Assembly (NCBI RefSeq): GCF_028752835.1
Contig: NZ_CP087952.1
Span: 186,001 to 250,000 of the forward strand
Direction: 5' to 3'
Source: Desulfosarcina sp. BuS5
Lineage (GTDB): Bacteria > Desulfobacterota > Desulfobacteria > Desulfobacterales > BuS5
Length of the DNA stretch: 64,000 nt
In this document: positions 1 to 64,000 of the stretch, piece after piece
Layout of the letters: each line of letters opens with the position of its first letter
Position numbering within the stretch: position 1 is the first letter of the stretch
Program-made: the position numbers and the translations under genes
Notes under the pieces: generated by a model
Database searches by the model: none
What the model saw: the letters and a program-made list of their open reading frames with translations, nothing else
Told to the model about the DNA's origin: nothing

Positions 1-1412
1 GAACCGGTGGGGCCTACTATGGCAATTGTTTCACCTTTGGCGGCTTTGAATGAAACACCTTTCAGAACCGGCTCATTTTTTATGTAACTAAAAAAGACAT
101 CATCAAAAACCAGTTTTCCCATTCCGCCGCTTTCCGCAGTAAGATCCTTGCAAATATTTTTATACGGAACAGGCATGGCTGTTTTTTCAGTCTCATTATC
201 CGTTTCAGCGCCTGCGTCGAAAATCAGGAATATTCTTTCGGCAGATGCCATGGCATTCTGCATTATGTTATATTTTTCGGCTATATCCCTTATAGGTCTG
301 AAAAACATCTTCATATAGGATATAAATGCAACCAGCGAACCGAGGGTAATTGTATCCGACATCACTCTCCCGCCGCCATAGAATATTACAATGGCAAGCG
401 AAAATGCTCCAAGCAGTTCGATCACAGGCATGAATAGCGCAAAAACATGAATCTGCCTCATTCCAGCGAGATAATTTTCATGATTTAATTTTTTAAAATT
501 CCTGTAGTTTTCCCTTTCCTGCAGGAAAAACTGAATCACCTTTATGCCTTCGATTGTTTCTGAAAATTTAGCGTTTATTTCGGCAATTTTAACCCGTAAT
601 GTTCTGAACGCATCCCTGGCCTGTCCGGAAAAAAGCTTTGAGACATAAACAACAGTCGGAAGAATCACAAAAGAAATCAGCGCAAGTTTCCAGTCAAGAC
701 ATAACAGGATAATTGCAATGCCGATTAATAAAAAAATGTCCTTAAAAACAAACGCTATGATGGAAGTAAAAAGTTCGTGCATATTCTGGATATCGTTTGT
801 TAATCTTGTAACGAGCCGGCCGACCGGGTTGCGTGAAAAAAAGTCCACAGGCAAATTTTGAATATGCTCGAAAAGGCGCACTCGCATATCGTGCATGGTC
901 ATCTGACCGGTATATTCCATTATCATAACTTGAATAAAGTTAAGAAAAAAATTTAAGCCTACCAGGCCGATAAAAAAAATGGTAATTTTCCCCACTCCTG
1001 AAATATCCTCCCGGCGAAGAATCTCGATATCGATTTTTTTTATGGAATCCAGATTATTAAAAGATATATAAGCTGATGCTCCGTTAATATTAAAAAATTC
1101 CGGGTATCTCTTTACAATTGCTTTTTTTCGTAAATCAGTTAAATCAACTTTTAGATATCTTATTCTTTTTTCAGATAAACTGTAATCTTGAGTTTGTGAA
1201 TGATTAATCTCCGGCACAATATATTTATCTATCGCAATCTTTGTTATATAAGGGAGTGCCAGATCAAGCATGGTGATAAAAATAACCAGCAGAATTGAGA
1301 TCAGAAAATAGCGTTTGTAAGGTTTGGTAAAAGGATATAGACTAATGAAAAGGTTGATGTCATAGGCTTTTCCGATTTCCTTTTCCTCGAAATAGCTCTG
1401 ATCAGAATGCAT
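1..1412 (-). CDS. ABC exporter, permease-ATPase half (MdlB-like), 3' end outside window
   Basis: The reading frame runs off the left edge. About 470 residues are visible: an N-terminal six-helix ABC exporter domain, then the start of the nucleotide-binding domain, cut just inside Walker A (VGPTG). Between the first and second membrane helices there is an unusually long hydrophilic loop of about 75 residues (near residues 50-125), as in some MdlB-type exporters. The ATG at 1412 has GAGGAG seven bases upstream and overlaps the stop codon of the upstream ABC gene (1402-1404), so the two halves are translationally coupled. It most likely forms a heterodimer with that neighbour and exports lipids or hydrophobic compounds; the substrate cannot be told. 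The catalytic NBD residues lie outside the window. Confidence 0.9.
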   Translation of the reverse strand, partial: MHSDQSYFEEKEIGKAYDINLFISLYPFTKPYKRYFLISILLVIFITMLDLALPYITKIAIDKYIVPEINHSQTQDYSLSEKRIRYLKVDLTDLRKKAIVKRYPEFFNINGASAYISFNNLDSIKKIDIEILRREDISGVGKITIFFIGLVGLNFFLNFIQVMIMEYTGQMTMHDMRVRLFEHIQNLPVDFFSRNPVGRLVTRLTNDIQNMHELFTSIIAFVFKDIFLLIGIAIILLCLDWKLALISFVILPTVVYVSKLFSGQARDAFRTLRVKIAEINAKFSETIEGIKVIQFFLQERENYRNFKKLNHENYLAGMRQIHVFALFMPVIELLGAFSLAIVIFYGGGRVMSDTITLGSLVAFISYMKMFFRPIRDIAEKYNIMQNAMASAERIFLIFDAGAETDNETEKTAMPVPYKNICKDLTAESGGMGKLVFDDVFFSYIKNEPVLKGVSFKAAKGETIAIVGPTG

Positions 1413-3201
1413 TGAGCTCCTCTTCTAATGCCTGCAGGCGATAAGTCCCGGCATAAAAATTATCATTCTCCATTAATTCGGCGTGACTTCCGGATTCAGT
1501 TATGCGGCCTTTTTCAATAGTAACAATCCGATCAGCAAAACTGACAGCCGAAAGTCTATGGGATACAATTATAATTGTCATACGGCCCGCCTTTTGTTTT
1601 ATCCGGTTGATGATTCTGTTTCCGGTTTCAATATCTACCTGGCTGATGGGATCATCCAGAATAAGAACAGGCTTATGGTGCATAAAAGCGCGCGCAAGGG
1701 CGATGCGCTGTTTCTGGCCGCCTGAAAGGATTACCCCCTTTTCACCCACAAACGTTTCAAAGCCATCCGGGAATGATTTGATGGTCTCATAAAATGACGC
1801 TTCGGTCGCGGCCTCGATAAGTTCCGAATCATTATTTCCGCTTATGCCAAAACAGATGTTTTCGCGTATTGTGCCTGAAAAAAGAAAAGGTTCCTGGGGC
1901 ACAAAGGCTATCATCGACCTGAGATCCCGTATTTTTATTGACCGTATATCGTTTCCATCTAATGCAATAATGCCGTCCGATACATCAAAAAGCCTTGGCA
2001 GCAGGTTGAGAAGGGTCGATTTCCCACCGCCCGGCGGGCCGACAATGCCAAGAATTTTTCCATGCTCCAAATTTATATTTACATCGGAAAGAATTTCTTG
2101 TGAACCGGGTTTATAAGAGAATGAGACATTTTTTATTAAAATATTTCCCCTCAAACTATTCACAGGTTGAGCTTCCGGAAAATCCTTAATTTCCGGTTCG
2201 GTCTTCAGGATCTTGTCGATTCTGTCCATCGATGCTTTGCCGCGCTGAATAAGATTAATTACCCATCCAGTCGCCATCATCGGCCATGTCAGCAGCCCCA
2301 GATAACTGATAAAAGCAACAAAATCACCGGGTGTTATGGTCAGTGCGATAGTCTTTTTTCCACCTATATAAAGAACTATGGCCAGGCTCAAGTTGGAAAA
2401 AAAGACCATCATGGGAAAAAATGATCCGACGATCCTGATCAAGGCCAATTTTTTTGCTATATATGTTTTTGAAATACTTGCCACTTTGGATGCGGCCTCT
2501 TTTTCCATGTTATAGGCTTTTATTGTTCTGATACCTGCAAAGCGCTCCCTGACGGCTTCAGTCAAATCTGCAAAAACCGACTGTACCTCCCCATACCGCT
2601 GGTGCATCTTTTTACTGAAAAAACGTGTTCCAAAAATCAAAAAAGGCATTGGAATAAAAACAAGTAATGTTAAGGCTCCATTTATATAGGCCATAAAACC
2701 TATGGCCGCTGTGCCGAGAACCAGGGCATCGGTAAGAGCTACAATACCCATGCCGGTTGCCATCCTGATATGCATGATATCATTTGTGGCATGGGCCATA
2801 AGATCGCCGGTTTTCATTTCGCCGAAATATGATGCGGAAAGTGTCTGGATATGCTCAAAAAGTCTGTTGCGCAAGCCCTCTTCCACTCTTCTCGACATAC
2901 CGAGCAGGCAGCGCCGCCAAATATAACGAAAGATACCTATCAGGATTGCGCTTCCGGTAATATATGAGGCATATAAAAGCAATCCGTGCGGGTCGATCCG
3001 GTATGAAGATATATCGTCCACCGCCCATTTTATTATGCGGGGAATAAAAAGCTGTATAAAATCGACTATAATAAGACAAAAAAGACCGAGATTAATAAAA
3101 ATGAGGTTTTCTTTAAGATAGGGAGTTATAATATTAAATGATTTCATAATGGCAATGGAAACGGATTTTGATTTTTTAAAGAGGGCACGAGGCCCCTTCA
3201 T
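1402..3201 (-). CDS. ABC exporter, permease-ATPase half with degenerate Walker B (MdlA-like)
   Basis: A 599-residue type IV ABC exporter half: transmembrane domain at about residues 35-330, nucleotide-binding domain at about 350-590. Walker A reads GPPGGGKST (near 386-394), the signature is LSGGQKQR, and Walker B ends LILDD, with Asp where the catalytic Glu normally sits. A degenerate Asp at this position is typical of one half of heterodimeric exporters, which fits the second half encoded immediately downstream with an 11-base overlap. The start overlaps the end of ogt by 26 bases. A start at MKSFN (3147) is possible but has no ribosome-binding site. Substrate unknown. Confidence 0.92.
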   Translation of the reverse strand: MKGPRALFKKSKSVSIAIMKSFNIITPYLKENLIFINLGLFCLIIVDFIQLFIPRIIKWAVDDISSYRIDPHGLLLYASYITGSAILIGIFRYIWRRCLLGMSRRVEEGLRNRLFEHIQTLSASYFGEMKTGDLMAHATNDIMHIRMATGMGIVALTDALVLGTAAIGFMAYINGALTLLVFIPMPFLIFGTRFFSKKMHQRYGEVQSVFADLTEAVRERFAGIRTIKAYNMEKEAASKVASISKTYIAKKLALIRIVGSFFPMMVFFSNLSLAIVLYIGGKKTIALTITPGDFVAFISYLGLLTWPMMATGWVINLIQRGKASMDRIDKILKTEPEIKDFPEAQPVNSLRGNILIKNVSFSYKPGSQEILSDVNINLEHGKILGIVGPPGGGKSTLLNLLPRLFDVSDGIIALDGNDIRSIKIRDLRSMIAFVPQEPFLFSGTIRENICFGISGNNDSELIEAATEASFYETIKSFPDGFETFVGEKGVILSGGQKQRIALARAFMHHKPVLILDDPISQVDIETGNRIINRIKQKAGRMTIIIVSHRLSAVSFADRIVTIEKGRITESGSHAELMENDNFYAGTYRLQALEEELNAF

Positions 3202-3718
3202 GATTGATCAGTCTTTTTTTCAAAGCAGCGCCAGCGCCAAACATGCCTGCTGAACCATCACTTCTGATTACTCTGTGGCATGGTATCAGTATGGGGAACC
3301 TGTTTTTCGCAAGAGTGGAGCCGACAAATCTGTATGCTCCCGGTCTGCCGATGGCGGCGGCGATCTCCTTGTAGGAACGCAAGCTTCCGTATTGAATACC
3401 GGCGGTTGCGGTCAGAACTGTTCGTTGAAGCTCTGTCAGGTATTCCAAATCCAGCCATTGCCATGGTGTGCTTATGGGTATTCCTTTGCAATAGTCGATT
3501 ATCATGTTTTGGATTAAAGCAGGGGCACGATGCATCGTGCCCTTTTCAGGAACAACAAATTCTTTACATCCGTTTTGATATATCCTTTTAACGGGGAATT
3601 CTTTTTTTACGGTCGGCAAATGAATTTTGACAATTTGAAACGGATTTATATTATAGGATATGGTACAGGATATGGCAAAGTCGTCAAAACCTGTTGTCAC
3701 ACAAAGAGAAAACATCAT
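3176..3718 (-). CDS. ogt: methylated-DNA-[protein]-cysteine S-methyltransferase
   Basis: A 180-residue suicide DNA-repair protein that transfers the alkyl group from O6-alkylguanine to its own cysteine. The active-site motif IPCHRVI is present with the acceptor Cys at residue 147, followed by the usual RSDGSAGMFGAG-type segment. The N-terminal half is short and weakly conserved, as in Ogt. ATG and the ispH stop codon overlap as ATGA at 3715-3718, so the two genes are probably cotranscribed. It ends inside the following ABC gene. Confidence 0.93.
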   Translation of the reverse strand: MMFSLCVTTGFDDFAISCTISYNINPFQIVKIHLPTVKKEFPVKRIYQNGCKEFVVPEKGTMHRAPALIQNMIIDYCKGIPISTPWQWLDLEYLTELQRTVLTATAGIQYGSLRSYKEIAAAIGRPGAYRFVGSTLAKNRFPILIPCHRVIRSDGSAGMFGAGAALKKRLINHEGASCPL

Positions 3719-4566
3719 TTATTCGTGTTGCCGGGAATGGTTTTCAGTGCCCGGCACACCTGTTTGATTACCCATTCCGGTGTGGAGGCTCCGGCTGTTA
3801 TTCCAATGGAATTGAATTTGGAAATCATCTTTATATCCATCTCGGATTTTGTTTCTATATGAAAAACCGGTTTGCCTGTTTCCCCGGCAATCTCGGCGAG
3901 TCTTTGTGTGTTTCCGCTGTTATGGCCGCCGATTACTATTACCGCATCTACTGATTTAGATAGAAGTTGTGCCTCGGATTGCCGCTTTATGGTGGAATTG
4001 CAGATAGTATTAAAAAAAATGTAATGGGGAAAATTTATTGATGCCCATTCCTTGACTTTTTCAGAAAAAGTTATGTTTTGTGTGGTCTGAAAAACGATTA
4101 TTGCTTTTTTGAAAGACGGCAAGGCTTGAAGATGATTAATATTATTTACAACATGTCCGTTGCCCCGGGCAAAACCGAGCAGCCCCACAACCTCGGGATG
4201 ATCCTTATCACCAATAATTATAGACACATACCCTTTTGCGGCATGCCTGGCTATGATTGTCTGGACCTTTATTACGCGCGGACAGGTTGCGTCTATCACG
4301 TTAAATCCGGCTATGATCAGTTTGGCCTTGATATCAGGGGGTATTCCATGGGCTCTGATTAATATTGTGCCGGATATTTTATCCGGTATTTCACCAATAA
4401 CAAAAATCCCCTTCTCTTCCAGGCAATGCAGGACGTTTGAATTATGAATAAGGGGACCGAAAGTGTATATGGGCGGATCATGTTTATCAGGAGCAGCCAT
4501 GGCCATTTCAACGGCTCTGTGGACACCCATGCAAAAACCTGCCGTTTCGGCAATGATTACTTTCAT
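3715..4566 (-). CDS. ispH: 4-hydroxy-3-methylbut-2-enyl diphosphate reductase
   Basis: A 283-residue protein of normal IspH (LytB) length that catalyses the last step of the MEP isoprenoid pathway, reducing HMBPP to IPP and DMAPP. The three cysteines that ligate the Fe-S cluster are visible: C12 in GFCMGVHRA, C95 in DATCPRV and C189 in NTICNST, as are the conserved GDKDHPEVVG and GHNSGNT-type segments. Its presence shows that isoprenoids are made by the MEP route, which matters for reading the HMG-CoA-synthase-like gene at 11374. It lies in a minus-strand run with ogt downstream and the small cooT-like gene upstream. Confidence 0.96.
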   Translation of the reverse strand: MKVIIAETAGFCMGVHRAVEMAMAAPDKHDPPIYTFGPLIHNSNVLHCLEEKGIFVIGEIPDKISGTILIRAHGIPPDIKAKLIIAGFNVIDATCPRVIKVQTIIARHAAKGYVSIIIGDKDHPEVVGLLGFARGNGHVVNNINHLQALPSFKKAIIVFQTTQNITFSEKVKEWASINFPHYIFFNTICNSTIKRQSEAQLLSKSVDAVIVIGGHNSGNTQRLAEIAGETGKPVFHIETKSEMDIKMISKFNSIGITAGASTPEWVIKQVCRALKTIPGNTNK

Positions 4567-4576
4567 AAATGCTGTA

Positions 4577-4765
4577 TCAGAATTCTTTCAGAAAGATATT
4601 ATGATCCACCAGCGCCAGTGAATGTATGTTTGCCCTGATAAATTTTTGATCTCCGAAGATGCTGACAAGTTTCAGACCGTCTTCTTCAGGTTCAACAGTA
4701 TCGACAGCTTCCATTATCAGTTTATTACCGTTTTCTTCTATAAGGTATGCATTGGCTTCGCACAT
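4577..4765 (-). CDS. CooT-family small nickel-binding protein
   Basis: A 62-residue protein starting MCEANAYL, the hallmark N-terminus of the CooT family, in which Cys2 is the metal ligand. CooT of Rhodospirillum takes part in nickel insertion into CO dehydrogenase, but homologues of this size are widespread in anaerobes without a cooFSCTJ operon, so the specific role is open here. It lies 10 bases from ispH and 11 bases from the DUF3842 gene, in the same direction, suggesting an operon. No CO dehydrogenase gene is in the window. Confidence 0.75.
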   Translation of the reverse strand: MCEANAYLIEENGNKLIMEAVDTVEPEEDGLKLVSIFGDQKFIRANIHSLALVDHNIFLKEF

Positions 4766-4776
4766 TGTATTACCTC

Positions 4777-5202
4777 TTATTTGTTGTTTTTATAGAATTT
4801 ATATAAATGCTCTTCAATCAGAGCTTCTAAAATATGGGGAAGCGGCATTGCGGTTATCCCTGCAAGTTCAATATTCTCCTGCGAAAGAGGTATCAGAAGT
4901 TTTTTTGCAGGACTAAGTGACACGGCTTCGGCAATTCCCGGGGTGACCTCACCCATCATGGCATGGGCCATAATAATACCTATGGGCCCGATTATTACAT
5001 CAACATTCCGTACGGTCTGGATAATGGCATTTTCTCCGGAAGCACCGCGATTAGCCCTGGCTTTAAGCATCTGAGCCGTGGCTATGGCATTTGTTCCCAG
5101 GGCAATTATTTCAAAATACTCATGAAACAATCCCTTAAGTTTTTTTATGACAGCGCTGCCGATACCTCCACCCTGCCCGTCTATAACGCAAATCTGTTTC
5201 AT
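4777..5202 (-). CDS. DUF3842 family protein
   Basis: A 141-residue protein beginning MKQICVIDGQGGGIGSAV, a glycine-rich Rossmann-like start typical of the DUF3842 family found in Firmicutes and Desulfobacterota. It has a second small-residue-rich block (VDVIIGPIGIIMA) and a C-terminus of about 40 residues. No biochemical function is known for the family. The nucleotide-binding-like loop is an inference. It is the second gene after NYN in a minus-strand run and is probably cotranscribed with the cooT-like gene, which suggests a link to metal or redox-enzyme maturation without proving it. Confidence 0.75.
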   Translation of the reverse strand: MKQICVIDGQGGGIGSAVIKKLKGLFHEYFEIIALGTNAIATAQMLKARANRGASGENAIIQTVRNVDVIIGPIGIIMAHAMMGEVTPGIAEAVSLSPAKKLLIPLSQENIELAGITAMPLPHILEALIEEHLYKFYKNNK

Positions 5203-5223
5203 AATAATAATTAGATTCCAAGT

Positions 5224-5745
5224 TTACAGCTTTATGATCTTCTTCCAGGAATGTTTCTTTCTTTTTGAAAGACGTTTGCTGGGCCCCTTCTTCTTTGTTG
5301 TGGGAATCCAGCCCGGATTATCATCTTCGACCATCCCTTTTATATCCATATATTCCGCCATAATCATTTTTTCCTCAAAAAGAGGAGAACTGATTGCTGC
5401 AGAGCCGTAAGAAACAGCCGTATTAATAATATCCCGGTCGGAACTGACGACCATAGCCTTTTCTCTCTCCCTGGCGGCCATTCTTTTAATTACTGCATCG
5501 GCAGACTCTCCTTGGCGGGAAAATTTTATTATTATTCCTTTAATATAATCCCTGAACGCTATTATGGAATGAGAAGTTGTTCCGTCAAAAACAACGGTAA
5601 TTTTATGATGCTTTATTTTTTTATATTTTATAAGCGCCTCTATCAGGGCATCCCGACCTGATTGCAAATCCTGCTGATCAAGCAGGCTCAATCTGTTGGA
5701 TTGGCGTATAAGATTATAACCGTCTACTATAAGATGAATTGACAT
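5224..5745 (-). CDS. NYN/PIN-like domain RNase (YacP-type)
   Basis: A 173-residue NYN-domain protein. It has MSIHLIVDGYNLIRQ at the N-terminus, where the first catalytic Asp lies in VDGYN, then TVVFDGT and VVSSDRDI, which supply the further acidic residues of the PIN-like active site. The C-terminus is basic (KKKGPSKRLSKRKKH), consistent with RNA binding. YacP/Rae1-type proteins are ribosome-associated or mRNA-processing endoribonucleases. It lies just downstream of the parB remnant, in the same direction. Confidence 0.85.
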   Translation of the reverse strand: MSIHLIVDGYNLIRQSNRLSLLDQQDLQSGRDALIEALIKYKKIKHHKITVVFDGTTSHSIIAFRDYIKGIIIKFSRQGESADAVIKRMAAREREKAMVVSSDRDIINTAVSYGSAAISSPLFEEKMIMAEYMDIKGMVEDDNPGWIPTTKKKGPSKRLSKRKKHSWKKIIKL

Positions 5746-5752
5746 AGCTTTA

Positions 5753-6595
5753 TTATTTTTTCAACATACCGAGCAGCCGGTCTAGATCATCATCATTATA
5801 AAATTCAAAAAAAAGCTTTCCTTTTTTGTCCTTTCTCTGAATTGTAACCCTTGTGCCGAAAAGGCGTGCCAAGTCATCTTCAATATCTTTAAAATATAAT
5901 GAATCAGAATCCGGCTTTTCTTTGAGCTGAATCTTTTTCTTTTGATTGATCCGTTTAATAAGCGCCTCGGTCTCTCTGACGGAGAGCTGTTTTTCTACAA
6001 CTGTTCTCCAGACATCGATCTGCCGGGCAACATTTGAAACACCTAACAATGCCCTGGCATGCCCCATGCTTAAAGTTCCTTTGATTAAATCAACCTTTAT
6101 CTGCATGGGCAACTGTCTTATCCTTAAAAAATTGGCAACTGCGGGTCTGCTTTTCCCCACCCGCTCAGCAACCTGTTCCTGGGTCATATCGAATTCATTC
6201 ATCAAACGATAATATGATTCCGCCTCTTCAAGCGGATTGAGATCTTCCCGCTGGACATTTTCAACAACAGACATCTCAAGCATTTCAGTATCAGAGATAT
6301 CTTTTATAATTACAGGGATCTGGTTAAAGCCTGCCATTTTAGCGGCACGCAGACGTCGCTCGACGGCAATCAATTCATAACCGATATAATCCTTTCTTAC
6401 CAGAAGTGGTTGAATTATTCCCTACTCTTTGATTGATTTACTCAATTCTTCCAGAGCCTGATCTGAAAAATCAAGTCGAGGCTGATATCTGTTAGGCCGG
6501 ACCAAATCTATGGCACACGTAATATATTCTTTTGCCTGGTTTTCTATGTTGTCAAATTCCGGTATTAAAGAATCGAGACCTCTTCCCAGAGCCAT
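5753..6595 (-). pseudogene. parB: parB, interrupted by an in-frame TAG
   Basis: Chromosome-partitioning ParB, recognisable along its whole length: LGRGLDSLIPE at the start, NRYQPR, then a helix-turn-helix (GKSRPAVANFLRIRQLP) and a C-terminal dimerisation domain. The frame is continuous, but a TAG codon at 6424-6422 interrupts it between SIKE and GIIQPLLVRKD, where homologues usually have Gln. The CTP-binding box II, normally GERRxRA, reads VERRLRA, so the key glycine is replaced. The ATG at 6595 has no convincing ribosome-binding site; an alternative ATG 11 bases upstream would be in frame only with one more A in an A8 run. With parA also broken, this is best read as a decayed gene. A sequencing error or stop-codon readthrough is less likely but not excluded. 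Confidence 0.85.
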
Positions 6596-6642
6596 TTTTT
6601 TTCCATTTGCAACCCTTGTAATTCGTAGTAAAACTATCATGA

Positions 6643-7036
6643 TCAATTATTACCGTTAATTATTTCCTTTGCCAGCGAGAAGTAACTTTGTGCTCCGACG
6701 GACGCGGCATCGTAAAGAAGAATCGGTTTTCCGTAGCTTGGTGCTTCACCCAATCTTACATTTAAGCTCAATCCGTGAGGGGATTACCTTTAGAGTCTCG
6801 ATATCGCTCTCCACAACAAGATCAGCCGACTGAACCTCCCCTATCATTCCATGATAGATAGTATGTTTCAGCCGGGTTTTGTCAATCCCTATTCCGATTG
6901 TCGCATTTGCCTGGGGGTCGCAATCCACAAGAAGGATCCGCTTTTCGGAAACAGCCATAGCGGCCGAAAGATTTATTGCTGTGGTAGTTTTTCCTACGCC
7001 ACCTTTCTGGTTGGCTATACTGATAATTTGTGCCAT
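6643..7036 (-). pseudogene. parA: parA, internal deletion and frameshift
   Basis: A soj/ParA-type Walker ATPase remnant. The first 93 or so residues are intact, including the deviant Walker A KGGVGKTTT and the DCDPQANAT motif, up to KVIPSRIEL. The sequence then jumps to the family's C-terminal segment ([14 protein letters not shown], then [10 protein letters not shown] and LAKEII) in a different frame. About 120 residues, including Walker B, are missing at the junction near 6762-6770. In the N-terminal frame translation stops at 6746 after IELKCKIG. The C-terminal piece ends at 6643. The product cannot be a working ATPase, so a functional parAB must lie elsewhere, or segregation is ParABS-independent, or this is an assembly artefact. 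Confidence 0.85.
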
Positions 7037-7092
7037 AATGAAATTAATTTACCATAAAAAATTCTGTTTGCAAAGATAATTGATTTAAGAAA

Positions 7093-8574
7093 ATGTGCAT
7101 AAAAAATATATTAAAATTATTTATAATTTACCTGCTTTCAATTATTCTCAGCGGCATATTCATACCTGCACCGGCCATAGCCATTACTGCCAGGGAAGAA
7201 GAAGATATGGGCCTTAAATTCATGGAAATGGCGAAAAGGCATTTTGAGTTTATAGAAGACCCTGTTATCATTAAATATATAAATAAAATCGGTAACAGAA
7301 TAATAGCAACTCTTCCGCCGCAGCCTTTTAAATATCATTTTTATATGATCAAGCAGGATGTTTATAATGCCTTTGCCGTGCCGGGCGGCCATGTTTTTAT
7401 AAACAGCGGTTTATTTGAAGCCATGGAGGGTGAAGATGAACTTGCCGGTATACTAGGCCACGAAATTTCGCATGTACTTTGCCGTCATATATCACAACGG
7501 ATTGCAAGATCATCAAAAGTCGGCATCGCGACAATGGCCGGTATGATTGCTGGAATTCTTTTAGGTATAGATGGTTCCGGATCCGCCGCAAGCGCCATGA
7601 CTATAACCTCTGCTGCGGCAGGACAGTCTGCCATGCTGGCTTTCAGCCGGGAAAACGAAATGCAGGCCGATCAGATAGGATTAAAACTGCTCTCAAAAGC
7701 CGGTTACAGCGCCCAAGGCCTCCTTACAATGCTTAAAAAAATTCGCGATAAAAGCTGGTTCGGTTCCAAAGAAATTCCTTCATACCTTATGACCCATCCC
7801 GCTGTGGAGGATCGTATAGCTTATATCGATGTCTGGATGAACGGAAACAAAGATAGTGGAATGTCTGTGCGTAAAATAAATCCTTTTGATTTTGAAAGAG
7901 CGCATACAAGGCTTGAAGTGGTTTACGGGGATGAAAACCATGTAAAGAAAAAATTCGAGGCAAAGCTTGCAAAAGATCCTTCAAACCCAATGGCCAATTA
8001 TAGATTAGGGCTTATCCTGGCAAGAACAGGCAACAGGGATGACGCTATTCAGCACCTAAAAAAAGCATTGCGTAAAAATGTTTTTGAACCTAACGTATTA
8101 AAAGATCTCGGAAGAATATATTTTCTGAATGGTGACTACGAGGAAGCCTTAAATACATTAAAAGGGGCGCTGAGCATCACGCCGGATGATTTGGAAGCGC
8201 TATTTTTTCTTGGCCGCACCAGAATGGGACTGGGTAATTATAAAGAGGCGGCCTCAATATTTGAAAAACTGATTACCGCTAAAACGGGAAACAGGGCACA
8301 GGTATTATATTTTCTTGGCAAGACTTATGGTAAACAGGATAAGCTCGGCGATGCGCATTATTATCTTGGCATCTATTATAAAGAGAAAAGAGATGGAAAA
8401 AATGCCGTTTTTCATCTGCAAAAATCATTGAAATATATAGATAACAAGGAGAAAAAGAAAAAAATTCTGGCCATGCTTGAAAAAATCAGGGGTAAATCAT
8501 CCAGGCTTAAGAACGATAAGGATAAAACCGGTTTTAACAAAAATTTATATCAAGGGATGTTACCGAAATATTGA
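7093..8574 (+). CDS. periplasmic M48 zinc metalloprotease with TPR repeats (BepA-like)
   Basis: A 493-residue secreted protein with a signal peptide at residues 1-30 (hydrophobic stretch, cut near APAIAI). The M48 peptidase domain spans about residues 35-265, with the zinc motif GHEISHVLCRH (first His at 123) and a downstream SRENEMQAD supplying the third ligand. At least four tetratricopeptide-like repeats follow from about residue 290 to 450. This layout is that of BepA/YfgC, an outer-membrane-protein quality-control protease and chaperone. It diverges from the parA remnant across a 56-base gap. The C-terminus is lysine-rich. Confidence 0.92.
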   Translation: MCIKNILKLFIIYLLSIILSGIFIPAPAIAITAREEEDMGLKFMEMAKRHFEFIEDPVIIKYINKIGNRIIATLPPQPFKYHFYMIKQDVYNAFAVPGGHVFINSGLFEAMEGEDELAGILGHEISHVLCRHISQRIARSSKVGIATMAGMIAGILLGIDGSGSAASAMTITSAAAGQSAMLAFSRENEMQADQIGLKLLSKAGYSAQGLLTMLKKIRDKSWFGSKEIPSYLMTHPAVEDRIAYIDVWMNGNKDSGMSVRKINPFDFERAHTRLEVVYGDENHVKKKFEAKLAKDPSNPMANYRLGLILARTGNRDDAIQHLKKALRKNVFEPNVLKDLGRIYFLNGDYEEALNTLKGALSITPDDLEALFFLGRTRMGLGNYKEAASIFEKLITAKTGNRAQVLYFLGKTYGKQDKLGDAHYYLGIYYKEKRDGKNAVFHLQKSLKYIDNKEKKKKILAMLEKIRGKSSRLKNDKDKTGFNKNLYQGMLPKY

Positions 8575-8600
8575 CAATTTTTTTTTTTTTTGGGATAAAT
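8571..8600 (+). promoter_or_regulatory. candidate sigma-70 promoter for the acyl-CoA operon
   Basis: A perfect TTGACA at 8571-8576, overlapping the stop codon of the M48 gene, is followed 17 bases later by GATAAA at 8594-8599, separated by a long T run. An AAAGGAGG ribosome-binding site precedes the next ATG at 8670. This is the only clear promoter-like signal before the CoA-transferase gene. Confidence 0.45.
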
Positions 8601-8669
8601 AGTTTTTTTAATATCATATTTGATCTGTATTAGATTATTTAAAAAGATCTTTTTAAAGGAGGAAAGTTA

Positions 8670-9863
8670 ATGGCGGAAGAACAAAGATTGACGTTAAAAG
8701 GAGTATCTATTGCGGATTTTAGTCATGCGTTGTCCGCACCGTACGGGAGCATGCTGCTGGGGGATCAGGGCGCCGACATAATCAAGATAGAAAATCCCAA
8801 GGGGGACATTTTCCGAACTCTGATGGGAGGCGCTTATGCCGCTGTTGTTCATCGAAACAAAAGAACAATTTCTTTAAATCTTAAAATGAATGAGGCTAAA
8901 GAGGTAGCACGAAAAATTATTGAAAAATCAGATGTTTTGATCGAAAATTTTACGCCTGGAGCAATTGAAAGGCTCGGTTTCGGTTATGATGAGGTCAGGA
9001 AATACAACCCGCGGATCATTTATTGTTCAGTATCCGGTTATGGACAGACAGGACCTTACAGTAAGCTTGGCGGGTATGATGTTGTAGCACAGGCAATATC
9101 AGGCATAATGGACAACACCGGCGAGCGTGACAGACTGCCCGTACGTATCGGCCCGTCCATCGTAGATATGGGTACAGGGATGTACCTGGCTATGGGTGTC
9201 ATGCTTGCTTTGATGGACAGGGAAAAGACAGGCAAAGGACAGCATATCGAAATTTCGCTTATAGAAACAGCTCTTTCCTGGATGTCAGCGCAGGCGGCCT
9301 ACAACTCCATGACCGGAGAAATCCCTTTAAGATTCGGTTCCGGTTTTTTTCCTTTTTGTCCCTACAAGGTCTATGAAGCTTCGGATCAATGCGTTTTTAT
9401 AGGCGTTTCAACGAACAATTTTTGGGAAAAATTCTGTAAAGAATTCGATCTGATGAACCTTTATGAGAGAGAAGATTTTAGAGATCCCGCAGATAGAGTT
9501 GCGAAGCGTGATGAACTCGACGAACTGGTTCAGGACGCCATGAGCAAATTAAAGGCCGGGGATATTATAGACCGTCTTAGAAAAACCGGGATTCCATGTT
9601 CTCCTGTAAATAATATTCAACAGGCCGTTGCAGAACCACATGTTATAGAGCGTGGATGCCTGGCAGAACAGGACCATCCCACCGCTGGAAAAATAAAGTT
9701 TGTCAAAAATCCGATTAACCGGGATGGAAAATTTCCGGAAGTTCGTTCCCCGTCTCCCGAGATGGGGCAGCATACCAAGGATATTATGTCTGAATTAGGA
9801 TATTCAGACGATGAAATAGAGACCTTGATTGCAGCCGGCGCTGCCGTTGCACAGGAAAAATAG
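8670..9863 (+). CDS. CaiB/BaiF family (class III) CoA-transferase
   Basis: A 397-residue class III CoA-transferase of normal length, which moves CoA between carboxylic acids through an aspartyl-CoA thioester. The family start (DFSHALSAPYGSMLLGDQGADIIKIENP), the RNKRTISLNLK segment and the IGPSIVDMGTGMY region with the catalytic Asp (near residue 170) are visible. AAAGGAGG lies just upstream of the ATG. It is the first gene of a plus-strand run with two MaoC-type hydratases, an HMG-CoA-synthase-like protein and a thiolase, so it probably activates the operon's acid substrate or recovers its CoA. The acid is not identifiable. Confidence 0.93.
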   Translation: MAEEQRLTLKGVSIADFSHALSAPYGSMLLGDQGADIIKIENPKGDIFRTLMGGAYAAVVHRNKRTISLNLKMNEAKEVARKIIEKSDVLIENFTPGAIERLGFGYDEVRKYNPRIIYCSVSGYGQTGPYSKLGGYDVVAQAISGIMDNTGERDRLPVRIGPSIVDMGTGMYLAMGVMLALMDREKTGKGQHIEISLIETALSWMSAQAAYNSMTGEIPLRFGSGFFPFCPYKVYEASDQCVFIGVSTNNFWEKFCKEFDLMNLYEREDFRDPADRVAKRDELDELVQDAMSKLKAGDIIDRLRKTGIPCSPVNNIQQAVAEPHVIERGCLAEQDHPTAGKIKFVKNPINRDGKFPEVRSPSPEMGQHTKDIMSELGYSDDEIETLIAAGAAVAQEK

Positions 9864-9947
9864 AGAGATTAATAGAATCTTGATTTTTTAGGATATGAAT
9901 GGGTTCCTTAAAAGCTATCCCATTCTTTAACAACAGGAGGTGATCCC

Positions 9948-10391
9948 TTGATAGAAAAGAGCAACATAGGGAAAGAATATCCGGAGCGCACGTTTGAAAT
10001 CGAAAAATGCAAGATACGTGAACTTGCACGAGCGATCGGAGACAAAAGCAAAATATTTTACGATGAGGATGCCGCGCGGGAGGATGGTTTTGAAGGACTG
10101 GCTGTTCCACCTACTTTTTTTACTCTCTTTGCAATGGCAGGCGGGCTTGAATCTGTTATTAAAGATCTTGAAATCAATATGGCCAAGCTTTTGCATGGTG
10201 GTCAGGAATATGAATATTTCAAACCTGTTAAACCGGGCGACGTCGTAAAGGCCAAAACAATAATAACGGATGTAATAGAAAAATCCGGAAAAGCCGGAAC
10301 CATGGATTTCGTTGTCATGGAAACAACCTATATTAATCAGAATGAAGAACCTGTGCTGCGCGACAAGTGTACTCTCGTGGTTCGAAGATAA
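9948..10391 (+). CDS. MaoC-type N-terminal (FAS1-like) dehydratase subunit
   Basis: A 147-residue single hot-dog protein resembling the MaoC_dehydrat_N family (FAS1-like dehydratase). It has the typical DKSKIFYDEDAAREDGFEG start, VPPTFFTLF, and LHGGQEYEYFKPVKPGD with the conserved GxxEYxxxxPvxpGD pattern. It starts with TTG at 9948, set by an almost complete anti-SD complement (AGGAGGTGATC) just upstream; no ATG fits better. Such proteins pair with a MaoC subunit carrying the catalytic Asp/His, here encoded next, to make an enoyl-CoA hydratase or hydroxyacyl-CoA dehydratase. Confidence 0.88.
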   Translation: MIEKSNIGKEYPERTFEIEKCKIRELARAIGDKSKIFYDEDAAREDGFEGLAVPPTFFTLFAMAGGLESVIKDLEINMAKLLHGGQEYEYFKPVKPGDVVKAKTIITDVIEKSGKAGTMDFVVMETTYINQNEEPVLRDKCTLVVRR

Positions 10392-10410
10392 AAGTCAATA
10401 GGAGGAAACA

Positions 10411-10836
10411 ATGGCGCAACCTAAAGTATTGTTTGATGATATTGAGGTCGGTTATAAAATACCGCAGCTTGTTAAAGATCCGATCACAGAGACTCAGCTT
10501 GTAATGTATGCCGGGGCTTCAGGAGATTTCAACCCGATTCATACAGTTCATGCCTTTGGTGAAAAAGCCGGTTTCGGCGGAGTGATAGGCCATGGAATGT
10601 TATCCATGGGTTTTGCAGGTCAGTTCATGACGAACTGGGTCGGAGTTACGGCTGTAAAAAAACTTGCGGTGCAGTTTAGAGCTGTGACTAAACCTAAAAA
10701 CGTGATAACTGTTTCAGGAACGGTTGTTAAAAAATATACTGAAGATGGTCAAAATCTGGTCGATTGTGAGTTTTTGGCTGTCAACCAGAATGGCGACAAG
10801 ATTATAATGGGGACGGCTACAGCAGAGCTTTCTTAA
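10411..10836 (+). CDS. MaoC family dehydratase, catalytic subunit
   Basis: A 141-residue R-hydratase-type hot-dog protein. The hydratase motif is visible as SGDFNPIHTVHAF followed by GVIGHGML, with the Asp and His of the active site. It lies 19 bases after the N-terminal-type subunit, with AGGAGG upstream. The pair resembles the heteromeric MaoC hydratases of steroid side-chain and benzylsuccinate-type pathways, in which the two halves sit next to a thiolase-fold protein and a DUF35 partner. The substrate is probably a CoA thioester made by the neighbouring thiolase-fold enzymes. Confidence 0.9.
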   Translation: MAQPKVLFDDIEVGYKIPQLVKDPITETQLVMYAGASGDFNPIHTVHAFGEKAGFGGVIGHGMLSMGFAGQFMTNWVGVTAVKKLAVQFRAVTKPKNVITVSGTVVKKYTEDGQNLVDCEFLAVNQNGDKIIMGTATAELS

Positions 10837-10876
10837 AAACTGTTAAAAAAATAATGCGAAAGCATTTGGCAGGCCG

Positions 10877-11203
10877 ATGAGGAAATATATACATCAAAAA
10901 AAGTCTGATGATGTTATAATCAATACAATATCAGGCTACTACACCATAGAGAAGGAAGAAAACATAGATTTTAAAGGCCGGGATCTCCTTTGCGTTACAG
11001 GGATGGGTATCATAGACTCATCCTGCTGTGGAGTGGGAGGCTGTAGATATGCGCTTGTCCCAGGATATGTTCAGTCAAGCGAGCAAGATGAAAACGGCTC
11101 CATCATATCAGAGGTGGAGCCTGTCTTCAGCAAAGAGGACAAAGTAGAAATAATAAAAATATTGAAAGAACAAGAGGTTGTTACACAGGTAGAATTCTGG
11201 TAA
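10877..11203 (+). CDS. small Cys-rich protein of unknown function
   Basis: A 108-residue soluble protein with no family that I recognise. It carries a striking SSCCGVGGCRYALVPGYV segment near residues 50-67, three cysteines in a glycine-rich loop that could hold a metal or form a reactive thiol. The C-terminal part is acidic and helical (FSKEDKVEIIKILKEQ). Only a weak ribosome-binding site (GGCAGG) precedes the ATG. It lies inside the acyl-CoA operon, so it may be an accessory factor for the hydratase or thiolase. A palindromic repeat starts three bases after its stop codon. Confidence 0.7.
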   Translation: MRKYIHQKKSDDVIINTISGYYTIEKEENIDFKGRDLLCVTGMGIIDSSCCGVGGCRYALVPGYVQSSEQDENGSIISEVEPVFSKEDKVEIIKILKEQEVVTQVEFW

Positions 11204-11205
11204 TA

Positions 11206-11310
11206 TATAGATTGTCAGATAATAAATTTCACAAGGCCAGAGGGAGGAAGGCGTATTATAATACTCCGACGACCGATAACGCAGTGAAATTATTTATGTG
11301 ACAATCTATA
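11206..11310. repeat. TATAG palindromic repeat, copy 1 (short form)
   Basis: A 105-bp near-palindrome. The outer 12 bases are perfect inverted repeats (TATAGATTGTCA / TGACAATCTATA), and pairing extends inward to about 27 bases per arm. The centre is GTATTATAATAC, a perfect palindrome. The conserved asymmetric cores CACAAGGCCAGAGGGAGG and ACGACCGATAACGCAGTG flank the centre. It begins three bases after a stop codon. Confidence 0.9.
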
Positions 11311-11373
11311 ATTAAGGACTCGTTCAAGGCAGCAATATTCAAGATAATTTTTAATCTTAAGGAGGTAAAATCA

Positions 11374-12822
11374 ATGACAGGAATTGTATCTTACGGCGCA
11401 TATATTCCAAGGTACCGAATAGATCGCAAAATTATTTACAAGGCCATGGGTTGGCTTAATCCAGCCACTTTTATGCCTGGTGAAAAAGCTGTGGCCAATT
11501 ATGATGAGGATAGCATTACCATGGCAGTTGCCGCAGGCATAGACTGCCTTGGAGATATAGACCGCAACAGCGTAGACGGCGCTTTTCTTGCCAGCACAAC
11601 CTTTCCTTACAACGAAAGACAGAGTGCTCAAATCATGGCAGATGCCTTTAATATGCGCTCTGATATTCGGACAGTCGATTTTGCAGACACATTGAAATCC
11701 GGCACAACAGCAGTACTTACAGCTCTTGATACTGTTAAAGCCGGAAGTGCAAAAAATATTATCGTTTGTGCCTCAGATATTAGAAAAGGCAAAGCCGGCA
11801 GCATCCAGGAAGAAATGTTTGGCGATGGCGCAGCTTCCCTGTTGTTGGGGAATGATAATGTTATCGCAAAGGTTGTGGGATCACATTCAGTTTCTTATGA
11901 CTTTGTTGATCATTGGAGATCTGATACCGACAAGTATGACCGCCAATGGGAAGACCGCTTTATTCGAGACGCGGCCTACAAACCATTTATTATTGAATCG
12001 ATCAGCGAAGTACTCAAAAAATGCGGCCTGGAAGCTAAAGATATAGCAAAGTTTGCATATCCGTGCCTGTATGCCGGGGATTTTAAAGGGATTGCAAGAA
12101 AATTTGGCCTGGAAGAAACCCAGTTACAGGATCCAATGATAAATAATGTCGGCTTTACCGGTACGGGAAATCCTTTAATGCTGCTAGTGGCAGCTTTGGA
12201 AGATGCAAAACCCGGAGATAAAATTTTGGTTGCCAGTTTCGGTACAGGCAGTGATGCTATAATATTTGAAGTAACTGATGAGATAGAAAAGATAAAAGGT
12301 TCCAGAAGAGGTATTAAAAAAAATCTTGCAGCAAAACGAAACCTTGATTTGTATGAAAAAATGATAGCATTCCGGGAGTTATTACCGGTTGAAAAAGGTA
12401 TTCGCGGTGAAGGAATGCCCTTTACTCCATTCTCCAAGCTTTGGAGGATACGAGATCAGGTGCATGGGCTGATTGGAAGCAAATGCACAAAATGTGGAAC
12501 ACCACAATTTCCGGCTCAAAAGGTGTGTGTAAATCCTGATTGCGGAGCCATTGGCCAGATGGAAAAATACAGCTTCTCTGATAAAAAAGGTAACCTGATT
12601 ATGTACACCGGCGATAGCCTGGCATTTAGCCCCAGCCCTCCTGAAACATATGGATTGCTGGATTTTGAAGGCGGCGGCAGATACCAGTTTAATATAACAG
12701 ATGTAGATTTAGAAAATTTAAGTGTCGGAATGTCGGTTGAAATGAGTTTCAGGAAAAAGTATGTTGACACCAAGTTTGGTGTGCATGGTTATTTTTGGAA
12801 GGCTGTACCGGTAATAGAGTAG
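11374..12822 (+). CDS. HMG-CoA-synthase-like thiolase-fold protein fused to a DUF35 OB/zinc-ribbon domain
   Basis: A 482-residue protein. Residues 1-310 match the archaeal-type HMG-CoA synthase fold (ISYGAYIPRYRIDR start, GDGAASLLLG, ASFGTGSDA). Residues from about 365 form a DUF35 domain with a zinc ribbon (CTKCG and CVNPDC) and an OB fold. The segment holding the synthase nucleophile, usually FACKAGTA, reads FADTLKSGTTA (residues 103-113) with no Cys. The FHxP histidine motif reads FAYPC (227-231). So the two canonical catalytic residues appear to be missing. In archaea, HMG-CoA synthase, DUF35 and thiolase form one complex; here the first two are fused and the thiolase follows. As the organism has the MEP pathway, a mevalonate role is unlikely. 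A retro-aldolase or carbon-branching reaction is an inference. Confidence 0.85.
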   Translation: MTGIVSYGAYIPRYRIDRKIIYKAMGWLNPATFMPGEKAVANYDEDSITMAVAAGIDCLGDIDRNSVDGAFLASTTFPYNERQSAQIMADAFNMRSDIRTVDFADTLKSGTTAVLTALDTVKAGSAKNIIVCASDIRKGKAGSIQEEMFGDGAASLLLGNDNVIAKVVGSHSVSYDFVDHWRSDTDKYDRQWEDRFIRDAAYKPFIIESISEVLKKCGLEAKDIAKFAYPCLYAGDFKGIARKFGLEETQLQDPMINNVGFTGTGNPLMLLVAALEDAKPGDKILVASFGTGSDAIIFEVTDEIEKIKGSRRGIKKNLAAKRNLDLYEKMIAFRELLPVEKGIRGEGMPFTPFSKLWRIRDQVHGLIGSKCTKCGTPQFPAQKVCVNPDCGAIGQMEKYSFSDKKGNLIMYTGDSLAFSPSPPETYGLLDFEGGGRYQFNITDVDLENLSVGMSVEMSFRKKYVDTKFGVHGYFWKAVPVIE

Positions 12823-12891
12823 TTTTTATAATGACCTGTATCCAAAATAAAAAATAAATTCTTATTTTGACACCTGTTTTAGGAGGTAGAA

Positions 12892-14091
12892 ATGGCAGAA
12901 GGAATAAAAGATAAAGTCGCAATTATCGGCATGGGTTGCACAAGGTTCGGTGAGCGATGGGACATGGACTCCGAAGGGCTTATTGTTGAAGCTTTTCAGG
13001 AAGCAATAAAAGATGCCGGTATAGAAAAAAAAGATATAGATGCAGCCTGGTTTGGTTCATCCATGACAGACACTAATGTTGGAAAAACATCAATGCCTCT
13101 TAGCATGACTCTAAAGCTTCCCTACCTTCCGGTAGCACGCGTTGAAAATTTTTGTGCCACAGGTACCGAAGCTTTGCGAGGAGCTGTATATGGAGTTGCA
13201 TCCGGCGCGTATGATATATGCCTGGCCCTTGGGGTTGAAAAACTCAAAGACACCGGATTTGCCGGTCTTCCGGATATGCCGTCGATGTTGGGCACTGATG
13301 CTAAATTTATGATGTCCAATATAACGGCCCCCGGCGAGTTTGCAATGATGGCCATTGCCTATTTTGAGAAATACGGATTAACCCCGGAAGAGGGCAAGGA
13401 AATAATTGCCATGGTTTCTTCCAAGAGTCACAGCAATGGCGCAAAAAATCCCAAAGCTCATTTAAGGCGGGAGGCTTCTGTAGAAAAAATTATGAATGCC
13501 CCCATGATTGCCTATCCATTAGGTCTGTTTGATTGCTGCGGAGTCAGTGACGGCGCTGCCGCCGCCATAGTCTGCCGTGCGGATATGGCCAAAAATTTTG
13601 GCAAACCTGAACCGGTCAAACTCAAGGCCATGCAACTGGCGCTCTGCTCAGGCGCTGAATTAATGTACAGCGATTGGGACGGAACATATGTAAAAACCGG
13701 TAATGAATGCGCCATCAAAGCTTATAAAGAAGCTGGGATCAAGAATCCCAGGGAAGAGATGAGCCTGCTTGAAGTTCATGACTGCTTCTCGATTACAGAA
13801 CTTGTAACTTATGAAGATCTACAGATTTCTGAAAGGGGCAAGGCCGGGAACGATGTTAGAGATGGCTTTTTTAATCTTGACGGGAAGATACCATGCCAAC
13901 CTGACGGCGGATTGAAATGTTTCGGCCATCCCATCGGAGCTTCCGGGTTGAGGATGATGTATGAAATATATTTGCAGCTCCAGGGGCTGGCCGGTGACCG
14001 ACAGATTAAAGATCCATCCCTCGGGCTCACCCACAACATGGGAGGATTCCCCAATCAGAATATTGTCAGTATCTCTATCGCCGGCTTGTAA
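12892..14091 (+). CDS. thiolase / SCP-x-type acyl-CoA acyltransferase
   Basis: A 399-residue lipid-transfer-protein-type thiolase. The nucleophile Cys lies in VENFCATGTEAL (near residue 86), and the C-terminal catalytic His is in CFGHPIGASG. The second catalytic Cys motif (CxG) of classical thiolases is not evident: the matching region reads GGFPNQNIVSI, as in SCP-x-like members. A GGAGG ribosome-binding site precedes the ATG. It follows the HMG-CoA-synthase-like/DUF35 fusion, which by analogy with archaeal complexes and BbsAB probably binds this thiolase and channels its acyl-CoA product. Confidence 0.92.
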   Translation: MAEGIKDKVAIIGMGCTRFGERWDMDSEGLIVEAFQEAIKDAGIEKKDIDAAWFGSSMTDTNVGKTSMPLSMTLKLPYLPVARVENFCATGTEALRGAVYGVASGAYDICLALGVEKLKDTGFAGLPDMPSMLGTDAKFMMSNITAPGEFAMMAIAYFEKYGLTPEEGKEIIAMVSSKSHSNGAKNPKAHLRREASVEKIMNAPMIAYPLGLFDCCGVSDGAAAAIVCRADMAKNFGKPEPVKLKAMQLALCSGAELMYSDWDGTYVKTGNECAIKAYKEAGIKNPREEMSLLEVHDCFSITELVTYEDLQISERGKAGNDVRDGFFNLDGKIPCQPDGGLKCFGHPIGASGLRMMYEIYLQLQGLAGDRQIKDPSLGLTHNMGGFPNQNIVSISIAGL

Positions 14092-14113
14092 AATTAACGC
14101 TGGATAATTTAAC

Positions 14114-14146
14114 CCGGTGGGCTGAAGGCTCACCGGTTTTTTTTTA
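14114..14146 (+). terminator. rho-independent terminator
   Basis: A nine-base stem CCGGTGGGC / GCTCACCGG with one mismatch and a five-base loop is followed directly by nine T residues. It lies 23 bases after the thiolase stop codon and should end the acyl-CoA operon, leaving the next hydrolase gene to its own promoter or to read-through. Confidence 0.85.
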
Positions 14147-14187
14147 TACACAGGGTCATATTAAATTTTACAATCCCAGGTGATAAA

Positions 14188-14934
14188 ATGAACAGGTATA
14201 AAATACATCCGATTGTAATGGGTACAAAAATTTTCGATAAGGGAATGATGACCTATCAGCACGACTATGGCAAGCCTTACACAATACCGATATATTGCTG
14301 GTACCTTGAGGGGGGAGATAAAAAAGTCATTGTGGATACTGGCGAAATGAATCCTGTTAAATCAGAGGCAAGAGAAGCGTCAATCGGCGGCAAGATCTAT
14401 ACTTTTGAAGAAGGTCTCAGCCGCTGGGGACTCGCACCTGAAGATATTGATATTGTGATCCATACACATCTGCACAATGATCACTGTGAAAACGACTATA
14501 AGTGTGTAAATGCCGTTTTTTATGTACATGACAAAGAACTAAAGCGGGTACACGATCCCCACCCCCTTGATTTCAGGTATCTGGACGATTATATAATAGA
14601 TGTGGAAGAGGCCGGTCAGATATCGACTATAACAGGTGATACTGAAATAATTTCCGGCATTAAGGTTATTCATACTCCGGCCCATACCGATGGAGGGCTT
14701 TCCGTGCTTGTGGAAACATCCAAAGGTCGGGCTGTAATAACCGGGTGTTGCACTATTATGGAAAATTTCAACCCTCCTAAAGAGATCACTGCCATGGAGA
14801 TGGATGTTATCCCTCCGGGAACCCATGTGGACGCATACGAAGCATACGATATTATGCTGAAAATAAAAGATATGGCTGATATCTTGATACCTTTGCACGA
14901 ACCCGGATTTGCGGCTGTAGATACTATAGGTTAA
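14188..14934 (+). CDS. MBL-fold hydrolase of the N-acyl-homoserine-lactonase type
   Basis: A 248-residue metallo-beta-lactamase-fold protein with the metal motif HTHLHNDHCEND (near residues 92-103) and a further histidine in HTPAHTDGG. This spacing matches AHL lactonase-type hydrolases, a group whose members hydrolyse lactones or thioesters. A CCAGGTG-type ribosome-binding site lies upstream. Following the acyl-CoA operon after a terminator, it may act as an acyl-CoA thioesterase or lactonase. No quorum-sensing gene is present to support an AHL role. Confidence 0.87.
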   Translation: MNRYKIHPIVMGTKIFDKGMMTYQHDYGKPYTIPIYCWYLEGGDKKVIVDTGEMNPVKSEAREASIGGKIYTFEEGLSRWGLAPEDIDIVIHTHLHNDHCENDYKCVNAVFYVHDKELKRVHDPHPLDFRYLDDYIIDVEEAGQISTITGDTEIISGIKVIHTPAHTDGGLSVLVETSKGRAVITGCCTIMENFNPPKEITAMEMDVIPPGTHVDAYEAYDIMLKIKDMADILIPLHEPGFAAVDTIG

Positions 14935-15144
14935 CAGATTGGAAAATGAGTGATTCATGGAAATGACCTCAAACGAATCGTTGAGGCACTCCGTAAACGG
15001 GAACATAAATCAAAGCGCAAGCTTACGCATGGATAAAAAAGGCAGAGCCTGGGAATGAAGGTAAAACTACCGCCTTGGCTTGATGCATATGGAGCTATAA
15101 ATAGTTATTGATATTTTATTCATTCTTATTTATAATTATCTATT

Positions 15145-15312
15145 ATGAGTAAAATATATAGAATAAACGAATTTGCAAAAAGAATAGGAAAATCAGCCTC
15201 AACATTAAGACGTTGGGACACAGAGGGTAGGTTGATAGCCAAGAGGACACTTACCCCTATGTGTCAGGGGCATGGTTCGAAAAGGACGATTGAGGGGAAA
15301 AAAAGAGATTGA
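15145..15312 (+). mobile_element. IS607-family resolvase (TnpA) N-terminal remnant
   Basis: A 55-codon frame begins MSKIYRINEFAKRIGKSAS and continues TLRRWDTEGRLIAKRTLTP, the MerR-like helix-turn-helix start of IS607 serine transposases. After that the match ends and the frame runs into unrelated sequence shared with the next remnant. The serine recombinase catalytic domain and tnpB are absent, so the element is dead. The 210 bases before it hold no gene that I can support. Confidence 0.75.
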
Positions 15313-15790
15313 CGATCGGGTACGCACAATACTGAAAAAGTACAGAATCGGAAAACACTTCAATCTTGATATCCGGGAGGACGGGTTTATTTACAAAGTC
15401 AATGAGGACGAGCTCATTGCCGAAATAACGGCAAAGAGCAAGGGCAATCAAGAGTTAATCGAAAAGCGCCTTAAAAGAAGCCGAACTCACATTGAGTCTA
15501 TCTCCAGGCAATTGGCAAAGCTTAGCCGGAAGATCGACAAAGGCCGGCTGCATGGACAGGACAAGATTGGTGTTCGTGTCGGCAAGGTTATCAACAAGTA
15601 CAAGGTCGGCAAGCATTTCGAACTCGACATTCGTGACAACGATTTCAGCTTCGGAATCAATCGAGATAAGGTCAAAAAAGAGGCTGCACTCGATGCTATA
15701 GCGATGGAATCTACATCGTACGAACCAGCCTTTCCAAAGAGAGAATGGATGCAAACGAGACGATACGTGTGTAGGCAGTACGATCGCATC
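15272..15790 (+). mobile_element. IS1634-family transposase remnant
   Basis: An open stretch (formally 15272-15895) encodes the interior of an IS1634/IS4-type transposase, with RLKRSRTHIESI, KGRLHGQDKIGVRVGKVI and KYKVGKHFELDIRDN. The segment GRLRGKKEIDD...YRIGKHFNLDI at the start repeats the same motif in diverged form, so two pieces of related transposases seem joined. Both the DDE catalytic core and the ends are missing. From about 15790 the frame only runs antisense through the sensor remnant downstream. Confidence 0.7.
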
Positions 15791-15849
15791 AAGGCGAATT
15801 CTAACAATATGTATTTACAGGATATTTGTGCTTTTTTTAAAAGGGAACT

Positions 15850-16199
15850 TCAGATTAAAAATTCTGTTTCATTAATTCCACTTTCTACATACTGAGCTAT
15901 TTTGTTTCCTGAAACATCATATAAGAAAGCTGCCGTAATATCAGGTGTTGCACGTAATCCTGTCAGTATTTCTTTTGCAGCTTTATGGTCATTGAATGCA
16001 AGTGCGGCGAACTGTTCCACCCAATTACGCTTGTCAAGGTTTCAAGTTCGTTTAAAGCTTCTTTTTTTGCGGTTGTATTTTCGTAAGCAATTATTGCCGT
16101 TATTATCAAAAGTACACCAATGCAGGCAATGATGACCATGCACAGAATAAGTTTACTGCGGATTGAGGACGAACGAAACCGCTTAGAAGTATGTGTCAT
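15850..16199 (-). pseudogene. CHASE8-type sensor protein, N-terminal remnant
   Basis: The start MTHTSKRFRSSSIRSKL is followed by one membrane helix (LCMVIIACIGVLLIITAII) and ENTTAKKEALNELETL, the usual N-terminus of CHASE8-containing kinases or diguanylate cyclases. Around IGWNSS the frame shifts. In the shifted frame the family sequence continues (FNDHKAAKEILTGLRATPD, then AAFLYDVSGNKIAQYV) until a TGA at 15850. Everything after the periplasmic sensor, including any catalytic domain, is gone. A GGGAG site lies 13 bases before the ATG. Its 3' part is overlapped by the IS1634 remnant's open frame. Confidence 0.7.
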
Positions 16200-16233
16200 T
16201 TTAATTTTGTCTCCCTGGTTATTGAAATTCTGT

Positions 16234-16341
16234 TTATTCAACAATGGCTGCCGGATTAAGTAGTCTGGAACTTATTTCCAAGCCTGACTCCATGGCATTG
16301 TGAATATTCATCTCAAAACCTATGGTTAAGATCGATTTTTT
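16234..16341 (-). pseudogene. YfiR/DUF4154-like C-terminal remnant
   Basis: A short frame encodes ILTIGFEMNIHNAMESGLEI followed by SSRLLNPAAIVE and a stop. It resembles the conserved end of YfiR-family periplasmic proteins (RFEIN...AGLKISSKLLKLA), apparently with the preceding section deleted. YfiR genes often precede CHASE8-type membrane cyclases or kinases, and the CHASE8 remnant follows directly on the same strand, so the pair probably decayed together. Confidence 0.45.
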
Positions 16342-16494
16342 TTATTACTGCAAAAACTCTTGCTAAATTGCCTTGACTCGATCTGCAAATTGATGTTTGG
16401 AATAAAAGGAAAAAAACAAATTCCCCAAACTATCTATCGGTTAAAATTTAAAAACCTTTAAAAATTAATTAAAATCAATCCAGTTTAACCTCAC

Positions 16495-16680
16495 CTTAGT
16501 TTGTGTTGTGCGCTCAGATTGAGCAAAGCCGCAGGAATAACGAGCTATTTATAAGCCAATTTTATAAAATATGGTGTAAATGAGGAGCGCGCAAAGACAG
16601 CTTGCAGATTATATGCCAAAATATAAAATAATTTTTGATCTAATCCTAAGTTGAGGAAATGAAAGGATATTTGCAGAGGT
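16495..16680. repeat. possible diverged copy of the 186-bp palindromic element
   Basis: This gene-free stretch shares GCAGGAATA(A/G)CGAGCTATTT, GCGC(T/A)CAGATT and AGTTGAGGAA, in the same order, with the reverse complement of the palindromic element at 25402-25587. The similarity is patchy and the ends cannot be fixed. Nothing else is recognisable between the YfiR remnant and 16696. Confidence 0.35.
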
Positions 16681-16696
16681 GCATCCTGTTGAAAAC

Positions 16697-16781
16697 TATA
16701 GACCGTCAGATAATTACCCTATTTTGAAATTTGGCACAAGGCCAGAGGGGTAGGGGTTCAAAATTTTGAACCCCTCTACTC
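16697..16781. repeat. TATAG palindromic repeat, copy 2 (right arm lost)
   Basis: It begins TATAGACCGTCAGATAATTACC, has the CACAAGGCCAGAGGG core and a perfect apical palindrome GGGGTTCAAAA / TTTTGAACCCC, and then breaks off at CTACTCC, where the duplicated outer-membrane-gene fragment begins. The TAG that ends that fragment (16778-16776) comes from the repeat. Confidence 0.85.
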
Positions 16782-17101
16782 CAAACCTCCACCCAACACA
16801 GCATAAAGCCTCACCTGGTTGGCGAGTCTGGCCAGGCGGAGCGAGATAAGCCCCTGCTGCGCTGCAAATAGGGATCGCTGCGCATCAAGGACACCCAGGT
16901 AGCTGTCAATCCCCTTTGCATAGAGTTTATTCGAAAGACGATATGTTTCTGCAACCGCAGCTACCAGGGATTGTTGCGCAGATACCTGCTGGTTTATTGT
17001 GCCTTGCATAGCAAGGGCATCGGCTACTTCCCTGAAGGCCGTCTGGATTGCCTTCTCATACTGGGTCAGGACGATTTTGCGATCGGCTTTGCTGACCCGC
17101 A
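16776..17101 (-). pseudogene. duplicated 3' fragment of the RND outer-membrane gene
   Basis: 16785-17099 is a gap-free near-identical copy of 18182-18496, the last 105 or so codons of the outer-membrane efflux gene (offset 1397 bases). It encodes SKADRKIVLTQYEKAIQTAF to RLYAVLGGG. It has no start of its own. The open frame extends antisense-like into the usp gene end, but that part is not efflux sequence. It probably arose when the usp gene or its flank was inserted or duplicated next to the efflux operon. Confidence 0.85.
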
Positions 17102-17109
17102 GCCTGTCA

Positions 17110-18063
17110 TCAAACAACCCAGACCGTAAATTCTTTTCCTCCATAGATAACCTTATGACCGACCCGGCCCATGAAAAACGCCTCAACCTTTGAAATGCCC
17201 CTTCGCCCGACAACAATTGTGCCGCAGCCGCAGGCTTCCGCTTCCTTGATAATGGCCTGGGACCGGCTGGGTACACCGGAAATTATTTTTTCAGATATTT
17301 TTTCAAATTCAAACCCTGATTCCAGCACCATTTTTTTTATAAATTGAAATTGTTGTGTTATTTTTGTTCTAAAGGCTTCAACACAGTTATTAAGATTTTC
17401 AATTTTGGGAAACTTCGGCTTGTTAACTTCAGGAAGTTCGAAGTTTATAGCCCCCAGGCCTGGAATTGCATGAAAAATATGGGCCTCATACCCATGTCCT
17501 CCTAACAATGAAGCAACAAATTCAACCGCTTTCATCGAACAAGGTGAATCATCCACGGCCAACAAAATTTTCTTGACAGGAGCGGCCTGTCCCACAATGA
17601 TAATCGGGATTGATGTTAAGGATTGCAGCAGCTTGACAGCAACGCTGCCAAGTATGATACTTTTCAGAGCACCCATTCCCCGCCTTCTCAAGACGACTGC
17701 GCTATAACCGTTTCTTGCTTCATTTATGATGTCCCTGGCAACCCCTTTTTCCAAAAAATGAAATTTGATTTCAATTGACTGTCCCGAAAACCCGCCTGCG
17801 ATCAAAATTTTTTTCGCCTCTTCCAGATACGCCCGGATTTTTCTTTTCTGCTCTGTTCCCCGACTTTTTAATTGACTTACGGCGCCAACGCACGTTGGCT
17901 CGTTTTCTAATTCCCGATATTCTTCAGGTACACCGCTGAAGACATGAAACAGCACAATCCGCGTATTCTCATCAACGGGCATAAAATCATTTACATAGTT
18001 AACCGTTTGTATGGATCGTTCGGAACCATCAACTAATACCAGCAGTTTTTTTTGAATTGTCAT
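17110..18063 (-). CDS. tandem universal stress protein (UspA)
   Basis: A 317-residue protein made of two UspA domains (about 5-155 and 162-315). Each has the ATP-binding-type pattern near its end (RRRGMGALKSIILGS and VGRRGISKVEAFFMGR); the second lacks the final Ser/Thr. The start MTIQKKLLVLVDGSE is clear. UspA proteins bind ATP or act in stress survival. It lies between two direct copies of the efflux-gene 3' end, on the same strand and 85 bases downstream of that operon, so it could be cotranscribed with the pump. Its stop codon lies eight bases from the duplicated fragment. Confidence 0.9.
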   Translation of the reverse strand: MTIQKKLLVLVDGSERSIQTVNYVNDFMPVDENTRIVLFHVFSGVPEEYRELENEPTCVGAVSQLKSRGTEQKRKIRAYLEEAKKILIAGGFSGQSIEIKFHFLEKGVARDIINEARNGYSAVVLRRRGMGALKSIILGSVAVKLLQSLTSIPIIIVGQAAPVKKILLAVDDSPCSMKAVEFVASLLGGHGYEAHIFHAIPGLGAINFELPEVNKPKFPKIENLNNCVEAFRTKITQQFQFIKKMVLESGFEFEKISEKIISGVPSRSQAIIKEAEACGCGTIVVGRRGISKVEAFFMGRVGHKVIYGGKEFTVWVV

Positions 18064-18148
18064 ATTCTATCCTCCAACAGCAATTCTAATTATGGCATTT
18101 TTTTTTGCCTGCTCTACGATTATAAATGGATGAGATGTTATGGGTTTT

Positions 18149-19579
18149 TTATTTATTATGAGGTGTCTCAGGCGGCTCACCGCCTCCGCCCAATACCGCG
18201 TAAAGCCTCACCTGGTTGGCGAGTCTGGCCAGGCGGAGCGAGATAAGCCCCTGCTGCGCTGCAAATAGGGATCGCTGCGCATCAAGGACACCCAGGTAGC
18301 TGTCAATCCCCTTTGCATAGAGTTTATTCGAAAGACGATATGTTTCTGCAACCGCATCAACGAGAGATCGTTGCGCAGAGACCTGCTGGTCTATTGTGCC
18401 CTGTACGGCAAGGGCATCGGCTACCTCCCTGAAGGCCGTCTGAATGGCTTTTTCATACTGGGTCAGGATAATTTTCCGATCTGCTTTGCTGACCCGAAGA
18501 GCGGCCCAGGTGCGGGCGTCAAAAATCGGCATTACAATCTGCGGTGCAAAGTTCCATGTGTCCGATCCGGAACTGAAGAGACCGGAAAGCTCGTCGCTTG
18601 CGGTTCCGAGCGAGGTGGTCAGTGAAATACGGGGGAAAAAGGCTGCACGGGCCGCGCCGATAAAGGCGTATGCTCCCTTGAGACGATGTTCTGCGGCCAC
18701 AATGTCCGGCCGGCGCAAAAGCGCCTCGGAGGACAGGCCCGGGAAAATCTCTTTTGGGGGGGTAACGCTGCTCAGATCCGCCGGCAGGATATCTTCGGGC
18801 ACCGGCGAGCCGGCCAGAAGGTTTAATGCGTTCTGGGCCTGAGCCACCATTTGCTCATAGCGGGCAACATCTCCCCGGGATGTATCCACCGGGATTTGCG
18901 CCCGGCGCAAATCCAGTTCGGTCGCAATACCGACGTCATATTGCCGTTTAATCAAGTCATAGGCAGCTTGCCGGGTTTCAAGGGTGGAGCGGGCCAGCTT
19001 GAAATTTTCCCGGTCGGCGGCAAGGGTCAGGTACGCCATGGCAACCTCGGACACCAGCGCAATCTGTACGTTGCGGCGTGCCTCATCCGTAGCCAGATAC
19101 TCTTCCAATGCCTGTTCTTTCAGGCTGCGGATACGGCCGAAAAAATCGATCTCCCATGCAGCAACCCCCAGGTTTATGCTGTATTGTTCGACTGTCCTCG
19201 ATTCCCCCGGGACTGAAAGATCGGATGAAAGGCGCTGTTTGCCGCCCCCTCCCGCTGCATTGACCGTTGGGAACAGCTCAGCCCGTTGAACGCCGTACAA
19301 GGCTCGGGCCTTTTCAACGTTCAGTGCGGCAAGCCGCAAATCACGGTTGTTGACCAAGGCCATCTCAATAATCTTCTGTAACGACTCGTCGGCAAAAAAC
19401 TCCTGCCGGTAAAGCTCGGGGATAATTACCGCATCAGGTTGTGCCGGAATATTTTTATAGGCTTTACCCTGCGGCCACTGTGCCGGAATCGGGGGCGCGG
19501 GCCGGGTATATTTGGGGGCCAGGGAACAGCCGCCCAATAAAATCAACACTCCCGCTATTACTAACATTTGTTTTCTCAT
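18149..19579 (-). CDS. RND efflux outer-membrane channel lipoprotein (OprM/NodT type)
   Basis: A TolC-like outer-membrane factor of 476 residues from the ATG at 19579 (MRKQMLVIAG), chosen because GGGGTGG lies upstream and it starts two bases after the pump gene ends. The lipobox is LILLGGC, so it is a lipoprotein. Two tandem OEP domains follow (APKYTRPAPP start, LRLAALNVEKARALYG, RRPDIVAAEHRLKGA, GIDSYLGVLDAQRSLF). It completes the tripartite pump with the two upstream genes. Its last 315 bases are duplicated at 16785-17099. Confidence 0.94.
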   Translation of the reverse strand: MRKQMLVIAGVLILLGGCSLAPKYTRPAPPIPAQWPQGKAYKNIPAQPDAVIIPELYRQEFFADESLQKIIEMALVNNRDLRLAALNVEKARALYGVQRAELFPTVNAAGGGGKQRLSSDLSVPGESRTVEQYSINLGVAAWEIDFFGRIRSLKEQALEEYLATDEARRNVQIALVSEVAMAYLTLAADRENFKLARSTLETRQAAYDLIKRQYDVGIATELDLRRAQIPVDTSRGDVARYEQMVAQAQNALNLLAGSPVPEDILPADLSSVTPPKEIFPGLSSEALLRRPDIVAAEHRLKGAYAFIGAARAAFFPRISLTTSLGTASDELSGLFSSGSDTWNFAPQIVMPIFDARTWAALRVSKADRKIILTQYEKAIQTAFREVADALAVQGTIDQQVSAQRSLVDAVAETYRLSNKLYAKGIDSYLGVLDAQRSLFAAQQGLISLRLARLANQVRLYAVLGGGGEPPETPHNK

Positions 19580-19580
19580 T

Positions 19581-22500
19581 TTAAACCACCCCCCGAGATT
19601 TATTGGCTGTCGGATTTTTATCGGGGCTTTGGCCGGGCGGCTCTTTTTTGAAAAAACCGGCAACAATCACAAAAAAAAGCGGGATAAAAAGAAGATCAAT
19701 AAAGGTTGCTGACAGCATGCCGCCGCAAACCGCCGTACCGATGGCATTTTGGGCCCCTGCCCCGGCTCCGCTGGTAATAGCCAAGGGCAGAACCCCGAAG
19801 AAAAAAGCCAGTGAGGTCATGATAACGGGTCGGAACCGGGTCTTTACGGCTCCGATGGTGGCCTCGATCAAACCATCCCCGCGCTGCAACCGCTCTTTGA
19901 TGAACTGAATGATCAGGATGGCATTTTTTGTCGAAAGGCCAAGGGTGGTAAGAAATCCGATCTGAAAATAGACATCGTTGGGCAGACCCCGCTGCGACGT
20001 TGCCACGATTGCCCCTAATACACCTAAGGGTAACATTAACAGGTTGACAAAAGGGATTGTCCAACTTTCATACAGGGCGGCTACACATAAAAAAATTACG
20101 AGAATGGAGAACGCGTAGAGAATCGGTCCCTGGGCGGTTGCCATCCGCTCCTGGTAGGAAAGCCCTGTCCAGTCAAAGCCGATCCCTTTCGGCAACTTCG
20201 AAATGAATTCTTCCATGGCAGCCATGGCCTCGCCGGAACTCCTCCCCGGCGCAGGCTCGCCCCAGATGTTGATAGACGGAAAACCGTTATAACGCTCTAA
20301 TTTGGGAGAACCATAAGTCCAGTGTCCGGACGCAAAAGAAGAAAAGGGGACCATCTTCCCCTGGCTGTTGCGCACATAGAGCTTTTCCAGGTCTTTGGGC
20401 AGCATGCGATAGGGAGTGTCTGCCTGAACATACACCCGTTTGACCCGTCCTGCCTGGATAAAGTCGTTGATATAGGCGCTGCCGAAGGCCGCGGCAATGG
20501 TGTTGTGGATGGCGGTGATGGAAACCCCCTGGGCACCGGCCTTTCCCCAATCCACGTCGATGTAGTACTCGGGCACGTCTTCCATGCCGTTGGGCCGGAC
20601 CCTGATCAATCTCGGATCCCGGGCAGCCATGCCGAGAAGCTGGTTACGGGCCGCCATCAGCGCGGCGTGACCCAGACCGCCATAGTCCTGTAACTGAAAA
20701 TCGAAGCCTTTAGCATTGCCCAGTTCAATGACCGCCGGCGGCGGAAAAGCGAACACCATGGCATTGCGGATTTGTGAAAACATCCACATGGCCCTGCCAG
20801 CCACTGCCCCGGCCTTCAAGTCCGGCCGCTCTCGCAGTTTCCAGTCCTTGAGGTGAACAAATCCCAGGGCCACGTTCTGACCTCGGCCGGAAAAGCTGTA
20901 ACCTGAAACCCACGCAAAGGATTCCACCGCGCCTTTCTCATCTCCCAAAAAATGATTTTTGACCGCCTCCATGACCTTTTCAGTCTGATCAAGGGTCGAA
21001 CCAGACGGAAGTATGGCCTGGACAAACAGGATTCCCTGATCCTCATTTGGAAGATAGGATGTGGGCATCCGATGAAAAAGAAAACCTACCGTTGCGATCA
21101 GCAGGATATAGATAAACACGTAACGCATACGTTTGGCAATCGCGTGACCGACCAGTTTTATATAGAAATCTCTTATGCGGAAAAAAACCCTGTCAAACCA
21201 GCGAAAAAAGGGGCGCAGAAAAAAAACCGCATTATCAGCCGGTTCATGCCCGATTGGCACCGGCTTGAGAAACGATGCGCAGAGAACCGGGGTCAGGATC
21301 AGGGCCACTACAACCGAAAGTAGCATGGAGGAGATGATGGTCACAGAAAATTGGCGGTAGAGAACCCCGGTAGAACCCTGGAAAAAGGCCATGGGCCCGA
21401 ACACAGCCGAGAGTGCCAGACCGATACCGATCAGGGCGCTGGTGATTTCTTCCATCGACTTGGCCGTGGCATCTTTGGGTGAAAGGCCCTCTTCGCTCAT
21501 CAGCCGCTCAACATTTTCGACTACAACGATAGCGTCATCCACCAGCAGACCAATGGCCAGCACCATGGCGAACATGGTCAGCATATTGATCGAGAATCCC
21601 AGAAAATTCAGCATTGCAAAAGTACCAAGCAGGACGACAGGCACGGCGATAGTCGGAATCAGTGTGGCTCGGATGTTGCCCATGAAAAGATACATGATAA
21701 TAAAAACCAGCAGGATCGCCTCGAAAAGGGTCTTGACCACCTCGTCGATGGCCACCCTGGTAAAGGGGGTAGTGTCGTAAGGATAAACCACCTTCATGCC
21801 GGAAGGAAAATAGCGGCTCATTTCAACCAGTTTCCCCTTGATGGCATCAGCGGTCTCCAGGGCATTGGCTCCGGAAACCTTGCGGATGGCCATAAAAGCA
21901 GAGGGTTTGCCGTTGTAATGGGCAATGACATCATACCGCTCGGTTCCTAGTTCCGTCCGTCCGACATCCCTGATCCGCACGATGGAACCGTCAGGATTGA
22001 TGCGGATTGGAATGGCGGCAAACTCCTTCGGGGTCTTGAGCAGGTGCTGTACGATAATTGAGGCGTTCAAGCGCTGACCTTCCATGGCCGGCGCCCCGCC
22101 GAACTGACCCGCGGAAATTTCCACATTGTAGGCCCGCAGCGCCATGATGACATCTTCCATGGTCAGGTGGTAATTGGTCAGTTTGTCAGGATTGAGCCAG
22201 ACCCGCATGGAATACTGGGTACCAAAGTTTTGCACTTCACCCACGCCCGGCACCCGGGCCAACACCTTTTCCAAGTTGGACTGGGAATAATCCCGCAGGT
22301 CATTGCCGTCCATGCTGCCGTCTTCCGAGATCAGTCCCACGATCAGCAGGTAGTTTTTGGTCGATTTGCTGACCTTGACTCCCTGACGTTGAACAACATC
22401 GGGCAGGCTGGCCATTGCAAGCTGGAGCTTGTTCTGCACCTTGGACCAGGCGAGATCCGGATCGGTACCCGGGGTAAAGGTCAGCTCAATGCGGGAGGCG

Positions 22501-22760
22501 CCGGAAGAATCACTGGCGCCGGAGAGGTACAGCAGTTTGTCAAAGCCGGTCATTTTCTGCTCGATGATCTGGGTTACGGTATTTTCAACGGTCTCCGCCG
22601 AGGCTCCGGGATAAAATGATTCAATGGCAATGGACGGAGGAGCGATGGAGGGATACTGCGATATAGGCAGATTATAGATCGCCAGCGCCCCGGCCGCCAT
22701 CATGGCGATAGCGATGACCCATGCAAAGACCGGACGTTCCAGAAAAAATTTTGATAACAT
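19581..22760 (-). CDS. RND multidrug efflux permease (AcrB/MexB, HAE1 family)
   Basis: A 1059-residue inner-membrane proton antiporter of normal family length. It opens MLSKFFLERPVFAWVIAI, with the HAE1 start FFxxRPxFAxV. The TM4 proton-relay pair reads GLLVDDAIVVVENVER (near residue 405), and PTIAVPVVLLGTFA and GLSTKNAILIIQF mark the two membrane halves. It is translationally coupled to the adaptor (TGATG-type overlap at 22760). Together with the adaptor and lipoprotein channel it should expel hydrophobic drugs, detergents or solvents. The base composition of the operon is visibly richer in GC than the flanks. Confidence 0.96.
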   Translation of the reverse strand: MLSKFFLERPVFAWVIAIAMMAAGALAIYNLPISQYPSIAPPSIAIESFYPGASAETVENTVTQIIEQKMTGFDKLLYLSGASDSSGASRIELTFTPGTDPDLAWSKVQNKLQLAMASLPDVVQRQGVKVSKSTKNYLLIVGLISEDGSMDGNDLRDYSQSNLEKVLARVPGVGEVQNFGTQYSMRVWLNPDKLTNYHLTMEDVIMALRAYNVEISAGQFGGAPAMEGQRLNASIIVQHLLKTPKEFAAIPIRINPDGSIVRIRDVGRTELGTERYDVIAHYNGKPSAFMAIRKVSGANALETADAIKGKLVEMSRYFPSGMKVVYPYDTTPFTRVAIDEVVKTLFEAILLVFIIMYLFMGNIRATLIPTIAVPVVLLGTFAMLNFLGFSINMLTMFAMVLAIGLLVDDAIVVVENVERLMSEEGLSPKDATAKSMEEITSALIGIGLALSAVFGPMAFFQGSTGVLYRQFSVTIISSMLLSVVVALILTPVLCASFLKPVPIGHEPADNAVFFLRPFFRWFDRVFFRIRDFYIKLVGHAIAKRMRYVFIYILLIATVGFLFHRMPTSYLPNEDQGILFVQAILPSGSTLDQTEKVMEAVKNHFLGDEKGAVESFAWVSGYSFSGRGQNVALGFVHLKDWKLRERPDLKAGAVAGRAMWMFSQIRNAMVFAFPPPAVIELGNAKGFDFQLQDYGGLGHAALMAARNQLLGMAARDPRLIRVRPNGMEDVPEYYIDVDWGKAGAQGVSITAIHNTIAAAFGSAYINDFIQAGRVKRVYVQADTPYRMLPKDLEKLYVRNSQGKMVPFSSFASGHWTYGSPKLERYNGFPSINIWGEPAPGRSSGEAMAAMEEFISKLPKGIGFDWTGLSYQERMATAQGPILYAFSILVIFLCVAALYESWTIPFVNLLMLPLGVLGAIVATSQRGLPNDVYFQIGFLTTLGLSTKNAILIIQFIKERLQRGDGLIEATIGAVKTRFRPVIMTSLAFFFGVLPLAITSGAGAGAQNAIGTAVCGGMLSATFIDLLFIPLFFVIVAGFFKKEPPGQSPDKNPTANKSRGVV

Positions 22761-23983
22761 CAGGCACCTCCGTCCGTTCGCTTTTGCGGCCGGACGTCAG
22801 GTTCGGCCTCAGGCCTGCGCCTGGTTTTATTCTCATTAAAAGGAACAACCTTTACGGTACCGCCGGGCCGCACTCTTTGCATCCCTTCGACGATCAGCTG
22901 GTCGCCGGGAGCAAGACCTGCCGAAACGAGCCATTTGTCTCCGATGGCCCGGTCGAGCGTAAGCATCCGCTGCCGGACATTGTCTGAGGCATCCACGATC
23001 AGCGCGACGGGATTCCCCTTGCGGTCGCGGGACACGCCCTGCTGGGGAACGAGGATGCCTTGTTCATTGACACCTTCTTTAATAACCGCCTGAACGAACA
23101 TGCCCGGCAGGAGAACGTCTTCCGGATTTGGGAAGACAACCCGCAGGATGACGGATCCCGTCGTTGGGTCCACCGTGACATCACGAAACTGGAGTATCCC
23201 TTCCTGTGGATATGGTGTACCATCTTCCAGGATGAGCTTGACCTTGTTTTGGTTTGTTCCATACTTCTTGAGGCGGCCATCCTCCAAACGGCGTTTCAGA
23301 CGCAAGAGTTCCGTGGTGGATTGGGGGACATCCACGTAAATTGGATTCAGCTGTTGAATGGTTGCCAGTTCCACGGGCTGATAAGCCGTCACAATAGCAC
23401 CCTCTGTCATATTGGATCTGCCGATGCGGCCTGTGATGGGTGCGTTGATACGGCAGTATCCCAGATTGATACGAGCCGTCTCTACCTGGGCCTTCCAATA
23501 TTGAATCTCTGCCTGGGCCTGTTTCAGGGCAGCAGCCGCGTCGTCATAGTCCTGTTGACTTACCGCTTTATCCGCAAGCACTTCCCTGTAACGCTCGGCC
23601 CTTAACCTGACCGCAGGCAGATTGGCCTCAGCCTTGCCGAGTCCGGCCCGGGCATTGTCGAGTGCCGCCTGGAAGGGAGCGGGATCTATCTGATAAAGAA
23701 CCTGACCGGCCTTGACATGGGAACCTTCCCTGAAAAATCGTTTCTGAAGCAGGCCGCTGACCTGTGGCCGGATTTCGGCAATACGGAAAGGCGCCGTGCG
23801 GCCTGGCAATTCAGTGGACAGCATAACTTTTCGGGTTTGCATCGTTACCGTGGAGACTTCCGGGACAGGGGGCGGAACAGGTGTTTGACGGCACTCGCAA
23901 CCTGCCGTCAAAAAGCCGACTGACAGGGCAGCTAAAAACAGACTCCACTTAAAGATTTGAGACACAATTCCATTGTTTTGCAT
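22760..23983 (-). CDS. RND efflux periplasmic adaptor lipoprotein (AcrA/MexA type)
   Basis: A 407-residue membrane-fusion protein. The signal peptide ends in a lipobox (FLTAGC, Cys29). It has the adaptor motifs: PGRTAPFRIAEIRPQVSG, lipoyl half VKAGQVLYQIDPAPFQAAL, a coiled-coil hairpin (about 100-170), RINAPITGRIGRS and a C-terminal beta barrel. It bridges the permease and outer-membrane channel. The ATG lies 52 bases after the tetR-like gene on the same strand. Confidence 0.95.
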   Translation of the reverse strand: MQNNGIVSQIFKWSLFLAALSVGFLTAGCECRQTPVPPPVPEVSTVTMQTRKVMLSTELPGRTAPFRIAEIRPQVSGLLQKRFFREGSHVKAGQVLYQIDPAPFQAALDNARAGLGKAEANLPAVRLRAERYREVLADKAVSQQDYDDAAAALKQAQAEIQYWKAQVETARINLGYCRINAPITGRIGRSNMTEGAIVTAYQPVELATIQQLNPIYVDVPQSTTELLRLKRRLEDGRLKKYGTNQNKVKLILEDGTPYPQEGILQFRDVTVDPTTGSVILRVVFPNPEDVLLPGMFVQAVIKEGVNEQGILVPQQGVSRDRKGNPVALIVDASDNVRQRMLTLDRAIGDKWLVSAGLAPGDQLIVEGMQRVRPGGTVKVVPFNENKTRRRPEAEPDVRPQKRTDGGA

Positions 23984-24034
23984 CAGGGATACTCCAAGTA
24001 TTTATATTATAAGTTGCCAAAATCCTGCAAATAA

Positions 24035-24658
24035 TTACGGATTAACCAACCCTTTGAATAAAAGGTTCAATATGACGTCCGGGTCTCCAGGATAAGGATG
24101 TCGCTCAGGCGCTTCCAGCCAGAGAAAAAGAAAAGCATTGCAAAGACTGCTAAGGGCAACGGCCAGGTGGTACGGCTCGGCGATCTTCTGAAACCGTTTT
24201 TTTTTTATTCCGCTCTCAAAAATCGAGGCAAGGGTATGCAGAAGCTGGTCATATTGTTCCCGAATTTTGATATCAAAGCCTGCCTTGATATTGAAGCTTG
24301 CGCCCCGAGTTTCAGTAAAATAAAGGCGGATGGCGGAGACGTTGTCCATAAAGACTGTGCTTTTGACCTTCACGTAATTTCGTAGTTTTTCAATCTCGTC
24401 ATCCCCTTCTTCCATGGCCTTCTTTAAGGCCTTATGGAATTTTTCGGCCTGCTCAACGATAAGGGATTTGTAGAGATCTTCCTTGTTCTTGAAAAACTTG
24501 TAGAGCGTTCCTACGGCAAATTCGGCTTTTTCCGCAATCCCGTGCATGGATACATTATGGTACCCTTTTTCAGAGAAAAGCTCCAGGGCGGCGGCAAGCA
24601 TATCTCGACGCTGCCTGAGTTTCTCTCTTTCTCGACGTGATAGTTTCTCTCCTTGCAT
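24035..24658 (-). CDS. TetR-family repressor, probably of the RND operon
   Basis: A 207-residue regulator with an N-terminal TetR helix-turn-helix (LAAALELFSEKGYHNVSMHG, then VGTLYKFFKNKEDLYKSL) and a helical ligand-binding domain. It is the first gene of the TetR-adaptor-permease-channel run and is followed by them on the same strand, so it should autoregulate the operon. A palindromic operator candidate lies within its promoter at 24743-24756. The inducing ligand is unknown. Confidence 0.92.
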   Translation of the reverse strand: MQGEKLSRREREKLRQRRDMLAAALELFSEKGYHNVSMHGIAEKAEFAVGTLYKFFKNKEDLYKSLIVEQAEKFHKALKKAMEEGDDEIEKLRNYVKVKSTVFMDNVSAIRLYFTETRGASFNIKAGFDIKIREQYDQLLHTLASIFESGIKKKRFQKIAEPYHLAVALSSLCNAFLFLWLEAPERHPYPGDPDVILNLLFKGLVNP

Positions 24659-24736
24659 TATCCGGCCTCCGTTTGGTCTGGTGTTGTCAATTTTTACAAA
24701 TCTGACGTCTGATTATATAAAATGACATCAAAATCA

Positions 24737-24765
24737 TATTTTAAGGTGTTCACCTTTGTTGTCAA
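24737..24765 (-). promoter_or_regulatory. promoter with TetR operator for the RND operon
   Basis: On the minus strand TTGACA (24765-24760) is followed after 16 bases by TAAAAT (24743-24738). The spacer holds the perfect inverted repeat AAGGTG-AA-CACCTT (24756-24743), placed where a bound repressor would block RNA polymerase. It lies about 80 bases upstream of the tetR-like start. Confidence 0.6.
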
Positions 24766-25069
24766 GAAAAAAAAGTATCCCCAATTTTTCGAAGACAAGA
24801 TGTTACACTATTTGCCCCTTACCAATCTCATAAATCAGTTGATTTTCAAAAAAAAGCATGTTATCTAAAAAAATATGTCTGAGTTTATTTTTATAGATTT
24901 CTATATAAAAGAATTCCAATGTGTTATCGGTCAAAACCTTCTGCCAAAGTACCCCCCTCAGGTTTTACCCTATACCCTTGTGAAATTAATTATTTAAAAA
25001 TTTATATGTCCTGATAAATTCGTATAAACAAATTTTTTGCATCATATTTTTATTATGGAAGGAGAAATA
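24766..25069. other. gene-free AT-rich spacer
   Basis: Divergent spacer between the RND repressor promoter and the small acidic gene at 25070. I see no coding sequence, repeat copy or terminator in it. Only a GGAAGGAG ribosome-binding site close to 25070 is evident. Confidence 0.5.
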
Positions 25070-25246
25070 ATGGGAGTAAACAAGGAATTATTGAAACTGA
25101 TGGAAGATGATGAAGACTTGATAAGAAAGGCTCAGCCTGTTATAAAAAAATTATACATAGATAAAGGCTATTCTAAGGAAGATGTCGATGATACTTATGT
25201 AGAAGTGGTAAAAGAACTTTTTGAGGATGACGATCCCCTTGCCTGA
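25070..25246 (+). CDS. small acidic protein of unknown function
   Basis: A 58-residue protein from the ATG at 25070 (MGVNKELLKLMEDDEDL), chosen over an upstream ATG because GGAAGGAG lies eight bases before it. It is strongly acidic and helical, with a C-terminus of KELFEDDDPLA. I recognise no family. It stands alone between the RND operon and a broken nuclease gene, and its reality rests on the ribosome-binding site and composition only. Confidence 0.5.
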   Translation: MGVNKELLKLMEDDEDLIRKAQPVIKKLYIDKGYSKEDVDDTYVEVVKELFEDDDPLA

Positions 25247-25372
25247 TCAATGCATTGACTTGCCGGCATTAATTTGTGTTTCAGCTAACAATTGTCATTT
25301 CGACTGAAGGAAAAAAATCTGTGAGCTTAATATTTTTCGCTATATTCGATCTGACAAAGCAAATCGGAGACC

Positions 25373-25404
25373 TATAGATTGTCAGATAATAAATCGGGTA
25401 ATTA
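25373..25404. repeat. TATAG palindromic repeat, copy 3 (left end only)
   Basis: TATAGATTGTCAGATAATAA plus ATCGGGTAATTA matches the left arm of the long form; the rest is replaced by the 186-bp palindromic element that begins at 25402. Confidence 0.65.
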
Positions 25405-25587
25405 GGAACTAGGACAAAATAACTTCCTCAACTATGCATCACAGCTTCAGGCCATCTTTACTCGATCTAAAATTACAAAAATCTTGAAATAGCTCGCTAT
25501 TCCTGCAACTTTTATAATTTTCGATCGAACAAACCTAACCTAAATCTGTGCGCCTACTTGTGGAAATTATTTCGTCCCCGTTCCTAA
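25402..25587. repeat. 186-bp imperfect palindrome, MITE-like
   Basis: The ends are inverted repeats: TTAGGAACTAGGACAAAATA opposite the complement of a right end that reads TTAGGAACGGGGACGAAATA in reverse. Further inside, TCGATCTAAAATTACAAAA pairs with TTTTATAATTTTCGATCGA. The tip is AATAGC-TC-GCTATT, a perfect stem. The whole unit can fold into one long hairpin and has no coding capacity. It abuts a truncated TATAG repeat. Confidence 0.7.
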
Positions 25588-25618
25588 GTTCATTAATATT
25601 GTTTATATTAAGTTTATT

Positions 25619-26043
25619 TTAATCTGTTTTTAAGATTTTTTGAATATTTTTATTCGTGCGTGCCGATATATTGTTCCCTTGAGGCGTTGTCCTCAACTCC
25701 CGCAAAATTGACCTCACGGTTTTATGATTCAAGTAATTAGCGTCGAATTCCTGCATGTGGGCGGAATCCAGCAAAAGATATTTGCACGCGTACAAATAAC
25801 CTGTCCGTGAAAATTCCGGTTTGTGATCATTGGTATGCGGCCCGAGTGATCTATGTGTGCGTGTGAAAACACGATGTTCCTGATGATATTCGGGTCGAAC
25901 GGCAATACATTGTTTTTTTGGGCAGTCTCTTTCCGACGTCCCTGAAACATACCACAATTCAGTAATATCCGGTCGGTTTCAGTAGTAATAAGATGCATCG
26001 AACCGGTAACTTCCCTTGCAGCGCCATAAAACGTAACATGCAT
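25619..26043 (-). pseudogene. MBL-fold (beta-CASP type) RNA nuclease, truncated and frameshifted
   Basis: The first 95 residues match RNA-processing metallo-beta-lactamase-fold exonucleases: MHVTFYGAAREVTGSMHL, then NCGMFQGRRKE, and FSHAHIDHSGRIP with the metal motif. After VICTRA near 25780 a small deletion shifts the frame. The family sequence continues in another frame as KYLLLDSAHMQE, with further residues to KILKTD, stopping at 25619. A normal member has over 450 residues, so the beta-CASP and C-terminal regions are gone. Confidence 0.8.
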
Positions 26044-26238
26044 GTATTATACCCCCCTGCATTATCCAAATTTATACCTCCAAAGGCCAAAAATTATTTG
26101 AAACGGCACTCAAATCAATATCAAATTAAAAAATACAGGTTAAAATTTGTTTGTTTTGGTAAAAGGTTTGCCATAAGCCCGATCAATTATTCTTGAAAAA
26201 ACACTTCAAGGGTATTATATTAAAATTTATATTTATTT

Positions 26239-26393
26239 TATAAACCGTCAAATAATTACCCTATTTTGAAATTTGGTACAAGGCCAGAGGGAGGCAGGGG
26301 TTCAAAATCTTGAAGATGGGGCAGGATTCAAAATCTTGAACCCCTACTACGACGACCGATAACGCAGTGAAATTATTTATGTGACGGTCGATA
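26239..26393. repeat. TATAG palindromic repeat, copy 4 (155 bp, duplicated tip)
   Basis: The longest copy. The outer bases changed together: the left arm reads ACCGTCA and the right TGACGGT, where other copies have ATTGTCA and TGACAAT, so pairing is kept. The apical hairpin sequence TTCAAAATCTTGAA occurs twice. It ends 40 bases before the mtnP start and so lies in its leader or promoter region. Confidence 0.88.
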
Positions 26394-26433
26394 GCGTCGT
26401 TTTTTTATTAAACATGTTTAATCGGGGTTTCCT

Positions 26434-27282
26434 GTGCTTGGCATAATAGGTGGAACAGGTCTTTATAATATTAGAGATCTTAAGATAATAAAAAAAGAGC
26501 TTGTAGATACGCCTTTCGGAGCGCCGTCCGGTGCCATGGTAACCGGAGAGCTGGATGGTGGAAAAGTAATTTTTTTGCCCCGCCACGGTGAGAACCATCA
26601 GTGTCTGCCTTCAGAAATAAATTACCGCGCAAATATATTTGCATTAAAATTAGCCGGTGTCACGCAAATCATAAGCATCTCCGCCGCCGGTAGCCTCCGC
26701 AGCGAGATTGCGCCTGGGGATTTCTCGGTTCCAGGTCAGTATTTTGATATGACCAAAGGTATTCGCAAGGCGAGTTTTTTCGGCAATGGCATGTCCGCTC
26801 ATGTTTCCACGGCAGAGCCGGCCTGCCCGGTATTGACAGAGGCTATTAAAAATGCCGGCACAAAAATTAAAGAGCCGGTTCATACAGGAGTGGTGTATGC
26901 CTGTGTGGAGGGCCCGCGGCTGGGGACTGTGGCGGAGAGTAATTTCCTAAGAAATGCCGCGTCATGCGATATTGTCGGTATGACTAATTTACCCGAAGCA
27001 TTCCTGGCCAGGGAAGCCCAAATATGTTATGCATCCATTGTCATTGCCACTGATTATGACTGCTGGCTTGATGATCCCTCAAAACATGTTTCAGTTGCAA
27101 AAGTAATTGAGCTGTATGAATCCAGCCTTGGAAAGGTGATTCATTTGTTGAAATTATTTATACAGGAACTTCCCCCCGTAAAACCGCACCTCTGCCGTGA
27201 AAGCCTTAAAGATGCAATGATTACACCTGCAGACGGGCTGCCGGATGATCAAAAGCTTATTCTTGCTGTTCTTCAAAGATAG
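26434..27282 (+). CDS. mtnP: S-methyl-5'-thioadenosine phosphorylase
   Basis: A 282-residue MTAP/PNP-family enzyme that splits 5'-methylthioadenosine into adenine and methylthioribose-1-phosphate for methionine salvage. Visible features are LGIIGGTGLYN at the start, FLPRHGENHQCLPSEINYRAN (phosphate-binding Arg-His region, two adjoining segments), EGPRLGTVAE, and GMTNLPEAFLAREAQICYAS (conserved Met and Asn). It starts with GTG at 26434, since no in-frame ATG exists upstream; GGGG lies about eight bases before. The tail beyond residue 255 is longer than in some family members. It is flanked on both sides by TATAG repeats. Confidence 0.92.
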   Translation: MLGIIGGTGLYNIRDLKIIKKELVDTPFGAPSGAMVTGELDGGKVIFLPRHGENHQCLPSEINYRANIFALKLAGVTQIISISAAGSLRSEIAPGDFSVPGQYFDMTKGIRKASFFGNGMSAHVSTAEPACPVLTEAIKNAGTKIKEPVHTGVVYACVEGPRLGTVAESNFLRNAASCDIVGMTNLPEAFLAREAQICYASIVIATDYDCWLDDPSKHVSVAKVIELYESSLGKVIHLLKLFIQELPPVKPHLCRESLKDAMITPADGLPDDQKLILAVLQR

Positions 27283-27313
27283 ATTTTATCCGGTGTTGAT
27301 AGTCCTTAACAGG

Positions 27314-27441
27314 TATAGATTGTAAGACAAATAATTTCACTGCGTTATCGGTCGTCGTAGTAGGGGTTCAAGATTTTGAACCCCTGCCCCATCTGGCCTT
27401 GTGCCAAATTGTAAAATCGGGTAATTATCTGACAATCTATA
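27314..27441. repeat. TATAG palindromic repeat, copy 5 (inverted orientation)
   Basis: A complete 128-bp copy in opposite orientation, 32 bases after the mtnP stop codon. The perfect tip GGGGTTCAAGA/TTTTGAACCCC has one mismatch, and the CTGGCCTTGTGCCAAATT and CACTGCGTTATCGGTCG cores are present. The ends are TATAGATTGTA and TGACAATCTATA. Confidence 0.9.
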
Positions 27442-27665
27442 TTTTTATTGCTTTTCATTTCAACAAATACCCACATTTCATCACAATCGACTAAATTTCA
27501 AGTTTAACCTCAGTAATATAATATATTTATCTGAATCAATTTTTGTTTACATTTTGTAAAAAAAGTCGACACATTCTTTTCTAATTTTGAATTTAATAGA
27601 AAGCGTTGTTCAATAAATAATAAGTTATTTTAAGTAGTTAATCCACAAAAGACATCTGTATGGGG
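27442..27665. other. gene-free AT-rich spacer upstream of the sigma-54 promoter
   Basis: No coding sequence is supportable here. The region precedes a sigma-54 promoter and is where enhancer sites for an NtrC-like activator would be expected, but I find no clear palindromic activator site. Confidence 0.4.
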
Positions 27666-27681
27666 TTGGCATCTTTTTTGC
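27666..27681 (+). promoter_or_regulatory. sigma-54 (-24/-12) promoter
   Basis: TTGGCATCTTTTTTGC fits the TGGCAC-N5-TTGC consensus with the GG and GC exactly 12 bases apart. It lies about 100 bases upstream of the CBS-domain gene, with no other promoter of similar quality nearby. This implies that the CBS / acyl-CoA synthetase operon needs an NtrC-type activator. Confidence 0.7.
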
Positions 27682-27780
27682 GCTATTAATTGAGTATATT
27701 TCTTTTGGCTCGCTTAACCAGTGCCAGCCACAGATGAAAAAAATTCAAGTTTTATAACAATAGAAGGGAGAAAATCAACC

Positions 27781-28458
27781 ATGTTAGTAAAAAACTGGAT
27801 GAACAAAAAGCCGGTTACAATTAATGCAGATGCTACTGTCCAGGATGCAGTGGAATTGATGCTTAAAAATGAACTCCATTTACTCCCTGTTTTGGAAAAT
27901 GACTTGCTGGTAGGGGTTGTAACAGACAAAAATCTTAAAAAAGTATCTGTGCCTGATCTTGATATACAGCCGGCAGATGATCCGGACGATAAATTTTCAA
28001 GGATTAAAATCAAAGAAATTATGACGGCGGAGCCTGTTTCCATTCCATTGGATTATACTATTCAAGAAGCCGCGGAAGTATTCCTGGTTAATAAAATATC
28101 GGGAGCGCCGGTTCTTAATGATAAAAAAAAGATGCTCGGTCTTATCACACAGGCGGATATTTTCAGAGCAATGATTTTATTTACAGGCACTGGAGATAAA
28201 GGAATTCGTTTTGCCGTTGATCAGGTTAATTTTTCCGGATGTGTAAAAGAGATAACCGACCTTATCCGGGATCATGGGGGACGCGTTAATAGTGTAATGA
28301 CATCCGTCAAGCGGGCTAAGGAAGGCCATATAAAAATTTATATTACCGCATATAATATTGACGCCCCCAGCCTTCGGAGGCTGAAAGAAATTTTGGAAGA
28401 AAAAAGCACTCTGCTTTATATGATGGATAATTCTGCTAACGAGAGAACTATTTACTAG
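27781..28458 (+). CDS. CBS-pair protein with ACT-like C-terminus
   Basis: A 225-residue protein from the ATG at 27781, set by GAAGGGAG upstream. Two CBS motifs (residues about 1-55 and 78-130) contain the usual MLVKNWMNKKPVTINAD, LPVLENDLLVGVVTDKNL and GAPVLNDKKKMLGLITQ patterns, which bind adenosyl ligands such as AMP, ATP or SAM. The C-terminal part (about 140-215) looks like an ACT-type regulatory fold. It is encoded 34 bases before an ADP-forming acyl-CoA synthetase/GNAT fusion, so it may sense adenylate charge for that enzyme. Confidence 0.9.
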   Translation: MLVKNWMNKKPVTINADATVQDAVELMLKNELHLLPVLENDLLVGVVTDKNLKKVSVPDLDIQPADDPDDKFSRIKIKEIMTAEPVSIPLDYTIQEAAEVFLVNKISGAPVLNDKKKMLGLITQADIFRAMILFTGTGDKGIRFAVDQVNFSGCVKEITDLIRDHGGRVNSVMTSVKRAKEGHIKIYITAYNIDAPSLRRLKEILEEKSTLLYMMDNSANERTIY

Positions 28459-28492
28459 GCTTTTTTATAGCGAACACTAAGGAACGAAAAAT

Positions 28493-31174
28493 ATGGGTGT
28501 AGAGAATATAAACAGGATGTTTCAACCGAAATCCGTCGCTGTAGTAGGCGCCAGCGAGAGACCTGGTAGTATCGGAAATGCGCTCATGCGGAATTTAATC
28601 AAGAGTGAATTTTCAGGAACTGTTTATCCGGTCAATCCGAACCATAAAACAATCTGGAAGCATCCCGCCTACCCATCGGTTCAGGATATTAAAGCATCAA
28701 TAGATCTTGTTATAATTTCCACTCCGATTGTTACAGCGCCGCAAATTGTGAGGTGCTGCGTAGACTCTGAGGCAGGGGGTGTGGTTATTATTTCGGCCGG
28801 TGGGAAAGAAACCGGGACCAGTGGCAAAAAAATAGAAGCTGCCATAAAAAAAGAGATAAAGCATAGCGGGCTTCGTGTTATCGGCCCTAATTGTCTTGGA
28901 ATAGTCTGCGGTAAAGCGGCCTTGAATGCCAGCTTCGCAAGTCACATGCCTCTGAAAGGCAAGATGGCATTTATTTCCCAGAGCGGCGCTATCTGTACCT
29001 CAATACTCGATCTTTCAATCAAGGAACAGTTTGGGTTCAGCTATTTTATAAGCCTCGGTTCAATGCTGGATGTCGATTTTGGAGATATGATTGATTACCT
29101 GGGTGGTGATCCTGAGGTCAGTAGTATCGTAATGTATATTGAAGGCCTTAACCGTTTCAGAAATTTTATGAGCGCTGCGCGCGCTGTATCGCGGGTTAAG
29201 CCGATTGTTGCGCTCAAATCAGGACGCACCCGGGCCGGCGCAAAAGCTGCGGCATCGCATACCGGGTCCATGGCCGGAGAGGATACTGTTTATGATGCTG
29301 CCTTCAGGCGCGCCGGTATTGTAAGGGTTAAAACCTTTGAGGAACTATTCGATTGCGCCGAATTACTTGCCAAACAGCCCAGGCCCAGGGGTTCGGGACT
29401 TGCTGTGATTACCAATGCCGGCGGTCCCGGGGTAATGGCCGCCGATGCCCTTGCTGATTACGGTATTGAACCTGCCGCTTTACTCCCTGAAACCGCTATA
29501 AAACTCGAAGCAATCCTGCCATCATACTGGAATTGCGGAAACCCTATTGATATTTTAGGTGATGCGGCAGCTGAAAGATATAATAAGGTTGTAGAGATAT
29601 GTTTAAATGCCAGGGAGATTAACGGCCTGTTAATAATGCTTTCTCCTGTGGCCCAGGTTGATCCCGCAGATATTGCCGAATCAATTATCGGTCTTCTTGG
29701 AGGAAAAAAAATTCCTGTTATAACTTCATGGATAGGCGGGAGCTATGTTGAGGCCGGCCGGAAAATTTTTAACAAAGCCGGTATCCCGACTTTTGACACG
29801 CCGGAGAGGGCGATAAGAGCCTTTATGGATCTTGATCTATATGCGAAAAATATTGAAATGCTCCAGGAGATACCATCCAAGTTTCCCAAGAAACTGGAAT
29901 TTGACCGTAAAAAGGCGAAGGAACTGGTTAATAATAAAATAGAAGCCGGAGAATTTAATATGACGGAAATTGATTCCCTATCGCTCCTTGAGGCATATGG
30001 AATTCCTGTTAATCCCGCCATAAAAGCCCTATCCGCAAAAGAGGCTGGGGATAAAGCCGAAGCAACCGGATTTCCTGTTGTTATTAAAATCAATTCAAAA
30101 GATATAAGCCATAAGACAGATGCAGGGGGTATAGCTTTAAATATAAAAAACAAGGCTGAAGCCATAGATTCGTTTGCTAATATTATGCGCAATGCAAAGG
30201 AATACAACCCTGAAGCCGTAATTGAAGGGGTGACGATACAGCCCATGGTTAACGATGTGGACTATGAACTTATCCTGGGCGCAAAAAAAGACCATGATTT
30301 CGGACCGGTTATCCTTTTCGGCATGGGGGGCACCCTGACAGAGGTAATTAAAGATATGGCCATTGCCCTGCCTCCCATTAATCGACTGCTGGCCAGGAGG
30401 CTGATGGAACAGACCAAGGTCTATTCCATTCTGCAAGGATTCAGGAGCCGCCCTCCTGCTGATTTGGTCTTTATTGAAGAAATTCTTATCCGTTTATCCC
30501 AGATGGTTACAGATATTGCCGAAATCGAGGAGCTCGATATAAATCCCCTTGTTATTAAACAAGGAAAAATCTGCGCTGTTGATGCCCGTGTTATTTTGAA
30601 ACCTGCGGATATCCCGGCTCCATTTCATCTTGTTATAAGTCCATACCCCAATCAGCATGAGGAGATTATTACGCATCCAAAGCTTGGTGAGCTGTTAATA
30701 CGACCCATAAGACCCGATGATGCTACGCTGCTTGAAAATCTTTTTAATACGCTTTCTCCCCAGAGTGTATACCATCGGTTTTTCGGATACCTGAAGCGTC
30801 TTCCTCACAGCATGCTGGCAAGGTTTACCCAGATAGACTATGACAGGGAAATAGCTTTTGTAGCTCTCAGCAATACGAAAGACGGTGAAATAATGTTGGG
30901 AGCCGCCCGGGTTATCACCCAGATTAATCGCAAGCATGCCGAGTTTGCCGTTCTGGTGGGAGATCCATGGCAGGGCAAAGGTATAGGAGCGGAATTGCTC
31001 AAACGCTGCCTGGCAATTGCAAGAGAACATGGGATAGAAAAGGTCTGGGGGATGGTGCTTTATGAAAATACCCAGATGTTGTCTTTGAGCAAAAAAATCG
31101 GCTTTACAATAAAAAAGAATCCAGGGGCCGGTGTTTATGAATTAAACCTGGAACTCGGGAAGGCTAAATTATAA
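28493..31174 (+). CDS. ADP-forming acyl-CoA synthetase fused to a GNAT acetyltransferase (Pat-like)
   Basis: An 893-residue fusion: CoA-binding domain (about 5-130, VAVVGASERPGSIGNALM), succinyl-CoA-ligase-like domain (150-290, FISQSGAICTSILD; the phosphohistidine region includes ASHTGSMAGED), ATP-grasp domain (475-695, GFPVVIKINSKDISHKTDAGG) and a C-terminal GNAT domain (725-890, GDPWQGKGIGAELLKRCL with the acetyl-CoA loop). The layout is that of Pat/PatZ protein lysine acetyltransferases, in which the synthetase half may be regulatory rather than catalytic. It follows the CBS gene in one operon behind a sigma-54 promoter. Confidence 0.93.
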   Translation: MGVENINRMFQPKSVAVVGASERPGSIGNALMRNLIKSEFSGTVYPVNPNHKTIWKHPAYPSVQDIKASIDLVIISTPIVTAPQIVRCCVDSEAGGVVIISAGGKETGTSGKKIEAAIKKEIKHSGLRVIGPNCLGIVCGKAALNASFASHMPLKGKMAFISQSGAICTSILDLSIKEQFGFSYFISLGSMLDVDFGDMIDYLGGDPEVSSIVMYIEGLNRFRNFMSAARAVSRVKPIVALKSGRTRAGAKAAASHTGSMAGEDTVYDAAFRRAGIVRVKTFEELFDCAELLAKQPRPRGSGLAVITNAGGPGVMAADALADYGIEPAALLPETAIKLEAILPSYWNCGNPIDILGDAAAERYNKVVEICLNAREINGLLIMLSPVAQVDPADIAESIIGLLGGKKIPVITSWIGGSYVEAGRKIFNKAGIPTFDTPERAIRAFMDLDLYAKNIEMLQEIPSKFPKKLEFDRKKAKELVNNKIEAGEFNMTEIDSLSLLEAYGIPVNPAIKALSAKEAGDKAEATGFPVVIKINSKDISHKTDAGGIALNIKNKAEAIDSFANIMRNAKEYNPEAVIEGVTIQPMVNDVDYELILGAKKDHDFGPVILFGMGGTLTEVIKDMAIALPPINRLLARRLMEQTKVYSILQGFRSRPPADLVFIEEILIRLSQMVTDIAEIEELDINPLVIKQGKICAVDARVILKPADIPAPFHLVISPYPNQHEEIITHPKLGELLIRPIRPDDATLLENLFNTLSPQSVYHRFFGYLKRLPHSMLARFTQIDYDREIAFVALSNTKDGEIMLGAARVITQINRKHAEFAVLVGDPWQGKGIGAELLKRCLAIAREHGIEKVWGMVLYENTQMLSLSKKIGFTIKKNPGAGVYELNLELGKAKL

Positions 31175-31210
31175 ATTTTCATATAAGAGCAGAGGGTATT
31201 TTTTAAAAAA

Positions 31211-31348
31211 GTTTTCCATAAACAGGATGCCTCGCCCTATAAGTTCGATCTATGTATTAACTGCGATTATATTAAAAAACCTCAAACGGCTGTGGATATA
31301 ATTCATAGTGCGTTTATGGAAAAATTTGCCTCTGATTTAAGTGATTAA
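31211..31348 (+). pseudogene. cytidylate-kinase-like C-terminal remnant
   Basis: Forty-five codons beginning VFHKQDASPYKFDLCINCDY and ending SAFMEKFASDLSD match the C-terminal end of the cytidylate-kinase-like family, in which a DTSPYKFDLVINCD-type pattern is common. The rest of the gene is missing. A relative is encoded as part of the fusion at 45643, so this first signalling block may once have had its own copy. A TATAG repeat starts three bases after the stop. Confidence 0.6.
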
Positions 31349-31350
31349 TA

Positions 31351-31455
31351 TATAGATTTTTAGATAATTAATTGCACAAGGCCAGAGGGAGGAAGGGGTA
31401 TTGTAATACTCCGACGACCGATAACGCAGTGAAATTATTTGTGTGGAAATCTATA
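31351..31455. repeat. TATAG palindromic repeat, copy 6 (short form)
   Basis: A 105-bp copy with ends TATAGATTTTTAG and GGAAATCTATA, cores CACAAGGCCAGAGGGAGG and ACGACCGATAACGCAGTG, and tip GTATTGTAATAC. Both outer arms have changed together relative to copy 1 (GATTTT opposite AAATC). Confidence 0.9.
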
Positions 31456-31497
31456 GGTGTTGAAATGGGTGATGCACCTTAGGCCGCAATAAATTTT

Positions 31498-31578
31498 GAG
31501 CGTCAAAATTCTATAGATTTGATTGTAATATCTACTCACGGTAGTTACGGTTTGACACGATGCAGTAAGGGAGTTTAG
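31498..31578 (+). pseudogene. UspA C-terminal remnant
   Basis: A 26-codon piece reading ERQNSIDLIVISTHGSYGL followed by TRCSKGV and a stop. DLIVISTHG is the hallmark of the end of UspA domains. The rest of the domain, including the final glycine-rich ATP loop, is absent. The 200 bases that follow hold nothing recognisable up to the kinase gene. Confidence 0.55.
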
Positions 31579-31781
31579 CCGGAAAAAGGAGAGGCGGAAT
31601 GATTTTGTTCTGTTAACCGGCTTTTATTATGACTTCATTTATGCTGTTTTTTGTTGAATTTTGTTTCAAGAGAAAGTATATAAAAAAAAATTATATTTTT
31701 AATTTGATCCTGACCAGCCTGAAAAAAAAATTAATCATAAAAATATAATGGAGTAGATTAGTACAAAACAAACCTAAAAGT

Positions 31782-33527
31782 ATGAAACCCAACAAAAAAT
31801 CCGACAATGTTTATTACCAGTCGCTTGGCAGGAAAGTGATTTTTCAAATCACCATAATGTCACTCATCCCGATTTTTATAGTCAGTTGTATTATTCTTTT
31901 TCAGTTTCAGAAAGCAAATCATAAGAAAGTTCACGCCCATTTAGTAGAACTTGTATTAAAGCATAAACAGAATATCGATAGCTTTTTGACTGAAAAATTG
32001 AATGATATCCAGGTAGTATCAAAATTATTTTCCTATCCTGACTTAAGTAATGAATTATTTTTAGAAAATAAACTGGCCTTGCTGCGCCAGGGATTTGATG
32101 CAGTCTTTGTGGATTTGGGGGTGATTGACGACAAGGGTCTTCAGGTTGCTTATGCAGGGCCGTTTAAGCTGCTGAAAGCCGATTATTCAAAAGCTGAATG
32201 GTTTACAAATGCTATTCACAGCCGATATTTTATCAGCGATGTTTTTTTAGGTTTGCGTGAGCATCCCCATTTTATCATTGCGGTCAGGCAGAAGTGGGAA
32301 GGCAGATACTGGATTTTAAGGGCCACCATCGATTTTAAAGCATTCAACTCATTAGTGAAAAATCTCCGTATAGGAAAAACAGGATTTGCGTTTATAATTA
32401 ATAAAAAAGGAGATTTTCAAACAAAATCATTTTTCGACTCTACGGCCAGCAAGGAAAATATTTTAAACTTTTTAAAGTGCTGCATGAATAACGAATGTGA
32501 AGACTATGTTTTTGAAAGAACCGATGATTCAGGTACTGACAAGATATATGTGGCATCATTCCTCAAAAATGGCGACTGGCTTCTGTTGTATCAGCAGGAC
32601 GCAGGGGATGCTTTTTCCGACTTTAACCACGCCCGAAATATTGCCGTAATGTTAATATTGGTAACTGTCCTATGCGTTATTCTTTATGCCGTTTTGTTCT
32701 CAAAAAATGTAGTCAGACGGATTAAAAAATCCGACACTGAAAGTCAGGCAATGAATGAGAAGGTAATAGAAACCGGCAAACTGGCAACTGTAGGTGAATT
32801 GGCGGCCGGGATTGCCCATGAAATCAACAACCCTGTTGCTATTATGGTTGAAGAAGCGGGCTGGATAGAAGATCTGCTGGAGGAAGAGGAATTTGAAGAA
32901 TCCGAGAATTTCGATGAATTTCAAAGGGCTCTGAAGCAGATCAATACCCAGGGAAAACGCTGCAAGGAGATAACCCATAAATTATTGAGTTTTGCAAGAA
33001 AAACCGATAGCAGAATTACTGAGTTGCAAGTAAATGAACTTCTTGAAGATATGGTTGCGCTTTCAGCGCAAAGAGCTAAATACAGCAATGTTGAAATTAA
33101 TACGATTTTAGATAATGATCTGCCGGAAATACGTTTGTCCCATTCGGAAATGCAACAGGTATTTCTTAATCTGATAAATAATGCCCTTGATGCCATGGAG
33201 AATAAGGGCGGAATTCTCAACATAGAGAGCAGACTGTCAGACGATTATGTTGAGATAAAAATCTCGGATAACGGTGCAGGAATTCCGGCCGCCAATCTTG
33301 AAAGAATATTTGATCCTTTTTTTACAACCAAACCTGTTGGTAAAGGTACCGGCCTGGGGCTTTCTATTTGTTACGGTATCATAAAAAAAATGGGCGGTGA
33401 CATAGAAGCCGAGAGCTTAATAGATGTGGGAACAACATTTAAGATTAAATTACCTTTTGACAAAAAAAGCAGTTGTATAGATGGAAAAGATGATGTCAGA
33501 GAATGCAGCAAAAAAGAATCAGACTGA
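31782..33527 (+). CDS. dCache sensor histidine kinase (NtrB-type)
   Basis: A 581-residue membrane kinase: TM1 (about 18-40), periplasmic double-Cache sensor (45-285), TM2 (286-308), DHp with [11 protein letters not shown] (His346) and an HATPase_c domain with [18 protein letters not shown] and GKGTGLGLS. There is no HAMP domain. The sensor shares [14 protein letters not shown] and [10 protein letters not shown]-type motifs with the kinase at 46896, so the two are paralogues. It overlaps the following response-regulator gene by 47 bases, and an SLC13 anion transporter follows that. A role in sensing the transported anion is likely but is an inference. Confidence 0.92.
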
Positions 33528-33957
33528 TTCGGAAAAATCCGGCAACCCTGAACCGATCAGGCTTCTCCTTGTAGATGATGAGAAGGGGTTTGCAAATGTT
33601 ATTTCAAAAAGATTGCGAAAAAGAAATATTGATGTAGCTACGACTTACAGCGGCGCTGAAGCCATTAAGGTGCTCAGGAAAAAAAAATTTGATGTGGCTG
33701 TTTTGGATCTGAAGATGGAGGATATGAATGGGATTGAAGTTTTAAAGATATTCAAGACCATGGCTCCGGATCTTTCCGTGGTCATGCTAACCGGTCACGG
33801 TTCCGAAGAGGCGGCCAGGGACGGGATTGCCTTGGGGGCTGTAGATTACCTGACCAAGCCGTGTGATTTCGGAGAACTTGTCGATAAGATTCAGGAAGCC
33901 TTTAAGATAAGGAAAGAAAAAATAATAAATGAAAAGGGATTGAACAGGGAGAAATAA
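33481..33957 (+). CDS. single-domain response regulator
   Basis: A 158-residue protein with a receiver domain from about residue 28 to 145 ([12 protein letters not shown], phosphoacceptor D76 in VLDLKMED, MLTGHGS, TKPCDF) and no output domain. The start lies inside the end of the kinase gene, and its stop overlaps the ATG of the transporter (TAATG), so kinase, regulator and transporter form one tightly coupled operon. The 20-residue polar N-terminal extension has no assigned role. Confidence 0.92.
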   Translation: MEKMMSENAAKKNQTDSEKSGNPEPIRLLLVDDEKGFANVISKRLRKRNIDVATTYSGAEAIKVLRKKKFDVAVLDLKMEDMNGIEVLKIFKTMAPDLSVVMLTGHGSEEAARDGIALGAVDYLTKPCDFGELVDKIQEAFKIRKEKIINEKGLNREK

Positions 33958-35537
33958 TGTTTTTAAAAACCAAGGAGTTTCAGCTTTGTATAGCGGTTTT
34001 ACTGGGAATTATTATTTTATTGTTGCCTAGACCCGAGGGAACAAAATTCAAGATAACCGGCGATGAAAACAAAGTGTTATTTCAAAATATTAATGAATAC
34101 TTTACTTTTGAGCCGGAAAAAGAAGGAGTTGCGGGAGAATATATTATAAAGTCAAAAAATCCCGGCACTCCCGAGGCGACCGGAGATTTTCTCAAGGAGC
34201 AGGCATCAGAATTAGGAATAGAGGGGCTTCAGGTATATTATGTCGATGGCCTTTCCCCCAGGGCGAAAAGATTTCTGGCCGTACTTATAGTCCTGGTTTT
34301 CATGTTTGTTGCCGAACCGATACCCCTTGAAATTACAGCAATATGTATAGGTGTTTTACTGGTAGTCATGAACATCTGCGATGTCAAACAGGCCTGGGCC
34401 CCGTACATGCACCCGGTGGTTGTTTTTATAATGTGCTGCCTGATATTTGCCATTACGCTGGATAAGGCCGGTATTACGAAACGCCTGGGGTATTTTATAA
34501 TCAAGATGGCCGGAAGCAGTGTAACCAAGTTCACATTCATTATCGCCATAGGTCTGGGAATATCATCTTCTTTTATGCATGATGCGGCAGCATGCGCCAT
34601 AGGGATCGTAACAATGCTGCCACTGATGAAAGCTGTCGGTATTGAACCCCATTCCAGGACAGCCAAGTTTATGTTGCTTTCCCTGCCCTTCGCATGTTCC
34701 TGTGGAGGTATGGGGAGTTTAATGGGAGGCGGCCGATGTATGGTGGCGGCAGCTTTTCTAAAGGAGTTTACAGGTGTTGAAATCACTTTTTTTGACTGGA
34801 TAAAGTATGCCATGCCGCTGGCCATAATTACAGTGCCCGTTGCAGTCTGTTTGGTATATATGGTTTTCCGGCCCGATCCTAAATTCAAGCTGCCTGAATT
34901 TGATGAGAAACTGGGTCCCTGGACTGCTGTTGAAAAAAAGACTCTTATTATTATAGGTCTGACCCTTGCATTCTGGTTTACCAAGGGCCTTCACGGCATA
35001 CATTATTCTGTAACCGGTATGCTGGGCGTTACTGCTTTAGTCTTGTTCCGCGTTCTGAAATGGGAAGATATCAATGACAACCTCGAATGGGGGACATCTC
35101 TCTTTATTTTTGGCGGAGGTATATCTCTTGGTCTGGCAATGGGTTATTCAGGCGCGGCCAATTATTTTGCCAACCTTTTTTTCCCGTTAGTTCAGGGCGG
35201 AGGCTGGCTGCTTCTATTTGCAGGTGTGGCTGTTTTTGGAGCCCTGGTTACAAACGCCATGGCGAATGTTGCTGCTGCTGCGCTGATATTGCCGATTGTT
35301 ATCCCCATGGCGCAGCTGGAAGGAGTAGATCCCAGGGTGCTGGCTTTATGCCTCGGAACAGCGACATCTTTTGCCATGCTGCTGGTAATCGGCTGTCCGC
35401 CGAATGCCATTGCATACAGTTATCGATATTTTAAATCATCCGATCTTACCAAGGTCGGCGCTGTCGCTACACCTGTTTTACTCGTGATTCTTATTCTGGC
35501 TGCATCAATCTGGTGGAAGTTTTTGGGGCTGATATAA
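33957..35537 (+). CDS. SLC13/DASS family anion:sodium symporter
   Basis: A 526-residue membrane protein of the divalent anion:Na+ symporter family. A first helix is followed by an unusual hydrophilic segment of about 70 residues (about 25-95), then the usual 10-11 helices (FMFVAEPIPLEITAICIGVLLV at about 110 marks the family entry). The SMANVAAA-type Na+/substrate clamp is represented by TNAMANVAAAALILP (near 435). Family substrates are sulfate, thiosulfate, phosphate or C4-dicarboxylates. In a sulfate-reducer background, sulfate is plausible, but the sequence does not decide it. Confidence 0.9.
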   Translation: MFLKTKEFQLCIAVLLGIIILLLPRPEGTKFKITGDENKVLFQNINEYFTFEPEKEGVAGEYIIKSKNPGTPEATGDFLKEQASELGIEGLQVYYVDGLSPRAKRFLAVLIVLVFMFVAEPIPLEITAICIGVLLVVMNICDVKQAWAPYMHPVVVFIMCCLIFAITLDKAGITKRLGYFIIKMAGSSVTKFTFIIAIGLGISSSFMHDAAACAIGIVTMLPLMKAVGIEPHSRTAKFMLLSLPFACSCGGMGSLMGGGRCMVAAAFLKEFTGVEITFFDWIKYAMPLAIITVPVAVCLVYMVFRPDPKFKLPEFDEKLGPWTAVEKKTLIIIGLTLAFWFTKGLHGIHYSVTGMLGVTALVLFRVLKWEDINDNLEWGTSLFIFGGGISLGLAMGYSGAANYFANLFFPLVQGGGWLLLFAGVAVFGALVTNAMANVAAAALILPIVIPMAQLEGVDPRVLALCLGTATSFAMLLVIGCPPNAIAYSYRYFKSSDLTKVGAVATPVLLVILILAASIWWKFLGLI

Positions 35538-35593
35538 ATCAAAGCCGTATTAAAAAACGCGGCCTGGGACATGGGAAAAAAGGCATCTGATTT

Positions 35594-36745
35594 ATGCGAA
35601 CAGATATAACAGTAAATAGCAATATCCGCCTGCTGCTTGTGGATGATGAAGAAGATTTTAGGAAAACAATTGCAAAACGTCTGAAAAAAAGAGGCTTTGC
35701 TCCCGAAGAAGCAGGAAGCGGGAATGAGTGCCTGGCCCTTCTGGAAAATAAAGCCGTTGATATAGTTGTGCTGGATGTAAAGATGCCCGGCATGGATGGC
35801 ATTGAGACCCTGCGTCATATAAAAGAAAAGTTTTCTGAAACAGAGGTTATACTTTTAACTGGTCATGCGGTAACATCTGACGGTATATCGGGAATCAAGT
35901 CCGGAGCCTTTGATTATTTGAGCAAGCCGATAGAGTTTGAGCATTTACTAAGCAAAATCAAACAAGCTTATAATAAAATAATACGGGAAGAAGAAAAACG
36001 TAAAGACGCAGAATTCCGAGCCAGCATGGAGCAGCAGATGATAGCTACCGAGAGGCTGGCTTCGCTGGGAACTTTATCGGCTGGCGTGGCTCATGAAATC
36101 AATAATCCCCTGGCGATCATCAATGAATCAGTCGGATGGATGAGGCTTATTTTACAAAAGGATGAATTGGCGGAGATGCCCCGCAAAAAAGATTTTGAAA
36201 AAGCCCTGGGCAAGATTGAAAAGGGTGTCGACCGGGCCAGGAAAATAACCCACCAGCTTTTGGAGACTGTCAGGAAAAACAATTCGGTATTTACCCAGGT
36301 TGACCTTAAGGAATTGGCTAGGGAAGCTGTGGAACTCCTGGGGCAGGAGACCAAAAACAGAAATATTCAATTTTTTTATGAAATGGAAGAATCGGCCTGC
36401 ACTATCTGGAGCGACCCATATCAGGTCCGGCAGGTTTTGATCAACCTGCTGACAAATGCCGCGCATTCCATGGATACAGGGGGCGAAATTACCATAATAC
36501 TTAAAGCTGATGTAGATGATATAGTTTTGACTGTTCGTGATACCGGAACCGGTATTCCGAAAGAGAATCTTGACAAGATTTTCGAGCCGTTTTTCAGCAC
36601 AAAAAGTCCGGGTCAGGGCACAGGCCTGGGGCTGTTTGTTACTAGGAGTATTATTAATAAACTTGGCGGCCGGATTGAGGTGGAGAGCCGACTGGGGCAC
36701 GGAACGAGTTTTAATATAACTCTACCTAAATATTATGAAATATAG
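35594..36745 (+). CDS. REC-histidine kinase hybrid (soluble)
   Basis: A 383-residue cytoplasmic protein. An N-terminal receiver (12-125, D61 in VLDVKMPG) is followed by a short coiled coil, DHp ([11 protein letters not shown], His167) and HATPase_c ([27 protein letters not shown]). Such REC-first kinases act as relays whose kinase activity is set by phosphorylation. It lies 56 bases after the SLC13 transporter. Its TAG stop codon (36743-36745) lies inside the first bases of a TATAG repeat, so the present C-terminus KYYEI may have been set by the repeat insertion. Confidence 0.92.
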
Positions 36746-36854
36746 ATGTTCACATAAATAATTTCACTGCGTTATCGGTCGTCGGAGTAGGGGTTCAAGA
36801 TTTTGAACCCTTACCCCCTCTGGGCTTGTGCAATTAATTATCTGAAAATCTATA
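36741..36854. repeat. TATAG palindromic repeat, copy 7 (overlaps a gene end)
   Basis: A 114-bp inverted-orientation copy: TATAGATGTTCACATAAATA ... CACTGCGTTATCGGTCGTCG ... GGGGTTCAAGA/TTTTGAACCC ... AAAATCTATA. The first bases contain the stop codon of the hybrid kinase. Confidence 0.9.
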
Positions 36855-36904
36855 GATAAATGATCGTTAAAAAAAATTTGTTTTTTTGATGGAGAGGAAA
36901 AGTC

Positions 36905-37345
36905 ATGGTTAAAATACCGACCAAAATACTTTTAGTTGATGACGAGAAAGATTTGATTGAGATGCTTTCCTTAAGGCTGCAGGAGACGGGAGAAAAGGTT
37001 AAATCAGCTTATAGCGGCCAGGAATGCCTCGAAACTTTAGATAAAAACAATATTGATGTTGTTATCCTGGATATCAAGATGCCCGGTATGGATGGCATTG
37101 AAACGCTCAAAGAGATCAAGAAAAGATTTCCCCTTGTTGAGGTCATCATGTTGACCGGCCATGGCAGCACTGAAACCGCTGTGGAAGGGATGAAGTTAGG
37201 AGCTTTTGATTATCTGTTAAAACCCGCCGATTTCAGTGATTTGTCTCAAAAACTGGAGGCCGCCAGAAAGAGAAAGGATGAACAGGAAGATCGTATCAGG
37301 ATGGCGGAAGCAAAATCTCTTTTAAGAAAAACCGGCGGATCATGA
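36905..37345 (+). CDS. single-domain response regulator with basic helical tail
   Basis: A 146-residue receiver protein (residues 5-122, D56 in VVILDIKMPG, MLTGHGS, LKPADF) ending in a charged helix (RKRKDEQEDRIRMAEAKSLL). The same kind of tail follows the receivers at 51593 and 60584. It is encoded ten bases upstream of a NifA-like sigma-54 activator, which lacks its own receiver. A GGAGAGG site precedes the ATG. Confidence 0.92.
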   Translation: MVKIPTKILLVDDEKDLIEMLSLRLQETGEKVKSAYSGQECLETLDKNNIDVVILDIKMPGMDGIETLKEIKKRFPLVEVIMLTGHGSTETAVEGMKLGAFDYLLKPADFSDLSQKLEAARKRKDEQEDRIRMAEAKSLLRKTGGS

Positions 37346-37355
37346 AGCGTAATTT

Positions 37356-38882
37356 ATGAAACGTCTGGAAGAAATATCCCTGTTTTATGAAATCAGCAAG
37401 GTGCTTAACAGGCATCTTGACCTGAAAAAATCTCTTTATGCAGTTCTTGATATCCTGTCTGATTTCATGAATATGATGCATGGCACAATATCAATTCTCG
37501 ACCCGTTACGCAATGAAATAAATATCGAGGTTGCTCACGGATTTTCCGTAAACGCCATGGAAAAGGGGAAATATAAACTAGGCGAAGGTGTTACAGGAAA
37601 GGTTATACAGGCAGGTAAGGCTGTCACAATTCCCAAAATAAGCGAAGAACCACTTTTCCTCGACAGAACGGCTTCAAGAAAAATCGCCCAAAATCAGGAA
37701 TTGTCATTCATCTGTGTACCTGTGATCAAGAATAAGCAGGTGATAGGGGCTCTCAGCGTAGATAAACCATACGATGAAGCTTATAAGCTTGGTGAAGGGA
37801 AACGACTCCTGCTTGTAATAGCCACCATGATTGCAAGACATGTCGGCAACCTGGAAACAATCCGCCTGGAAAAAGAACATCTAAGACGTGAAAACAAACG
37901 ACTAAAAGATGAACTTGAGAATAAATATAAAATAACCAATATTATAGGAAACAGCAACAAGATGAGAGAAGTTTTCCAGATGATCTCTCAGGTTTCCAGA
38001 AGCAATGCAACCGTTCTTATTCGCGGAGAAAGTGGAACCGGCAAGGAATTAGTGGCCAACTCCATTCACTATAACAGCCCGAGGGCCAATTAGCCTTTTA
38101 TCAAGGTAAATTGCGCTGCATTACCATCTAATCTGATTGAAAGCGAACTTTTCGGGCATGAAAAAGGAGCCTTTACCGGAGCTTTAAATCAAAAAAAAGG
38201 GAAATTCGAATTAGCGCACAAAGGAACTTTCTTTCTTGATGAAATAGGTTCCATTGATCTTAATACACAGGTAAACCTTCTCCGTGTGCTCCAGGAAAAA
38301 GAGTTTGAGCGTATCGGGGGTATCAGAACAATAAAGATTGATGTGCGCATAATTACGGCAACCAACAAAAATCTTGAGAAAGCCGTTGATAATGACACCT
38401 TCCGGGGAGACCTTTATTATCGGCTTAACGTATTTCCGATTTACATACCCCCTCTCAGAGAGCGCAAGACTGATATCCTTCTTCTTGCAGACCATTTCCT
38501 GGAAAAATACGCCAAGGAAAATTTTAGGGAAACTCGAAGATTTTCAACTCCCGCCATAGATATGCTCATGGCTTATCATTGGCCCGGGAATGTCAGAGAG
38601 CTTGAAAACTGCATTGAACGTGCGGTGTTGTTGTGTGGTGAAGAGGGCGTAATACATACCTATCACCTGCCTCCGACCCTTCAGGCAGGTTCAGAGACTA
38701 ATACATTGACGTCCCTCACTCTTGATGCTGCTGTAGCTGCCCTGGAAAAAGATATGGTAATTGATGCTCTCAAGAATACACGCGGAAATGCAACCTTGGC
38801 AGCTCAGATGCTGAAAACCACGGTTAGAAAATTTAATTACAAGTCCAAAAAAAATATGATCAACTACCGTGATTACCGATAA
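37356..38882 (+). pseudogene. GAF-AAA+-Fis sigma-54 activator (NifA-like), interrupted by an in-frame TAG
   Basis: A full-length frame of 509 codons with one TAG at 38091-38093. Domains: GAF (about 15-170), short coiled coil (170-190), AAA+ (195-430) with Walker A GESGTGKE and GAFTGA, the sigma-54 contact loop, and a Fis-type helix-turn-helix at the end ([11 protein letters not shown]). The TAG lies between HYNSPRAN and [11 protein letters not shown], where relatives have Lys or Arg, and no other lesion is visible. Read as a stop, translation gives 245 residues without a complete ATPase. A recent nonsense mutation, a sequencing error, or readthrough are all possible; TAG is used as a normal stop by several neighbouring genes. 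Confidence 0.85.
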
Positions 38883-38885
38883 TTT

Positions 38886-39701
38886 TTATTCCGCAATAGT
38901 AAACACATCATGGAAGCCTTGCTTTATAAGTATATCTTCATATTTTGCGGCCTGCTCCAGGGTGGCGCATTTCCCCGCTCTCACCCTGTAAATGGTACTA
39001 TCTCCAGTGTCAAATAGAGTGACGTGAACATTTTTGTAAATTGGATCCAGCTCTTTTTTTAATTTTTCAGCATTGTTTAAATCGCTGAATGCTCCGATCT
39101 GCAGGGTAAAGTTGCCCTTGTAATAGTCCAGCGGAACAAAACCAGATCCGGATTCAATTGTTGCGGCATTCTGTTGTCGTTCCTGCCCGAGCGCAACTAT
39201 CCTTACGCGTGCAGTCCCTGGCCCTACTATCCCTATTTTTTTTGCGGCAGCGTATGAAAGATCTATTATTCTCCCTTTAACAAAAGGCCCGCGATCATTG
39301 ATCCTTACATTTATCTTTTTATTATTGTCCAGGTTAGACACACTGACCCAGGTACCCAGGGGAAGTGTTTTATGCGCTGCTGAAATTGCATGCATGTTAT
39401 AGATCTCTCCGCTTGCGGTTTTCCTGCCATGAAATTTTTTCCCATACCAGGATGCTTTCCCGATCTGGGTAAAGCCGCGGGCATGAGCTAATGGCTGGTA
39501 CCAGTTGGAGCCTATTCTATAAAATTTGGTATAAGATTTGATATAAGGTTTTTTTTTGCCGACTGGTGCAGGAAGCTGACGGGCGGGTCTACTGACAGGT
39601 TCCACAGTTGTGCAGCTATTTATTAAAAAAAAAGATATTATACAAACCAGAAAAAAGGTTTTATTCAATCTGCAGGCCTCATTATTGTTTAGCAAGGGCA
39701 A
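38886..39701 (-). CDS. rlpA: RlpA-type septal-ring lytic transglycosylase lipoprotein with SPOR domain
   Basis: A 271-residue lipoprotein (hydrophobic signal then FFLINSC). The double-psi beta-barrel domain (about 80-170) has GKASWYGKKFHGRKTASGE, MHAISAAHKTLPLGT and RINDRGPFVKGRIIDLS. A SPOR domain (about 195-270, LQIGAFSDLNNAEKLKKEL) binds denuded septal peptidoglycan. The start overlaps the end of lon by 20 bases on the same strand. It ends three bases from the convergent NifA-like gene. Confidence 0.93.
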   Translation of the reverse strand: MPLLNNNEACRLNKTFFLVCIISFFLINSCTTVEPVSRPARQLPAPVGKKKPYIKSYTKFYRIGSNWYQPLAHARGFTQIGKASWYGKKFHGRKTASGEIYNMHAISAAHKTLPLGTWVSVSNLDNNKKINVRINDRGPFVKGRIIDLSYAAAKKIGIVGPGTARVRIVALGQERQQNAATIESGSGFVPLDYYKGNFTLQIGAFSDLNNAEKLKKELDPIYKNVHVTLFDTGDSTIYRVRAGKCATLEQAAKYEDILIKQGFHDVFTIAE

Positions 39702-42039
39702 CTTTCAAAACATCAATCATCTTTTCAGCAAAGACAAACTCAATATCGTTCTGTACCTTTTTGGGTATATCGTCCATATCTTTTTTGTTCCATGCAGGTA
39801 AAATAATTGTTTTAATTCCTGATCTGTGAGCTGCCAGAACCTTTTCCTTGATACCACCAACCGGAAGGACCTTCCCTCTAAGGGTAATTTCACCTGTCAT
39901 TGCTAAATTTTTCCTAATTGGTTTGTTGGTCATCATGGAGACCATTGCAGTCAACATGGTTACTCCGGCCGAAGGCCCGTCTTTTGGAATCGCTCCGGCA
40001 GGAACATGGATATGTATATCATGTTTTTCAAAAAAATCTTCATCAATTCCAAGACGTTTTGCATGTGTTCTTATAAAACTCAAAGCGGCTGAAGCGGATT
40101 CCTTCATAACATCACCAAGTTGTCCGGTCAGGGTGAGCGCTTTTTTTCCCTTCATGGCCGTAGCCTCGATAAAGAGCAATGTCCCTCCGGCCTGTGTCCA
40201 GGCCAGGCCCAAGGCCACACCCGGAGTTGAGACTCGGGAACGTTCCTCGGTAGAAAAGCGGACAGGGCCAAGATATTCAAAAATATCCTGCTTTTTAACC
40301 GTTACAGCTTCTACTTTCTCCTGGGCTACCAATACTGCAACCCCGCGGCATATAGTTGCGATTTCTCTTTCCAGGTTTCTTAATCCGGCTTCCCGGGTAT
40401 AAGCTGAAATTATATCCTTAACAGCCCCCTTTGTAAATTTTATATGTCCGGCTTTCAGCCCATGGGCTTCTCTCTGGCGCGGTATGAGATATTTATTTGC
40501 TATTTTGATCTTTTCATCCAGGGTATAACCGGAAAGCTGCAATACTTCCATCCTGTCCAGCAAAGCGGAAGGAATGGTGTCAAGAATATTGGCGGTTGTG
40601 ACAAACATTACCTTGGACAGATCAAACGGAACATCAAGGTAATGATCCGAAAAGGAGAAGTTTTGTTCCGGGTCCAGCACCTCAAGCAGGGCGGATGATG
40701 GATCGCCCCGGAAATCGCTGCCTACTTTATCAATTTCATCCAGCATAAAAACAGGATTGTTCGATTCAGCCCTTCTTATTCCCTGTATAATCCTGCCGGG
40801 CAGCGCTCCCACATAAGTACGCCGGTGGCCCCTTATTTCAGCCTCATCCCTGACCCCGCCCAGCGATATGCGTATAAATTTGCGCCCCAGCGCTCTTGCA
40901 ATGGAACGTCCCAAAGATGTTTTACCGGTGCCCGGAGGGCCGGAAAAGCATAAAATCGGCCCCTTCGATTCAGGTTTTAATTTGCGCACGGCTAAATATT
41001 CGATAACTCTTTTTTTCGGTTTTTCAAGACCAAAATGATCCTCTTCCAGAATTTTTTTCGCCTTATCAAGATCAAGATTATCTGCAGTGCTGCTATTCCA
41101 TGGCAAACTTGTAATCCAGTCAAGATAAGTAGAGGCAACCGTATATTCGGATGAAGAGGGATGCATGCGGCCAAGTCGGTTGAGTTCCCGCTCCGCTTCT
41201 TTCAAAGCAATTTCCGGAAGTTTGATTTCCTCAATTTTAGCTCTGTATTCATCAATTTCCACAGAGGATGCATCCTTTTCGCCGAGTTCCTCTTTTATAG
41301 CTTTAAGCTGCTGCCGCAGATAATATTCCCTTTGGCTCTTGTCCATATCGCCCTTTACCTGGGTCTGGATCTTGTTGCCCAGTTCCAGGATCTCCAGCTG
41401 GTGATTAACAAGGCGGGTAACCTCCTTTAACCGATCTTTTATATCATAGATTTCCAGAATTTTCTGTTTTTCATCCCTGGTTGAATTTATTATGGAAGCA
41501 ACCATATCCGCAAAGACGCCCGCTTCCTGAACTGATTGTGCCATTACGCCAAGTTCCTGGGGCAGGCCGGGGGATAGTTGAACAATCTTTGTGAAGAGAC
41601 CCGAAATATTAGTTGTTAAAGCTTCAATCTCCTTGCCTGTCTTTTTTTCATCCTCAATATGGACCACATTGGCAAGAAGATAAGGCTCTGTTTGGTTATA
41701 TTCTTTAATCCTGAACCTTCCCAGCCCCTGAACAAGCAATTGAGCCTTGTTGTTTTCTATTTTTGCCATTTTCAATATAAGAGCGCTTGTGCCTACGTCA
41801 TAAAGATCATCCTTTGATTCTGATTCGGTTTTTGAATCAATCGGCTGTTTGGATGCAATAAATCCGATAATACGATCTTTTGACATTGCATCATCAATAA
41901 GCCTGAGAGAATTTTCCTGCATTACCACAAAAGGCAAAACCATTTTTGGAAAAAGAACTGTATCAAACAATGGAAGGATAGAAAGGTTGTCAGGAATTTT
42001 TTCAGTGCCGAAGTCCATGGCCTGGCTAGGCTCTGTCAT
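39682..42039 (-). CDS. lon: ATP-dependent protease Lon
   Basis: A 785-residue LonA protease from the ATG at 42039 ([11 protein letters not shown]), set by TTGGAGG. The N-terminal substrate-binding domain (about 20-210), AAA+ module (Walker [12 protein letters not shown] near 355; Walker [10 protein letters not shown]) and C-terminal Ser-Lys protease domain ([10 protein letters not shown] with the catalytic Ser near 675; [10 protein letters not shown] with the catalytic Lys) are all complete. It degrades misfolded and regulatory proteins. It lies 38 bases downstream of an hsp20 gene, so the two are probably one stress operon. Confidence 0.97.
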
Positions 42040-42077
42040 TTTAACCTCCAATTTTTTTTTACAATAAAAGACACAAA

Positions 42078-42527
42078 TTATTCGTCTGATATTGTAATTT
42101 TTTGAGTCTTGTCCATAGAAATCTTGGATAATCTGATCTGCAGCATACCGTTTAAATATGATGCCGATACTGTCTCGGGATCTATAAGAGCCGGAAGAAA
42201 AAGCAGACGCTCAAACTTTCCATATTGAATTTCTGCAAGCCGGTAAACCGCACCATCAATACGCTGGGTAACAGCACGCTCACCTGAAATTTTAATAGCC
42301 TTGCTGCTGATCTCTACCTCCAGATCTTCCTTATTAACCCCTGCAATTTCAGCCAGCACTATTATCTCATCGCCGGTTTCGTAAATATCCATTTGAGGTT
42401 TCCATAAACGCTCGGAAAGGGTAAAAACCGGGTTTAAGGATCGAAGCATTTCTTCTATTGTTCTTTCAAAATTCGACCCTGTCCGCTCAAAATCTCTGGT
42501 AAACCTTATTTTGATATAATCCATCAT
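42078..42527 (-). CDS. Hsp20 / alpha-crystallin small heat-shock protein
   Basis: A 149-residue small heat-shock protein with an alpha-crystallin domain (about 45-140). It has PQMDIYETGDEIIVLAEIAG, the SGER motif and a C-terminal LPALIDPETVSASYLNGML with the conserved A-x-x-x-NG-x-L pattern; the C-terminal I-x-I motif is KITIS. An AGGAGTTA site lies before the tandem ATG. It holds unfolding proteins for refolding or for degradation by Lon, encoded next. No CIRCE element is visible in the 280-base region upstream. Confidence 0.92.
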   Translation of the reverse strand: MMDYIKIRFTRDFERTGSNFERTIEEMLRSLNPVFTLSERLWKPQMDIYETGDEIIVLAEIAGVNKEDLEVEISSKAIKISGERAVTQRIDGAVYRLAEIQYGKFERLLFLPALIDPETVSASYLNGMLQIRLSKISMDKTQKITISDE

Positions 42528-42727
42528 TAACTCCTGAATATTAAGGACCTACCCGTAAAAATTCCCCAAAACCATACTACACATTTATGTTGCCAGCGCC
42601 TATCCCGAACCATGCTTTTTTGTTCGGAATCAGGAGGATGTAACAATTATAGCTACCCTAAAGATCTTTTATATATAAGTATGGATAAAATTGTAAAGAA
42701 AAGTTTTTAGATTTATTCTGATTTTTC

Positions 42728-42781
42728 TTGACATTTTTATAGAAAAATTATTTTTTATAAAAATCGACTGACTACTCAATC
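42728..42781 (+). promoter_or_regulatory. TetR promoter region with candidate operator
   Basis: TTGACA at 42728-42733 is followed by an AT-rich stretch without a good -10 at standard spacing. The imperfect inverted repeat GACTGA-CTAC-TCAATC (42766-42781) has the size and form of TetR/FadR-type operators and lies 28 bases before the ATG of the tetR-like gene, suggesting autoregulation. The remaining intergenic sequence towards hsp20 holds no other feature that I can support. Confidence 0.4.
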
Positions 42782-42809
42782 AATTTTTGATTTTTATAAA
42801 AAAAGCATT

Positions 42810-43391
42810 ATGTCTAAAAAAGAAGCTATTATTCAGGCCGCAACATACCTTTTCTCCCGCAAAGGATTCAAGGATACACGCATGGTTGAGATTTCAACAC
42901 TGACAGGGGCGGCTGAAGGTACAATTTTTTATCATTTCAAAAACAAGGAAGAACTTTTCCTGTATATTCTTGAAAAATTTAAAAAAGATATTACAGATGA
43001 ATTCGAGCTGTACATTAGAGAGAATGAATTCAAAAACGGCCTTGACACGATAGAAAAGGCAGTAGCTTTTTATCTTGATTTAGCCGGCACCATGGAGGAC
43101 AGATTTCTTCTTCTTCACCGGCATGATGCTTATGAGCTTGCGGAGGCAAATCCGGTCTGCAGGGGTTATCTTGACACTATTTATACGTGTTTATTAAATA
43201 TCTTTGAACGTGCCGTGCTGCGCGGTCAAAAAGATGGATCCATCCGTGATATGCCCGCCAAAAAAGCTTCATTAATAGTCCTCAGTATGGTCGATGGTCT
43301 TGTGCGCTTGAACACATATAACCTTTATCATGCTGACGCTCTTTATGGGGAATTAATTGAGTCAGTGAGAAGGATGCTGCAAAAGAGTTAA
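42810..43391 (+). CDS. TetR-family regulator
   Basis: A 193-residue TetR protein. The helix-turn-helix is clear (AATYLFSRKGFKDTRMVEIS, then AEGTIFYHFKNKEELFLYIL). The C-terminal domain is helical and resembles FadR/RutR-like ligand domains (LDTIYTCLLNIFERAVLRGQ). It lies between the divergent hsp20-lon operon and a SulP transporter 100 bases downstream on the same strand, either of which it may control. An operator-like repeat precedes the gene. Confidence 0.9.
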   Translation: MSKKEAIIQAATYLFSRKGFKDTRMVEISTLTGAAEGTIFYHFKNKEELFLYILEKFKKDITDEFELYIRENEFKNGLDTIEKAVAFYLDLAGTMEDRFLLLHRHDAYELAEANPVCRGYLDTIYTCLLNIFERAVLRGQKDGSIRDMPAKKASLIVLSMVDGLVRLNTYNLYHADALYGELIESVRRMLQKS

Positions 43392-43447
43392 CCCCTATTT
43401 TGAGTCTAACCCAGAAATTGAGAGGATTATCAGTTTGCATTTACTTT

Positions 43448-43486
43448 TATTGATTTTCAGATAATTAATCTCACAAGTATAGAGGT
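43448..43486. repeat. TATAG repeat left-arm fragment
   Basis: TTGATTTTCAGATAATTAAT, CACAAG and AGAGG match the left arm and core of the family with small changes. The AGAGG part lies eight bases before the sulP ATG and serves as its only visible ribosome-binding site. Confidence 0.6.
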
Positions 43487-43494
43487 AATAAACA

Positions 43495-45624
43495 ATGCTC
43501 AATAAAATTTTCCCTTTTCTTGGCTGGTTTAAAAATTACGGCTCTGACAGCCTGAGAATAGATGCTCTTTCAGGACTTACAGTGGCCCTGGTCTTAATCC
43601 CCCAATCCATGGCTTACGCGCAATTGGCGGGATTGCCGCCATATTACGGTCTCTATGCATCGTTTCTGCCGCCCATGCTGGCATCATTGTTCGGTTCAAG
43701 CCGCCAACTGGCTACAGGACCGGTAGCTGTAGTTTCACTCATGACGGCCGCCTCTCTTGAGCCCCTGGCTACTGCAGGAAGTGAAGGATATATAGCTTAT
43801 GCTATTTTGCTGGCCTTTATGGTCGGCGCCTTCCAGTTTATTCTTGGCGTATGCAAGCTGGGCCTTATTGTTAATTTTCTTTCCCATCCTGTTGTTAATG
43901 GATTTACAAACGCGGCCGCCATTATTATTGCCTCATCCCAATTGTCAAAAATGTTCGGTTGTTATGTTGACAAGGCTGAACACCACTATGAAACGATATG
44001 GCGAGTCTGCCAGGCAGCCTTTCATTATACCCACTGGCCTACTTTGCTATTAGGCCTGCTGGCTTTTGGTATTATGTATGGCCTGCGTAAAATATCGCCC
44101 AAAATACCTAATGTCCTCGTAGCGGTAGTGGTAACCATACTTATCTCATGGGCAATCGGTTTTGAACATAACCTGGTTGTAGATATCAAAGATATAGAAT
44201 TTCTGGATGCCCGGGCGCTGATTGCGGATTTTAATAAAAACGTAGATACTGCAACTAAGCTTGCCAATGAGCGATCCAAGGTTAATTTTGCACTGGATCA
44301 AGCCGGCAAATCCCACGATATAATAGCCTTGCTCGATGCTGAACATAATTTTAAAGTGCTTAATGAAAATATAAATATTTTTAAAAAAAAAATACACCAT
44401 TGCCGTAAAGTTATCAGGGGTTTATTATTTGAGGGCGTAGAACAGCCTGATGGTTCCATAAAATTTTATTCCAAAGGAACACTTCCACCCGGCGTCAAGG
44501 GCGATGGCCGGGAATGGAGAATCAAGGTAGGCAACAGTAGTCTTGATCCGGACAAGCTGTTAATTACCGGTGGCGGCGCAGTGATAGGCGTGATCCCCAA
44601 GGGACTGCCCGAGTTAACCGTCCCTGAATTAGACTTTAAAATTATTTTACACCTCTTACCCTTTACAGCCATAATTTCACTGCTGGGTTTTATGGAGGCA
44701 ATCTCTATTGCAAAGGCAATGGCTGCAAAAACAGGCCAAAGGCTCGACCCCAACCAGGAATTGATAGGTCAAGGTATCGCCAATATTATCGGTTCAGTTG
44801 GAAAGAGTTATCCTGTTTCAGGATCTTTTTCCAGATCTGCGGTCAACCTGCAGGCCGGGGCGGTATCCGGATTATCGAACGTCTTTGCAAGTATTGCTGT
44901 TATTATTGTGCTCCTGTTTTTTACCCCTTTACTCTATAATCTCCCGCAGTCGGTGCTGGCGGCTGTTATTATGATGGCGGTTATAGGACTTGTTAATATC
45001 TCCGGTTTTATTCATGCCTGGAAAGTTCAGTGGTACGACGGGGCTATTTCCATAATTTCATTTATCTGTACGCTTATGTTTGCGCCTCATTTAGAAAAAG
45101 GGATTGAAATCGGAGTTGCACTTTCTTTGCTCGTATTTTTATTCAAGAGCATGAGGCCGACTCTTTCCTCTCTTTCAAGGGCTCCGGATAAATCTCTACG
45201 GGATTACATTGAACACGGCCTCGAAGAATGCGAGTTTGTAGCCATGATTCGTTTTGAAGGTCCCCTTTTCTTTGCCAGCGCCAGCCATATCGAAGATCAG
45301 GCCATGGAACTTTTGCGCAGGAAGAAAAAACTTAAACATATAATACTTGTTTCCAACGGGATTAGTGATATTGACGCATCGGGTGAGGATACATTATCCT
45401 TGTTTATTGACAACGTAAGAAGCTCTGGTATAGATATTTCTTTTAGTGGTGTGAATGAGACGGTTATGAAGATTATGAAGCGCACCCACTTATTAGCTAA
45501 AATCGGCGAGGACCATATCTATCCGACCATGGAAAATGCTTTAAATATAATCCACTCCCAGGCTCACAAGGATGAGTGGGAAGATACATGTCCACTCATG
45601 AACGTATCTTGCTTGACTGATTAA
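43495..45624 (+). CDS. SulP-family anion permease with STAS domain and large internal insertion
   Basis: A 709-residue SLC26/SulP transporter. It has the signature GLTVALVLIPQSMAYAQLAG with LPPYYGLYASFLPPML, PVSGSFSRSAVNLQAG and a C-terminal STAS domain (about 575-695). Between FEHNLVVDIKD (near 230) and AVIGVIPKGLP (near 362) there is an extra hydrophilic segment of about 125 residues, partly coiled-coil-like; ordinary SulP proteins have only a few residues there. The family carries sulfate, bicarbonate or other anions. A cytidylate-kinase-like/REC fusion follows 18 bases downstream, then a kinase and regulators, so transport may be under phosphorelay control. Confidence 0.92.
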   Translation: MLNKIFPFLGWFKNYGSDSLRIDALSGLTVALVLIPQSMAYAQLAGLPPYYGLYASFLPPMLASLFGSSRQLATGPVAVVSLMTAASLEPLATAGSEGYIAYAILLAFMVGAFQFILGVCKLGLIVNFLSHPVVNGFTNAAAIIIASSQLSKMFGCYVDKAEHHYETIWRVCQAAFHYTHWPTLLLGLLAFGIMYGLRKISPKIPNVLVAVVVTILISWAIGFEHNLVVDIKDIEFLDARALIADFNKNVDTATKLANERSKVNFALDQAGKSHDIIALLDAEHNFKVLNENINIFKKKIHHCRKVIRGLLFEGVEQPDGSIKFYSKGTLPPGVKGDGREWRIKVGNSSLDPDKLLITGGGAVIGVIPKGLPELTVPELDFKIILHLLPFTAIISLLGFMEAISIAKAMAAKTGQRLDPNQELIGQGIANIIGSVGKSYPVSGSFSRSAVNLQAGAVSGLSNVFASIAVIIVLLFFTPLLYNLPQSVLAAVIMMAVIGLVNISGFIHAWKVQWYDGAISIISFICTLMFAPHLEKGIEIGVALSLLVFLFKSMRPTLSSLSRAPDKSLRDYIEHGLEECEFVAMIRFEGPLFFASASHIEDQAMELLRRKKKLKHIILVSNGISDIDASGEDTLSLFIDNVRSSGIDISFSGVNETVMKIMKRTHLLAKIGEDHIYPTMENALNIIHSQAHKDEWEDTCPLMNVSCLTD

Positions 45625-45642
45625 TAAAAAAAGGAAAGATAA

Positions 45643-46869
45643 ATGTCTAATATTACGATATTCAGTGGCAGCTTTTGTAATGAAGACGCCGTAGCGCAAG
45701 AGATTATTTCAGGCAGCGGATTCAAATTGATTACCGATAAAGATATTGTTGTCCGCGCAGCAGCCGGCTCCGGCATATCCGAAGTTAAAATAACGAAGGC
45801 CTTTTCATCCAGGCCTTCCATCTTTAATAAATTCACCCACGAAAAGGAACGTTCCATTGCCTATCTCAGGCTGACCATAGCTGAAATGCTTGCAGAAGAT
45901 AATCTGCTTATTACCGGATTCACGTCCCAGCTGGTTTCTCAAAATATCAGTCATATTTTAAGGGTTTGCCTTATTGCAGATATGCAATACAGGGTTTCCC
46001 GGGCATATGAAAAGGATGGGCTGACAAAAAAAGAAGCGACCACATTAATCCACAAGCAGGATGGCAACAGGGGCGCATGGATTGATATCCTGTTTAAAAT
46101 CAAGGATCCATGGGATCCCGAAATTTATGATTTGGTAATCCCTATGGATAAAACAGATGTCAAGAATGCGGCAGCTCTTATCAGGGATAATGCAAAAAAA
46201 GAAGCCCTTCAGCATACTGATATAACAAAAAATGCTGTCGCGGATTTTCTTCTTGCAGCTAAAGCCGAAGTAGCTTTGGCTGATGAGGGGCATAATGTAG
46301 GTGTCAGCGCCAAGAACGGCATTGTCACAATTACGATTAACAAACACGTCCTGATGCTGAGCCGACTGGAGGATGAGCTTAAATCTATAGCCGAAAAAAT
46401 CCCTGATGTTCGCTCTGTGAAAACAGAGGTTGGAGAGGGATATTACCGGACTGACAGCTACAGGAAATACGATTTCGAGATGCCCTCAAAAGTTCTGCTG
46501 GTTGACGACGAGAGAGAGTTTGTGCAGACCTTGTCCGAGCGTTTGCTCATGCGTGATATGGGTTCTGCTGTAGCATACGATGGCGAGTCAGCCCTCGACC
46601 TGATCAATGACGAAGAACCTGAAGTCATGATACTCGATCTCAAAATGCCCGGCATTGACGGAATTGAAGTGTTACGCAGGGTAAAATCAACAAATCCTGA
46701 CGTAGAAGTCATCATCCTCACCGGCCACGGTTCAGAGCAAGATAAAAAAACTTGCATGGATCTGGGTGCCTTCGCATATATGCATAAACCTGTGGATATC
46801 GAACTATTGAGCGATACAATCAAACAGGCAAATGAAAAAATGCGGAAAAACTTTAACCAGCGCGCTTAG
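45643..46869 (+). CDS. cytidylate-kinase-like - BON - receiver fusion protein
   Basis: A 408-residue three-part protein. Residues 1-190 match the cytidylate-kinase-like family (ITIFSGSFCNEDAVAQEI start, then FSSRPSIFNKF, DNLLITGF, RVCLIADMQYRV, and PEIYDLVIPMDK), but the P-loop lacks the GKS/T of an active kinase. Residues about 195-272 form a BON-like domain (AEVALADEGHNVGVSAKNG, SVKTEVGE). Residues 282-400 form a receiver (VLLVDDEREF, D332 in ILDLKMPG, ILTGHGS, HKPVDI). It is probably a response regulator with a nucleotide- or ligand-binding output rather than a CMP kinase. It is encoded between sulP and a dCache kinase. Start set by AAGGAA. Confidence 0.88.
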   Translation: MSNITIFSGSFCNEDAVAQEIISGSGFKLITDKDIVVRAAAGSGISEVKITKAFSSRPSIFNKFTHEKERSIAYLRLTIAEMLAEDNLLITGFTSQLVSQNISHILRVCLIADMQYRVSRAYEKDGLTKKEATTLIHKQDGNRGAWIDILFKIKDPWDPEIYDLVIPMDKTDVKNAAALIRDNAKKEALQHTDITKNAVADFLLAAKAEVALADEGHNVGVSAKNGIVTITINKHVLMLSRLEDELKSIAEKIPDVRSVKTEVGEGYYRTDSYRKYDFEMPSKVLLVDDEREFVQTLSERLLMRDMGSAVAYDGESALDLINDEEPEVMILDLKMPGIDGIEVLRRVKSTNPDVEVIILTGHGSEQDKKTCMDLGAFAYMHKPVDIELLSDTIKQANEKMRKNFNQRA

Positions 46870-46895
46870 GGCTCGCAGGTTGATATGGTAATATA

Positions 46896-48620
46896 ATGAT
46901 ACCAAAAATGTTAAAACCTAAATTCTGGGATTATCATGATACGTCGCCACATAAGTCAGAACACCGCTTCAATTTTCGACGAATCTGGTGCCTGACAGTG
47001 CTGCTTATTGCAGGAGTCTCCCTGGTACCCCTGATCTCTATAACACTGATTGACTACAACGTTACAGAGCAGTCGATTGAGTCCGATATCATGCTCCGCA
47101 CGGCCAGGCTCGTATCCAATACACAGCGCAGTATTTCATTTTTCATAACTGAACGCCGATCCGCGTTGGATTTTATTGTTCGTGACAACACTTTTGAGTC
47201 TTTGACTGATCCTGCCAGGCTTGCTGCTCTGCTGGATAACATAAAGAAAGGATTCAGCGGGTTTATAGATCTGGGAGTTATCACCCATGGGGGAAGGCAA
47301 AAAGTTTATGCCGGTCCATACAATCTTGAAGGCCGCAATTACAGTAAACAGAATTGGTATCAACAGGTTTTGGACCAGGGTGTATATATAAGCGATGTAT
47401 TCCTGGGATTCAGAAAAATACCACATGTCGTTATCGCAATAAAACGTATCCTGCCTGATGGCTCTTTTTATGTATTCCGCGCAACCCTTGATACGAAACA
47501 GTACAACAACCTTCTCCACAATCTTGAAATGGCCGGGCAGGGGGATGCATTTCTAATAAACCATGCCGGAATACTCCAGACCCCATCACGCTTATATGGA
47601 AAAGTTTTTCAGAAAATATCACTTCCTGTTCCTGGATATGCTCCTAAAACCAGGGTGCTGGAGGGAAGAGGCACCAATGGCGTGCCGCTGATTATCGGCT
47701 ACAGATATATTTCAAACAGCCCGTTCATCCTGATGGTGGTCAAGCAAAAAAAAGAGGTTATGGAGACATGGCTCAATACCCGGATGGTGCTGATATGGTT
47801 TCTTTGTATCAGTATAACAATTATACTGATAGTAACTTTGAGCATAACCACCCACCTGGTAAACCGGATACATTTAGCCGACACAAAACGAGTCATGACA
47901 TTGCATCAGGTGGAATTCACCAACAGGTTGGCGTCCATCGGACGGCTGGCGGCAGGTGTTGCCCATGAGATCAACAATCCCCTCGCTATTATCAATGAAA
48001 AGGCAGGGCTCATTAAAGATCTTTTCAAAATAAAAAAAGAATACCAAAATGATGAAAAGATCATCGGACTTATAGACTCAGTGCTATCTTCTGTGAAGCG
48101 AGCCGGTACTATCACAAAACGCCTATTGAACTTCGCTCGGCACATGGATGTAAGTATTGAAACCATCAACCTGAAAAAAGTTATATCTGATGTACTTGGA
48201 TTTTTGGGCAAAGAAGCCGAATACCGGAGCATAACAGTTAATTTACATGTAGCTGATGATATCCCCCTCTTTACAAATGATCGTGGCAAACTACAGCAAA
48301 TTTTCCTTAACCTTATCAACAATGCCTTTGCCGCCATGAATGACGGTGGGCACCTGGATATATTGGCAAAGAAAAAAAAGGATAAATATGTTGAAATAAA
48401 AGTTTCTGACGATGGATGCGGCATACCCGAATCACTCCGGCATCTTGTTTTTGAGCCTTTTTTTTCAACTAAGCAAAAAAAAGGAACAGGTCTTGGTTTA
48501 ACTATAACCCATCGCCTTGTTCACGAAATCGGTGGTAAAATCGCCTTGGAAAGTGTAGCCGGCAAAGGAACGACCTTTACGATAACATTACCTCTTAACA
48601 CTAAGAAAAATGAGGATTGA
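46896..48620 (+). CDS. dCache sensor histidine kinase (NtrB-type), paralogue of the 31782 kinase
   Basis: A 574-residue membrane kinase: TM1 (about 30-52), double-Cache sensor (55-295), TM2 (about 300-322), DHp with [11 protein letters not shown] (His357) and HATPase_c with NLINNAFAAMN, DDGCGIP and KKGTGLGLT. The sensor shares DLGVI, VYAGPYN, ISDVFLGF and RATLDTKQYN motifs with the kinase at 31782. It is encoded between the kinase-like/BON/REC fusion and a single-domain regulator whose start overlaps its end, which makes these two its likely phosphotransfer partners. Confidence 0.92.
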   Translation: MIPKMLKPKFWDYHDTSPHKSEHRFNFRRIWCLTVLLIAGVSLVPLISITLIDYNVTEQSIESDIMLRTARLVSNTQRSISFFITERRSALDFIVRDNTFESLTDPARLAALLDNIKKGFSGFIDLGVITHGGRQKVYAGPYNLEGRNYSKQNWYQQVLDQGVYISDVFLGFRKIPHVVIAIKRILPDGSFYVFRATLDTKQYNNLLHNLEMAGQGDAFLINHAGILQTPSRLYGKVFQKISLPVPGYAPKTRVLEGRGTNGVPLIIGYRYISNSPFILMVVKQKKEVMETWLNTRMVLIWFLCISITIILIVTLSITTHLVNRIHLADTKRVMTLHQVEFTNRLASIGRLAAGVAHEINNPLAIINEKAGLIKDLFKIKKEYQNDEKIIGLIDSVLSSVKRAGTITKRLLNFARHMDVSIETINLKKVISDVLGFLGKEAEYRSITVNLHVADDIPLFTNDRGKLQQIFLNLINNAFAAMNDGGHLDILAKKKKDKYVEIKVSDDGCGIPESLRHLVFEPFFSTKQKKGTGLGLTITHRLVHEIGGKIALESVAGKGTTFTITLPLNTKKNED

Positions 48621-48625
48621 GGCAA

Positions 48626-48988
48626 ATGAAAATATTATTGGTAGATGACGAAGAAGAACTGGTCTCGGCTCTGGCAGAACGTTTAGGAATCAGGGGAATA
48701 GACGCGGAGTGGGTTATCTCAGGGGAGGAAGCTCTTTTGCGGGTGAAAGATGGAAAATTTGATCTTGCCGTGCTGGACGTAAAGCTACCCAAATTAGGCG
48801 GACGTAAACTAAAAAAGATATTACAGGAAAAATGCCCTGACATGAAATATATTTTCATGACGGGACACGGGTCGGAAGATGATTTCCAGTCCATTTCGAA
48901 TGAAGTAGGCAAAGAGTACTACCTGTTTAAGCCGGTCGATATTGACGACCTTATCAAAAAAATAAAAGAGGCTCTACATAGTCACTGA
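48626..48988 (+). CDS. single-domain response regulator
   Basis: A 120-residue receiver from the ATG at 48626 (MKILLVDDEEELV), preferred over a TTG nine bases upstream because GAGG lies at proper spacing. The phosphoacceptor is D51 in VLDVKLPK, followed by the conserved Thr (MTGHGS) and Lys (FKPVDI). The alpha4-beta5 region (SISNEVGKEYYLF) is unusual: the usual GAFDYL is absent, so its docking surface may differ. It starts six bases after the dCache kinase stop codon. Confidence 0.9.
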   Translation: MKILLVDDEEELVSALAERLGIRGIDAEWVISGEEALLRVKDGKFDLAVLDVKLPKLGGRKLKKILQEKCPDMKYIFMTGHGSEDDFQSISNEVGKEYYLFKPVDIDDLIKKIKEALHSH

Positions 48989-48996
48989 GGTGTTTA

Positions 48997-49662
48997 ATGA
49001 ATTCTGATATCAACATAATTGGCGAGTCAGGCCTTCAGTTTTTTGGAAAAATATCAGCTTCGATCTCACATGAAATCAACAATGTTCTGGCCATTATCAA
49101 TGAAAATGCCGGGCTTTTAGACGATTTTACTATCATGGCTGATAAAGGAATGCCGATTGACCCGAAGCGCCTGAAAAATGTAGCATCAAAAATATTGGTA
49201 CAAATACGTCGGGCAGATGAAATTGTTCGAAATATGAACACCTTCTCCCACACTATTGATCAAATAAAAGCAGATCTTGATTTGCGGGAAACCGTTGAAT
49301 TTGTGGTCACTCTCTCCCACAGGTTTGCCTCCATGCGCGGCATTACAATTGAAATTAAGCCACCTGAAAATATAGTAATAATCAGCACGGCAGCTTTTTT
49401 TCTGGAAAACCTGATATGGCTTTGTCTTGATTTCGCTATGAACATAACCGGTTCGGCCAAGACAATCAGCATACTTATCGAAGAAACAGGTTCAGGCGGC
49501 CGGATTCGATTTGCCGGGCTTGAAGGTTTGACATCAGAGCTTGCGGATACTTTTCCTTCCGACCGGGAAACAGCCCTGCTTGGTATGCTTAAATCTGAAC
49601 TGACAGTCAGCGCCGAAGAAAAAGAGCTTATCCTATATTTGCCAAAACTGCATAATCTTTGA
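48997..49662 (+). CDS. degenerate soluble histidine kinase (DHp with ATPase remnant)
   Basis: A 221-residue cytoplasmic protein. It has a good DHp H-box (ASISHEINNVLAIINENAG, His25) closely resembling that of the dCache kinase, and a second helix (RRADEIVRNMNTFSH). The following domain has the size of HATPase_c, but the N-box reads FFLENLIWLCLDFAMN without its Mg-binding Asn, and no DxGxG or GTGLGL motif is present. It probably cannot bind ATP and may act as a phosphotransfer intermediate or a dimer partner. It starts eight bases after the regulator. Confidence 0.8.
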   Translation: MNSDINIIGESGLQFFGKISASISHEINNVLAIINENAGLLDDFTIMADKGMPIDPKRLKNVASKILVQIRRADEIVRNMNTFSHTIDQIKADLDLRETVEFVVTLSHRFASMRGITIEIKPPENIVIISTAAFFLENLIWLCLDFAMNITGSAKTISILIEETGSGGRIRFAGLEGLTSELADTFPSDRETALLGMLKSELTVSAEEKELILYLPKLHNL

Positions 49663-49744
49663 GGTGCCCTGTTTAAAACCAACAGATGGGGATGGTTTTT
49701 GGCGAACACTGAATGGGGAAGGCCTGAATGGGGAAGGATAGAGG

Positions 49745-49769
49745 GAAATTATTTATCTGTAAATCTATA
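49745..49769. repeat. TATAG repeat right-arm fragment
   Basis: GAAATTATTTATCTGTAAATCTATA matches the right arm of the family. A short direct repeat (GAATGGGGAAGG, twice at 49711-49737) precedes it. It lies 32 bases before the next gene. Confidence 0.65.
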
Positions 49770-49800
49770 AAACAAAACATCTACTTAAAAGGCCGCAAAC

Positions 49801-51228
49801 ATGAAACAAATTGAAACGCTTATAAAAAGGATCATTCAAAGGGTCAACATCAATCTCAGGGAACTCGATTTTGATGTTAACCCTTATATTGACGATATAC
49901 ATTTAAAATGTCGATTGTCAAAATTTTACGCTTTTTATGGTATAACGCCTCATCACAAATTAAGCTTTAAATTCATTAATTCGTCCCTTGCCGGCAGTTA
50001 TTTTTTAGGGAAAAGTAAAATAGATCATTCAATATTGTATAAAAGCGATATAAGAGGAGATGAATTAAAGAGTAAAGGTACTACTTATCAATATAAAGAT
50101 TATGAAATTCCTGTTTACGATGATGAAGAAATACAAATAACTGATAGTATTTTGATTAAAACCCTTGTACATAATTTTTCCCATGACCCTGAAAGCCTGG
50201 AAATTTTTCATATAAAAAATACAGTTTCAACCCATTTTACAAATATTCATGGATCATCAACAGAAGGATGCTTTTTAGGGCCTTTTAGTACAGTTGATTT
50301 AACAACTATTCATGATTGTGTTTTCGGGGAATTTTCCTATATACAAGTAGAAGAGCTTGCCCACCAAAAAGTGAATCCGGGTACTATAAGGGTATCATAT
50401 AAAGACAAATTTGATTTCCATTATCAATTTTCTGAAGAAATTTTAAAAAAATATATTGATTTTGATTCAAAAAATTTGCCCATAGGCGTTTTAATGGATT
50501 TTGTTGAAAACAGAAAAGTGGATTTTGAAAATGTTTTTGAGTTTATCAATAGAAAAAATCCTGTTTCCATACCGAAAAATACTGCTTTAGACAGGTATTC
50601 AGTTGTACGAGGTCAGACAAGAATAGGTAAAAATGTTCTCGTAGCACAAAGAGCTTATTTGGAGGATGCAAGTCTTGGAAAGGGAGCAAATGTTCAGGAA
50701 AACTGCTATATTATACATTCTCATCTTGAAGGGTATGATATCACAGCTCATGGAGCAAAAATTATCAATTCAAGACTGGGCGAGAAGATTTTTGTAGGGT
50801 TTAATTCCTTTGTACGGGGTAAAATTGATAAACCTCTTATTATAGGAGATGGCTGTATTGTTATGCCTCATACGATCATTGATCTCGAAGAGCCCTTGAT
50901 AATTCCTTCCGGTTTTATTGTATGGGGATATATTAAAAATGCAGAGGATCTAAAATTAAACGGAATGCCTTTAGAATCCTTTTCAAAGATAAGAAATGAG
51001 TTTAAACTGGGAAATATGAAATTTAAAGGAAATGGAGGCATTTTTATTAATGCCTTTCAGGAAAGGATCGATCATATACTTCACGCCAACGGAGCCTTTT
51101 TTGATGTATCAGATGATAATGCAGGGGGGCATGCTCAAAAAAATCAAAATATCTCATTTAACACGATTCAGCCATATCCTGCTGGGGATTTAAAGGGGAT
51201 TTATCCGACAATGGAAATTAAGCCATAG
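49801..51228 (+). CDS. left-handed beta-helix (hexapeptide-repeat) protein
   Basis: A 475-residue protein. The centre (about 265-385) shows hexapeptide-type repeats (VVRGQTRIGKNVLVAQRAYL, GKGANVQENCYI, IIGDGCIVMPHTII), the left-handed beta-helix found in acyl- and nucleotidyl-transferases and carbonic anhydrases. The N-terminal 170 residues also look repetitive (IHGSSTEGCFLGPFSTVDLT). No catalytic motif can be assigned, and it is longer than simple acetyltransferases. Gene and product are AT-rich relative to neighbours. It lies between the SulP signalling block and a response regulator, with no tight coupling to either. Confidence 0.8.
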   Translation: MKQIETLIKRIIQRVNINLRELDFDVNPYIDDIHLKCRLSKFYAFYGITPHHKLSFKFINSSLAGSYFLGKSKIDHSILYKSDIRGDELKSKGTTYQYKDYEIPVYDDEEIQITDSILIKTLVHNFSHDPESLEIFHIKNTVSTHFTNIHGSSTEGCFLGPFSTVDLTTIHDCVFGEFSYIQVEELAHQKVNPGTIRVSYKDKFDFHYQFSEEILKKYIDFDSKNLPIGVLMDFVENRKVDFENVFEFINRKNPVSIPKNTALDRYSVVRGQTRIGKNVLVAQRAYLEDASLGKGANVQENCYIIHSHLEGYDITAHGAKIINSRLGEKIFVGFNSFVRGKIDKPLIIGDGCIVMPHTIIDLEEPLIIPSGFIVWGYIKNAEDLKLNGMPLESFSKIRNEFKLGNMKFKGNGGIFINAFQERIDHILHANGAFFDVSDDNAGGHAQKNQNISFNTIQPYPAGDLKGIYPTMEIKP

Positions 51229-51363
51229 ATTCTTCTCTTTTAATGTTAAAAATCCAGCGGACAACTTCATGTGTCAGGTCTGCCAAAACTACTTGACATT
51301 TGGGGGTATATGTTTAAAACAATTGAGAATTATTTTTGAGCGAGCCCTAAATGGAAAATGATG

Positions 51364-51392
51364 TATAAATTTTCAGATAATTAATTCCAAAA
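51364..51392. repeat. TATAG repeat left-arm fragment
   Basis: TATAAATTTTCAGATAATTA followed by ATTCCAAAA matches the left arm; the GGCCAGAGG core and right half are missing. A hairpin begins five bases later. Confidence 0.6.
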
Positions 51393-51396
51393 GGAG

Positions 51397-51432
51397 GTTC
51401 ATCACGGGTTAGTTTGCTAATCCATGATGAAC
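51397..51432. repeat. 16-bp-stem hairpin
   Basis: GTTCATCACGGGTTAG, loop TTTG, CTAATCCATGATGAAC: 14 of 16 positions pair. No T run follows, so it is not a standard terminator. It may be a miniature palindromic insertion or an RNA structure in the leader of the downstream regulator gene. Confidence 0.6.
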
Positions 51433-51592
51433 AGCTATTAGCATTTAACTGTTAGTATGTATTAACTGCTAAAAGCTAAGACCTAACAACTAATACCTGA
51501 TGGCATAAGTTTAATTAGTATATGCTCAATAAATAGAATCTCCACAATAATCCGCTATGATCTTAATTTTATAAGTAAAAGGAGAGCCAGGC

Positions 51593-52030
51593 ATGCAAAC
51601 ACGTATATTAATAGTTGATGACGAGAAAGAATTCGTACAAACATTATCAGAGCGTTTATCTATTCGCAACTATTCCGTAAACACAGCTTTCAGTGGCGAA
51701 GGCGCTATTGAAAAAATAAAAAAATATAATTTTGATGTGGTAATTCTAGACGTGGCCATGCCAGGCATGAGCGGAATAGATGCTCTGCGGGAAATCAAGA
51801 AGTTAAAGCCCTTGACTGCAGTTATTATGCTGACCGGACAGGCAACAGTGGAAACAGCCATAGAAGGGATGAAACTTGGGGCTGATGATTTTCTTCAGAA
51901 ACCATGTGAAACGGAAGATCTGCTGTCTAAAATTGACAAAGCCTATGAGAGAAAGGCAGAACATGACGAACGTATAAGGGAGGCAAAGGTAAAACAGATT
52001 ATATCCTCTCCCATGTCTGTTTTAAAATAG
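51593..52030 (+). CDS. single-domain response regulator with basic helical tail
   Basis: A 145-residue receiver protein (residues 4-120, VDDEKEF, D53 in VVILDVAMPG, MLTGQAT, QKPCET) with a charged helical tail (ERKAEHDERIREAKVKQII) nearly identical in pattern to that of the regulator at 60584. There is no kinase next to it. An orphan regulator is likely; cross-talk with the neighbouring dCache kinases is a guess. Confidence 0.92.
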   Translation: MQTRILIVDDEKEFVQTLSERLSIRNYSVNTAFSGEGAIEKIKKYNFDVVILDVAMPGMSGIDALREIKKLKPLTAVIMLTGQATVETAIEGMKLGADDFLQKPCETEDLLSKIDKAYERKAEHDERIREAKVKQIISSPMSVLK

Positions 52031-52050
52031 ATATATATACAGAAACCCAT

Positions 52051-52138
52051 ACAGGGGTCATGCCTTTATTTCTGATTTTTTTTACCGTCCGGTGATCCGG
52101 ATGCTTGTCAGAAATTAAGACGTGACCCCTGTTTTTAT
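52051..52138. terminator. large inverted repeat, possible bidirectional terminator or REP-type element
   Basis: ACAGGGGTCATGCCTTTATT plus TCTGA pairs with TCAGAAATTAAGACGTGACC plus CCTGT (about 21 of 25 positions), and the right arm is followed by TTTTTATTT. The loop contains a small perfect stem, CCGGTGATCCGG. It follows the regulator stop codon by 20 bases and may end its transcript. Confidence 0.55.
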
Positions 52139-52152
52139 TTAAAAAGGTAAAA

Positions 52153-52755
52153 ATGGAAAAAAAAGTTTTTTTCGAATCCTATGAGCTAAAACTGGAAGGA
52201 TTGCTAAATAAAGGTGAAAGTGATAAAGGTATTATTATAACACATCCACATCCGCTTTATGGCGGTGATATGCATAATTATGTGGTGGAATCCATAAAAA
52301 AAGTATACAGAAAAAAAAATTATACGACTTTTTGTTTTAATTTCAGAGGAGTTGGGGAAAGCCAGGGGAATTACGATAATGACCAGGGCGAACAGGAGGA
52401 TTTACGCTCAGCGTTATCATTTATAGCTTCAACAGGTATAAACCAGGTTGAACTTGCCGGTTATTCTTATGGCGCATGGATAAATTCTCTCGTAGCATGT
52501 AAGGATGCATCCATAAAAAATATTGTGCTCCTATCTCCTCCGGTTGCTTTTATCGATTTTAAGCCGGTTACATCTATCCCGGGCTTAAAACTGGTTGTAA
52601 CCGGAAGCATTGATGATTATGCACCGCCTGATCTGCTAAAAAAGGCTCTGCCGGTATGGAACAAAAAAGCCGTGCTTGAGATTATTAACGGAGCGGATCA
52701 TTTTTACGGGGGCTATACAAAAAAATTGGAGTCTGTTTTGAGTAAATTTATATAA
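52153..52755 (+). CDS. alpha/beta hydrolase
   Basis: A 200-residue serine-hydrolase-fold protein. HPHPLYGGDMHNYVV marks the family in which the oxyanion loop follows HPHP. The nucleophile elbow GYSYGA (Ser near residue 99), an Asp in GSIDDYAPP and a C-terminal His in GADHFYGG complete a plausible triad. It is similar to small CocE/YghX- or dienelactone-hydrolase-like esterases; the substrate is unknown. It lies 18 bases before proS on the same strand, and AAAAAGG precedes the ATG. Confidence 0.87.
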   Translation: MEKKVFFESYELKLEGLLNKGESDKGIIITHPHPLYGGDMHNYVVESIKKVYRKKNYTTFCFNFRGVGESQGNYDNDQGEQEDLRSALSFIASTGINQVELAGYSYGAWINSLVACKDASIKNIVLLSPPVAFIDFKPVTSIPGLKLVVTGSIDDYAPPDLLKKALPVWNKKAVLEIINGADHFYGGYTKKLESVLSKFI

Positions 52756-52773
52756 TGAAGGGCGATCTGTTTT

Positions 52774-54294
52774 ATGACAAAAAAAACAAAAACTGCGATA
52801 ACACCGACACGTTCTGACAATTATCCTGAATGGTATCAAGAGGTTGTCAAGTCTTCAGATATGGCTGAAAAATCACCGGTCAGGGGGTGCATGGTTATAA
52901 AGCCCTGGGGATATTCCATATGGGAAAATATAAGAAATGTTTTAGATGATATGTTCAAGGCAACAGGAGTAAAAAATGCCTATTTCCCGCTTTTTATTCC
53001 TCTTTCATTTCTTGAAAAAGAGGCTGAGCATGTGGAAGGTTTTGCAAAAGAATGTGCGGTGGTGACGCACCACAGGCTCGAAAAAGGCGGTAAAGGAGAA
53101 TTGATCCCGGCCGGAGAATTAAATGAACCCCTGGTGGTCAGACCGACATCCGAGACAATTATTGGGGATTCATTTTCAAAGTGGGTTGCAAGTTATCGTG
53201 ATCTTCCCATATTAATAAATCAATGGGCAAATGTGGTAAGATGGGAGATGAGAACCCGTATTTTTTTAAGGACCAGCGAATTTTTATGGCAGGAAGGACA
53301 CACCGCCCATGCAACCAAAGAAGAAGCGATGGAACGGACCCGTTTAATGCTTGACCTTTATTCTGAATTTGCGGAAGAATATCTTGCGATGCCGGTAATA
53401 AAGGGTTGCAAAACTCCTGCGGAACGTTTTCCAGGCGCAGTAGATACCATGTGTATAGAAGTAATGATGCAGGACAGAAAAGCTCTTCAGGCCGGCACAT
53501 CGCATTTCCTGGGGCAGAATTTTGCCAGATCATCCGGTATTATATTTCAGTCCGCCAAGGAACAGGAAGAGTTTGCCTGGACTACCTCTTGGGGCGTTTC
53601 CACGCGCCTGATCGGGGGGTTGATCATGACCCATAGTGATGATGACGGCCTTGTGCTGCCTCCTAAAATTGCTTCCGCCCATGTTGTACTTCTACCTATC
53701 TTCAGGAAGCCGGAAGAAAAAAACATGGTAATGGAATTTACAGAAAATCTTTCCAATGAACTTAAACAGATTTTTTACCATAACCGCAGAATAGAAGTAG
53801 AGGTTGATACAAGAGAAACCGGAGGCGCAAGGGGCTGGGACTGGATCAAAAAAGGAATACCCCTGAGAGTTGAGATCGGACCACGGGATATCGCTAAGAA
53901 CTCGCTTTTTGTGGGGAGGAGAGATAAAGGCCACCGGGAAAAAACATCGATAGCCAGGGAACAGTTTGTCGGGACGATTAAGGATATTCTGGATGAAATT
54001 CAGTCTAATCTTTTTGATCGTGCACTTGCTTTTCAAAAGGATAATACGATGGCAATCGATACCAAGAAAGACTTTTACCATTTTTTTACTCCTTTAAATA
54101 TTGAGAAACCCGAAATATATGGCGGTTTTGCATTATCCCACTGGTGCGGATCAGAGAAATGTGAGTCACGGATTAAAGAAGATTTGAGTGTTACTATACG
54201 CTCAATACCCCAAAACAATACAAAAGACGACGGCAAATGTATATGCTGCGGCGACTCCAGCGACATGAGAGTTGTTTTTGCAAAATCCTATTAG
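52774..54294 (+). CDS. proS: prolyl-tRNA synthetase (eukaryote/archaeal type)
   Basis: A 506-residue class II aminoacyl-tRNA synthetase. It lacks the bacterial editing insertion and instead has the archaeal/eukaryotic ProRS layout: catalytic core with VRPTSETIIG (motif 2 region), RTSEFLWQEGHTAHAT, WTTSWGVSTRLIGGLIM with THSDDDGLVLPP (motif 3 region), anticodon-binding domain (about 310-400) and a C-terminal zinc-type module with CGSEKCE and CICCGDSS. It charges tRNA-Pro. It lies between a hydrolase and the relA/spoT gene and is apparently cotranscribed with both. Confidence 0.95.
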   Translation: MTKKTKTAITPTRSDNYPEWYQEVVKSSDMAEKSPVRGCMVIKPWGYSIWENIRNVLDDMFKATGVKNAYFPLFIPLSFLEKEAEHVEGFAKECAVVTHHRLEKGGKGELIPAGELNEPLVVRPTSETIIGDSFSKWVASYRDLPILINQWANVVRWEMRTRIFLRTSEFLWQEGHTAHATKEEAMERTRLMLDLYSEFAEEYLAMPVIKGCKTPAERFPGAVDTMCIEVMMQDRKALQAGTSHFLGQNFARSSGIIFQSAKEQEEFAWTTSWGVSTRLIGGLIMTHSDDDGLVLPPKIASAHVVLLPIFRKPEEKNMVMEFTENLSNELKQIFYHNRRIEVEVDTRETGGARGWDWIKKGIPLRVEIGPRDIAKNSLFVGRRDKGHREKTSIAREQFVGTIKDILDEIQSNLFDRALAFQKDNTMAIDTKKDFYHFFTPLNIEKPEIYGGFALSHWCGSEKCESRIKEDLSVTIRSIPQNNTKDDGKCICCGDSSDMRVVFAKSY

Positions 54295-54327
54295 AATGGA
54301 GAACCTAAACTTTTTTTGAGCAGACCT

Positions 54328-56475
54328 ATGATTCGTATTAACGATATACTGGATAAAATCACCGAAAACTATCCGGATGCGGAACTGGATATAATAGAAC
54401 GTGCATATATATATTCGGCCAGGGTGCATGAAGGCCAGGTGCGTCTGTCTGGTGAGCCTTATTTGTCACATCCCCTTGAAGTGGCAGGGATTCTGGCCGA
54501 TATGAAGCTCGATGCAGTGAGCATTTCAGCCGGCCTGCTTCATGATGTAATCGAAGATACAAACGCTACCCCAGATGAAATAAAAAAGTTTTTTGGACCG
54601 GAAGTTTTACATATCGTTGCCGGAGTAACAAAACTGAGCGCTCTGAAATTTAATGATTCCCATGCCCGCCACGCTGAAAGCATAAGAAAAATGATCCTTG
54701 CCATGGCTGATGATATCAGGGTCATTTTAATTAAACTGGCAGACAGGCTTCATAATATGAAAACCCTTCAATTCCATAAAAAAGAGGAGAAAAAAAGGGC
54801 AATTGCAAGGGAAACTCTCGATATTTATACACCGATTGCCTCCCGCCTGGGTATTTACTGGATTAAGAAAGATCTTGAAGATCTGTCCATGACATATCTT
54901 TATCCTGATGAATATAACAAAATAAAAAATTTCATCAGCAAAGATACTGAGGAAAGGGAAAATTATATTAAAATCGTTACCCAATATATTTACGATCTAG
55001 TTGTAGATAATAACTTAAAATGTGAAATTACCGGCAGGTATAAGGGATTTTACGGTATTTATAAAAAAATGATCACTCAGAATCTGGAACTTGAAGATGT
55101 TTACGACATTATAGCATTCAGAGTGATAGTGGATACTATACCACATTGTTATGAAATTCTGGGATTAATACATGCTTTGTGGAAACCGATAGATAGAAAG
55201 TTCAAAGATTATATCGGGCGGCCAAAGCCCAACATGTACCAGTCTCTCCATACTACCGTGATAGGCCCTTCGGGTGAAAGGATTGAAATTCAAATCAGAA
55301 CATATGAAATGAATAAGGTCGCCCAATCCGGGATTGCGGCACATTGGAGTTATAAAGAGGGACTGAAAATAGATGAAAAAACCAGCAATACATTTGCCTG
55401 GATTCAAAATCTGGTTGAAAACCAAAAAAATATACTCGATCCGGATGAATTTCTGGACAACGTAAGGATAGATCTTTTCCCGGATGAGGTTTATATTTTC
55501 ACTCCCACGGGGGAGATAAAAACCCTTGCCAAGGGCTCAACACCGGTTGACTTTGCCTATATGATTCATACTGAAGTTGGAGATCAATGTACCGGCGCCA
55601 AGGTGAACGGTCATATTGTTCCTCTAAAATATGAGCTGCACACTGCTGATATAGTAGAGATCCGTACATCAAAGGGACACCATCCCAGCCGTGATTGGCT
55701 TAATTTTGTTAAAACAGTAAAAGCCCGCTCAAGAATCAGGCAGTGGATAAAAATTCAGGAAAAATCTCGCAGTATCAGTTTGGGCAGGGAAATTTGTGAA
55801 AAGGCTTTCCGCAAGTATAAACTTAATTTTAACAAGATAGCCAACACAGAAGAAATGGAGAGCATAGCAAACGATTTCAAGTTTAAAACTATCGAGGATC
55901 TTATAGCGAGTATCGGCTTTGGTAAAACCACTGCCATGCAGATAATCAGAAAACTGATTACTGATACGGAAACAGAAATCGAAGAAGAACCGCCGCCCGG
56001 CAAAATTGACGTTCATAATAAAAAGAAAAAAAGCGCAACCGGAATTCTTGTAAAAGGCGCGGATGATATCCTGATAAAGTTCGGCAAGTGCTGTCAGCCC
56101 GTTCCCGGCGATCCCATAACAGGTTATATCACACAGGGGTATGGCGTTACCATACACAGGGCCAATTGTATAAACTCCTTAAAAATGAATCCTGAAAGAA
56201 AGATAGATGTAGAATGGAACAATGAAATTGCTGAAGCATATCCTGTTAAAATAGCAGTCTATTCAATAGACAGGATAGGATCATTGGCAGATCTTGCATC
56301 CAATATCAGCAAAAAAAATACTAATATTCTCAACGTAAACACAAAAACCGCAGATGACGGAAGCGTAACAAGTTATTTCACCATAACTGTAAATAATACT
56401 ACCCATCTTGAGAGCATAATATACGCTCTCAAAATGGTTGAAGGAGTTCAGGGTGTAAAAAGAATAGACATTTAG
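54328..56475 (+). CDS. relA: bifunctional (p)ppGpp synthetase/hydrolase (Rel/SpoT)
   Basis: A 715-residue long RSH protein from the ATG at 54328 (MIRINDILDKI), which matches the usual family start; a TTG 12 bases upstream is the alternative. The HD hydrolase domain keeps AGLLHDVIEDT and LADRLHNMKTL. The synthetase domain has RYKGFYGIYKKM, FKDYIGRPKPNMYQSLHTT and EIQIRTYEMN. TGS (FPDEVYIFTPTGEIKTLAKG), a zinc-finger/helical region (KCCQPVPGDPITGY) and a C-terminal ACT domain follow. Both catalytic halves look intact, so it should make and degrade the stringent-response alarmone. It is convergent with rpmB, four bases away. Confidence 0.95.
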   Translation: MIRINDILDKITENYPDAELDIIERAYIYSARVHEGQVRLSGEPYLSHPLEVAGILADMKLDAVSISAGLLHDVIEDTNATPDEIKKFFGPEVLHIVAGVTKLSALKFNDSHARHAESIRKMILAMADDIRVILIKLADRLHNMKTLQFHKKEEKKRAIARETLDIYTPIASRLGIYWIKKDLEDLSMTYLYPDEYNKIKNFISKDTEERENYIKIVTQYIYDLVVDNNLKCEITGRYKGFYGIYKKMITQNLELEDVYDIIAFRVIVDTIPHCYEILGLIHALWKPIDRKFKDYIGRPKPNMYQSLHTTVIGPSGERIEIQIRTYEMNKVAQSGIAAHWSYKEGLKIDEKTSNTFAWIQNLVENQKNILDPDEFLDNVRIDLFPDEVYIFTPTGEIKTLAKGSTPVDFAYMIHTEVGDQCTGAKVNGHIVPLKYELHTADIVEIRTSKGHHPSRDWLNFVKTVKARSRIRQWIKIQEKSRSISLGREICEKAFRKYKLNFNKIANTEEMESIANDFKFKTIEDLIASIGFGKTTAMQIIRKLITDTETEIEEEPPPGKIDVHNKKKKSATGILVKGADDILIKFGKCCQPVPGDPITGYITQGYGVTIHRANCINSLKMNPERKIDVEWNNEIAEAYPVKIAVYSIDRIGSLADLASNISKKNTNILNVNTKTADDGSVTSYFTITVNNTTHLESIIYALKMVEGVQGVKRIDI

Positions 56476-56479
56476 CAGA

Positions 56480-56671
56480 TTAAGGTGCTTTAATCACGTG
56501 GCCTGCTTTGATACATTTAGTGCATACTTTTATTTTTTTTACCCGGCCTTTATAATTTGCCCTTACTTTTTGAAGATTAGGGTTGAAACGACGCTTGGTT
56601 ATATTATGGGCATGGCTGACGTTATTCCCGAACATCGGTGTTTTACCGCATATTTCACATATTTTTGACAT
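56480..56671 (-). CDS. rpmB: 50S ribosomal protein L28
   Basis: A 63-residue L28 with the typical [25 protein letters not shown] start (two adjoining segments), including the zinc-type pair [12 protein letters not shown] and the second pair CTKC near the end. With four cysteines it is the zinc-binding (C+) form. It stands alone on the minus strand, convergent with the relA/spoT gene. The start is preceded by AAAGAGGAAAAG. Confidence 0.95.
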
Positions 56672-56863
56672 ACTTTTCCTCTTTACGATTAAGGATCTTT
56701 ACTAAAAAAATTAATAATACCTTACAAAATTAAGCTTGTAAAGTATTCTTTTATGTTTTGCAATCGTTAACGGAAAATATTTTTTTAAATGAATTGTGTG
56801 CCGATCAAGGCATTCTTGGTATTAATTTTAATGTTTAAATCAGCTTTTTCTTTTTTTAGACAA

Positions 56864-57904
56864 TTAAATATTGTTTGCCATTTTTTCTACAGCAAGATTT
56901 ACCTCTTGCGCGATGCCCTCCATATCTTCAGGCGCAAGGTTAATATAATCCATAGCGCCCTCTTCCACCTGCTCCATAAAACCATCAAGTCCGATACTGT
57001 CCATTGTGGCTGTTAAATCCGCTATATGAAGAATATATGCCATCCGGTTCGCAGGAGATTCCGAAGGGGAATGGTGAAACCTTATTGCAATATTCTGATC
57101 ATCCGGGATACTCCATTTTTTGCATAAATCCGATGCTATCTCCGCATGATCAAACCCGAGAGTATTTTTTTCGGCTTTTATTATATTATGCTTGTTTTTA
57201 GTTAATTCATTGTCAAATATTTTCTTTTTTGCAAAAAGGTAGCCATCTATAACAAGTTTACCGGCATCATGAATCAACCCTGCTGAAAAAGCTTCATTTT
57301 CAATAACAGGATGCTTTTTTGCAGAAATTATCTTTGCTCCAATTGCAACTGCAATGGAATGTCTCCATAGAGCCCCTGAATCCATATCATACCCCTTTAA
57401 TCTTTTGCCGAGAAGGGCAGATGATCCTGCAACTGTCAATATTTCGCTAAGGGTATTGTATCCAAGCACCACGGAGGCCTGGTGTATGGAGGAGACCATC
57501 CCACTCATCCCATAATAAGCCGAGTTTGCAATTTTAAGGACCATTGCCGCTATGGCCTGGTCTTTCTCAATAACCTTGGCGATATCTTTAAAGCTTGACC
57601 TGTGGTTTGACATGATTTCGCGGACTTTTGAAATAACCCGGGGCATGGGAGGCAGGTCGTCCATGGTCTTGAGGATTGAAGCCTTAAGGGCCTCGGTCTT
57701 TTTATTTCCGGAAGTTTCTGTTGCAGGCGCAGATGGCGGTTCCACTTGCTTGCCAAGCAATCTGTTTAATACAATTCTCTCCTCCAGATTTAACTCAACC
57801 ATTCCTTTGCATGCCGGACAAGTGAAACTAGCCCTCTTTTTTTTGGGAAGGCGATCATCCGGAATATCATATGTTTCACCACAGCCGGGGCATTTTACTA
57901 TCAT
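56864..57904 (-). CDS. HDOD-domain signalling protein with MJ0042-type zinc ribbon
   Basis: A 346-residue protein from the ATG at 57904 (MIVKCPGCGETYDIPDD), preferred over a TTG 12 bases upstream because that TTG forms part of the TTGGAG ribosome-binding site. An N-terminal zinc ribbon (CPGC...CPAC) precedes a proline-rich linker and the HDOD domain (about 85-290: LPPMPRVISKVREIM, AAMVLKIANSAYYGM, HSIAVAIGAKII, LIHDAGKLV). HDOD proteins are regulatory relatives of HD phosphohydrolases found with chemotaxis and stress signalling. A TATAG repeat begins 20 bases upstream of the ATG, within its leader or promoter. Confidence 0.9.
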   Translation of the reverse strand: MIVKCPGCGETYDIPDDRLPKKKRASFTCPACKGMVELNLEERIVLNRLLGKQVEPPSAPATETSGNKKTEALKASILKTMDDLPPMPRVISKVREIMSNHRSSFKDIAKVIEKDQAIAAMVLKIANSAYYGMSGMVSSIHQASVVLGYNTLSEILTVAGSSALLGKRLKGYDMDSGALWRHSIAVAIGAKIISAKKHPVIENEAFSAGLIHDAGKLVIDGYLFAKKKIFDNELTKNKHNIIKAEKNTLGFDHAEIASDLCKKWSIPDDQNIAIRFHHSPSESPANRMAYILHIADLTATMDSIGLDGFMEQVEEGAMDYINLAPEDMEGIAQEVNLAVEKMANNI

Positions 57905-57923
57905 TATAAGCTCCAAGAATAAA

Positions 57924-58042
57924 TATAGACTGTCACATAAATAATTTCACTGCGTTATCGGTCGTCGGAGTATTACAATACGCCTTCCTCCCTCTGGCCT
58001 TGTGCCAAATTTTAAAATCAGGTTATTATCTGACAATCTATA
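57924..58042. repeat. TATAG palindromic repeat, copy 8 (upstream of HDOD gene)
   Basis: A complete 119-bp copy: TATAGACTGTCACATAAATA, CACTGCGTTATCGGTCGTCG, tip GTATTACAATAC, CCTCTGGCCTTGTGCCAAAT and TGACAATCTATA. Orientation is inverted relative to copy 1. Confidence 0.9.
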
Positions 58043-58135
58043 AAAGTCATGTATATGTTCAGTTCCTGACGGTTTGCTGTTAAAATAAATACATGTTAAG
58101 CAATAACCGTGCCGGCTTTTTTGGAATGATTGAAG

Positions 58136-58951
58136 TCAGAATATATCATCAATCAGATCGGTAAGGGTCTCCAATAATCTTTTATCGTCGGTTAAGGGTA
58201 AACAAACGGCTGATCTGACAGCCTCATTATCAGGGATGCCTCTTCGTATCAGTTGGGCCGCATAAATCAGCAGGCGGGTGCTTGCTCCTTCGGTTAAGCC
58301 ATGTTCCCTGATGTTTCTGATTTTTCCCGCAAGAGACACAAGCTGCTCAGCGGTTTTCATTTCAATATTCCCTTCATGCGCAACAATCACAGCCTCTTTG
58401 TCGGCATCCGGATAATCAAAATCTATTGCAATAAAACGCTGACGGGTACTCTGCTTAAGGTCTTTCAGGACTGACTGGTATCCCGGATTATAAGATATAA
58501 CCATAATAAAATTATCGTTAGCTTGTATAGTTTCTCCTTTTTTATCAATATAAAGAGTCCTGCGATTATCGGTTAAAGGATGAATAACAACCGTAGTATC
58601 CTTGCGGGCTTCCACTATCTCATCAAGATAGCATACAGCACCTGCGCGCACTGCTTTAGTCAGCGGACCGTCATTCCAGACGGTCTCGTCATTCTTCAAC
58701 AGGAAACGTCCGATTAAATCTGATGCAAAAAGGTCTTCATGGCAGGCAACCGTTATCAGGCTGCGGTTTAAGCGAAACGCCATATATTCAATAAACCTTG
58801 TTTTACCACATCCCGTTGGGCCTTTCAGCATAATGGGAACTCTTTCAAAATAAGCGGCTTCAAAGAGTGTAACCTCATTAGACGTTTCAAGGTAAAAGGG
58901 CTCTGCGCCGGATATAAGACTTTTATTTTTTGTTTGGTGCTTCTGCTTCAT
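58136..58951 (-). CDS. MoxR/CbbQ/NorQ-type AAA+ ATPase
   Basis: A 271-residue AAA+ protein from the ATG at 58951 (MKQKHQTKNKS). Walker A is GPTGCGKTRF, Walker B VCYLDEIVEA, and sensor 1 is in NFIMVISYNPGYQS, a stretch typical of CbbQ/NirQ/GvpN proteins. The C-terminal CbbQ_C-like part (about 200-271) includes EGASTRLLIYAAQLI. Relatives work with a VWA-domain partner (CbbO/NorD) to activate Rubisco, NO reductase or other metal-dependent enzymes. No VWA gene lies beside it here, which leaves the client unknown. Confidence 0.9.
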   Translation of the reverse strand: MKQKHQTKNKSLISGAEPFYLETSNEVTLFEAAYFERVPIMLKGPTGCGKTRFIEYMAFRLNRSLITVACHEDLFASDLIGRFLLKNDETVWNDGPLTKAVRAGAVCYLDEIVEARKDTTVVIHPLTDNRRTLYIDKKGETIQANDNFIMVISYNPGYQSVLKDLKQSTRQRFIAIDFDYPDADKEAVIVAHEGNIEMKTAEQLVSLAGKIRNIREHGLTEGASTRLLIYAAQLIRRGIPDNEAVRSAVCLPLTDDKRLLETLTDLIDDIF

Positions 58952-59056
58952 AAAAGGAACCAACCTACTTTATTTTGTTATATTTATATTGCATTGATTA
59001 AGATAAAATATTAAGTATATTAGATTTAAAAAAATAAACAAGGAATTTTGCAGAAA

Positions 59057-60226
59057 ATGCCGAGTATAAATAGAAATGATGCTGTTCATCGTATTGATCA
59101 GGAAGATAAAGAAATTATTATTATAGGTACTGCTCATGTATCCAAAGAAAGCTCCGAACTTGTGCAATCCGTTATCAATGAGGAGAAACCTGACACCGTT
59201 TGTGTTGAACTGTGTGAATCGAGGTATCAGGCCATCAGGCAAAAAAAAAAATGGCTCGAGATGGATATCATCAAGGTCATTAAGGAGAAAAAAGCATTTC
59301 TCTTGCTTTCAAACCTTCTCCTGGCCTCCTTTCAAAAAAGGATAGCTGCAAAGTTGGATGTAAAACCGGGCGAGGAGATGATAAGGGCCATAGAAACAGG
59401 TGAATCCGCAGGCGCGGAGATATATCTCGCTGATCGTGACATACGCATTACGCTGTCAAGAACATGGCGTATCATGGGCCTTTGGCAAAAAATAAAACTT
59501 CTATTCCAGATGGTCCTCTCCCTGGGACAGGTAGATGATATTGATAAGGAAGAAATAGAAAGGATGAAGCAGGAGGATATACTTGAAACAATCCTGTCTG
59601 AAGTAGGAAAATCCGTGCCTGTATTAAAAAAAATTCTGATAGATGAAAGGGATCTGTACCTTACTTCCAGAATTAAATCAGCCCCTGGTAAAAAGATTGT
59701 AGCTGTTGTGGGCGCAGGCCATGTTCCGGGTATCAAGAATCACTTTAATGATCATATTGATATTAGTGAACTGGAACAAATCCCGCCCAAAGGCAAGGCA
59801 TCGGGATTTATAAAATGGTTGATTCCATCGGTGATTGGTCTTTTTATTATCCTGGGTTTCTTTTACGGCGGCGCCGGAACCGGCACTGATATGGTAAAAT
59901 GGTGGATTATAGCCAATGGCTTTTTTGCCGGTCTAGGAGCAATAATAGCGCTGGCTCATCCCCTTACAATATTTTCTTCAATCATGGCCGCCCCGTTAAC
60001 ATCCCTTAATCCTATGATTGCGGCCGGTTGGGTGTCAGGGCTGATAGAGGCGGTGATGCGAAAACCTAAAGTAAAAGACCTTGAGAATCTTTCCAAAGAT
60101 ATCCTTTCCATAAAAGGCTTCTGGGGGAATAAGGTCACCAGGATACTTCTGGTTGTAGTATTTACAAATCTTGGCAGCTCCCTGGGAACCTTCGTGGCAA
60201 TTCCCGTGATGTTAAAAGTGCTGTAA
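59057..60226 (+). CDS. TraB/PrgY-family membrane protein
   Basis: A 389-residue protein from the ATG at 59057 (a TTG nine bases upstream is possible). The TraB domain (about 15-215) shows IIIGTAHVSKES, VCVELCESRY, EIYLADRDIRITLSR and VAVVGAGHVPGI, with the conserved His and Glu residues of this metalloprotease-like fold. Three or four membrane helices follow at the C-terminus (about 255-389). Enterococcal TraB/PrgY inactivates a peptide pheromone; the role in other bacteria is not established. It is divergent from the CbbQ-type gene. Confidence 0.88.
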   Translation: MPSINRNDAVHRIDQEDKEIIIIGTAHVSKESSELVQSVINEEKPDTVCVELCESRYQAIRQKKKWLEMDIIKVIKEKKAFLLLSNLLLASFQKRIAAKLDVKPGEEMIRAIETGESAGAEIYLADRDIRITLSRTWRIMGLWQKIKLLFQMVLSLGQVDDIDKEEIERMKQEDILETILSEVGKSVPVLKKILIDERDLYLTSRIKSAPGKKIVAVVGAGHVPGIKNHFNDHIDISELEQIPPKGKASGFIKWLIPSVIGLFIILGFFYGGAGTGTDMVKWWIIANGFFAGLGAIIALAHPLTIFSSIMAAPLTSLNPMIAAGWVSGLIEAVMRKPKVKDLENLSKDILSIKGFWGNKVTRILLVVVFTNLGSSLGTFVAIPVMLKVL

Positions 60227-60231
60227 CAAGA

Positions 60232-60494
60232 TATAGATTATCAGGTAATTACCAGATCCTAAAATTTGGCACAAGGCCAGAGGGAGTAGGGGTTCAAAAT
60301 CTTGAACCCTCCGATGACCGATAACGCAGTGAAATTATTTAGGATCGGAGATTAAATAAATTGGACAAAGATTATGAAGGATTAAGGTTTAATACTCGAA
60401 GTATTCGGCATTTAATGCAACACAGCAGATGGGCCAAAAGACAAATAATATTGTTCAAGTTATTTAATTTGCGATCCTTATGTGAGGATCTATA
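60232..60494. repeat. TATAG palindromic repeat, copy 9, split by a nested element
   Basis: TATAGATTATCAGG opens the left arm six bases after the traB-like stop codon. The CACAAGGCCAGAGGGAG and GATGACCGATAACGCAGTG cores and the GGGGTTCAAAA tip are present. The right arm is interrupted at TTATTTA (60341) and resumes as TTATGTGAGGATCTATA at 60478-60494. The inserted 136 bases are described separately. Confidence 0.8.
60342..60477. mobile_element. 136-bp nested MITE-like element
   Basis: The ends are inverted repeats: GGATCGGAGATTAAATAA at the left, and the complement of the right end reads GGATCGCAAATTAAATAA; similarity continues to about 25 bases (TTGGACAA versus TTGAACAA). TTA flanks it on both sides (60339-60341 and 60478-60480), a likely target-site duplication. 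It has no coding capacity. A short perfect stem, AATACT-CGA-AGTATT, lies inside. Confidence 0.65.
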
Positions 60495-60583
60495 GGCCGA
60501 ACCTGAACAATAATGACCTTAATACCTTTGCATTAAAATTCTGCTTTGCAAGTTCGGCTATTCGTGAAGGAATCTTAAACAGG

Positions 60584-61021
60584 CTATTCAAGGCCATGTT
60601 TTGTCAAAGCTTCCTTGACCTTGGCTTCTTTGATTTTATTTTCGTGATCCCTTTTTTTGATAGTTGCTTCATTAACTTTAAGCATAAGCTGTTCCAGGTC
60701 GCACGGCTTCATAAGGTAATCAAAAGCACCCCGCTTCATGCCCTCTATAGCGTTTTCCACTGTAGCATGTCCTGTAAGCATAATGACCTCAATAATAGGA
60801 TATGCCTTTTTTATCCTCTCCAAGGTCTCCAGCCCGTCAATTCCAGGCATTTTCACATCAAGTATAATAACATCTGTATTACGATTTTTATCAATCTTTT
60901 CCAATGCTTCCAGGCCGCTAAAGGCATTCATAACCTTGAGCTCTCTTTTTTTCAAACGTTTTGTCATGGTTTCCACGAAAGGAGCTTCATCATCAACTAA
61001 CATAACCAGTGGTTTAAGCAT
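60584..61021 (-). CDS. single-domain response regulator with basic helical tail
   Basis: A 145-residue receiver protein (residues 4-120: VMLVDDEAPF, D55 in [23 protein letters not shown]) ending in a lysine-rich helix (KKRDHENKIKEAKVKEALTK), which matches the tails of the regulators at 36905 and 51593. There is no kinase beside it; the nearest signalling gene is the CheX-CheX-FliN fusion upstream on the same strand, 210 bases away, which may act as its phosphatase. The start is set by AGGAGG. Confidence 0.92.
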   Translation of the reverse strand: MLKPLVMLVDDEAPFVETMTKRLKKRELKVMNAFSGLEALEKIDKNRNTDVIILDVKMPGIDGLETLERIKKAYPIIEVIMLTGHATVENAIEGMKRGAFDYLMKPCDLEQLMLKVNEATIKKRDHENKIKEAKVKEALTKHGLE

Positions 61022-61231
61022 ACCTCTATCCTCCTGTTAAGACTTTTGAAAAGAGTCTTTTTGTGCTTAATTTATATGTAAATCAAAAAAATTATCTCTT
61101 AAATTTCGAACAATTAAATTATTTCAAAAAGCAAGTTGAGTGTCAAGTGGCAAAACGTCACAGGGCAAACGCATTTAGCCGGATTTTAACCTGATACCAA
61201 TTTGTTGAAGTTTGCCGAATGCGGTCATACA

Positions 61232-62701
61232 TCACTTAAGATTTTTTATACGATCAATCCGGCTAAGTATTTTGGTTATACGGATGCCGTATTTCTGGTT
61301 TTCAACAATTACTTCTCCTTTGGCTATCAGTTTGTCGTTTGCCAAAATATCTAGTGGTTCACCTTCAAGATTGGAAAAACTGATTGATGAACCAGGGCTC
61401 AAAGCAAGAAGATCTTTTATCTTGATTCTGGTTCGGCCCAGCTCAACGGTTAAATCTATTGCAATATCAAGAACCAAATCCAGATTTTTCCTATCCTCCT
61501 CCATTGCAGAAGCATCATCAGCGCTCTTTGCCTGACCTTCAGCAACAGGGCGTGTATCTGTAGGCTTTTTATCTTCAGGGGCTGGTACTTCCGCATCAGA
61601 AGCACCCGAAACGAGGTCGTCAATATTTTGTTGTTGATCATCAGCCGTTGCCATTGAAGTGATTTCTTTTACCGCTGCCCGGCTTTTCTGTTGTGATGCT
61701 TCATCTATTTTGATACAGACTTCAACGGTAACATCATGATGCTCGAACTTAAAGGTAAACCGTTCGTATCTATCCATATTCAAAACGGAAATTTTGAAAT
61801 TTTTGCCGGCGGTAATTGAGGGGGGTGAGATTACGCACTCCAGGCCGGAATCGCAAAAGGCTGTTTTAAGATTTCCTCCTATTATGTTGGCCATTTCACC
61901 GATAACATCCTTAATATCACCCTCATTTTCGATTTTATCAACAGAAATACCCAACATGTTTGCTGTAATAACATGGGCGAATTTTTCGCTGACTTTTACA
62001 TTGATACTACCGTTAACATCTCCTGCAAAATTGACCGTGCCTACATGTTTTGGCGTATCAGCAGGCTCTTGATCGGCTGTATCGGTTAATTCAAGATCCA
62101 TGGAAAGCATGGCATCAAAAAATTCAATCACTTTATCACCGGTGGATGATATTATATCCATTGTGCCGAATTTTTGAATATCTATGCTTGAAAGTTGCTT
62201 TTTTGCGTCAACAGCAGATTTATCCTCGGGTTTTAAGGATATCTCAATGAATATTTTATGCCCCTGGCTTATGAAAATATAATTTTCATACCGATCCATG
62301 TGCATCGATTCAATCGCAAAATTCATTCCGGTTGTAATTGAGGGAGTAGAGATAACGCAATGCATGCCGGCATCATTAAAATTAGATTTCAGGTTCCCGC
62401 CTATAATATTGCATACCTCAAGAATCACGTCATTGATTTCATCTTCACCTTCAATCTCATCAACTTCCATGCCCAGCATGCTCGCGGTAATTACCCGGGA
62501 AAACTCGTCGCTTACGGTAATAGATATACTGCCCATTAAATTACCGGCAAAACTTAATGAACCGGTTATTCTTCCGCCTTCAAAACCAGGAGAGCCTTCC
62601 GAAGCGGATAGTTCCACATCCATGGAAAGCATTGTTTCAAACAGTTCATTTGTCGACTCCACAATGGAATTTTTTATGTCAAATGTCTTGAGTGCTTCCA
62701 T
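61232..62701 (-). CDS. CheX-CheX-FliN fusion protein (CheC/FliY-like)
   Basis: A 489-residue protein from the ATG at 62701 (MEALKTFDIKN), with AGGA upstream. Two CheX-like phosphatase domains (about 5-155 and 165-315) each keep the ExxN motif on a helix, EVCNIIGGNLKSNF and EMANIIGGNLKTAF. A Pro/Ala/Asp-rich linker (about 320-400) leads to a C-terminal FliN/SpoA domain (405-485, VELGRTRIKIKDLL, GSSISFSN, EVIVENQKYGIRI). CheX dephosphorylates receivers, and FliN sits in the flagellar switch, so this resembles FliY of Gram-positives, with CheX in place of CheC. No flagellar genes are nearby. It starts two bases after the stop of the small membrane protein gene. Confidence 0.88.
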   Translation of the reverse strand: MEALKTFDIKNSIVESTNELFETMLSMDVELSASEGSPGFEGGRITGSLSFAGNLMGSISITVSDEFSRVITASMLGMEVDEIEGEDEINDVILEVCNIIGGNLKSNFNDAGMHCVISTPSITTGMNFAIESMHMDRYENYIFISQGHKIFIEISLKPEDKSAVDAKKQLSSIDIQKFGTMDIISSTGDKVIEFFDAMLSMDLELTDTADQEPADTPKHVGTVNFAGDVNGSINVKVSEKFAHVITANMLGISVDKIENEGDIKDVIGEMANIIGGNLKTAFCDSGLECVISPPSITAGKNFKISVLNMDRYERFTFKFEHHDVTVEVCIKIDEASQQKSRAAVKEITSMATADDQQQNIDDLVSGASDAEVPAPEDKKPTDTRPVAEGQAKSADDASAMEEDRKNLDLVLDIAIDLTVELGRTRIKIKDLLALSPGSSISFSNLEGEPLDILANDKLIAKGEVIVENQKYGIRITKILSRIDRIKNLK

Positions 62702-62702
62702 A

Positions 62703-62954
62703 TTATTTTTTCCTGTATTTTCTGTAGAATTTGCCCCCAAGAAATTGTCCCGATAAAAAAGCACAAATAAAAATTGGCAGAGTCTTTAGTTGCAATCCTG
62801 TACCTGCGACAAGACGGAGTAAAATAACAATCGGGACAGGGATATGCACTGCCAGGAACCAGTAGCGGGAAAACTTATTGGTTTGCACCCTCCAGAAACC
62901 GAATGGAAGATTAATAATCAACACAAAAATCGCAATTAACCAGTAATTTTTCAT
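62703..62954 (-). CDS. small membrane protein of unknown function
   Basis: An 83-residue protein with two hydrophobic stretches (about 4-22 and 30-50) and a third near 57-72, ending in a basic tail (GGKFYRKYRKK) that would face the cytoplasm. I recognise no family name. It is coupled to the CheX-CheX-FliN gene (TAATATG) and lies 22 bases after purA, so the three may share a transcript. Confidence 0.75.
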   Translation of the reverse strand: MKNYWLIAIFVLIINLPFGFWRVQTNKFSRYWFLAVHIPVPIVILLRLVAGTGLQLKTLPIFICAFLSGQFLGGKFYRKYRKK

Positions 62955-62976
62955 AATTTATTACGATTTGCAGGGA

Positions 62977-64000
<1,024 letters not shown>

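Follow-up and report, generated by a model that had tools for sequence, protein, structure and literature searches.

The window analyzed here is the whole 64,000-nt stretch of DNA from Desulfosarcina sp. BuS5 (assembly GCF_028752835.1, contig NZ_CP087952.1, positions 186,001–250,000, forward strand). It contains an operon in which the gene of a SulP sulfate permease is followed by that of a fusion protein combining a Cytidylate_kin2-like, a BON-like, and a receiver domain. The fusion as a whole is called CKB-REC and its output part CKB, both names being our own. As stated in the original prediction, the fusion gene starts 18 nt past the stop of the transporter gene (45624). The features of the locus, all on the forward (+) strand and numbered by the window, are the following:

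42766..42781, +, operator-like 16-bp palindrome GACTGACTACTCAATC, 28 nt ahead of the TetR gene (pattern search)
42810..43391, +, TetR-type regulator (Pfam)
43495..45624, +, sulfate permease of the SulP family, 709 aa, bearing a STAS domain (Pfam)
44161..44580, +, SulP insertion region, residues ~223–362, a ~130-aa insertion that splits the PF00916 match
45589..45612, +, Cys motif following STAS, in the C-terminal tail of SulP; it reads CPLxxxxC here and usually CPLxxxC
45643..46869, +, CKB-REC (Cytidylate_kin2-like + BON-like + receiver fusion), ATG start, 408 aa
45652..46149, +, Cytidylate_kin2-like (CMP-kinase fold) domain of CKB-REC, residues 4–169 (Pfam PF13189), with a degenerate P-loop
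45676–45678, +, Cys12 of CKB-REC, kinase-like domain
45967–45969, +, Cys109 of CKB-REC, kinase-like domain
46219..46431, +, BON-like domain of CKB-REC, residues ~193–263 (family profile comparison and predicted model)
46492..46821, +, receiver domain of CKB-REC, residues 284–393 (PF00072, E 8.2e-27)
46636–46638, +, D332, predicted phospho-acceptor of the CKB-REC receiver
46896..48620, +, sensor histidine kinase with dCache-like sensor, HisKA, and HATPase (Pfam; conservation)
48617..48988, +, stand-alone receiver, 123 aa (Pfam)
48997..49662, +, HisKA-type protein, candidate phosphotransferase, with an invariant His25 and no recognizable ATPase domain
51593..52030, +, stand-alone receiver of 145 aa that may correspond to the final receiver gene of the operon in relatives (gene calling and comparison of mapped loci)

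The predicted model of CKB-REC, obtained with AlphaFold2 on 49 fused relatives, has a mean pLDDT of 91.1 and a pTM of 0.85. Judged by its residues, the receiver passes as a full PF00072 receiver with the acidic pair, the phospho-Asp, the Thr, and the Lys: all 49 aligned fusions have D288, D332, T360, and K382, and at least 90% of them have D289. A structure search with the whole of CKB-REC gave receiver domains alone among the matches listed. A frame-joining artifact absent from relatives, the case that the original prediction had set against itself, is ruled out by at least 120 distinct fused sequences, and the frames of at least 400 aa among the matches listed have no internal stops. The 408-residue, three-part fusion with a complete receiver and D332 is thus borne out by Pfam, by the predicted model, and, for the BON-like part, at the level of the family. 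Pfam finds no DNA-binding domain in CKB-REC; a winged helix of the WalR/OmpR type is absent, the receiver being the C-terminal domain.

The BON-like segment proposed earlier holds for the family but not for the window sequence taken alone, which gives no match to the BON family (PF04972) at E ≤ 1. At this threshold, PF04972 is matched by 30 of 42 family members (best E 7.4e-4), the next family being matched by 4, and an hhalign comparison of the family profile with 11 genuine BON domains gave a probability of 95.8 and an E-value of 6.8e-9. In the predicted model, residues 193–263 follow the order helix–strand–strand–helix–strand.

The kinase-like domain matches PF13189 with 72.3 bits (E 7.5e-20) against a curated Pfam cutoff of 28. 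CKB-REC does not have the catalytic GxxxxGK[ST] P-loop, and GxxxxGK occurs in none of 120 distinct fused sequences (that of the window included) compared to 10 of 26 unfused ones, among which sits a fused gene cut by a contig end (L117). A P-loop with Lys or Arg at that site is seen in 1/120 fused and 14/26 unfused sequences. The fusion of locus L062, which has runs of N, was left out of the alignment and of the 120-sequence counts, and its SulP was counted. The loss of the Lys-Ser/Thr pair is therefore real, as originally noted, but it is not a special trait, since two PF13189 paralogues in the same genome are also without GK[ST] and have GxGG instead; the loss of the Walker lysine was for this reason rejected as a diagnostic mark. 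In the fused clade, the whole Gly-rich loop is lost, mostly with FSGxFC in its place. As a consequence, nucleotide binding by the kinase-like domain, suggested at the outset as an output, is not supported, and the sequences indicate that a pseudo-kinase adaptor would fit better than a nucleotide binder.

The CMP-kinase fold was read off the predicted model of a stand-alone CKB relative (pLDDT 87.3), not of CKB-REC itself. The best structure matches of this model, at Z 15.8 and 15.1, are entries described only as "putative kinase" and "uncharacterised protein", respectively, which we infer to be members of the PF13189 family. CMP kinases match from Z 14.4 down, over approximately residues 1–188. 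The kinase domain fills the lists of matches, and no BON structure is among those listed. Such a fold, together with the matches to APS kinases at Z ~10 and the conservation of R117 (119/120 fused sequences), W146 (116/120), Y162, and D163 (120/120), could speak for an active nucleotide enzyme, or a sensor of, e.g., ATP, AMP, or APS, that is gated by the receiver. However, APS kinases score level with shikimate kinases and no better than other small kinases, and in view of the missing GxxxxGK we consider an activity of this kind very improbable.

In a phylum-wide set of 395 genomes, a relative of the first 283 residues is found in 166, of which 50 were taken as fusion carriers by open frame and match length. 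A search of named species genomes with one peptide pattern gave 272 stretches encoding a relative; the best 80 of these, all with Deltaproteobacteria, Proteobacteria, Thermodesulfobacteriota, or Desulfo- names, are the named targets referred to below and comprise 77 fusions and 3 stand-alone or cut genes. At two loci (L122 and L134), the chosen target is a stand-alone CKB, and each locus also has a fusion behind SulP. In a tree of 86 rows, for which one in six of the named fusions was taken, a single branch with 100/99 support parts 61 fused from 25 unfused proteins, so that one fusion event suffices. A dsrA match over the cutoff is present in 47 of the 50 carrier genomes vs 141 of the 345 others (Fisher p 1.2e-13, uncorrected for ancestry). 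Of the three remaining carriers, two are 62–67% complete; in the other (G043, 94% complete) dsrA gives a weak match alone, a case that counts against the proposed link of the fusion to sulfate uptake in dissimilatory sulfate reducers.

The usual gene order around the fusion is TetR, SulP, CKB-REC, cache kinase, a receiver of ~120 aa, a HisKA-only protein of ~220 aa, and a receiver of ~142 aa. Of the 74 named targets with more than 900 nt of upstream flank, 70 are directly preceded by SulP, and of the 69 with more than 900 nt downstream, 61 are followed by a kinase gene. In the unnamed set, which overlaps the named one, SulP adjoins CKB-REC upstream in 36 of 46 loci. The two sets were pooled for the counts of fused sequences, SulP runs, SulP proteins, and Cys pairs; identical sequences were removed from the fused-sequence and SulP-protein counts and kept in the count of 111 runs (104 distinct by the C-terminal part of the fusion). 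The gene labels cover genes resembling 16 reference families, other neighbors being unlisted. Since operons are inherited as units, the locus counts are not independent. The neighborhood with SulP or SLC13 to which the original prediction had pointed is found in both forms, SulP recurring widely and a DASS/SLC13 link being present too, and the view of CKB-REC as a transporter-linked response regulator whose output is not DNA-binding gains support from this recurrence and from the lack of a DNA-binding Pfam match. The architecture of CKB-REC and its association with a transporter are firm.

Apart from the SulP of the window, no PF00916 gene was found in this genome, which is 97% complete. PF00916 is found in 41 of the 43 carrier genomes searched and is missing from those of L076 and L078. 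The SulP genes adjoining the fusion that were matched to loci by hand (n = 35) are all of the inserted type, with PF00916 in two pieces, and the insertion region comprises 135–155 residues in the 91 linked SulP proteins. For the SulP genes elsewhere in carrier genomes (n = 20, shorter or partial PF00916 matches left out), the insertion is present in 4 and absent in 16, where the region has 7–15 residues. Two of these 16 genes have a CKB-like stretch within a few kb (L203 and L205), so that CKB proteins are not confined to the inserted type. By size and insertion, the window SulP matches group Ci as described in the text of PMC5840216 (2018), which has ~710 aa with an insertion and is placed there in the sulfate-transporter clade, although the insertion is given there as ~90 aa and measures ~130 here. 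The PXYGLY motif reads PYYGLY in the window SulP, and 40 of the 91 linked proteins have PXYGLY. In the hydropathy profile, the insertion follows six peaks and one weak stretch; combined with the 7+7 fold given in PMC6497670, this position would put it outside the cell, where its partner could be the sensor instead of the fusion. A passage of PMC5840216 describes an extra membrane helix instead.

Downstream of the fusion, the dCache_1 match of the sensor kinase has 40.9 bits, below the cutoff of 45. In the HisKA-only protein, His25 is invariant in 29 members and HisKA is matched in 26 of them, and no HATPase family is among the matches of the 29 at E ≤ 1. The family profile aligns to PDB histidine kinases over positions 4–176 of 221, as expected of a degenerate kinase. 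With the HisKA His kept and the ATP-binding domain lost, the product of gene 48997 has the sequence features of a Spo0B/ChpT-like protein, and phosphotransfer by it is predicted. The Spo0 and ChpT phosphorelays consist of a kinase, a single-domain receiver, a HisKA-derived phosphotransferase without ATPase, and a final receiver. The CKB-REC operon encodes the same set of predicted relay parts, but its final output is not a transcription factor.

We propose that dissimilatory sulfate reducers control their sulfate uptake by a phosphorelay whose output protein, CKB-REC, acts at the protein level on SulP, a reading that we hold tentatively and judge to have slightly less than an even chance of being correct. 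The external signal, which is probably sulfate or a related anion, would be sensed by the cache-domain kinase (46896). From there, the phosphoryl group would reach D332 either directly or by way of the stand-alone receiver and the HisKA protein that has no ATPase domain, an order suggested by the likeness to Spo0 and ChpT. Phosphorylation of D332 would alter the non-DNA-binding output, i.e., the pseudo-CMP-kinase and the BON-like domain, and the altered CKB would then act on the SulP protein encoded upstream. The observations behind the proposal are the architecture, the conserved operon, the single fusion event, the intact receivers, the several transporter families, and the SulP proteins with a receiver in four loci; we infer the signal, the order of phosphotransfer, the contact with the transporter, and the direction of the effect on uptake.

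At the four loci in question (L057, L062, L067, and L074), the SulP upstream of CKB-REC has 845–864 residues and carries a full C-terminal receiver after STAS (PF00072, E 7e-29 to 4e-28). Out of 91 distinct SulP proteins from the mapped loci, 4 are of this kind; they belong to two families, L057 with L062 and L067 with L074. Their receivers are 55–63% identical to the CKB-REC receivers of the same loci and the window, compared to 27–47%, and in one case 52–56%, for the other receivers of these loci. The CKB parts of the three of these loci that the tree includes group together with 99/98 support, along with that of L060, which is from the same genus as L057 and whose SulP is off the contig. 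As far as the sequences indicate, the receiver-bearing SulP is a natural fusion of the relay target with the transporter, which makes it the strongest argument for protein-level control. A switch of this kind encoded right behind the transporter gene, and in a few species fused to the transporter, suggests that the cell controls sulfate uptake at the protein level, through phosphorylation. In lineages where SulP can carry a receiver of its own, however, the effector acting on it may be something other than CKB-REC. In the open-licence literature, we found no account of a SulP-STAS protein with its own C-terminal receiver.

The presence of several receivers in one operon could also mean that the fusion chiefly tunes the relay, its receiver being a phosphate sink or a branch point and its kinase-like/BON part serving to localize or dimerize the protein. 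Phosphate-sink receivers are known in other systems. Against such a role, the output part is conserved at many positions, D163 and R117 among them, and it also occurs without a receiver, beside other transporters; we regard relay tuning as a quite unlikely main function.

Turning to transcription, TetR is present in 73 of the 111 SulP runs, and a sigma-54 regulator in 12, of which 7 carry a receiver and are DNA-binding response regulators; transcription is hence controlled as well. The palindrome GACTGACTACTCAATC has a chance expectation of 0.02, for a pattern that was picked after being seen. A looser pattern is found in 19 of 78 TetR upstream regions vs 1 of 78 shuffles, so that most relatives are without the palindrome in that form. 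The palindrome at 42766–42781 fits the 16-bp palindrome reported in PMC11887813 (2025). The text of that paper describes SulP clusters of Desulfobacteraceae with TetR, cache kinases, and response regulators, as well as DASS with CBS genes; in its proposed model, sulfate uptake is regulated by these clusters, with WalR-type regulators working at the promoters. The cluster in the window, with SulP, TetR, a cache-domain kinase, and response regulators, is like those; CKB-REC, having no DNA-binding domain, is unlike the WalR-type regulators.

On these grounds, one may suppose that transcription is the target of the module: once phosphorylated, the fusion would bind TetR or another DNA-binding partner and so switch the sulP operon. 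The TetR gene, the TetR-type palindrome ahead of the operon, the seven runs with a sigma-54 response regulator, and the published model (PMC11887813) in which the response regulators of such clusters act on promoters are all in line with this. On the other hand, CKB-REC itself has no DNA-binding domain, and no DNA-binding response regulator was recognized among the genes resembling the reference families in 104 of the 111 runs. Across the 111 runs, the recognized receiver proteins other than the fusion, the receiver-bearing SulP, and the sigma-54 regulators have at most 185 aa. A SulP with its own receiver is, moreover, hard to account for by transcription alone. We consider this explanation unlikely.

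The loci without SulP bear on control at the protein level in both directions. In the unnamed set, 10 loci have no SulP upstream. In favor of the proposal, CKB-REC can occur with other anion transporters where SulP is absent, namely with DASS in L079–L082 and L084 and with TSUP in L076 and L078; each transporter family was identified by Pfam from a single representative. The DASS arrangement (L079, L081, L082, and L084) consists of CKB-REC, a receiver, CBS, and the DASS transporter. Several observations count against the proposal. According to PMC11887813, the transporters are constitutively abundant. In the DASS-type loci, the fusion does not adjoin the transporter gene. Two of the 10 loci are without any recognized transporter, L070 having the operon and L083 being isolated, and in L086 the transporters are on the other strand. 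Among the stand-alone relatives, five (L087, L090, L092, L094, and L096) have no recognized transporter beside them. In the TSUP arrangement (L076 and L078), the order is TetR, CKB-REC, kinase, HisKA-only protein, receiver, and TSUP. A further arrangement (L038, L085, L088, and L089) has a sigma-54 regulator, a USP-like gene, an SLC13/TrkA-C transporter, two stand-alone CKB genes, and a receiver, with the kinase gene last where the stretch extends that far. The BuS5 genome itself holds a second CKB gene, with an apparent membrane tail, beside a TSUP gene. The stretch concerned (L006 6578–17116) contains a sigma-54 regulator, a USP-like gene, the CKB protein with its likely membrane tail, and the TSUP transporter, and also PPDK/PEP-utilizer-like genes, a receiver, and a kinase.

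A more specific form of the protein-level proposal involves cysteines. Of the 120 fused sequences, 108 have both Cys12 and Cys109, 6 have one of the two, and 6 (L079–L084) have neither; five of these last six are in DASS-type loci, with L083 having no recognized transporter nearby. No unfused sequence has either Cys save the cut gene of L117. The Cys motif of the SulP tail is present in 80 of the 91 linked SulP proteins, and its first Cys in 90. The Cys pair of the fusion and the tail motif are associated with p 0.015 over 103 pairs, uncorrected for kinship in the tree, and since two of the three rows without both Cys features are SulP-receiver proteins with a replaced tail, the coupling is a lead only. 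In this form, the phosphorelay would gate sulfate uptake post-translationally, CKB-REC docking on the cytosolic STAS domain and the transporter itself having become a response regulator in some lineages, while Cys12/Cys109 and the SulP tail Cys could form a thiol or metal contact that provides feedback from internal sulfide. We regard this combination as possible but doubtful.

With regard to known systems, the cluster as such has been described, and the original statement that no described system is of this kind has to be narrowed, given the two-component genes in the clusters of PMC11887813. The kinase-like/BON output stands as a novelty: the main text of that paper does not mention cytidylate, BON, or receiver, and an ATPase-less HisKA protein and a SulP with a receiver are absent from its section on the clusters. 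In the open-licence literature, we found no paper with an account of the fusion or of a kinase-like/BON output. What is new is the output as a putative protein-level controller, which domain content, gene order, and the SulP-receiver fusions point to. PMC5840216 places SulP genes by their distance to sat/apr/dsr, and its main text does not contain "response regulator", "histidine kinase", or "two-component". For Desulfobacterium autotrophicum, it reports high expression at high sulfate for a SulP gene and a DASS gene whose locus tags are close together, and another of its passages gives the DASS genes of this organism the other way round. The main text of the Desulfovibrio vulgaris fitness paper PMC10102598 has no "sulfate transport", "sulfate permease", "cytidylate", or "TauE", and "sulp" appears there in reference titles alone. 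The DctA-DcuS-DauA system of E. coli, as described in PMC5703999, is a case of transporters coupled physically to two-component signaling, as proposed here; there, the transporters steer the sensor, while for CKB-REC the relay is proposed to act on the transporter also.

Sulfate uptake is the first step of dissimilatory sulfate reduction, a process that drives much of the carbon turnover of the seabed. If the phosphorelay does act on the transporter protein, uptake could change within seconds without new transcription. The present results also give a setting and a testable job to an uncharacterized kinase-like family (PF13189) and draw attention to sulfate permeases that bear their own receiver domain.

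Some further features were observed in the course of the analysis. In the window operon, a hexapeptide-repeat gene precedes the last receiver; its product (49801–51228, inside the operon region) has weak similarity to CcmM, and relatives of it occur near SulP/DASS clusters in L040, L042, L043, L099, L114, L122, L130, L165, L166, and L171. Elsewhere in the BuS5 genome (L005 373–2172), a Cytidylate_kin2 domain lies in one open frame behind a sequence resembling histidinol-phosphate aminotransferase, a likeness taken from the N-terminal residues. Just upstream of TetR, on the other strand (39682–42527), are genes named from their sequences as a Lon-like protease and Hsp20-like.
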